A program made the translations under genes and the position numbers. 29,776 nucleotides of DNA from Candidatus Poribacteria bacterium (GTDB taxonomy: Bacteria > Poribacteria > DTPJ01 > WJIO01). The DNA is taken from assembly GCA_014730235.1 (NCBI GenBank), contig WJIO01000186.1, forward strand, positions 1-29,776. Reading direction: 5' to 3'. Below are positions 1-29,776 of this stretch, one piece after another. Below the pieces are notes generated by a model, which did not search any database, was not told the DNA's origin, and saw only the letters and a list, made by a program, of their open reading frames with translations. Positions within the stretch are counted from its first letter, which is position 1, and the number at the start of each line of letters is the position of its first letter.

Positions 1-340
1 ATACTGTATATGTTGATGGTATATAATCACTAAAATGTGAAAGAACCCATGTATTTTCTACTTGGAAAGAAAATGCCTGTAAAGTAAATGAGGACATAAG
101 AAAAGCGAACGCGATAAAAAAAATTAAAAAAAGAGGGTTCTTTCTATAATTAAATAAAAAAATGCTTCCTGATATTAACGCGGTAATATAAAAAACTTGA
201 ATAGGATAATTTATAGAAATTAATGGAAAAATTAATACTCCCAATAATAGCAAAACTAATAGAATTGGATAATTAACTAAACGTTGATTTCCTTTAAACC
301 AATACCTCATATACTCAGCAAAATTATTATTATACCACAT
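1..340 (-). CDS. Partial integral membrane protein, probably O-antigen polymerase/ligase-like (C-terminus off the edge)
   Basis: A frame starting at ATG (338-340) stays open for 113 codons to the window edge, so the protein is truncated at its C-terminus by the edge. After a short polar N-terminus (MWYNNNFAEYMRYWFKG) come hydrophobic stretches that read as membrane segments at about residues 25-42, 46-62 and 70-85. The start overlaps the last codons of the upstream flippase gene by 11 bp, which suggests translational coupling in the same operon; a weak GGGA lies upstream. Position after Wzx and the membrane-rich character suggest a polysaccharide polymerase, ligase or other glycan membrane enzyme. 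That function is inference from context only, as no diagnostic loop is visible. Confidence 0.6.
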   Translation of the reverse strand, partial: MWYNNNFAEYMRYWFKGNQRLVNYPILLVLLLLGVLIFPLISINYPIQVFYITALISGSIFLFNYRKNPLFLIFFIAFAFLMSSFTLQAFSFQVENTWVLSHFSDYIPSTYTV

Positions 341-1799
341 TAAGAAATTTCCCACTTAACTTTGCCTTAACAATTTTTCGTAGACCGAGATCAAGACGGT
401 AAAGTATATATATATAAGCAATAGTTCCGATTCCAGCATTGATAATAACAACAAATACATTACTATAAATCCACACAAAAATTCCAGCAGGTAACAGCAA
501 AATAACCGAAAGTCCTATATACTTTAAAAGTAAGATGATACTCCAGGAAAAAGAAACATTATTATGACTAAACAATGAAAACAATAATATGATATATAGA
601 ACTCCATTTAAAATACCAAAACAAGCTAAGGCTGTTCGTGGTCCTCCTATTTTTGCTCCTAAAAAAAGACCAACCAATCGTGAGGAAACAAAGGCACATT
701 CCCATATAAGAATTTTTTTCTGACTCTGGCTTACTAAAAAAGAATGGGTAATGGGGGATACGATGAATTCAAATAGCATATATCCACTTAATATGCTTGT
801 GTAAACGCCTGCTTCAATCCATCTCTCACCGAAAATTCTGAATAATGCTGGAGCCAAAATACCTAAAGCAGCAATAGGAAAAACACCAATTTGGACTAAT
901 CGCTTGAATATGTTACTCATTATATCCGTCATATTCCCGGTTTCCCTGTAACTCTCAGCAGCAGCGGGAAGAAATACCTGGGCAACGGATTGGGCCATGA
1001 CCAATGTGGGAAGACCTATAAGTCTATAACCTAGAGAATAATAACCTACCACAGTAGTTGAATAAAATACACCAAGAATCATTGGCGGTAATTGACCGCG
1101 TATCGCATTAATTAATGCTGACCATGTATTATATATAGGAAATTTTTTATGAATTTTTGCCTGTAACCAAAGACCTGATAAAGTAATTCGGGATTTTCTA
1201 ATGTCATTGATTAATAATTTGCCCAGAATAAGTAAAATCATTACAAATGCGCATACCCAACCGACAACATATCCGACTATCAGACCAATTGATTGTGATC
1301 CAATCGTCAAACCAAATGCAGATGCAACAATCACAACTGAGAATGCCAAAGCAAATTCAGCCCAGGCTATAGAACCAAATCTATTTTTATATGAAACCCA
1401 GTATTTAAGCGCATTGTAAAAACCTATGGCAAAAGCCGCCAACGGTAAAAACCATAATAATATGTTTAACTCAGGAGCTTTATAGCGCAATGCGATGCTG
1501 GTTTTAACTAAGGGTATTATGATCAGGACAAGAATCGCAAAGACAAAAGCCAGTATAACACTTAAGACAAAGTTTTTACCGGCTTTTTCATCATTTTCCC
1601 CTAATGGTATAGATAAATCGTATCTGAAACAAGAAATCAAACCCAAAATAGCAGCGATTGAGACAAATATCTGACGAACACCAAAAACTTCTGGTGAGAA
1701 TAAACGCGTAAGTATTAAAGAACCAATGAGATTTATTACCTGGGCTCCTAATCTTCCGAAAACTAATTTTGTTATATTGGAACCCAGATTTTTACTCAT
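330..1799 (-). CDS. Wzx-type polysaccharide flippase (MOP superfamily)
   Basis: This 489-residue, highly hydrophobic protein has 12-14 apparent membrane segments, the usual size of lipid-linked oligosaccharide flippases. The N-terminus (SNITKLVFGRLGAQVINLIG, then LTRLFSPEVFGVRQIF) is typical of this family, where a glycine-rich first helix is followed by a 'LTRLFSPEVFG' loop. Such proteins move undecaprenyl-linked repeat units across the inner membrane before Wzy polymerisation, with chain length set by Wzz; a Wzz protein is encoded upstream in the same operon. Its ATG overlaps the stop of the upstream aminotransferase gene by one base (TAATG). The family is clear, but the exact substrate cannot be read from sequence. 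Confidence 0.9.
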   Translation of the reverse strand: MSKNLGSNITKLVFGRLGAQVINLIGSLILTRLFSPEVFGVRQIFVSIAAILGLISCFRYDLSIPLGENDEKAGKNFVLSVILAFVFAILVLIIIPLVKTSIALRYKAPELNILLWFLPLAAFAIGFYNALKYWVSYKNRFGSIAWAEFALAFSVVIVASAFGLTIGSQSIGLIVGYVVGWVCAFVMILLILGKLLINDIRKSRITLSGLWLQAKIHKKFPIYNTWSALINAIRGQLPPMILGVFYSTTVVGYYSLGYRLIGLPTLVMAQSVAQVFLPAAAESYRETGNMTDIMSNIFKRLVQIGVFPIAALGILAPALFRIFGERWIEAGVYTSILSGYMLFEFIVSPITHSFLVSQSQKKILIWECAFVSSRLVGLFLGAKIGGPRTALACFGILNGVLYIILLFSLFSHNNVSFSWSIILLLKYIGLSVILLLPAGIFVWIYSNVFVVIINAGIGTIAYIYILYRLDLGLRKIVKAKLSGKFLNVV

Positions 1800-2905
1800 T
1801 ATTTAACAAGATAATCTTTTATTGCATTTACTATCTGTTCTTGTTGACTTTTGGTTACTTCAGAATATATTGGCAATGCCAGAACCTCATCTGCTGTCTT
1901 TTCCGAAACAGGAAGCTGACCCTTCTGATAACCTAACTCTTGATAACAATCCTGCAAATGCAAAGGGATGGGATAATATATCTGAGTGCTTATCTCATTT
2001 TTATTAAGATATTCTTTTAGGTTGTCTCTGTCTTTAACACCGACGACATACTGGTGATAAATATGGTAATTATATTCATGACAGAAAGGAGTAACCACAT
2101 CTGCTAAATCTGTCAACAGGGAATTATATAGATCGGCATTTTTTCTCCTGGATTCATTCCACTGGTCAATATATTTTAGCTTTGCCAGAAGAACGGCAGC
2201 CTGGATAGCGTCAAGACGACTGTTAAGACCTACTACAGAATGATTATATTTAATTTTGCTACCATGAACCCTCAGCATCCTTACTTTTTTTTCCAGTTCT
2301 TTATTATTAGTCAATACCATACCACCATCACCATATCCACCCAGGTTTTTTGTGGGGAAAAAGCTTAAGCAACCAAGATGTCCTATGGAACCAGCCATTC
2401 TGCCTTTATATTTAGCTCCGATTGCCTGGGCAGCATCCTCGATCACGTATAAATTATTTTTTTCGGCAATTTCCATTATCGGATCCATATCAGCGCATTG
2501 ACCGTATAGATGAACCGGAATTATGGCTTTTGTTTTCTCTGTAATCTTATCTGCTATTAGCTGAGGATTGATATTGTATGTCTTTGGATCTATATCTACA
2601 AAAACAGGTTTTGCCCCTAAACGTGAAATAGAACCGGCTGTGGCAAAAAATGTAAATGGAGTTGTTATAACTTCATCCCCATGACCAATATCCAGAGCCA
2701 TCAGGGATAATAATAAAGCATCTGTTCCTGATGCAACCCCAATCCCATGTTTTATTTGGCAGTAATCAGCTATCCGCTCTTCCAATTCTCCCACTTTTGG
2801 CCCCAGAACGAAATATTGGCTTTCAACTACTTCGGAAATAGCCTGATCAATTTCTTCTTTTATACTTTTGTATTGTTTTACCAGGTCAATAAAGGGTACT
2901 GACAT
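1799..2905 (-). CDS. DegT/DnrJ/EryC1/StrS-family sugar aminotransferase, WbpE-like
   Basis: This 368-residue PLP-dependent aminotransferase has the PLP lysine in SFFPTKNLGGYGDGG (K186). It also has the cofactor-contacting IEDAAQ motif (D157, Q160) and the GTDALLL loop near residue 60. These enzymes transaminate 3- or 4-keto nucleotide sugars. The start MSVPFIDL and the WbpD-like acetyltransferase directly upstream make a WbpE-type role likely: amination of UDP-2-acetamido-2-deoxy-3-oxo-glucuronate on the way to 2,3-diacetamido uronic acids. That substrate is inferred from the gene pair. A good ribosome site (AAGAGG) precedes the ATG. The WbpB/WbpA-type dehydrogenases expected in the pathway are not in the window. 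Confidence 0.9.
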   Translation of the reverse strand: MSVPFIDLVKQYKSIKEEIDQAISEVVESQYFVLGPKVGELEERIADYCQIKHGIGVASGTDALLLSLMALDIGHGDEVITTPFTFFATAGSISRLGAKPVFVDIDPKTYNINPQLIADKITEKTKAIIPVHLYGQCADMDPIMEIAEKNNLYVIEDAAQAIGAKYKGRMAGSIGHLGCLSFFPTKNLGGYGDGGMVLTNNKELEKKVRMLRVHGSKIKYNHSVVGLNSRLDAIQAAVLLAKLKYIDQWNESRRKNADLYNSLLTDLADVVTPFCHEYNYHIYHQYVVGVKDRDNLKEYLNKNEISTQIYYPIPLHLQDCYQELGYQKGQLPVSEKTADEVLALPIYSEVTKSQQEQIVNAIKDYLVK

Positions 2906-2936
2906 GTAATAACCTCTTAATCAAAATTATTATATA

Positions 2937-3536
2937 CTAATCTATACGTTTAACGTGAGAATCTTTCTTTTCATATTTTTTCTTACAATTATGACATTCA
3001 GCAAATCCATCATCATCAACAGGATTTCCATGACTAAAAATTAGCTTTTCACCACATTCACACATCCAACCGGCTATACGGGTTGCGTTACCATAAACAA
3101 GGGCGTAATCGGGAACATCTTTAGTCACCACAGCTCCTGCACCAACGAAGGCGTATCTTCCAACATTATGGCCACATATTACGGTAGCATTAGCTCCGAT
3201 TGTTGCACCTTCCCTGATGAGTGTTGGGCTGTATTCATCTATGTCCCTGCGTATTTCTGCCCGGGGATTAATTACATTGGTAAAAACCATAGAAGGACCG
3301 CAAAACACGTTATCCTCTATAGTTACCATGTCATAAACTGACACGTTGTTCTGAATTCTTACATTATTGCCTATTTTCGCTTTTCCACTGATAAATACAT
3401 TCTGTCCCAAGACGCAATTTTCACCAATTTGTGCATTACTCATGACATGGCAAAAATGCCATATTTTTGTGCCTTTGCCAATATTTGCGCCTTCATCAAC
3501 TATGGCAGAATCATGAATGAAATATTCGCCGCTCAA
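2937..3536 (-). CDS. WbpD-like UDP-amino-sugar N-acetyltransferase with C-terminal zinc ribbon
   Basis: This 199-residue left-handed beta-helix acyltransferase has many hexapeptide repeats ([40 protein letters not shown]). Motifs such as [20 protein letters not shown] and VGAGAVV match the WbpD/WlbB family, which N-acetylates the 3-amino group of UDP-2-acetamido-3-amino-uronate. The tail carries C159-x-C161 and C181-x2-C184, a probable zinc ribbon after the catalytic domain. The start appears to be TTG at 3534-3536, because GGAGG lies 6 bases upstream and the family's N-terminus ([13 protein letters not shown]) begins there. It sits directly upstream of the aminotransferase that would make its substrate. 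Confidence 0.9.
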
Positions 3537-3570
3537 TATATACCTCCATCACAGATAAGAGATTTTCAAA

Positions 3571-4173
3571 CTATAAATAACCAAGAGATTTTAACCTTTG
3601 TTTAATTTTTTCTTCCTCTTCAGAATCATAAGCAAGAGATTCTGAAGCTGGGGGAATAAGTCCTGCCAATTCCAAATATCTTATGATTTTCTCGGCACTT
3701 TCTTCTACATTTTCTTTATCTGTGTCCACTATAATTGTCGGATTTTCTGGTTCTTCATACGGGTCTGATATACCAGTGAAGTTTTTTATTTCACCAGACA
3801 AGGCTTTTTTATACATACCCTTTACATCCCTCTCAATACATACTTCCACTGGACATCTTACAAAGACCTCAATGAAATTATCAATCCCGACTTTAATTTG
3901 TTCACGAACTTCACGATATGGGGAGACAAAAGCAGCAATAACAGCCACGCCATTTCTGGAAAGCAGTTTAGCTATGAATCCCATACGACTTATGTGGGTA
4001 TCCCTGTCTTTCTTACTGAATCCTAAGTCCTTGCTTAAGTGAGTCCGAACTTCATCACCATCCAGAGATTCCACGTTAAGGCCTCTGTTCCTTAGTTCTT
4101 TTTCAATTATTTCCGCAATAGTGGTCTTTCCTGAGCACGGAAGACCAGTAAACCATAGAGTAAATCCTGACAT
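3571..4173 (-). CDS. cysC: Adenylylsulfate (APS) kinase
   Basis: This 200-residue P-loop kinase phosphorylates APS to 3'-phosphoadenylyl sulfate (PAPS). The Walker A motif GLPCSGKT is at residues 10-17, followed by the APS-kinase signatures LDGDEVR, DLGFSKKDR and FVSPYREVRE. The region after KNFTGISDPYEEPENP is also typical of CysC. An ATG with GGAGAT six bases upstream is used. It lies in one operon with ATP sulfurylase (Sat) and an alkaline-phosphatase-superfamily gene, inside a polysaccharide cluster. PAPS here more probably serves glycan sulfation than cysteine synthesis, as no PAPS or sulfite reductase is present; that is inference. Confidence 0.95.
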   Translation of the reverse strand: MSGFTLWFTGLPCSGKTTIAEIIEKELRNRGLNVESLDGDEVRTHLSKDLGFSKKDRDTHISRMGFIAKLLSRNGVAVIAAFVSPYREVREQIKVGIDNFIEVFVRCPVEVCIERDVKGMYKKALSGEIKNFTGISDPYEEPENPTIIVDTDKENVEESAEKIIRYLELAGLIPPASESLAYDSEEEEKIKQRLKSLGYL

Positions 4174-4196
4174 AGTTATATCTCCAGTTGTTGTTA

Positions 4197-5594
4197 TTAA
4201 AAATCAATAACCTTTCCCTGCATATCATCAGGTATAGATATATTCATCAATTTCAAAATTGTAGGAGCGCAGTCCATAACATGGATATCAGTAATTTTAC
4301 CACTTACTTTGCTATTTGGTACGCTCATTATAAACATGCCGTATTGAGCGTGGTTGGCATCATCCGGACCTGTATCGTTTTCAAAGGTATGTATGGTTTT
4401 TAACCCCACACTACCAACCGAACGCCATGAAAGATCGCCAAAATATATTATAAGATCTGGCGGGATACCTTTACAGACTTTATATATATCCTGAGGTTTA
4501 AATACTTTCGTTCCTATGGGATTACCTTTGTCATCTCCCAGGTCTTTGAGCTTTTCTGTCAATTCATCCCTGATTTTTTCATAGTCCATCTGAGGAACAA
4601 TTCCCCTGGGTTCCCTATCTTTTACATTGAGAAAAACTCGGGCGTAATAGCCACCTTCACCCCATGCACGAGTGTTTTCCCAATCAATATTTTCACTAGC
4701 TAGACGGGTTACCTCATCAGGATATTCCTTTAATTTCAGATAACCTTCCTGGATCATCCATTCGTTTATACATATTCCGCCATCCATAGGCTTTACTCCA
4801 TGATCCGATACTACTATAACCGCGGTATCTTCTCCGGCAGTTTCAATGAGGTCACCAGCAATTTCATCGAGATATTCATAGTATTCTCTGGCTATGTCCT
4901 TATATTTTGTGGGTATATAATCCCTGTGGTTTTCGTCAATAAAGCGCCAGAGTCCATGATGAAGCCTATCAGGTCCCATCTCTACCATCATAAAGAAATC
5001 CCAATCACTTGTTGTCATAAGGTGTTTCGCGACTTTATGGCGTTTTTCTGTCATCTCGAATATTTCATTAACGATCTGAGCTTTGTCGTCAGTTCTGAAA
5101 TTTTCTACATCCAGCATATATCCATCAGCTATCCGTTCCACTTCCTGTTTTAATTCCGGAGGATATGTATATTCGCTTTCGGTGCTGGGAGTCAGGAAAG
5201 ATGTTACCATACATCCATTAAGGGGTTTTGGTGGGTAAGTTTGGGGAACTCCGATAATAATGGAGTTTTTGTCGTGTTTTGAAAGAATATCCCAAACTGT
5301 GTTTTCTTTTACCATAGTTGAGTTGGCGATGGACATTCCATCATATGAGTGATCAGGTCTATTTCTAAAACCATAGAAACCTAGAGTTCCGGGATCTTTG
5401 CTGGTCATCATAGACATCCATGCCGGGCATGTAATAGCGGGTATAGTGCTTTCGATTTCTCCATAAATTCCATTATCCATAAGCTTCTTCATATTTGGCA
5501 TATCATCGAGATATTTGTCAAAAACCAATTGAGGCGCGCCACAGTCCCAACCTATTACCAGAACTTTCTTTATTTTCTTTCTTCTTTTAAACAT
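4197..5594 (-). CDS. Alkaline-phosphatase-superfamily phosphodiesterase/nucleotide pyrophosphatase-like protein
   Basis: This 465-residue protein fits the type I phosphodiesterase/nucleotide pyrophosphatase family. It has VLVIGWDCGAPQ with metal ligand D17, PAITCPAWMSMMTS with a likely nucleophile T55, MVEMGPDRLHHG, VVSDHGVKPMDGG, and a late NHAQYGMFIM metal-binding histidine. No signal peptide is seen: the N-terminus MFKRRKKIKK is basic and runs straight into the first strand, so it is probably cytoplasmic. It overlaps the sat stop by one base (TAATG) and is followed by cysC, which ties it to sulfate activation or transfer. Possible roles are hydrolysis of PAP/APS-type nucleotides or of a glycan phosphodiester. 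The substrate cannot be decided from sequence. Confidence 0.85.
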   Translation of the reverse strand: MFKRRKKIKKVLVIGWDCGAPQLVFDKYLDDMPNMKKLMDNGIYGEIESTIPAITCPAWMSMMTSKDPGTLGFYGFRNRPDHSYDGMSIANSTMVKENTVWDILSKHDKNSIIIGVPQTYPPKPLNGCMVTSFLTPSTESEYTYPPELKQEVERIADGYMLDVENFRTDDKAQIVNEIFEMTEKRHKVAKHLMTTSDWDFFMMVEMGPDRLHHGLWRFIDENHRDYIPTKYKDIAREYYEYLDEIAGDLIETAGEDTAVIVVSDHGVKPMDGGICINEWMIQEGYLKLKEYPDEVTRLASENIDWENTRAWGEGGYYARVFLNVKDREPRGIVPQMDYEKIRDELTEKLKDLGDDKGNPIGTKVFKPQDIYKVCKGIPPDLIIYFGDLSWRSVGSVGLKTIHTFENDTGPDDANHAQYGMFIMSVPNSKVSGKITDIHVMDCAPTILKLMNISIPDDMQGKVIDF

Positions 5595-6757
5595 TAAGCT
5601 ACCCCTCGGCTTGCCTTCATTAATATCTGAGCAACTTCAGGACGTGTAAATTCTTCCGGTAAGTCTTTACCTTCTGACAGCATTCCCCGTACTTTTGTTC
5701 CACTCAGAAAAACATGTGATTCTTTTCCATGAGGGCAGGTTTTCCCTGTAGCCATGCCGTCACATTCCTTACAGTAGAAGGCGTGTTCAAATTTTAGCGG
5801 TATAATACCTATTTCTTCAGGCTTAAACTCATCAAAAATTTTCTGTGCATCGTAAGTGCCATAATAATTAGCCACACCAGCATGATCTCTACCTACGATA
5901 AAGTGTGTGCATCCGTAATTTTTTCTTGCTATGGCATGGAGGATTGCCTCTTTTGGACCTGCGTATCTCATAGCTGCGGGAAATACCGACATTACTGTGC
6001 GGTTTTTGGGATAATATTTTTCCAGTATTATCCTGTAACATTCTATGCGTACATCGGCAGGAATATCATCTTTTTTTGTTGCCCCTACCAGGGGATGAAG
6101 CAAAAGACCATCCACAGTTTCCAGAGCGCATTTCTGGATATATTCATGAGCCCGGTGTATTGGATTGCGCGTCTGAAAAGCCACAACACTGCTCCAGCCT
6201 TTATAATGGAAAAGAAGCCTTGTTTCCTTTGGGTCAAGCAGCACGCCCTCTATCTCACCATGATCCGGACGGTTAATCATTACGACATTACCGGCCAAAA
6301 GCACATCACCCTTCTCATATAAAGCTGCAACTCCGGGATGGGCAATATCTGTCGTTCCATAAACGACTTGCGCTTCTTTTTCCCTGTCATAATCGTATTT
6401 CTCATCCAGATATAAGACACCCATCACCTCTCCATTTTGGTCACAAAGTGCTACATCGTTATCCAGGGCATATTTACTTGCATCGTCTTTACTTACAGCC
6501 AGAGTTATTGGGATAGTCCAAGGACAGCCGCTTGCCAGTCGGTTATTTTCAAGTACGCTATTATAATCTTTTTGACCCATAAAGCCTTCAAGAGGACTGA
6601 AAGCTCCTATGGAGATCATCTCCAGATCTGAGATTTCCCTCTTATTTAATGTAACTTTTTCCATACCCGGAATCCGTTCAATTAGATAATCCCGAACAGG
6701 CCCTTCACCAATACTGTTGATTAGCTTGCCGCCGTGCGGATCGATCAAATGCTTCAT
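5594..6757 (-). CDS. sat: Sulfate adenylyltransferase (ATP sulfurylase)
   Basis: This 387-residue homo-oligomeric ATP sulfurylase makes APS and pyrophosphate from sulfate and ATP. The catalytic motif QTRNPIHRAHEY is at residues 195-206 and GRDHAG at 289-294, with MISIGAFSPLEGFM near residue 48. C329, C332 and C341 followed by a histidine form the zinc site found in many prokaryotic single-chain enzymes. It is the Sat type, not the CysD/CysN type. A clear AGGGG lies upstream of the ATG, three bases after the kinase gene stops. With cysC two genes downstream it forms a PAPS-producing pair within the polysaccharide operon. Confidence 0.96.
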   Translation of the reverse strand: MKHLIDPHGGKLINSIGEGPVRDYLIERIPGMEKVTLNKREISDLEMISIGAFSPLEGFMGQKDYNSVLENNRLASGCPWTIPITLAVSKDDASKYALDNDVALCDQNGEVMGVLYLDEKYDYDREKEAQVVYGTTDIAHPGVAALYEKGDVLLAGNVVMINRPDHGEIEGVLLDPKETRLLFHYKGWSSVVAFQTRNPIHRAHEYIQKCALETVDGLLLHPLVGATKKDDIPADVRIECYRIILEKYYPKNRTVMSVFPAAMRYAGPKEAILHAIARKNYGCTHFIVGRDHAGVANYYGTYDAQKIFDEFKPEEIGIIPLKFEHAFYCKECDGMATGKTCPHGKESHVFLSGTKVRGMLSEGKDLPEEFTRPEVAQILMKASRGVA

Positions 6758-6760
6758 CTA

Positions 6761-8656
6761 TTACCCCTTATGTTTTATACGAGTAAAATTTAAGACAGTG
6801 CCAATAACATTACTTCCGGAATTTTCTAATATCCCCTGGGTATCGTTTACATATTCTCTGTTAGTGGTATCTGCCTTTATCACAAGGATAGTAGCATCAA
6901 CTTTTGAGCCAATAGCTGCTGGGATAGCAGACGATGCCAGAGATTGGGAATCAAAAATTACTATATCGAAATTATTTGTTATATCTTCTAATATGCGATC
7001 AAAATGGGAAGATGAAAAATATGAAGAATTAGTATTGTATTCACTTCTACCTGATGTCATAACGCTTAATCCATCTGTTTCTGTTAAAGTAATTGCATCA
7101 TCCCAATCTGAATTTCCCTCCAGAATATCAAATAATCCCTGTTTCTGGTCTAATTCCATAATCCTGTCTACATCCGGTGTTTTATTATCAGAATCAATCA
7201 GTAATACCTTAAGATCTGACAAAGCAAAGCACAATGCCAGATTTGCAGAAACTGAGGTTTTACCTTCACCGTCCAGAGAACTTGTGACAAGTAAAGTTAA
7301 ACCTTTTGACTTATTCTTTAATATTTCAATTTTTGCCGTTGTTTCTAAATATAGCATATCATAGGAGTTTTTGTAAAGATCATTGAGCTTTCCGGGGGGT
7401 ATTTTATTGATAATTGTTTCTTTTATTTCATGGTGGTTTCTTAGCCTGGGGATAACTCCCAGAACAGGCAGATTCAAAGATTCAGCTAGTGATTTTGGGT
7501 CATGAATTGTTTTATCTGTAAATATTTTAAAGAAGGCAAGAGTTAATCCTAAAAATCCACCGGCCAGAATACTTGCGGCAAATATTATTTTTCTTTTAGG
7601 TTTGCTGGGATATAAAGGTTCTGCCGCTTCTTCTATGATCTCAGTGGTGTTTCGCTGCATTATATGTTGGGCCTTTAACTCTTCGTGCTTTGTTACAAGA
7701 AGACTGTAAACCTGTTGATTAAAAACCACCTCAGCCGCCAATTCAGTCAGACCAAATTGCTTATTATATTTCTCAAAGGCCTTTTCCTCTTCTTCTTTAA
7801 GCCTTTCTCTGGTTTCCTTCAATTGGGCTTTTAAATTTACGACTTTTGGATCACTAGGAGGGTAACTTTTTTTTAACACATCCAGTTCTATTTCCAATTC
7901 CATTACAGCCGATCTGAGCTTTGCAATGGTCTGGGGTACTTCCGGAATCATAAACTTAGAACTATCGCCGCCTATTTGATTTCCCGCACCTATTAATAAA
8001 GGACTAAAAGCAGTTGGGATACCCTCACCTGTTTCATTTTGGTACAGCCGGTTTCTTGAATCTACCAGTTCACCCTTTACTTCCTTAAGTTTATTTTCCA
8101 TTTGTGTGATTAATTCATTCCAGGCTTTTTGTTGAGATTTATTGGCAAAATCTATATACTCAATGGCAACCTGGTCTGTAATTTCTTTTGCTTCCTTGGG
8201 TGTATCCCCTGCCGCTGATATATCTATTAAATTTGTCCTTCCTCTTTGTCTAACTTCAAGGTTTTCCTGAAATTTATTTATAATCATCCGCATGTCCATA
8301 TCGGTGTTTTTTGGCTTCTTATCCAGCCCGAGCTCCTTTATTACCTTTTCTGATATAGTTCTGCTTTTGATTATTTCCACTTCTGTGGTAACATCCCCGG
8401 CCTGTCCGATAGGTAAAAACGCCCCAAGGGCAGCAGCCAACCCACCTCCGGATTGTGTTGGAATCTTTATGACCGCTTTGGATGTATATTGTCTTGGTGT
8501 AACCAGGAGAAATATCAGGGTTGCACTTACAACAATCCCAAAAGGTATAATGATTAACCACTTTCTCCTTAACAATTCGTTCCAATATTCACTTAATCGG
8601 ATTTCCTTTTCTCCAGTATATTCAGGCATTTGACCTGATGGAGATGGTGATTTCAT
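6761..8656 (-). CDS. Wzz chain-length determinant fused to BY-type tyrosine kinase (Wzc/CpsD-like)
   Basis: This 631-residue inner-membrane protein controls polysaccharide polymerisation and export. The Wzz domain starts after a cytoplasmic N-terminus, with a first membrane helix at about 33-53. A coiled-coil periplasmic section follows at about 180-340. The proline-rich EPLYPSKPKR precedes a second helix at about 357-378. The kinase domain follows, with Walker A (SSLDGEGKTS, 459-468), Walker A' (LLIDSDN, 485-491) and Walker B (IVIFDS, about 565-570). The usual C-terminal tyrosine cluster is missing: the protein ends at FTRIKHKG, so autophosphorylation control may differ. It is the first large gene of the operon. 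Confidence 0.93.
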   Translation of the reverse strand: MKSPSPSGQMPEYTGEKEIRLSEYWNELLRRKWLIIIPFGIVVSATLIFLLVTPRQYTSKAVIKIPTQSGGGLAAALGAFLPIGQAGDVTTEVEIIKSRTISEKVIKELGLDKKPKNTDMDMRMIINKFQENLEVRQRGRTNLIDISAAGDTPKEAKEITDQVAIEYIDFANKSQQKAWNELITQMENKLKEVKGELVDSRNRLYQNETGEGIPTAFSPLLIGAGNQIGGDSSKFMIPEVPQTIAKLRSAVMELEIELDVLKKSYPPSDPKVVNLKAQLKETRERLKEEEEKAFEKYNKQFGLTELAAEVVFNQQVYSLLVTKHEELKAQHIMQRNTTEIIEEAAEPLYPSKPKRKIIFAASILAGGFLGLTLAFFKIFTDKTIHDPKSLAESLNLPVLGVIPRLRNHHEIKETIINKIPPGKLNDLYKNSYDMLYLETTAKIEILKNKSKGLTLLVTSSLDGEGKTSVSANLALCFALSDLKVLLIDSDNKTPDVDRIMELDQKQGLFDILEGNSDWDDAITLTETDGLSVMTSGRSEYNTNSSYFSSSHFDRILEDITNNFDIVIFDSQSLASSAIPAAIGSKVDATILVIKADTTNREYVNDTQGILENSGSNVIGTVLNFTRIKHKG

Positions 8657-8743
8657 TATAATATACTCTCCGGAAGATTAGCTTGCAGGATTAACCGGGG
8701 TATGTCAATACTTCCATAACAAAAGGACGGAAATTTAAAATAT

Positions 8744-8974
8744 TTAACCTTGCTCTTCCTGGAGCGAGGTTTTTGAGTTAGAAAGTTTTTCAACATACCA
8801 CTCTTCAAAATCTTTCTTGCGTATTATGTAGCTACCTTCTATTTTAACCGCAGGTAGTTTCCCCTCTCTACACCAACGTTGTATGGTTGCAAGATTTTTT
8901 TTGAGAGCTTGGGCCAATTGTTTTGTTGTAAGAAATTCATCCTCAAATACAGGTGGGTTCACCATAACCTCCAT
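8744..8974 (-). CDS. Excisionase/MerR-type helix-turn-helix DNA-binding protein
   Basis: This 76-residue protein is essentially one winged HTH of the excisionase family: FLTTKQLAQALKKNLATIQR followed by WCREGKLPAVKIEGSYIIRKKDFEEWY. Such domains bind DNA; many of them sit alone in bacterial chromosomes as regulators rather than phage excisionases. No integrase or phage gene is nearby. It heads the polysaccharide operon, 87 bp before the Wzz gene, and lies just downstream of a consensus promoter, so local regulation of glycan genes is plausible but inferred. The start is uncertain: ATG at 8974 has a poor ribosome site, while GTG at 8962 (in frame) has GGAGG five bases upstream. Confidence 0.75.
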   Translation of the reverse strand: MEVMVNPPVFEDEFLTTKQLAQALKKNLATIQRWCREGKLPAVKIEGSYIIRKKDFEEWYVEKLSNSKTSLQEEQG

Positions 8975-9050
8975 CTCAGTATCTGTTGAATCTAATCAGG
9001 TGTTATGTGTCAAAAAACGTCGCAAATAATAAGTTATTTCAACCCACAAA

Positions 9051-9079
9051 AGTATACATAAGTTTATGCCTCATGTCAA
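9051..9079 (-). promoter_or_regulatory. Sigma-70-type promoter for the HTH gene and polysaccharide operon
   Basis: On the minus strand TTGACA (9079-9074) is followed after exactly 17 bases by TATACT (9056-9051). The expected transcript start is near 9045, about 70 bases before the HTH gene. A short inverted repeat (CATAA, two bases, TTATG, 9057-9068) sits in the spacer and could be an operator; this is weak. Confidence 0.75.
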
Positions 9080-9127
9080 TGATATATTTAACTTACATAA
9101 ATTTTTTATTATCCGGGATATTTAAAA

Positions 9128-9919
9128 TTAAAGCTCCTCTAAATTTCTGATTATATAATTCGGTCTTATACCTGTCTTCTCTATATCTTTTTCAGTGCTC
9201 ATTCCTGTAAGAACCAAAGCCGAATCCATACCAAAATCTATAGCACCTTTAATATCAGTTGTAAGCATATCCCCAACCATCAAGATCTTAGATTTTACCA
9301 TATTCATTCTTTCCATTGCCATAACATACATTTCCGGATAAGGTTTACCCATAAGCAGTGCCTCGGTACTGCTGGCTGATTCGATGAAGGCTATTATGGA
9401 ACCAGTACCGGCTTCGATTTCACCGTTTTCTACTGGTCTGGCAAAATCTGGATTTGTGCCTATAAAGGTTGCACCATAAGTAGCGATAGCATTAGCGGCT
9501 CTGCTTCCCATTTCCCAGTTAAATTTCTTATAAAATCCCACAACGACATAATCGGCTTCCCTGTGATATTTAATATCCAGTACCTTCATACCAATTTCCC
9601 GGATAAGCTGTTTGACTGATTCTTCAGATATACAAAACACCTTATTTTTTTCAGGTTTAATTTTTAACTGTTTCTTCAGATAATTTGCAGCAACATTTCC
9701 CGCTGTGATTATGTCGGTTTCATTGACAGTTTCAACCCCAATACGAAGCAGAATAGATTGATACTCTCCGGGTAATTTTGCCGAGTTATTGGTTATAAAC
9801 ATGGTTTTTCGGCCTTCGGACTTCAGTTTATTTATTATTTTAATGGCAGATTCTATAGGTTTATCCCCCCTGTATACCACCCCATCCATATCAAATATAT
9901 AGCCTTCATATGATTTCAT
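9128..9919 (-). CDS. NagD-like HAD-superfamily (subfamily IIA) phosphatase
   Basis: This HAD hydrolase has the nucleophile motif FDMDGVVYRGD (D10, D12 from the chosen start), TMFITNNS as motif II, the GKPYPEMY loop with the motif III lysine, and LMVGDMLTTDIKGA as motif IV. The cap between motifs II and III puts it in the NagD/4-nitrophenylphosphatase group, which dephosphorylates small phosphometabolites such as sugar or nucleoside monophosphates. The frame is open upstream to an ATG at 9964, but GGAGG lies eight bases before ATG at 9919 and the conserved domain starts there (MKSYEGYIFD). The extra 15 codons run through a tandem duplication. It appears to be transcribed alone. Confidence 0.9.
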   Translation of the reverse strand: MKSYEGYIFDMDGVVYRGDKPIESAIKIINKLKSEGRKTMFITNNSAKLPGEYQSILLRIGVETVNETDIITAGNVAANYLKKQLKIKPEKNKVFCISEESVKQLIREIGMKVLDIKYHREADYVVVGFYKKFNWEMGSRAANAIATYGATFIGTNPDFARPVENGEIEAGTGSIIAFIESASSTEALLMGKPYPEMYVMAMERMNMVKSKILMVGDMLTTDIKGAIDFGMDSALVLTGMSTEKDIEKTGIRPNYIIRNLEEL

Positions 9920-9945
9920 ACCGTAATTTCCTCCAGCCTTTTTCT

Positions 9946-9975
9946 TCACCTGTATTGATTTCACCTGTATTGATT
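9946..9975. repeat. 15-bp tandem direct repeat, two copies
   Basis: TCACCTGTATTGATT occurs twice back to back at 9946-9960 and 9961-9975. It lies just upstream of the phosphatase gene and overlaps the spurious N-terminal extension of that frame. It looks like a simple slippage duplication. Confidence 0.95.
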
Positions 9976-10061
9976 TATATCCCTAATCTATACTGATCAG
10001 GATATTATAATAAGATACTTAAAGTCAAGTTATTTTCCCTGAAGGTGATCGTTGAAAGGGG

Positions 10062-10337
10062 AATATATGCTTACTTTTTTCCATTATCGTAATTGTTAAA
10101 AAATAGATGGCTCTTCCGGGTTCAGTGTGTTAAAGATAAGAAACTTCTTTATGCTGTCATTCCTGCTTTCGCAGGAATAACAAATTCTGTAGTTAAGCAT
10201 AGAATAAAGCGATTGTTATAAACATAAATTACATTTTTTAACGATTACATTATCAGACTTAACTCTGAAGAAACAAATTTTTTCGTTATATCTCGTTAAA
10301 ATTTTCATTCATTTGGTCAAAAAAAGTAAGCTATATT
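10062..10337. repeat. Outer inverted repeat enclosing the MITE-like element
   Basis: GCTTACTTTTTT at 10069-10080 is the exact reverse complement of AAAAAAGTAAGC at 10320-10331, and the similarity continues outward (AATATA at 10062-10067 and TATATT at 10332-10337, with one extra base on the left). The arms enclose about 240 bp. They may be a second, older element or a stem into which the MITE inserted. Confidence 0.7.
10089..10248. mobile_element. MITE-like element, copy 1 (160 bp)
   Basis: The left end GTAATTGTTAAAAAAT and the right end (reverse complement GTAATCGTTAAAAAATG) form terminal inverted repeats. ATTATC occurs on both flanks (10083-10088 and 10249-10254) and looks like a 6-bp target duplication. 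In the centre is a near-perfect stem, TGTCATTCCTGC (10155-10166) and GCAGGAATAACA (10171-10182) around a 4-base loop. There is no coding capacity, so movement would need a transposase from elsewhere. A longer relative lies at 26221-26432. Confidence 0.8.
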
Positions 10338-10396
10338 TAATGCTTATTCGTTATGATTACAAATGAAAACTACATGAATAAAAGGCTTGAAAAGCA

Positions 10397-10425
10397 TTGA
10401 CAAAAACCATGCCAGATGCTATACT
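10397..10425 (+). promoter_or_regulatory. Sigma-70-type promoter for lolA and the downstream run
   Basis: TTGACA (10397-10402) and TATACT (10420-10425) are separated by 17 bases. The start of transcription is expected near 10432, and AAGGAG at 10441-10446 lies six bases before the lolA ATG. It has the same two hexamers and spacing as the promoter at 9051-9079. Confidence 0.85.
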
Positions 10426-10452
10426 CGTTTTTAGAGATATAAGGAGATAATT

Positions 10453-11154
10453 ATGAAAACAATTCATTTAGAGATAATTGGAATTATTTGTATCTGTTTG
10501 GTATTTTTTATAATAAATACAGCTACTGCTGCGAGTGTTAAAGAGATAGTCCAAGGGTTCAGGGAAAAATATAAAGAGACCAAAAATTTCAACGCAGAAT
10601 TTACTGAAACTACTGTCATTGCAGGACAAAGGCGCGTTTCAAAGGGATTTGTCAACTTTCAGAAACCTAACTTACTTCGGAAAGATACAAGAGATCCCAA
10701 TAACATGGACAAAACCATACAATTGATCGTCTCTGATGGTGGGACAATATGGGCTTATACACCTATGATTAAACAAGTTACAAAACAAGAGCTAACACAG
10801 AACTCAGATATGGCGGAACTTATGCCTGGGTTTGGTCACTCTCTGGAAAATATTGAAGATAACTATAATATAAAATTTGTTGAAGATAAAGAAGCAGAAA
10901 AACAGGAGATTCACGCTATTGAATTGAAGCCAAAGCTGGACGGCGGCGCGAAAGCATCTTTTGATTACATGCAGGTCTGGATAAGGGATAAAGACCTGAT
11001 TCCCGTTCAGTTTATGTATGAAGATAAAAAGAATCAAATGGTATTTGTCCTTTCGTTTAAAGACATCAAGATAAATCAGAAGTTGGATGAATCTACTTTT
11101 AAATTTGATTTACCTGATGGTGTTCAGGTGATCTCTGTGCCTAAACGGCAATAG
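10453..11154 (+). CDS. lolA: LolA-like periplasmic lipoprotein carrier
   Basis: This 233-residue protein has a signal peptide: short N-terminus, hydrophobic core (IIGIICICLVFFII) and likely cleavage after TATA-A near residue 26-27. The mature part has the LolA pattern: FNAEFTETTVIAGQ, KGFVNFQKPNLLR (strand pair of the open barrel), IVSDGGTIWAYTP and a C-terminal FKFDLPDGVQVI. LolA carries lipoproteins from the LolCDE transporter across the periplasm to the outer membrane. Its presence implies a diderm envelope. It is preceded by a strong promoter and ribosome site and followed 13 bp later by the rodZ-like gene. LolA and related RseB/LolB-fold proteins are hard to separate, but the length and motif order favour LolA. 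Confidence 0.85.
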   Translation: MKTIHLEIIGIICICLVFFIINTATAASVKEIVQGFREKYKETKNFNAEFTETTVIAGQRRVSKGFVNFQKPNLLRKDTRDPNNMDKTIQLIVSDGGTIWAYTPMIKQVTKQELTQNSDMAELMPGFGHSLENIEDNYNIKFVEDKEAEKQEIHAIELKPKLDGGAKASFDYMQVWIRDKDLIPVQFMYEDKKNQMVFVLSFKDIKINQKLDESTFKFDLPDGVQVISVPKRQ

Positions 11155-11167
11155 GTGGTATTATTCT

Positions 11168-11557
11168 ATGGCGTCAATAGGTGAACAACTTAAAGCGGCA
11201 CGTATGGCTAAAGAAAAATCACTGGACGAAGTATCAAACGATACTAAGATAAGCAAAAAGTACCTTGAAGCTCTGGAAGCTGATGATTATAATGTTTTTC
11301 CCGCTCCCATATATGCAAAAGGCTCTTTAAAGGCTTATGCAAATTATGTTGCTCTGGATTACGAAGCTTTGGATCGTGAGTATAAAAAACTTACGGGTTT
11401 AAGTAAACTTGCCAGCGGCGATAGTAATGACAGCGTTGAAAATAAGGCTGAAACGAAATCTTCCAACAATTCTAGTAAAATTATTATACCTATCGCTACT
11501 ATTGTTCTTATTATCGTTGTTGCGGCAATATATTATTATTTCTTTTATGGAAAGTAG
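11168..11557 (+). CDS. RodZ-like HTH protein with single membrane helix, short form
   Basis: This 129-residue protein has the RodZ-type cytoplasmic HTH at about residues 1-75 (IGEQLKAARMAKEKSLDEVS, then YLEALEADDYNVFPAPIYAK and GSLKAYANYVALD). A polar serine/asparagine-rich linker and one membrane helix at about 104-126 follow. Full RodZ proteins couple MreB to the elongation machinery and continue into a periplasmic domain; here the protein stops three residues after the helix. It is therefore either a naturally short RodZ or a membrane-tethered HTH regulator. The position before rimO and pgsA matches a gene order seen in several bacterial lineages. The stop is clean, with no continuing reading frame behind it. 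Confidence 0.85.
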   Translation: MASIGEQLKAARMAKEKSLDEVSNDTKISKKYLEALEADDYNVFPAPIYAKGSLKAYANYVALDYEALDREYKKLTGLSKLASGDSNDSVENKAETKSSNNSSKIIIPIATIVLIIVVAAIYYYFFYGK

Positions 11558-11644
11558 TTTAAAATATATTTTGTCCATTGAATCCCATTAATATCCCTAT
11601 TAAACCCGAAAGAAATAGAATTCATTTATTGGAGTATCTTTGCC

Positions 11645-12973
11645 TTGAATAAAAAAGTAGGTATTATAAGTCTTGGATGTAATAAAAATCTGGTTGATAC
11701 AGAGGTTATGCTGGGTTTATTAAGGGAAGAAGGATATGAAATTACCCCGGATGAAAATGTAGCTGATATTCTCATAATAAACACCTGTGCATTTATTGAT
11801 ACAGCCAGGGATGAATCAATGGAAGTTATTCATAATCTTATTGATTCTAATGGTAAAGGTGAACGTAAAATCATAGTAACCGGCTGTCTTGCCCAACGAT
11901 ATGGTGAAGAACTTGCAGAAGAATTAAAAGGTGATATACATGCCCTGGTAGGTGTTGGTAATTTCCAGAATATAGTGGATGTATGCAAATATATTCTGAA
12001 GAGCGATAAAACCATCATTCAAATATCTCCTACTCCCGCCTATATATATGACCACAGTGTTCCAAGACTGAGAACAACTCCGCCACATCTGGCTTATGTG
12101 AAAATATCGGAGGGCTGTAATAACCGATGCTCTTATTGTATTATTCCGCAATTACGCGGACCGTATCGCAGCAGGAGTATTGATTCTATACTGGCAGAAG
12201 TTGCTGTATTGTCAGAATTCGGAGTTAAAGAGATAAATCTCATCGGACAGGATACTACATGTTATGGTCGAGATTTGAATGATGGAAGTAATTTAGTAGT
12301 TTTGCTGAAGGAATTGGTTAATGTTCCTAAAACTCACTGGATCAGATTTATGTATGGCCATCCAAATCATATAGACGACGAACTCCTGGAATTGGTTGCA
12401 AAAGAAGAAAAAATCTGCTCTTATATAGATATACCTATTCAGCATATCCACGATGATATACTAAAAAGAATGGCAAGAAGAACAACACAAAAGCAGATAT
12501 TTCAATTGATAGATAAAATTCGGAATACTATACCGTATGTAACTTTAAGAACTTCCCTAATTGTAGGCTTTCCCGGTGAAAATGATGTTCACTTCAAAGC
12601 TTTAATAGATTTTGTTGAGCAGGCCCAATTCGATCATCTGGGTGTATTTGCCTATTCAAGGGAAAAGAATACAAAAGCTTATGATCTTGATGAGCAAGTT
12701 CCAGAATCAATAAAGCAGGAACGCCTTAGTCAGATAGCCAGTTTGCACCAAAGTATAGCAGATAAAAAGCGCAGAGCATTAATAGGCAGGAGAACAAAGG
12801 TGATTGTGGATGATATACTACCTCAGGCAAAAGGTAGAACTCAAGGTCAGGCTCCTGAAGTTGATGATATAACCTATATTACCAAAAGCGATAGTTGCGA
12901 ACCTGGTGATATAGTGGATATAGAAATAATAGACACTTATGAAATCTATGATTTAATTGGAAGATTAATATAA
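11645..12973 (+). CDS. rimO: Ribosomal protein S12 methylthiotransferase
   Basis: This 442-residue radical-SAM enzyme adds a methylthio group to the conserved aspartate of ribosomal protein S12. The N-terminal UPF0004 domain has the three auxiliary-cluster cysteines C12, C48 and C81 (SLGCNKNLVDTE, INTCAF, VTGCLAQRY). The radical-SAM cysteines are C158, C162 and C165 in SEGCNNRCSYC. The ending (about 380-440) fits a TRAM domain. SLGCxKNLVD and the IPQLRGPYRSR loop favour RimO over MiaB. The start is TTG at 11645, with GGAG ten bases upstream, since the conserved strand begins immediately (KVGIISLGC). It shares one base with the pgsA start. Confidence 0.95.
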   Translation: MNKKVGIISLGCNKNLVDTEVMLGLLREEGYEITPDENVADILIINTCAFIDTARDESMEVIHNLIDSNGKGERKIIVTGCLAQRYGEELAEELKGDIHALVGVGNFQNIVDVCKYILKSDKTIIQISPTPAYIYDHSVPRLRTTPPHLAYVKISEGCNNRCSYCIIPQLRGPYRSRSIDSILAEVAVLSEFGVKEINLIGQDTTCYGRDLNDGSNLVVLLKELVNVPKTHWIRFMYGHPNHIDDELLELVAKEEKICSYIDIPIQHIHDDILKRMARRTTQKQIFQLIDKIRNTIPYVTLRTSLIVGFPGENDVHFKALIDFVEQAQFDHLGVFAYSREKNTKAYDLDEQVPESIKQERLSQIASLHQSIADKKRRALIGRRTKVIVDDILPQAKGRTQGQAPEVDDITYITKSDSCEPGDIVDIEIIDTYEIYDLIGRLI

Positions 12974-13572
12974 TGAAAATACGAACAATACCAAATTATC
13001 TTACTATATTCAGAATGTTTTTAACCCCTGTTTTCATATTATTATATCAATATGTAGGTGCTTTCTTCAGCTTACTGGCCTTTTCTGTTGCAGCTATAAC
13101 GGATATGTTGGATGGAAAAATAGCTCGAAAGACTGGTATGATTACGGATTTTGGAAAATTCATGGATCCTCTGGCTGATAAGCTCCTGGTAGGCGCTGCC
13201 TTAATTGCGTTTCTCAGCCTTGGACCGAAACTTATCACCACATGGATGGTTTTGATTATCATGATCCGGGAAGTTACTATTACTATTCTACGCACTATTG
13301 CAGCGCGAAAAGGAAATGTAATAGCAGCAACGCGACTTGGTAAATATAAGGCATCATCCCAGATGTATTCCATTGTTATCGCCCTTTTGCTTTTAAGTAT
13401 TCATGACCTAAGAAATAGATTTTTTGCCGATAGATGGCATTTTTTAACCAAGATTCATGATCATAATGGCCCTATATATTATCTTATGTTTATTCCTGTG
13501 GTTCTTACTTTAATATCAGGTTTAGAATTTATTTATATTAACCGTAAGGTAATCAAGGAGATAGTGGTTTAA
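12973..13572 (+). CDS. pgsA: CDP-diacylglycerol-glycerol-3-phosphate 3-phosphatidyltransferase
   Basis: This 199-residue membrane enzyme of the CDP-alcohol phosphotransferase family makes phosphatidylglycerophosphate from CDP-diacylglycerol and glycerol 3-phosphate. The family signature D-x2-DG-x2-AR-x8-G-x3-D-x3-D is intact, from DMLDGKIARKTG through MITDFGKFMDPLAD. The N-terminus (IPNYLTIFRMFLTPVFILLY) is typical of PgsA. Four to six membrane segments are visible. The ATG overlaps the rimO stop (TAATG), so the two are translationally coupled. The region between about residues 139 and 168 is longer and more polar than in many PgsA proteins. A closely related phospholipid synthase cannot be fully excluded. 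Confidence 0.93.
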   Translation: MKIRTIPNYLTIFRMFLTPVFILLYQYVGAFFSLLAFSVAAITDMLDGKIARKTGMITDFGKFMDPLADKLLVGAALIAFLSLGPKLITTWMVLIIMIREVTITILRTIAARKGNVIAATRLGKYKASSQMYSIVIALLLLSIHDLRNRFFADRWHFLTKIHDHNGPIYYLMFIPVVLTLISGLEFIYINRKVIKEIVV

Positions 13573-13628
13573 TCTATATATTACTCACTTAAGGAAATGT
13601 GGGAATAATTTGAAAGTCTTCTAAGCAT

Positions 13629-13656
13629 TGCTATTCCTAACTTCATAGGAATAACA
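13629..13656. repeat. Hairpin repeat related to the MITE core
   Basis: TATTCCTA (13632-13639) and TAGGAATA (13646-13653) form an 8-bp stem with a 6-base loop. Aligned without gaps, the 28-bp unit matches the hairpin at 10155-10182 at 20 of 28 positions, and some of the differences within the stem change both partners. No terminal inverted repeats are seen around it. It lies in the 278-bp gap between pgsA and cinA, where no consensus promoter was found. Confidence 0.65.
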
Positions 13657-13850
13657 GTATATAGAAATCTCTTGTGATTACCAAAATTAATTCTGAATAT
13701 CCAAAAAATTTTGAAGAAAATTTGTTGATCAAAACCTCACAAAATCACTTATAAAAGCAGAATTTAGAAAGCCTTTTCTTAAAATTCCCTTTAGTTACTA
13801 TACTTTCACAGTTTTAAAACTATTTATAATGTAATTCAGGAAAAGATTAA

Positions 13851-15092
13851 ATGCGCGGTGAACTTATTTTTGTAGGAACTGAGTTGCTCCTAGGGCAGAT
13901 AGTAAATACCAACGCCGCATATCTTGGTGAAAATCTGGCCAGGTTGGGCGTTGATCTTTATTACAGTAGTGTTATCGGGGATAATCTGGAACGTATTAAG
14001 AATACTACACAGACAGCTTTAAGCAGATCTGAATTGGTTATAATTACCGGCGGATTGGGACCGACATTTGACGATATAACCCGAGAGGGCATCGCTACGG
14101 CCATAAACCGAGAGCTTGTATATGATCCTGAGGTTATGGCCCAGATAGAAGCCCATTTTAACCGGGTTAAATATAATATACTCCCTATGCACCGACGACA
14201 GGCCTATGTATTTAAAACCGGTTGTCAGGTTGTTCCAAATCCTGTTGGTTCTGCCCCTGGACTTATAATCGAAGTAGATGGCAAGTGGATTATTGCTATG
14301 CCAGGAGTTCCCAGGGAAATGGAGCGGATGTGCAACGATACCATATTTCCCTGGATAACGAAAAGGGCCGGCAAGGGAATTATCAAATCAAGGGTGCTTA
14401 AAGTATGTGGAATGGGTGAATCCACAGTGGCCGATGCACTGAATGAAATAGTAGAACCCCTGACAAATCCCACTATTGCATTTTTAGCCCGACCTAACGA
14501 AGTATCCGTAAGAATAACGGCCAAAGCTAACGATAGCGATGAAGCAGACAGGATGATAGCTGTTGTCGCCGATCAGATAAGAACTAAGCTGGAGGATAAT
14601 GTTTTTAGTGAAGACAACCAGACAATGGAAGAGGTTATCGGATGCCTGCTGGTTAAAAATTTAGAAACCCTCGCCATTGCAGAATCCTGTACCGGCGGTT
14701 TAGTTTCTGACCGAATAACTGACATATCCGGTAGTTCCAGATACTTTCAGGGTTCTGTAATAGCTTATAGCAACAATGTAAAGTCTCAGCTTCTTAATGT
14801 TTCAGAAAGCGATCTAGAACAATACGGTGCAGTAAGTTCAACAGTTGCTTTACAGATGGCTAAGGGTGTCAGGAAACTATTGAATACAGATTACGGTCTG
14901 GGAATAACGGGTATTGCAGGACCGACTGGCGAAACTCCTGACAAACCTGTGGGTCTTGTATATATTGCTGTTGCATCAGATAAAAGGAATAATGCAAGGG
15001 AATTCAGGTTTCTTGGTGAGAGAACAACTATAAAGCGCAGGGCATCTCAGATGGCCCTGGATATGCTGAGAAGAGAACTGCTGATTAAGTGA
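13851..15092 (+). CDS. cinA: CinA-family protein (nicotinamide-nucleotide amidase/ADP-ribose pyrophosphatase type)
   Basis: This 413-residue protein has the usual two-domain CinA layout. The N-terminal MoCF-like domain starts at GELIFVGTELLLGQIVNTNA and includes ITGGLGPTFDD, MPGVPREME and the SRVLKVCGMGES segment; in characterised homologues this half hydrolyses ADP-ribose. The C-terminal PncC-type domain (about 255-410) has IAESCTGGLVSDRIT and GAVSSTVA, with TGIAGPTG; this half deamidates nicotinamide mononucleotide in NAD recycling. The ATG at 13851 is preceded by an AGG-containing ribosome site. It is followed 13 bp later by the glycoside hydrolase gene. The order rimO-pgsA-cinA-thpR is a common bacterial arrangement. 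Confidence 0.93.
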   Translation: MRGELIFVGTELLLGQIVNTNAAYLGENLARLGVDLYYSSVIGDNLERIKNTTQTALSRSELVIITGGLGPTFDDITREGIATAINRELVYDPEVMAQIEAHFNRVKYNILPMHRRQAYVFKTGCQVVPNPVGSAPGLIIEVDGKWIIAMPGVPREMERMCNDTIFPWITKRAGKGIIKSRVLKVCGMGESTVADALNEIVEPLTNPTIAFLARPNEVSVRITAKANDSDEADRMIAVVADQIRTKLEDNVFSEDNQTMEEVIGCLLVKNLETLAIAESCTGGLVSDRITDISGSSRYFQGSVIAYSNNVKSQLLNVSESDLEQYGAVSSTVALQMAKGVRKLLNTDYGLGITGIAGPTGETPDKPVGLVYIAVASDKRNNAREFRFLGERTTIKRRASQMALDMLRRELLIK

Positions 15093-15105
15093 AAAGGATT
15101 GTAAT

Positions 15106-16461
15106 ATGCTATTGATTGGATGTCTTACTGTGTTTGTAAGTTCTATGACGGGCAGTATATCGGATGAAAACATATTTGAATTGGGCATGTGTACCCACTT
15201 CAGTCAGGGAAAAGGGATCGTTGAATCAAATATTTACAGCATGAAAATGGCCGGAATTAGCTCTATCCGGGATGAATCCACATGGAAAGATGTGGAAAGG
15301 ACAAAAGACGTTCTTGAAATATCCGAGAGGATTGATAGATATATTGACCATGCCAATAAAGAGGGCATTGGGGTTATGATGATCCTTGATTATTCCAACC
15401 CTTTTTATGATGATGGTGACAGGCCAAAATCTCCAGAAGCTGTGGAAGGTTTTTGTCGATATTCAGAACATATAGTTAAACATTTTGGGGATAAAATCAA
15501 ATGGTATGAAATCTGGAATGAATGGGATATTCCCATTGGACTTCCACCAAAGCACCAGGAAAAGAACGGTGAACGAAACAGGGGTAAAGCGGAGGATTAT
15601 TTTAACCTTTTAAAAGCTGTATATCCAAGAATCAAGTCTGCCAATCCCGATGCAATAGTTCTGGGCGGATGTCCCACACCCGGAGCCGTCAGAAACGGAT
15701 GGCTTGAAAAGATTATGAAGTTGGGTGCAGTGGATTACTGCGATGCCATATCCATCCATACATATAACTACAGCGCAAAGGGCTTTGACAGGACGCCGGA
15801 AGCGTGGCAGGCATGGATGCTGGAAGTTCAGGCCATGCTACGTAAATATAATAACGATAATGATCCTGATTTTTACGTTACTGAAATGGGCTGGCCGACT
15901 CATGTGGACGAGAGGGGAACATCACCTGAGCTTTCCGCGTCATATTTGGCAAGACTTTATCTCCTGGCCCGGACAATGCCATCTTTTGAGGGCTTATGGT
16001 GGTATGATTTCCAGGATGATGGCTGGAAAGCTGAATATAACGAAAACAACTTTGGAATCATACGTCCTGATTTGACTCCCAAACCGGCTTATTATGTAAC
16101 ATGGGATATATCAGAACTGGTTAAACATGGTGAATATCTAGGCAGAATGAAGACTTCCGACGAGAATCTCTGGTTGCTGCAATTCAAGCTTGATGGTGAT
16201 AATATATGGGCTGTATGGTCAGGGGACGACCAGGAGCGACAGGTTATTTTTGAGACTAAAGATACGGGGATAGATCTGTCGGTTTTGCAAACAGGCCATA
16301 AGCATATGGATATGAAATGGGGCCACAGGGATTGGGTAGATAATAGAGGTCAGCCTTTGATGAAATCCCGGATGTCACTAACTGTTGGACATCGACCTTA
16401 TATTCTGAAAGGTGGATTGGGTAATATATCTGTAGTAGATATTATCCCGCGACCGAGATGA
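15106..16461 (+). CDS. Secreted clan-A (beta/alpha)8 glycoside hydrolase, GH39/GH5-like
   Basis: This 451-residue protein begins with a short hydrophobic segment (MLLIGCLTVFVSS), then a TIM-barrel glycosidase. The clan-A acid/base glutamate is likely E139 in YEIWNEWD and the nucleophile E260 in FYVTEMGWPTH; IHTY (217-220) supplies the usual barrel histidine. LIGC at residues 3-6 resembles a lipobox, but the N-terminus is too short and lacks positive charges, and no in-frame upstream start exists before the stop at 15082-15084. A C-terminal region (about 345-450) looks like a beta-rich accessory domain. The substrate is unknown. It sits between cinA and thpR, where a glycosidase is not usual, and overlaps thpR by ATGA. 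Confidence 0.85.
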   Translation: MLLIGCLTVFVSSMTGSISDENIFELGMCTHFSQGKGIVESNIYSMKMAGISSIRDESTWKDVERTKDVLEISERIDRYIDHANKEGIGVMMILDYSNPFYDDGDRPKSPEAVEGFCRYSEHIVKHFGDKIKWYEIWNEWDIPIGLPPKHQEKNGERNRGKAEDYFNLLKAVYPRIKSANPDAIVLGGCPTPGAVRNGWLEKIMKLGAVDYCDAISIHTYNYSAKGFDRTPEAWQAWMLEVQAMLRKYNNDNDPDFYVTEMGWPTHVDERGTSPELSASYLARLYLLARTMPSFEGLWWYDFQDDGWKAEYNENNFGIIRPDLTPKPAYYVTWDISELVKHGEYLGRMKTSDENLWLLQFKLDGDNIWAVWSGDDQERQVIFETKDTGIDLSVLQTGHKHMDMKWGHRDWVDNRGQPLMKSRMSLTVGHRPYILKGGLGNISVVDIIPRPR

Positions 16462-17042
16462 AAAATAAGAAAAAAGAAACTATTAGAACATTTATTGCTA
16501 TAAAACTCCCAGAAAATATTCACAAGGTACTAAAACAACTTCAGGATGAGCTAAAAGAATCTATGCCTGATGTCAGATGGACTAAGTATGGAAATATTCA
16601 TTTGACACTTAAGTTTCTAGGTGATACCCCTGTTTCACAGGTGGATTTTATCGATGAGAAACTCAGGGAAATATCTGGTAAATTTTCATCTTTTAATATG
16701 ATTCTTGAAGGTGTTGGGGCCTTTCCAAATTCCCGTAAACCAAGAATAATATGGGCCGGGATAAATACAACGGATGAAACACTGGAAAATCTTGCAAAGC
16801 AAATAGAAAAAGAAATGGATAAGATAGGATTTCCAAAGGAAAAACGGAAATTCAAGCCGCACCTGACTATCGGCAGGATCAGAAAACTGAATAATCCAAC
16901 TGTAATGTCTAAAGTACTGGAAAATATTCAAATAAGGAAAATTGGTGAATTTACTGTTGAATCGGTTAGTTTTATTGAGAGTCAGCTTGATCCCGGTGGT
17001 TCTATATATACTACTTTATGTGATGCACCACTAAGCATTTAA
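16458..17042 (+). CDS. thpR: RNA 2',3'-cyclic phosphodiesterase (2'-5' RNA ligase family)
   Basis: This 194-residue member of the 2H phosphoesterase family has both H-x-T motifs: HLTLKFLGD (H48, T50) and HLTIGRIRK (H135, T137). RTFIAIKLPENI at the start and the NIHLTLKFLG context are typical of ThpR/LigT. The enzyme opens RNA 2',3'-cyclic phosphates and can catalyse 2'-5' ligation in vitro. Its ATG overlaps the stop of the glycosidase gene (ATGA), so it is the last gene of the plus-strand run. A strong hairpin follows five bases after the stop. Confidence 0.94.
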   Translation: MKNKKKETIRTFIAIKLPENIHKVLKQLQDELKESMPDVRWTKYGNIHLTLKFLGDTPVSQVDFIDEKLREISGKFSSFNMILEGVGAFPNSRKPRIIWAGINTTDETLENLAKQIEKEMDKIGFPKEKRKFKPHLTIGRIRKLNNPTVMSKVLENIQIRKIGEFTVESVSFIESQLDPGGSIYTTLCDAPLSI

Positions 17043-17047
17043 AAGAT

Positions 17048-17080
17048 AACGGGGTTTTGAGTTTAACTCAAAACCCCGTT
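17048..17080. terminator. Bidirectional terminator hairpin between convergent operons
   Basis: AACGGGGTTTTGAGT (17048-17062) and ACTCAAAACCCCGTT (17066-17080) are perfect reverse complements around a 3-base loop. It lies between the thpR stop (plus) and the CDC48 stop (minus). The T runs are inside the arms and only weak T tracts follow (TCTTTT on the minus strand), so its intrinsic strength is uncertain. Confidence 0.8.
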
Positions 17081-17106
17081 AATCCACGCTTATTATACTA
17101 TCTTCC

Positions 17107-19245
17107 TTATCTCTCTATGGCTTTCATTGCAGCCTGGAAGTGTTCCATATTAATCTTTATCTGTGTATAATCTTTCTCCTGTTCATCTTTGCTTTTCTGG
17201 ATAAATTCCCGGATGGCTATCATTGCCGCCCGTCTGCATACAAATTCTATATCAGCACCTACCCGGTCATCTGTCATTTTAGCCAACTCATCATAATTAA
17301 TGTCATCAGCCAGTGGTTTTTCCCTTGTATGAACTTTGAATATCTCCAAACGGGTTTTTTCGTCAGGTTTTGGCATCTCCATAACCAGATCGAGACGTCC
17401 AGGTCTTAAGAGGGCTTCATCAATGAGATCACGACGGTTAGTGGCTGCAAGCACCACAACACCCCGAAGTTCCTCGATGCCGTCCATCTCAGTTAAAAGC
17501 TGGCTTATTACACGTTCTGAGACATGGGAATCGGATGCTCCGGAACGCGGTGGAGCGATGGCGTCCAGTTCATCCAGAAATAATACGCAGGGGCTGGATT
17601 GTCTTGCTTTCTGGAAAACCTCTCTTATTCCTTTTTCAGATTCGCCGACCCACTTTGAGATTAACTCAGGTCCTTTGATTGATATGAAATTTGCTTGACT
17701 CTCGGTGGCAACTGCCTTGGCCAGCAGTGTTTTTCCTGTTCCCGGCGCGCCGTGAATTAAAACACCTTTTGTTGGTGATATGTTGGCATATTTGAATGCA
17801 TCCGCGTATTTCATAGGCCATTCGACAGCTTCCTGGAGTTCCTGCTTGATCTCCTCAAGGCCACCCACATCCTCCCAATGCACATTGGGTACTTCGGTAA
17901 ATACTTCCCTGATGCCCGATGGTTCTATTTCGTTGAGGGCATCCATGAAATTATCCATGGTAACGTTAAGATCATTCAGAATTTCATAAGGGATGGAATC
18001 TATATCAAAATCTATTTTAGGGATAATTGTTCTAAGGGCTGTCATAGCTGCTTCCCGACTTAAAGCCTCTAAATCTGCTCCTGTATAACCATGAGTTATC
18101 TCAGCCATTTTATCCAGGTCAATATCATCAAACAAAGGCATTCCACGTGTGTGAATTTCCAGGATTTGTAATCTAGCCGGGGCATCGGGTATACCAATAA
18201 CGATCTCCCGGTCAAAGCGTCCTGGGCGGCGCAGGGCTGGATCAATCATGTTAGGTAGATTTGTTGCTCCAACTACTACAATCTGTCCCCGGTCTTTCAG
18301 ACCGTCCAGAAGGGCCAAAAGCTGTGCTACAACGCGTTTTTCTACATCTCCTACTACTTTTTCCCGCTTTGGAGCTATGGAATCTATTTCATCCAGAAAT
18401 ATAATGCTGGGTGCTTTTTGCTTTGCCTGTTCAAATATTTCCCTTAGCTGTCTTTCACTCTCACCATAAAACTTATGTATTACCTCTGGGCCACTTATAG
18501 AAAAGAAAGCTGCATCAGTTTCGTTAGCCACAGCCCGGGCTAGCAGTGTTTTACCACATCCGGGAGGTCCATGAAGCAAAACACCCTTGGGCGGCTCAAT
18601 CCCTAATTTCTGGAACAACTGGGGATGCCTTAAAGGTAATTCTATCATCTCCCGAACTCTTTGTATGGCTTTATCCAAACCACCAATGTCTTCATATGCA
18701 ATACCAGCTTTATTTTGTCCTCCTTCTCTTTGACCTTCTATATTAATTCTTGTATCAGGATGAATAAGGACTATATCATCAGGGGATGTTTTTGACACAA
18801 TAAATTCCTGGAACCTGGAACCAAAGAGGGTGGCTCTGACTACATCACCGGATACTACAGGTAAATCATTAAGTAGTTTGCCCACATATTTTGTGTCCCG
18901 TTGTTGTGAAAAACGGGTTTTCCCGGAAGCCTGAGTGAGATATATTAGCTTTGCTGGTTGGGCTGAAACTGGAGACAGTTTGACCTTTTCACCGATTCCT
19001 GTATCGGCATTACGACGGGTAAGGCCGTCAATCTGAATGATTTCTTTACCTCGATCATCAGGATACGCAGGCATTACCTTAGCGACTGTCATTCGTTTAC
19101 CCCGAATACTGATAATATCCCCTACAGAAACGTCAAGTTTTTTCATATCTTCGGGATCCATCCGGGCAAGACCTTTACCTGCATCCCGATTTAATCCTTC
19201 TGATACTTTAAGATTAATCGTATTTGGCTCTGTTCCTGCACCCAT
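17107..19245 (-). CDS. CDC48/p97/VAT-type double AAA ATPase
   Basis: This 712-residue protein has the full CDC48 layout. The N-domain (about 10-175: double-psi barrel with [14 protein letters not shown], then a second subdomain) is followed by AAA D1 and D2. D1 has Walker A GPPGCGKT (226-233) and Walker B FLDEID (283-288). D2 has Walker A GAPGTGKT (499-506) and Walker B FLDELD (556-561). Both Walker A lysines, both Walker B glutamates and the arginine-finger segments (RRPGRFD, LRPGRLD) are intact. CDC48 hexamers thread and unfold proteins or pull complexes apart. It is the last gene of the minus-strand gas vesicle locus and directly abuts the unknown gene upstream (TAA then ATG). A role in remodelling vesicle proteins is inferred from context. 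The ending KAIER shows no obvious proteasome-docking HbYX motif. Confidence 0.93.
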
Positions 19246-19815
19246 TTAATGATTCTCCTTTAGATTTTTTACCGATTTATAGATCTTGATGTCGTCAACC
19301 AATTTATCAGTCACTTTATGAAGAGCTCCCATAAACAAAAGGCCAGTTTCACCATCCTTCAGAGTCGAGTCAATCCTACAGGCTATATATTCATCCCGGC
19401 GTTTCATCAGATCGTCGTATTTGTTTGTTGAACCAACTACTCCCATGTTCTTAAGTCTTTCCCTTTCCTCTAGCAGTAGCTCTGATGCTTCTGTTCCAAC
19501 TATTGATGCTCCTTTTTGGATTAACTCCAGCAGTAGCTTATAATTTCTGTTGCCATCTTCTGCAAGGGCCTGGACTATTTTAAGTTCCTGATTACATACA
19601 GGTAGACTGTCCTGATAGATTTTTGCTTTTTTGTAATTAATAGGTAAATTGAGCAGTGTATTCCTGATTTCTGTCCAGAAATTTTCAACAGCCTTTATAT
19701 GTTCTTCCCATTTAGATTCACCATATCTAGCTGTGTATTGTTTTCTGGCTTCGGATAAATGGTTTCCCAGGTCTTCAGGTGTATGAACAATAGGTATATA
19801 AAGCAATTCTCGCAT
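19246..19815 (-). CDS. Unknown 189-residue protein of the gas vesicle locus
   Basis: I do not recognise this family. The protein is soluble, mostly helical and charged, with no signal or membrane segment. It starts with a strand-like MRELLYIPIVHTPEDLG and has GTEASELLLEERERLKNMG in the middle (about 113-131). The later segment GLLFMGALHKVTDKL holds a hydrophobic strand ending in G-A-x-H. The paired IPIVH, GTE and GALH elements recall TraB/EreA-type metal-site proteins, but this is too weak for an assignment. A GGAG ribosome site precedes the ATG. It lies two bases after a gvpF/L gene and directly before the CDC48 gene, so it is almost certainly co-transcribed with both; a partner or adaptor of the ATPase is one guess. 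Confidence 0.8.
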   Translation of the reverse strand: MRELLYIPIVHTPEDLGNHLSEARKQYTARYGESKWEEHIKAVENFWTEIRNTLLNLPINYKKAKIYQDSLPVCNQELKIVQALAEDGNRNYKLLLELIQKGASIVGTEASELLLEERERLKNMGVVGSTNKYDDLMKRRDEYIACRIDSTLKDGETGLLFMGALHKVTDKLVDDIKIYKSVKNLKENH

Positions 19816-19817
19816 TT

Positions 19818-20537
19818 TTACTCCAAGCCTTTCCAGAGATTTATATTTGCAAAAGTATAAGGAGGCCAGGGGCCTGAATAAAGCAAACGCAGGTCTGGAT
19901 TATTATTCCTGAACTGCTGGTAAGAGTATTTAAAGGATTCCAATTGATCCTGTTCGATCAGATAGCATATATTCCTGATAAGCATCCTTTTTATAATTTT
20001 AACGCTGGAGATAACTTCAGAACTATGGGGAATAAGGATTTTATCCAGCTTCTGTTTCAAATCTCCCGATATATCCTTTAATTTTTTTATATTGTCGTGT
20101 TTACGTTTTTTATTCATCAGGTAATTCATGCCATTTTGAATTTTTACTTCTTTATTATCTCTGGATTTTATATCTATGTTTTTAATATCAAATAAAATCT
20201 TTATACTGATTTCTGCTTTACCCTCAAGTTTTGACAGGTATTCATTCAGTATTTTCATATTTTCTTTTAAAAATATTATTATATCCTCAATATCCGGGAA
20301 AAAGGTGGCAAAGCGACATGGTATTATAGATTGAGATTGCTTAAAAATAATATCCACAACTTTCTGATGATTAATAACGTTGGTATTGTTAGCATCCAAA
20401 CTGCGAGAATCAATTTCACTAAAGAAAACCGATATATCACCCAAAGTTACAATTCGGATTCTTGAGTTGCAAATACCCGTAGATAGATCTTTTGGCATTA
20501 TTGTATTATTTTTGGTTAAACAATAAACATATTTCAA
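19818..20537 (-). CDS. GvpF/GvpL-family gas vesicle protein, copy 4 in transcription order
   Basis: This 239-residue protein starts with the family strand KYVYCLTK and contains the core HQKVVDIIFKQSQSIIPCRF (the 'H-x-x-V...ILP-x-RFGT' motif of GvpF/L). It ends with YSGPWPPYTFANI, the conserved 'GPWPPY-F' tail. GvpF and GvpL are cytoplasmic accessory proteins that bind GvpA-family proteins during vesicle nucleation. The internal segment about 110-150 is lysine-rich and divergent. The start appears to be TTG at 20537 with a weak GAAGAA upstream. It sits five bases after the preceding gvpF/L gene. Confidence 0.88.
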   Translation of the reverse strand: MKYVYCLTKNNTIMPKDLSTGICNSRIRIVTLGDISVFFSEIDSRSLDANNTNVINHQKVVDIIFKQSQSIIPCRFATFFPDIEDIIIFLKENMKILNEYLSKLEGKAEISIKILFDIKNIDIKSRDNKEVKIQNGMNYLMNKKRKHDNIKKLKDISGDLKQKLDKILIPHSSEVISSVKIIKRMLIRNICYLIEQDQLESFKYSYQQFRNNNPDLRLLYSGPWPPYTFANINLWKGLE

Positions 20538-20542
20538 GATTT

Positions 20543-21379
20543 TTATTCTTCTTTAAAAACATTGAATTCAGGACAGAAATTATAACACGGCCAAGGACCA
20601 CTTAACTCGAATAATATAAGGCTTGGTTTATGTCTAAGGGCAAGTTTATCCAAGTTTTTTTTGAAATTATCAAAAGATTTCTTATCAATCAAAAAAGCAG
20701 AATTAAGTATCATATCCATATTTTTTCCCGTTGCATTTCTGCCAAGAAGTTTATTTCTACATCCTGCTATGCACCAGGATGATATAGTCTTATATATTGA
20801 ATTAGAAAGATTTTTCAGGTAATTGGTGCGGAATTTGCTGATTAAGCTCTCCCGCTTTTTTTTCAATAGATATGCTTTGCCCGGTGGCATATGGGCAATA
20901 CGTTTATCCAGATCCACAATTTCTTTGCTTGATTTAGCTATTTCCTCTGAACCAGCGTCATTTTCAGCATATACCTTTATTCCCCATTCCTCTTTTCCAT
21001 CAACAACGTCAAAATAATCATTAAATTCCTTGAATCCCTTAACCAGTATATCAATGATTTTCTTGCTATCAGAATAGATAGTGCCAAAACGCATAGGGAT
21101 AATACTGTGATTCTCCATTGCTGTTCTTATTATTTTTTCATGGGTTCTTACTCTTGGAGTTAACCACTCAATGTTCTGAAGGGATTTTTCCAGTGCGTCT
21201 TCGTTATATTTATCTCTGGAAACTGAACTTACCAGAGCACCGAGGTTTTGGTGAGATAAAAAAAAGGTTTTATTTTGCCTATCTATTCCTGGATTTGATT
21301 CTATATCCGGTATACCCCTGAAAATACAATAAAGGTAAAAATTATTATTCTGGTCTAATCCTGATTCTTCTGCTTCCAC
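20543..21379 (-). CDS. GvpF/GvpL-family gas vesicle protein, copy 3 in transcription order
   Basis: This 278-residue protein has the family features in order: strand NFYLYCIFRG near residue 14, LGALVSSVSRDKY, then RTHEKIIRTAMENHSIIPMR continuing to FGTIYSD. After it come EEWGIKVYAE, a helical region with HMPPGKAYLLKKKRE, and the tail LSGPWPCYNF. The ferredoxin-like N-terminal half and helical C-terminal half match GvpF. The start is GTG at 21377-21379, with GGAG eight bases upstream; it overlaps the end of gvpH by 25 bp, which suggests coupled translation. Confidence 0.92.
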   Translation of the reverse strand: MEAEESGLDQNNNFYLYCIFRGIPDIESNPGIDRQNKTFFLSHQNLGALVSSVSRDKYNEDALEKSLQNIEWLTPRVRTHEKIIRTAMENHSIIPMRFGTIYSDSKKIIDILVKGFKEFNDYFDVVDGKEEWGIKVYAENDAGSEEIAKSSKEIVDLDKRIAHMPPGKAYLLKKKRESLISKFRTNYLKNLSNSIYKTISSWCIAGCRNKLLGRNATGKNMDMILNSAFLIDKKSFDNFKKNLDKLALRHKPSLILFELSGPWPCYNFCPEFNVFKEE

Positions 21380-21882
21380 AATTTAATCTCCACTATACCA
21401 TTTCTGTTTGAGTATTTAGTTTTTTCTTCATCAACAGGAGCGGAAAGTAGTATTTCCTTGTAATATTTTCGCTCTTTTTTTTCACCTGATAGTATAAGTA
21501 TATCTCCTTTAATTTCGTATTTTATTTCAGTTTCTGATACTCCAGGCATTTCAGCGATTACCAGTATATAATCACCTTCATCAAAAATATCCACCATAGG
21601 TTCCCGAATTTCATCAACTATCGGTCCTTGTTTTTTTTCTTTAACATTACCAAATTGTTGAACAGTAGCTTTTCCACCAGTTCCAAATTTCACAGAAACG
21701 CCGTATACGGCTTTCAAGTCTTTATCATCACCGATTACCCCTTCTTTTTTTATACTTTCGGATTTTTCGGCTAATTCACTTGCCAGATCGATCAGGGAAC
21801 CAAGACCTTTAAACAAACCTCCTAATCCTATATCAATATTTATGTTGCCTTTGACGTTATCCTTTTTATCATCTTTACCCAT
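21355..21882 (-). CDS. gvpH: GvpH, Hsp20-type gas vesicle protein
   Basis: The N-terminal third is glycine-rich (NINIDIGLGGLFKGLGSLID) as in bacterial and archaeal GvpH. The C-terminal part (about 85-175) is an alpha-crystallin/Hsp20 domain: EPMVDIFDEGDYILVIAEMP, GVSETEIKYEIKGDILILSG and NGIVEIKLWK. GvpH proteins interact with GvpA and other Gvps and act as holdase-like chaperones. The start is taken as ATG at 21882, nine bases after GGAGG; a TTG six bases earlier is also in frame but is too close to the ribosome site. The upstream side carries two hairpins separating it from gvpJ. Confidence 0.92.
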   Translation of the reverse strand: MGKDDKKDNVKGNINIDIGLGGLFKGLGSLIDLASELAEKSESIKKEGVIGDDKDLKAVYGVSVKFGTGGKATVQQFGNVKEKKQGPIVDEIREPMVDIFDEGDYILVIAEMPGVSETEIKYEIKGDILILSGEKKERKYYKEILLSAPVDEEKTKYSNRNGIVEIKLWKQKNQD

Positions 21883-21931
21883 TACCAATAACCTCCATCT
21901 TCAGTTTTACTGAATTATATATAATAATAGC

Positions 21932-21999
21932 GCCCCGCATATAGCGGGGCTTAAGCACGCGTTACACAATTTTTAGGAGAGAGACATGCAAAGCGTGCT
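21932..21999 (-). promoter_or_regulatory. Two consecutive hairpins between gvpJ and gvpH
   Basis: Read in the direction of transcription, AGCACGC (21999-21993) pairs with GCGTGCT (21960-21954) around a 32-base loop. This is followed by GCCCCGC (21950-21944) and GCGGGGC (21938-21932) with a 5-base loop. No proper T run follows the second stem (GCTATTATTATAT). They could slow or end transcription or protect the upstream mRNA; the function is inferred. Confidence 0.65.
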
Positions 22000-22008
22000 G
22001 ACGATTGC

Positions 22009-22347
22009 TTAACTGGTTTTTTCTAATTCAGATATACGTTTTTTAAGAGCTTCTATTTCAGCTTCTTTATCTTCAAGTTGGTGTGCTTTTACTTCTTGTT
22101 CCAACCTTTGTTTGCGTTCCGCCATAGCACTTAAAAACGGATTACCTTCCCACCAATCTATACCCATCTCTTTGGCCCTTTCCACTGATGCCAGAAGCAA
22201 TCTAATATTGATTGTCAAAAGCTCAACTTCCAGAAGCTTAATACGGATATCGCCAGCAATAACAACGCCCTTATCCAATACTCTCTCAAGGATTTCCACC
22301 AGGTTATTTGCGTTGGTGGAATGAACAATTTGTTCTTGGTGTCCCAC
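22009..22347 (-). CDS. gvpJ: GvpJ, GvpA-family minor gas vesicle protein
   Basis: This 112-residue protein has a GvpA-like core at about residues 14-60 (NLVEILERVLDKGVVIAGDI, then LLEVELLTINIRLLLASVE). A longer coiled-coil C-terminus follows, from DWWEGNPFLSAMAERKQRLE to EIEALKKRISELEK. A GvpA domain with a helical extension is the pattern of GvpJ/GvpM, thought to act in nucleation and in shaping the conical tips. The start is GTG (22345-22347) with AGGGG about eight bases upstream; a nearby ATG is out of frame. It follows gvpK by 14 bases, giving the gene order S-K-J known from Bacillus megaterium. Confidence 0.93.
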   Translation of the reverse strand: MGHQEQIVHSTNANNLVEILERVLDKGVVIAGDIRIKLLEVELLTINIRLLLASVERAKEMGIDWWEGNPFLSAMAERKQRLEQEVKAHQLEDKEAEIEALKKRISELEKTS

Positions 22348-22361
22348 AGACCCATTCCCCT

Positions 22362-22691
22362 CTAATCAAGTAAATTTCCTAAAGGTCCTAAATCAATGTT
22401 TAGCTCTTCTATTTCAAAATATTCTTTCAACTCAATAATTTTTTCCTCTAACTTCATAAGAGTAGTACCGAGTCGCTCAATTTCTTCATCAGTTAGAGTT
22501 CCGCCTTCTATTCTTCTAATAGCCTGTTTTTCCAGCAACTGCCTGATAAGCTCTACCAGAGCCAGAACCAACTTTACAAGTCCTTGTTCTACTCCCTCTG
22601 GATCTACCTTCACCTTTGTAGGCTTTTTAACTGGTTCAAGGTTATTCGCAAAATCATCCAGGAATTTTGATGTTATCTCAGGTCGATTCAC
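22362..22691 (-). CDS. gvpK: GvpK gas vesicle protein
   Basis: This 109-residue protein has the GvpK core: KVDPEGVEQGLVKLVLALVE, LIRQLLEKQAIRRIEGGTLT and DEEIERLGTTLMKLEEKI. GvpK is one of the small proteins conserved in nearly all gas vesicle clusters and is needed for vesicle formation; its biochemical job is not settled. The start is GTG at 22689-22691, eight bases after GAGGA, and overlaps the end of gvpS by 14 bp. The N-terminal 25 residues vary in the family. Confidence 0.95.
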   Translation of the reverse strand: MNRPEITSKFLDDFANNLEPVKKPTKVKVDPEGVEQGLVKLVLALVELIRQLLEKQAIRRIEGGTLTDEEIERLGTTLMKLEEKIIELKEYFEIEELNIDLGPLGNLLD

Positions 22692-22911
22692 TGATTATTT
22701 CCTCATCCATTGCTTCAATAAGTGTTTCAACAGAACTTACCAGAACACTCAGACCTATATACAGAAGTTCCACACCAGCGACAGATATGCAAATTTCTCC
22801 AGTTAATACAGCCCCTTTATTTAATACGCGATCCAGAAGTTCACACAAAGAAATCCTTTGTTCCAATGATATATCATCATTATCATCTGGAAATTCATTA
22901 ATGATGTCCAT
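22678..22911 (-). CDS. gvpS: GvpS-like, GvpA-family minor gas vesicle protein
   Basis: This 77-residue protein carries the GvpA fold: SLCELLDRVLNKGAVLTGEI, then CISVAGVELLYIGLSVLVSS. It starts with an acidic head (MDIINEFPDDNDD). It differs from the shell protein in having GAVLTGEI in place of GIVVDAWA, which places it with the GvpJ/M/S minor proteins. The name GvpS rests on its position immediately before gvpK and gvpJ, as in Bacillus megaterium; GvpM is an alternative name. GAGGT lies before the ATG. Confidence 0.88.
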   Translation of the reverse strand: MDIINEFPDDNDDISLEQRISLCELLDRVLNKGAVLTGEICISVAGVELLYIGLSVLVSSVETLIEAMDEEIISEST

Positions 22912-22930
22912 ATATTACCTCAAGCTTTAA

Positions 22931-23242
22931 TTACTCAACAATTTCCTCAAGATCCATTCTTTTACGCATGCTGCGGCGTTCATAATTAATAACATCACCA
23001 TCTTCGTCAAGTTCAACTTCGTATATACCCAATACATCCAGTGTATCAGGTATTGCTTTTCTCTCTATAAATTCAATGGTGATATTCCAACCATCTTCAG
23101 TTCTTGATGCTCCAACCACACTTGAAAGCTCCAATCCTATTAGCATTTGGAGTTGTTCAACAGCGTTGTTTATTGCATCCTTCAGTTTTAGACGAACCGT
23201 TTTATTCTCATGTAAGGTATTTATTTCTTCAATCTCAGCCAT
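22931..23242 (-). CDS. gvpO: GvpO gas vesicle protein
   Basis: This 103-residue protein matches GvpO. It has a helical N-terminus (LKDAINNAVEQLQMLIGLEL) followed by the conserved core GWNITIEFIERKAIPDTLDV and GIYEVELDEDGDVINYERR. GvpO is required for vesicle formation in haloarchaea and some bacteria and may influence gvp expression. AAGGAG is well placed before the ATG. It sits between the 3D-domain gene and gvpS in the same direction. Confidence 0.94.
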   Translation of the reverse strand: MAEIEEINTLHENKTVRLKLKDAINNAVEQLQMLIGLELSSVVGASRTEDGWNITIEFIERKAIPDTLDVLGIYEVELDEDGDVINYERRSMRKRMDLEEIVE

Positions 23243-23296
23243 AAATTTCTCCTTGATGATTGTGTTATTTGGACATAGAATATTTTTATTATATCA

Positions 23297-23920
23297 TTAA
23301 TCCGATGACAGATCAATTAACTCCAGTTCTAATTTTTTTCTACCAAAAACCAATGCTTCTTTTACGGTAGGCATGAGTAAATCAATATTTCTACCATTGT
23401 TTTTTTTCATGGCTGATCCTGTATCACATGCAAAAAAGTACCTGTTAATTTCCGGAGCATACAGGACAGAACCATATGGAATAACACCGGGATCAACAGC
23501 AGCAACACCCATACCTGCCGGAATGAGGTTAGATGTCAATCCATCGTTAAATGGAACGCAGCTATCTTTGGGATCATAGGCAGTAACATTAAAATAACCT
23601 AAAGATTTCCGTTTTCCCTTTTTGGATAAAGTAGATATAGCTGCACGATATGCCTTTATTTCACCTTTAAGGAGTGATGATTTTATAGCGTATTCATTTA
23701 TCATCTCTTTTAGTCTTGTATGTTCCTGAGTCATTTGTGTTTGGTAATCATGGCTAACCCGCATGTATGTAAACAGGCATGATAATCCCATTGCGGTAAA
23801 AATAGCAAATGACAATACACCAAAGTAGACAAACAATTTAGCACCTTGTTTCTTAAATATATCTTTTATAAGAGAATAAGCCCTACCTGTATAAGAAGAA
23901 TTACAGGCTAACGTTTCCAT
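23297..23920 (-). CDS. Membrane-anchored 3D-domain protein in the gas vesicle locus
   Basis: This 207-residue protein has one membrane helix at about 29-50 (LFVYFGVLSFAIFTAMGLSC), a coiled-coil stretch at about 56-100, and a C-terminal 3D domain (about 108-203). The three aspartates that name the domain are visible as AVDPGVIPYGS (D143), FACDTGSAM (D166) and NGRNIDLLM (D180), and the strand GYFNVTAYDP opens it. 3D domains share the double-psi barrel of MltA-type lytic transglycosylases and occur in proteins such as YocH and YabE, so peptidoglycan cleavage in the envelope is likely. The ribosome site GGAGG lies at the end of gvpG, eight bases before the ATG, so it is part of the operon rather than an inserted unit. 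Confidence 0.88.
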   Translation of the reverse strand: METLACNSSYTGRAYSLIKDIFKKQGAKLFVYFGVLSFAIFTAMGLSCLFTYMRVSHDYQTQMTQEHTRLKEMINEYAIKSSLLKGEIKAYRAAISTLSKKGKRKSLGYFNVTAYDPKDSCVPFNDGLTSNLIPAGMGVAAVDPGVIPYGSVLYAPEINRYFFACDTGSAMKKNNGRNIDLLMPTVKEALVFGRKKLELELIDLSSD

Positions 23921-23924
23921 CGCC

Positions 23925-24161
23925 TTAACCTCCGCCTTTTTGAGCAGCTATCTCTTCCAAAATATCCACAAGCTCTTCTTCTTTTTCTTCAAATTCCTCT
24001 TCGCTGATTTCACCTTTTTCCAATTGTAAATAAAGATTTCTTAAATCTTCTCTTATCTTATCTTCATTAAAAAGCTCTTCTTTTGCCATTTCGTCAATTT
24101 TCTTAGCTATAAATACCGGTAATTTTATTGGTGCCAGTAAAATATTATCAAGAATACCCAT
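23925..24161 (-). CDS. gvpG: GvpG gas vesicle protein
   Basis: This 78-residue protein is a typical GvpG: the start MGILDNILLAPIKLPVFIAK is followed by a charged helical tail with LRNLYLQLEKGEISEEEFEE. GvpG is a small cytoplasmic accessory protein that works with GvpF and GvpL in vesicle nucleation. It follows a gvpF/L gene by five bases, the usual neighbourhood, and its end contains the ribosome site for the 3D-domain gene. Confidence 0.95.
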   Translation of the reverse strand: MGILDNILLAPIKLPVFIAKKIDEMAKEELFNEDKIREDLRNLYLQLEKGEISEEEFEEKEEELVDILEEIAAQKGGG

Positions 24162-24166
24162 GACTA

Positions 24167-24952
24167 CTACCTTTCGAGATGCAATTCCAGTCTGTCAACA
24201 AAACTGAATGGAGGCCAGGGACCGTCAAGTTTGAGGGAATACTCATTTCCCATATTTTCGCCTAGTCTATCAATGGCCTTTTCCAGATCAGAACGCATGT
24301 CTTTTTCAATTAGCAAAGTTGCATTAGTTATTGTTGAATCATTGTTTATTTCTTCAACCCGGGCTTCTCCCGGAGGAAGATGGGTTAAAATATCATTGGT
24401 TATCTGTTCTCTGGTTTTTTCCATTCTCTTGTGGAAATAAGTACCAAAATCAATAATTTCCTTACGTCCCAGGGATTTACCCTCGCCCATGTATTTATCC
24501 CGAATGGATCTGAGTTTATCATCCCTGTCAATGAAATACTTAAACACATCATCAACATTCCATTCAACCTTTAATCCCATTTCAACTTTGTTCTTAAGTC
24601 TTTCAAGCTCCTGTCGAATAGTTTGGTAACTTTTACGCAGAGCAATATTAACCTCACCTGCATCTCTAGCTATCTGACCGAATCTGGCAGGAATTGTGGT
24701 AAAAAGCTCTGATGCCTTGCGTATCACTTCATGGTATGGAGCCAGATTTTTCCTGAGAAGTTTAATGGAATCAACACGAGGATAATCACTTACCAGAGCA
24801 CCAATATCTTCATAATGAATGCTATGGACAACTTTATTATCCAGACCTATAGGACCGAAGTTACTTTCCTGATCTGAAAGAATAACAGCGTAAAACAATT
24901 TTCCATAATGGGAGCTTCCGTTATTTACTTTTCTTGTAACTCGCTTTCTCAT
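24167..24952 (-). CDS. GvpF/GvpL-family gas vesicle protein, copy 2 in transcription order
   Basis: This 261-residue protein shows the GvpF/L order: first strand [11 protein letters not shown] near residue 18, [34 protein letters not shown], then [14 protein letters not shown] long helical region follows with [12 protein letters not shown], and the tail is [16 protein letters not shown]. The N-terminus has about 15 extra basic residues. Its ATG overlaps the stop of the J-domain fusion gene (ATGA), so the two GvpF/L proteins are probably made together. It precedes gvpG. Confidence 0.92.
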
Positions 24953-25986
24953 CGGATCAATAACCTCTCTGCAATAAAAACTTTTTCAACTTCATCTCTT
25001 GAGAACGAAAAAACAGCATTTTTTCCATCTTCAAGAGAACTGCTATAACTATGACAATATGACTCTAAAATTTTATAGGCTTCGTCTATTTCTTTAAAAA
25101 GCTTATATGATTCCTTGTCTCCATCCGTTTTGTCAGGATGGTATTTCAACGCAAGTCTTCGATAGGATGCCTTAATATCATCCAGATGTGCTTTTTCCGG
25201 GAGTTCCAGCCTTCTACGGGCTTTATCAATTAATTCATAATTGCCTTTTTTGAATTCAAGTGGTGCAAAACTATAGGGAGGAATTGGGCCAATATATTTA
25301 AAACTGAGGTAAGATTCATTTTCATTACCAAGTTCCTCCATAGCCTTATCGAATTCTGCTTCATCCTGTCTATTGATGAGATAGCTCCTGTTAAAAATAA
25401 TTGAGTCATCGGCTGATCTACCTTCTGATGAATCAATAGATACATTGGATAATTTGTCGTGAATAGAATCAATAATCTGGCGTTTTAGTTTTTCTGCTGA
25501 CTGGAACAGTAGTTTACCAAGCTGAATTTTATCATTAATGTCAATAGATTTCACAGCCTCTTTAAGCCAGTTTTCATCTTTACTTATATTCTGTAAAACT
25601 GTATCCAGATCCCAGAAAAGCTGAACTGCAAATTCAGCTTTATTGCGAAGGTTATTCAGTGCCCATTTAATATGTATGTAGGAATTGGCCATGAATTCCT
25701 CAACCTGTTCTTCCTGATCCACCATAATTCCAAATCTAAGCGGGAGTATAGTGAGGTTTTGGAATATATTTATATTTATCTGTTGGTAAGATGCAAGAAG
25801 GACTTTAAGTTCAGCTTCATGCATTCCGGGCTGTTCAGCAATAGCAGGATCTATTTTTCTGGTGATAGTTGTAAGATCTTTATAATTTATGCTATGTATC
25901 GTCTCAGGAATGGAAATATATTCATTTTCAAATTTGGTAGTTTCAACGATACAATGAAGCAAGAATGTATTTAATTTTTCTGTCAT
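24949..25986 (-). CDS. GvpF/GvpL domain fused to a C-terminal DnaJ domain
   Basis: This 345-residue protein has a GvpF/L part at residues 1-245, recognisable by [20 protein letters not shown] continuing to G86, the [12 protein letters not shown] segment and the closing [16 protein letters not shown]-domain follows at about 253-312: helix [22 protein letters not shown] with the essential HPD at 283-285, then [17 protein letters not shown]-domains stimulate Hsp70 ATPase, so this copy could bring DnaK to nascent GvpA complexes. A tail of about 30 residues ends the protein. The frame is continuous across the junction. The ATG has AAAGG about ten bases upstream. No dnaK or grpE is in the window. 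Confidence 0.92.
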
Positions 25987-26043
25987 AATAGGTTAACCTT
26001 TCCAGCAAATTTACAGATCAGTATTTAATTGTAAACTACTATA

Positions 26044-26078
26044 ATTATATATAAAAGGGTGTGACATACTTACGTCAC
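26044..26078 (-). promoter_or_regulatory. Possible promoter with overlapping dyad for the GvpF/L-DnaJ operon
   Basis: On the minus strand TATAAT (26049-26044) lies about 58 bases before the start codon. No good -35 box is present at the right distance. Instead an imperfect 18-bp palindrome (GTGACGTAAGTATGTCAC, 26078-26061; 14 of 18 positions symmetric) covers that position, as an activator or repressor site might. The spacing does not fit a CRP site. Confidence 0.4.
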
Positions 26079-26132
26079 TTTAGTCCTGGTATTTTGTATT
26101 TTGAAATTTAGTCGGGTAAATACAAAAGATTC

Positions 26133-26153
26133 GGGCACGAAAATTTCGTGCCC
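26133..26153. terminator. Terminator-like hairpin upstream of the GvpF/L-DnaJ operon
   Basis: GGGCACGAAA (26133-26142) and TTTCGTGCCC (26144-26153) are perfect reverse complements with one base between them. On the minus strand the stem is followed by GAATCTTTTGTATTT, a moderately T-rich tail. It would end transcripts coming from the gvpA-abrB side. Confidence 0.7.
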
Positions 26154-26220
26154 ATTAAAAATGATTGCTTTTGTTAACCTATTTTGTTATGAAATCGCTA
26201 AAAATAAAGATATGTTTACT

Positions 26221-26432
26221 GTAATCGTTAAAAAATGAAAAATGTATTTAGAAAATACTTTTATGATGATGGTAAATTACAAAATTTGTCATTCCTGCGA
26301 AACTCTTATTCCTTTTTACTCAAGCCTTTTCAAAAAGCTTGAAGCAGGAGTCCAGAAAAAACTTATCCAGAAAGACCGGATTCCTGCTTTTGCAGGATGA
26401 CATCATGAATGATATTCATTTCTAACGATTAC
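26221..26432. mobile_element. MITE-like element, copy 2 (212 bp)
   Basis: The ends are GTAATCGTTAAAAAATG (left) and, as reverse complement, GTAATCGTTAGAAATGAAT (right), matching the ends of the element at 10089-10248. Subterminal arms TGTCATTCCTGC (26287-26298) and GCAGGATGACA (26392-26402) correspond to the hairpin arms of copy 1, here separated by 93 bp that include a further GATTCCTGC/GCAGGAT stem. The flanks do not give a clean target duplication. It ends two bases beyond the stop codon of the AbrB-type gene. Confidence 0.78.
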
Positions 26433-26434
26433 TG

Positions 26435-26719
26435 TTACTGTTTTAAGATTATTAGTTTTCTATTCCCAATTGTATTTGTAAACCTGACATTTACAACATC
26501 ATTGGGTTTTAGATCCATAAATGACAGCAAGTTATCTGGAATAACAAGTCTATTTGATGAATCCAAACGGGCTAATCCTCTTATAATACCTATAGACCTT
26601 GAAATATTACCATTCAGTTTATGATGACGATTATTAAAACACCTTATATACCTGAAATGTTTTATTTTGCCCGATGTTTTTATATTTCGTCTTGTTTTAA
26701 GTTTAATAATATTTCGCAT
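26435..26719 (-). CDS. AbrB/SpoVT-type DNA-binding protein in the gas vesicle locus
   Basis: The 94-residue protein has a C-terminal AbrB/SpoVT swapped-hairpin domain at about 47-93: IRGLARLDSSNRLVIPDNLL, then FMDLKPNDVVNVRF and NRKLIILKQ. The first 45 residues are basic and unlike known partners. AbrB-type domains bind DNA as dimers or act as antitoxins. No toxin gene is next to it, so a local regulator of gvp genes is the simplest guess. It starts three bases after the coiled-coil gene, in the same direction, and a MITE-like element begins two bases beyond its stop. Confidence 0.75.
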   Translation of the reverse strand: MRNIIKLKTRRNIKTSGKIKHFRYIRCFNNRHHKLNGNISRSIGIIRGLARLDSSNRLVIPDNLLSFMDLKPNDVVNVRFTNTIGNRKLIILKQ

Positions 26720-26722
26720 AGC

Positions 26723-27046
26723 TTAATATTTTAAAATAACCTCAGCCTTTTTTTCTGATTCATTATCTTTTGCGTTTTGATTTTGTTTATTTATTTTTTC
26801 TCGAACGCCCAGTCTCTCCATAAGTTCATTTTCTTCCTCATCAATTTCTTCCAGGCGTTTTGAGATCCTGTCTATTCTTTTTTCCCAGTTATTTTTTTCC
26901 TTGTTTAGTCTCTGTCTTTCACGACCAAGACCAGCCAGTTCGTTGTAAATATCATATTCATCATAGTGATTCCGCATCCGCAAAGCAGTTTTAATGCGTT
27001 TTGTGGTATTAGGAATATCTCTTATTCCTCTTATTCTTCTTTCCAT
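26723..27046 (-). CDS. Small coiled-coil protein of the gas vesicle locus, family unknown
   Basis: I do not recognise this 107-residue protein. It is highly charged, with a long heptad-like helix at about 35-85 (LGRERQRLNKEKNNWEKRID, then ISKRLEEIDEEENELMERLG) and a lysine/asparagine-rich tail. The N-terminus is strongly basic (MERRIRGIRD). No signal or membrane segment is present. It lies between gvpN and the AbrB-type gene. Its ribosome site is poor, and an in-frame TAA at 27062-27064 separates it from a short upstream ATG frame, so the true start or integrity of the gene is open to question. Confidence 0.65.
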   Translation of the reverse strand: MERRIRGIRDIPNTTKRIKTALRMRNHYDEYDIYNELAGLGRERQRLNKEKNNWEKRIDRISKRLEEIDEEENELMERLGVREKINKQNQNAKDNESEKKAEVILKY

Positions 27047-27061
27047 AACTATCTTCGGCGA

Positions 27062-27109
27062 TTAATTATCCCTGAATTCTTTGAAATCCTGGGTAGGAAT
27101 AGCCGTCAT
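27062..27109 (-). other. 15-codon open frame in phase with the coiled-coil gene
   Basis: ATG at 27109 opens MTAIPTQDFKEFRDN and stops at TAA (27062-27064), which is in the same frame as the coiled-coil gene that starts 15 bases further on. AAAGGGGG touches the ATG and is too close for a good ribosome site. It may be a leader peptide or the remains of a longer N-terminus cut off by a nonsense change. Confidence 0.35.
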
Positions 27110-27171
27110 CCCCCTTTCAAGAATATAATGAGTATTTTTGATAAAATGTCGAAGCCTTAAACTACCGGGAA

Positions 27172-28053
27172 TTATCCAATTATATTTTCAATTGCTTTCT
27201 TTACCTGACCACTGGTATCTGAACCTTTACATATAACATCCAGACATGTTTCAATGAAAACCCTATCATCAGTTTTCACTTTGACTTCCTGCTTATTAAC
27301 AATATCGGCAATCATGATTGATGCTCTGATAGTGGGGTCAAAACTTATATCCTGGTTTTCCCTTATATGCCTGACAAGTTCCACTATTTTATTTGATTCT
27401 TTTTCAGGCATACCTGATTTTGCCGATGTAATAGCAGCTTCAGTTTGGGCATCATAACATCCCAGGTTAATGGTAATCATTCTATCCAGTAAAGCGCTCT
27501 GAGGAGTATAAACCCCCGCATATTCATCAGGATTACTGGTGAATATAGCCCGGAATTCCGAATGAATATTGATGTAACTTTCACCGTATCTGCTTTCCGG
27601 TAATACCAGGAGTCTTTCTTCCAAAGCCGACAAAAGAACATTGTTAGCTTCTGCCCTAGAACGGGAAAATTCATCATAAACGAGTGTATATCCATTTTTG
27701 CATGCTGTGGTTAGTCTTTGATCAACCCAGACATTGGATACATTTTCCTCAGTTTTTACAACAGAATGAACAAAGTTGTCCACCAGACGTTTTGAAACAA
27801 TACCCTTATCATTACCCAGTAGATCTGAAGAACCAAATTCTTCATCGCCATATATAATCATCACCGGGCGACCAATTACACCAGCCAGGTGCATAGCTAA
27901 AGTGGTTTTACCCGTCCCTGCAGGGCCGCTAAGATGGACAGGGTAACCAGCTTTTAGATATGCCAAACAGCGCCGACATATACTCTTTATTAACGGAGTA
28001 ACAACGAAATCCTTTCCCGGTTCAAGACGAAGAACAGTCGCCTGTTGTGCCAT
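27172..28053 (-). CDS. gvpN: GvpN, MoxR-type AAA+ ATPase for gas vesicle assembly
   Basis: This 293-residue protein has a Walker A at 43-50 (GPAGTGKT), the GvpN-specific YGDEEFGSSDLLGNDKG, a Walker B at about 123-129 (TLVYDEF followed by SRSRAEANNVLL) and the sensor region FRAIFTSNPDEYAGVY with LLDRM. GvpN is an ATPase that enlarges or matures gas vesicles, in part with GvpC. GAGGGG lies before the ATG. It follows the GvpC-like gene by 28 bases, the same C-N order as in cyanobacteria and haloarchaea. Confidence 0.96.
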   Translation of the reverse strand: MAQQATVLRLEPGKDFVVTPLIKSICRRCLAYLKAGYPVHLSGPAGTGKTTLAMHLAGVIGRPVMIIYGDEEFGSSDLLGNDKGIVSKRLVDNFVHSVVKTEENVSNVWVDQRLTTACKNGYTLVYDEFSRSRAEANNVLLSALEERLLVLPESRYGESYINIHSEFRAIFTSNPDEYAGVYTPQSALLDRMITINLGCYDAQTEAAITSAKSGMPEKESNKIVELVRHIRENQDISFDPTIRASIMIADIVNKQEVKVKTDDRVFIETCLDVICKGSDTSGQVKKAIENIIG

Positions 28054-28081
28054 ATTAATTCCCCTCGAATATTATTTCTGA

Positions 28082-29242
28082 TTAACTCTTTGGATAATAA
28101 AGATTATCAATTTTTTCGACTTTATTTTCATCAACTAAAGGTTTTATAACAGATATAAGGCCTCTCCAATCAACACCCATTTCATTTCCAATATCAACCA
28201 GCTTAATGCCTTCAGGATGTTTACCAATCATTTCCAGAACCTGATCTTCTGTGGAAATATTTTCTTCCTCTTCTTTTTCAGGTGAAGCTTCTTCAGAAGT
28301 CGGTTCTTCGACTTCATCCTGCGGGGTTTCAGGAGAAGGTTCCTCATCCTCATATTCTTCCTCTTCCGATTCAGTTTTTGAAGGTGGTTCTTCAACTTCA
28401 TCATCTTCGGAGGAATCTTCCTGATCTAAAGCCTCTTCGATAACGGTAGTTGTTTCCGTCGTTTCTACCACAGAGGAAAACAATTCTATCCATATATCCC
28501 TTGCTTCTTTTCTGTCAGAAGCTATGCTATTTAGCATTTCATTTATGGCTTTGCTTCGGGCTTCTTCATCAGCAGAAACCTTTTCTCTCAGATTCTTGGA
28601 CATTTCCTGAATATCAGATCTGACACCTTTCATGAATGAATCAACCTCATCTATGAGGCTTTTGGCAGCTTCTTTTCGGGCTTTCTCATCTGAGGCCATC
28701 TTTTCCTGTAAGGCCCTGGATGTCTCTGCCATTTCCGATTTCATATCATCCATAAAGGATTTTACCTCATCCCTGAGCTGATTAACTGCATCGCTTCTTT
28801 GTTTTCTATCGGAAGCAATTTTTTCTTCCAGGGATTTGGACATTTGCTGTAGATCTGATTTTATACTTTCTTTGAAGTTTTTAACTTCGTCCATCAACTG
28901 TTTTGTTGCCTCACTTCGGGCAGCTTTATCGCTGGCCATTTTATCCTGAAGTTCTTTTGACATATCCTGAAGGTCATTTCTGACTTCATCCAGGAATACC
29001 TTAACGTTATCCATAAGCTCTTTTGAAGCCTTCATACGACTTGCTTTATCTTCGGATATCTTATCAGCCAGAGCTTTGGACATATCCTGACGCTCTAATT
29101 GGAAACGTTCTATGAGGTTATGAGTATCAGATTTCATCTCACTGACTTTGACGTGACGATCCTCGGTGGAGGCCCTACGGTTTTCAGCAGATGCTTTTAT
29201 ATCCTCTACCAGATTCCGCATTCCATTACTCAATTCACCCAT
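28082..29242 (-). CDS. GvpC-like protein: five 40-residue repeats, acidic linker and C-terminal winged helix
   Basis: The 386-residue protein has three parts. Residues 52-251 are five consecutive 40-residue repeats with consensus QDMSKxLxEKxASDxxARxx, then AxxxLxDEVKxFxxxxxSDx, all strongly helical; the stretch before them (about 9-51) may be a worn sixth copy. Residues about 265-330 are very acidic (EEEEYEDEEPSPETP). Residues about 332-386 look like a winged helix (EDQVLEMIGKHPEGIKLVDI, then VDWRGLISVIKPLVDENKVE). Helical repeats of 33-40 residues between gvpA and gvpN are the mark of GvpC, the outer strengthening protein, and haloarchaeal GvpC also has an acidic part. The winged helix is not part of the classical protein. 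AGGAGG precedes the ATG. Confidence 0.85.
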   Translation of the reverse strand: MGELSNGMRNLVEDIKASAENRRASTEDRHVKVSEMKSDTHNLIERFQLERQDMSKALADKISEDKASRMKASKELMDNVKVFLDEVRNDLQDMSKELQDKMASDKAARSEATKQLMDEVKNFKESIKSDLQQMSKSLEEKIASDRKQRSDAVNQLRDEVKSFMDDMKSEMAETSRALQEKMASDEKARKEAAKSLIDEVDSFMKGVRSDIQEMSKNLREKVSADEEARSKAINEMLNSIASDRKEARDIWIELFSSVVETTETTTVIEEALDQEDSSEDDEVEEPPSKTESEEEEYEDEEPSPETPQDEVEEPTSEEASPEKEEEENISTEDQVLEMIGKHPEGIKLVDIGNEMGVDWRGLISVIKPLVDENKVEKIDNLYYPKS

Positions 29243-29356
29243 GAAAGCAACCTCCTATTATAAAATATTATAAAAAAACACATATTCAGAAAATTATTTA
29301 AAAGGCCAATTATTTATCCGAATATATAGTCAAATTTTAATTTATTAAACCGTTTT

Positions 29357-29376
29357 AGCTGATTGCTGAATCAGCT
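29357..29376. repeat. Perfect 20-bp palindromic hairpin between gvpA and the GvpC-like gene
   Basis: AGCTGATT (29357-29364) and AATCAGCT (29369-29376) pair around the 4-base loop GCTG. No T run follows on the minus strand, so it is more likely an mRNA-stability stem or a protein site than a terminator. Confidence 0.75.
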
Positions 29377-29390
29377 TAATGCTTTACTAT

Positions 29391-29412
29391 TAAAAATCCC
29401 TCGTTTCGGGAT
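29391..29412 (-). terminator. Intrinsic terminator/attenuator after gvpA
   Basis: In the direction of transcription ATCCC (29412-29408) and GGGAT (29400-29396) form a short stem, extended by A-T pairs, followed by TTTTTA (to 29391). A second stem, CTTCCGG/CCGGAAG (29446-29440 with 29426-29420), lies just upstream. Partial termination here would give much more gvpA mRNA than mRNA for downstream genes, as known in other gvp operons. Confidence 0.7.
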
Positions 29413-29490
29413 ATTTGATCTTCCGGATGAAGTCATCACCCGGAAGAATCAAAGGGATCTGACGAATCAGAAGTTTTTTGGTAGGATTAT

Positions 29491-29709
29491 TTATGCAGGA
29501 ACAGCGGCGGTAGCGGTTAGACCAACGGCTTCTGCATATTTCAGGTATGTGTCAACTGAGGCAACTACGACGCGAGCTTCAACAGCCAGTATTTCGATAC
29601 CGACCAATGATACTCTTGCCCAAGCATCTACCACAATACCTTTGTCAAGAATGCGATCTACAACTTCTGCCAAACTACTTGAATCCATTGTCTTCTGTAC
29701 TGAAGCCAT
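29491..29709 (-). CDS. gvpA: GvpA, major gas vesicle shell protein
   Basis: This 72-residue protein is a clear GvpA. It has the helix [20 protein letters not shown], the strand [20 protein letters not shown] and the second helix [15 protein letters not shown]. These form the ribbed wall of the vesicle, with the hydrophobic face to the gas. The alanine-rich end (ATAAVPA) is usual. AAGGAGG nine bases before the ATG is a near-perfect ribosome site, in keeping with high expression. It is the first gvp gene in the window on this strand. Its promoter is probably within or beyond the last 67 bases. Confidence 0.98.
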
Positions 29710-29749
29710 TAGTAAATACCTCCTTCTAAAGGTTAAACAAAAAATATAT

Positions 29750-29775
29750 TAACATAATTGTTTCATAATATGTTA
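29750..29775. promoter_or_regulatory. Dyad upstream of gvpA
   Basis: TAACATA (29750-29756) and TATGTTA (29769-29775) are perfect 7-bp inverted repeats 12 bases apart, about 40 bases before the gvpA start codon. The position suits an operator or part of the promoter region. No consensus -35/-10 pair is certain before the window ends. Confidence 0.4.
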
Positions 29776-29776
29776 G

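Follow-up and report, generated by a model that had tools for sequence, protein, structure and literature searches.

Why should a CDC48/p97-type unfoldase be encoded at the end of a bacterial gas vesicle cluster, and what is the small protein encoded directly in front of it? Both questions are raised by the window, i.e., the whole stretch of 29,776 nucleotides that was analysed here (contig WJIO01000186.1 of a Candidatus Poribacteria bacterium). An initial annotation, made from the sequence alone, had described a full CDC48 that follows without any gap an unrecognised gene for 189 residues, itself located two bases after a gvpF/L gene. This arrangement is exact to the base, with the 712-aa CDC48 at 17107-19245, the small gene at 19246-19815 and gvpF/L at 19818-20537. 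The position at the end of a genuine gvp cluster was also recognised correctly, as GvpA, a GvpC-like protein, GvpN, GvpV, GvpF, GvpG, GvpO, GvpK, GvpJ, the Hsp20-type GvpH and GvpF/L are all encoded upstream. The cluster and its 3' end comprise the following features:

17047..17081 (-), strong intrinsic terminator with a 16-bp stem directly after gvpZ, 3' end of the cluster
17107..19245 (-), GvpZ, CDC48/p97-family double-ring AAA+ unfoldase with N-domain, 712 aa (TIGR01243 with 969 bits, PF02359, PF02933, PF00004 twice); orthologue of Serratia GvpZ by family and gene order
19246..19815 (-), GvpY, 189 aa, predicted TIKI/EreA-ChaN-like fold, probable hydrolase; homologue of Serratia GvpY (AF2 pLDDT 93, fold matches, weak TraB profile matches in 41 of 72 members)
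19818..20537 (-), GvpF/GvpL family protein (PF06386, E=1.4e-38)
20543..21379 (-), GvpF/GvpL family protein (PF06386, E=1.3e-52)
21355..21888 (-), GvpH, Hsp20-type small heat-shock protein and probable functional partner of GvpZ (NF041800 archaeal Hsp20, E=2.6e-40, 137.7 bits, slightly below the cut-off of 140)
22009..22347 (-), GvpJ, GvpA-like (PF00741, E=2.6e-15)
22362..22691 (-), GvpK (PF05121, E=3.2e-32)
22678..22911 (-), GvpS/GvpA2, GvpA-like (PF00741, E=6.4e-17)
22931..23242 (-), GvpO (PF05800, E=5.2e-25)
23925..24161 (-), GvpG (PF05120, E=2.6e-18)
24167..24952 (-), GvpF/GvpL family protein (PF06386, E=1.9e-43)
24949..25986 (-), GvpF/GvpL with fused C-terminal J domain and HPD motif (PF06386 and PF00226)
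26723..27046 (-), GvpV-like short coiled-coil protein (family matches in 40 loci, mostly after gvpN, which is the gvpV position in the Serratia locus L063)
27172..28053 (-), GvpN AAA+ ATPase (AAA_5 match; position as gvpN of annotated clusters)
28082..29242 (-), GvpC-like repeat protein, repetitive and helical, with gvpA on one side and gvpN on the other
29491..29709 (-), GvpA, main shell protein, close in sequence to Serratia GvpA1

The stop codon TAA of gvpY abuts the start codon ATG of gvpZ and a GGAG ribosome site lies inside gvpY, which suggests that both genes may be translated in a coupled manner. A gap of 448 bp (25987-26434) contains several terminator-like stems and suggests a division of the cluster in two putative transcription units, with gvpY and gvpZ ending the second one. 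A separate transcription unit for the pair found no backing since promoter-like sites in the region occur at chance level (46 versus 42.6 expected). Two further genes are located within the cluster: one for a 3D-domain protein with a probable membrane anchor between gvpG and gvpO (PF06725; 23297-23920, minus strand), for which no relative was found in other gvp loci, and one for a short AbrB-like protein (26435-26719, minus strand) with related genes in the gvp loci L012, L013, L017 and L023. A 451-aa protein of glycoside-hydrolase-like look is encoded at 15106-16461 on the plus strand and has no Pfam match at E 1e-5. The contig is no obvious contaminant of its genome bin, as its RimO shares 59% identity with that encoded in the sole other genome of the order, a value above those for the remaining members of the phylum.

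The identity of the pair was revealed by its relatives. Plasmid matches of the 189-aa protein lie in gvp clusters of Methylosinus and Methylocella in which gvpH is followed by the small gene and then by CDC48. When 84,980 species genomes were scanned, 173 relatives were obtained, and 80 loci were kept. One relative (L063) belongs to Prodigiosinella confusarubida LacA, also called Serratia sp. ATCC 39006. Its genes, read from the sequence, follow the order A1 C N V F1 G W A2 K X A3, a 192-aa homologue of the small protein, a regulator, H, CDC48, F2, F3 and two regulators. The published Serratia order is gvpA1CNVF1GWA2KXA3Y / gvrA gvpHZF2F3 gvrB gvrC (PMC9501494; order also in PMC4982088). The homologue at L063:10001-10579, located directly after gvpA3 and 45% identical to the window protein over the best segment (E=2e-42), is GvpY, and the CDC48 at L063:13440-15602 occupies the published position of gvpZ. 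As both orders match, the 189-aa protein of the window is, by homology and gene order, GvpY and the CDC48 is GvpZ. An earlier guess from the printed gvpH-gvpZ order, namely that the small protein is GvpZ, was ruled out by the L063 sequence. The partner gene had been called unrecognised; this is correct for its function, as gvpY and gvpZ were both published as genes of unknown function (PMC4982088, PMC5601083), but it already had a name. This means that the pair is not new and represents a known but unexplained part of bacterial gas vesicle clusters. In the open literature we found no paper that calls GvpZ a CDC48, though Ramsay 2011 may do so, and the database annotation in such gvp clusters already reads 'CDC48 family AAA ATPase'. 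Here, we add the assignment of both genes, the finding that they strictly co-occur, a probable origin for CDC48 proteins that occur sporadically in bacteria, and the predicted fold of GvpY with candidate active-site residues.

GvpY loci are distributed over many phyla. Among 84 of them another gvp gene is present on the fetched stretch in 75 and a CDC48 gene in 73; the remaining loci are mostly located on short contigs. In eight of ten genomes with a CDC48-less GvpY locus a full CDC48 is found elsewhere in the assembly. Relatives of the pair are thus found in gvp loci and not, as the initial annotation had considered damaging for its proposal, mostly outside of them. The family of Methylobacter (201 genomes) allows a direct count: gvpK is present in 14 genomes; exactly these 14 also have GvpY, and 12 of them have CDC48, whereas none of the 187 gvpK-negative genomes contains GvpY or CDC48 (Fisher p ~1e-21 for GvpY and ~1e-17 for CDC48, with kinship of the genomes ignored). 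The two genomes without CDC48 have their gvp genes on contigs of 3 and 10 kb. In the phylum of the window (84 genomes) gvpK and a full CDC48 occur once each, both in the genome of the window, and the other 83 genomes have neither. A match of CDC48 length occurs at only one place in 32 of 35 GvpY genomes (in one of them as two broken pieces) and a second copy in three. The class around Desulforhopalus has one gvp genome in 257, too few for a use of class-wide co-occurrence, and a scan of viral contigs with GvpY gave no match. From the co-occurrence in the Methylobacter family and in the GvpY loci it follows that GvpZ is an unfoldase dedicated to gas vesicles. The association of the pair with gas vesicles is strong; co-occurrence of clustered genes is a matter of shared inheritance and does not by itself show direct action. 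The correlation of tree distances between GvpY and GvpZ (0.77) is hardly above that between GvpY and GvpN (0.74) and does not single out the pair. One orphan gvpY (L010, 14974-15591) is located among insertion sequences on a plasmid of Octadecabacter arcticus with no gvp genes within ~15 kb. In Methylocella tundrae the CDC48 gene is split in three frames in one plasmid record and intact in that of another strain (L011 15617-17796, L123 4986-7181), so this break may be a sequencing error.

The N-domain and the two rings with their key residues, already seen at first inspection, were confirmed by profile searches. GvpZ of the window matches TIGR01243 over residues 10-710 with 968.8 bits, i.e., in full length and above the curated cut-off of 802.65, and comprises CDC48_N, CDC48_2 and two AAA modules. 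Among 61 full-length GvpZ sequences the Walker A Lys, the Walker B Asp-Glu, the sensor-1 Asn and the arginine fingers are near-invariant in both rings, and all are present in the window. Pore loop 1 of these sequences mostly reads K-[FY]-Y-G in ring 1 (D1) and [YWF]-[VI]-G in ring 2 (D2). Intact active-site residues together with aromatic pore loops support the view that GvpZ would work as a hexameric, processive threading motor. No common HbYX proteasome tail was seen among the 61 C-termini. In other systems CDC48 pulls subunits from assemblies, and this speaks for a disassembly role. In the phylogenetic reconstruction gvpZ proteins are separated from the CDC48 of archaea and rhizobia (FastTree support 0.98). 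CDC48 genes without relation to gas vesicles, found on rhizobial and Methylobacterium plasmids and in haloarchaea, are all placed outside the gvpZ clade. Inside this clade fall the second CDC48 copies of GvpY genomes, located outside gvp loci (L092 6044-8218, L093 6194-8341, L094 4426-6693), which may derive from gvpZ; their common neighbourhood consists of a GntR-type regulator and 2-oxoacid:ferredoxin oxidoreductase-like subunits.

Although the gas vesicle linkage of CDC48 and the small gene stands, GvpY is not the usual immediate neighbour. Directly before CDC48 (69 full-length cases) an Hsp20 gene, i.e., gvpH, is found in 40 and gvpY in 13. On haloarchaeal plasmids Hsp20 also directly precedes CDC48, with no gvp genes nearby (L118 6762-9271, L119 6576-9226). 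The simplest story would be that gas vesicle clusters took up an Hsp20-CDC48 pair of archaeal type. Fusions of GvpF with a J domain occur in 16 gvp loci including that of the window (24949-25986). They add a second link to chaperone systems and may recruit DnaK to vesicle assembly.

For GvpY no dedicated family model exists in NCBIfam, and a PDB sequence search with its profile gave chance matches only. The AF2 model, built from 69 sequences, is predicted with high confidence (pLDDT 93, pTM 0.88). Among its best structural matches are ChaN (Z 8.9), HopBA1 (7.7), PMT (6.7), EreC (6.3) and RRSP (6.0), values in a range that can be background; Foldseek found nothing below E=0.001 when the model was compared with PDB and viral models. 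ChaN, HopBA1, PMT and the Ere proteins have been grouped in one superfamily, named TIKI or EreA-ChaN-like (PMC6254334). That five of the best independent structures should derive from one superfamily would not be expected by chance. On the level of profiles, 41 of 72 GvpY sequences match TraB_PrgY_gumN (PF01963), all of them weakly (best E=7e-4), one sequence gives a weak match to ChaN, and whole-genome searches with the TraB profile recovered GvpY in four of eight genomes. As the protein of the window reaches only 17 bits, under the gathering cut-off of 26.8, we do not file GvpY as a member of the TraB family.

Several polar residues of GvpY are conserved. Among 72 sequences His11, Asp69 and Arg140 are invariant (72/72) and Glu109 and His166 are each present in 71. 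In the model His11, Asp69, Glu109 and His166 come after strands 1, 2, 3 and 4, respectively, at the C-terminal end of each, and the local TraB profile match places Arg140 and His166 on the Arg and the last His of TraB. If compared to the described 2His/2Glu motif (PMC6254334), both His are kept, Asp69 replaces the Glu of the second strand, Glu109 is additional and there is no Glu near His11. No signal or membrane segment was seen. By its modelled fold GvpY would work like a TIKI-fold protein and is probably a hydrolase, and this fold together with the invariant His, Asp, Glu and Arg makes it more hydrolase-like than adaptor-like.

What such a pair would do for the vesicles is indicated by published deletions. 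In Serratia strains with deleted gvpY, gvpZ or gvpH gas vesicles are still made (PMC4982088, PMC10344784), so the role is non-essential there. When the cluster is expressed in E. coli, loss of any one of gvpY, gvpZ and gvpH leaves acoustic signal and opacity diminished or absent (PMC10344784). Taken together, these phenotypes point to a helper in assembly or quality control under strain and disfavour disassembly as main role. The reading we favour, with a confidence a little above the balance, is a dedicated quality-control set of holdase, unfoldase and TIKI-fold hydrolase for vesicle proteins. GvpH would hold aggregation-prone Gvp proteins and, as its gene neighbourhood suggests, be the partner of GvpZ, with which in some clusters also the J-domain GvpF may cooperate. 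GvpZ, judged from its family and its intact active-site and pore residues, would be a hexameric motor of the CDC48 type, with proteins being threaded through the two rings; co-occurrence supports gas vesicle proteins as its substrates. By dismantling Gvp complexes that are misfolded or have reached a dead end, it may allow the assembly of the shell to continue. GvpY would be soluble, have a TIKI fold and a conserved pocket, and most likely act as a hydrolase on a Gvp client of this same system, which it would cleave or trim, enzymatic and non-enzymatic roles being about evenly balanced. The whole set would aid assembly and be conditionally dispensable.

The alternative that survives best, a minority possibility in our estimation, is that GvpY is no enzyme and delivers Gvp clients to the GvpZ N-domain, the adaptor role proposed from the beginning. 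This would be consistent with strict co-occurrence and frequent adjacency in either order (within 150 bp in 22 of 71 cases), and some TIKI-fold proteins without the catalytic motif, such as PMT, are not proteases (PMC6254334). The adaptor role is weakened by the predicted enzyme-type fold, shared with many hydrolases, and by strand-end His, Asp, Glu and Arg residues whose invariance exceeds the needs of an adaptor; moreover, in many loci gvpY and gvpZ are not adjacent. A further reading, rather unlikely in our opinion, would be an unfoldase-peptidase machine of GvpZ and GvpY in which the bacterial CDC48 hands unfolded Gvp proteins to a TIKI-fold protease, independent of any proteasome. Clearly unlikely is a regulatory function, in which GvpZ and GvpY would use unfolding or proteolysis to adjust either the amount of a gvp regulator or the proportions of the accessory Gvp proteins. 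A sigma-54-type regulator gene between gvpY and gvpH-gvpZ in L063, a gap of the right size at the same place in many loci, and the importance of Gvp ratios in Serratia (PMC5601083) would fit; in contrast, the cluster of the window has no such regulator in that place and the E. coli phenotype is seen outside the native host. Disassembly, with GvpZ pulling out subunits of the shell or of GvpC for degradation by GvpY whenever the cell is to sink, is the least favoured of the three roles proposed initially and quite improbable. ClpXP can strip GvpC from vesicles once a degron is added (PMC9501494), which would fit such a role; in contrast, the genes belong to an assembly operon and are made while vesicles grow, and loss of gvpY or gvpZ in E. 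coli lowers or abolishes the acoustic signal instead of raising it (PMC10344784).

On the favoured reading of a quality-control set, two gas vesicle genes of 'unknown function' gain testable roles with named residues. This is also of practical value as gas vesicle clusters serve as reporters for ultrasound and their yield in E. coli is affected by gvpY as well as by gvpZ. The cluster further points to a set of protein quality control for one organelle, formed by Hsp20, J domain, CDC48 and a TIKI-fold protein.

In comparison with known systems, the window and Serratia share homologous GvpY and GvpZ proteins in the same kind of locus. In the window the two genes stand side by side at the end of the operon, gvpY first, whereas the gvpY of Serratia closes one operon and its gvpZ belongs to the following one (PMC4982088), adjoining gvpH in L063; gvpW and gvr genes, present in Serratia, were not seen in the cluster of the window. 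With the TIKI/TraB/PrgY and EreA-ChaN superfamily GvpY would share the fold, as predicted from the model, and it has two His, an Arg and acidic residues at strand ends as well; it differs by the absence of Glu at the first-strand position of RRSP, by its score under the Pfam cut-off and by its tie to a CDC48. Archaeal Cdc48/VAT provides the closest solved structure to GvpZ (5g4f) and has aromatic D1 and D2 pore loops as well, but GvpZ forms a clade of its own without a common HbYX tail. Archaeal Cdc48 is known to have two hydrophobic residues in the loop of ring 1 that eukaryotic Cdc48 lacks (PMC6017811). Cpa is, like GvpZ, a bacterial Cdc48 relative with two AAA modules; its gene follows proteasome genes and it forms its own cluster, in contrast with GvpZ, which follows gas vesicle genes. 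The Cpa paper mentions 'sporadic' archaeal-type Cdc48 in other bacteria, and many of these are probably GvpZ. This offers a reason for the scattered occurrence of archaeal-type CDC48 in bacteria, much of which seems to be a gas vesicle gene.
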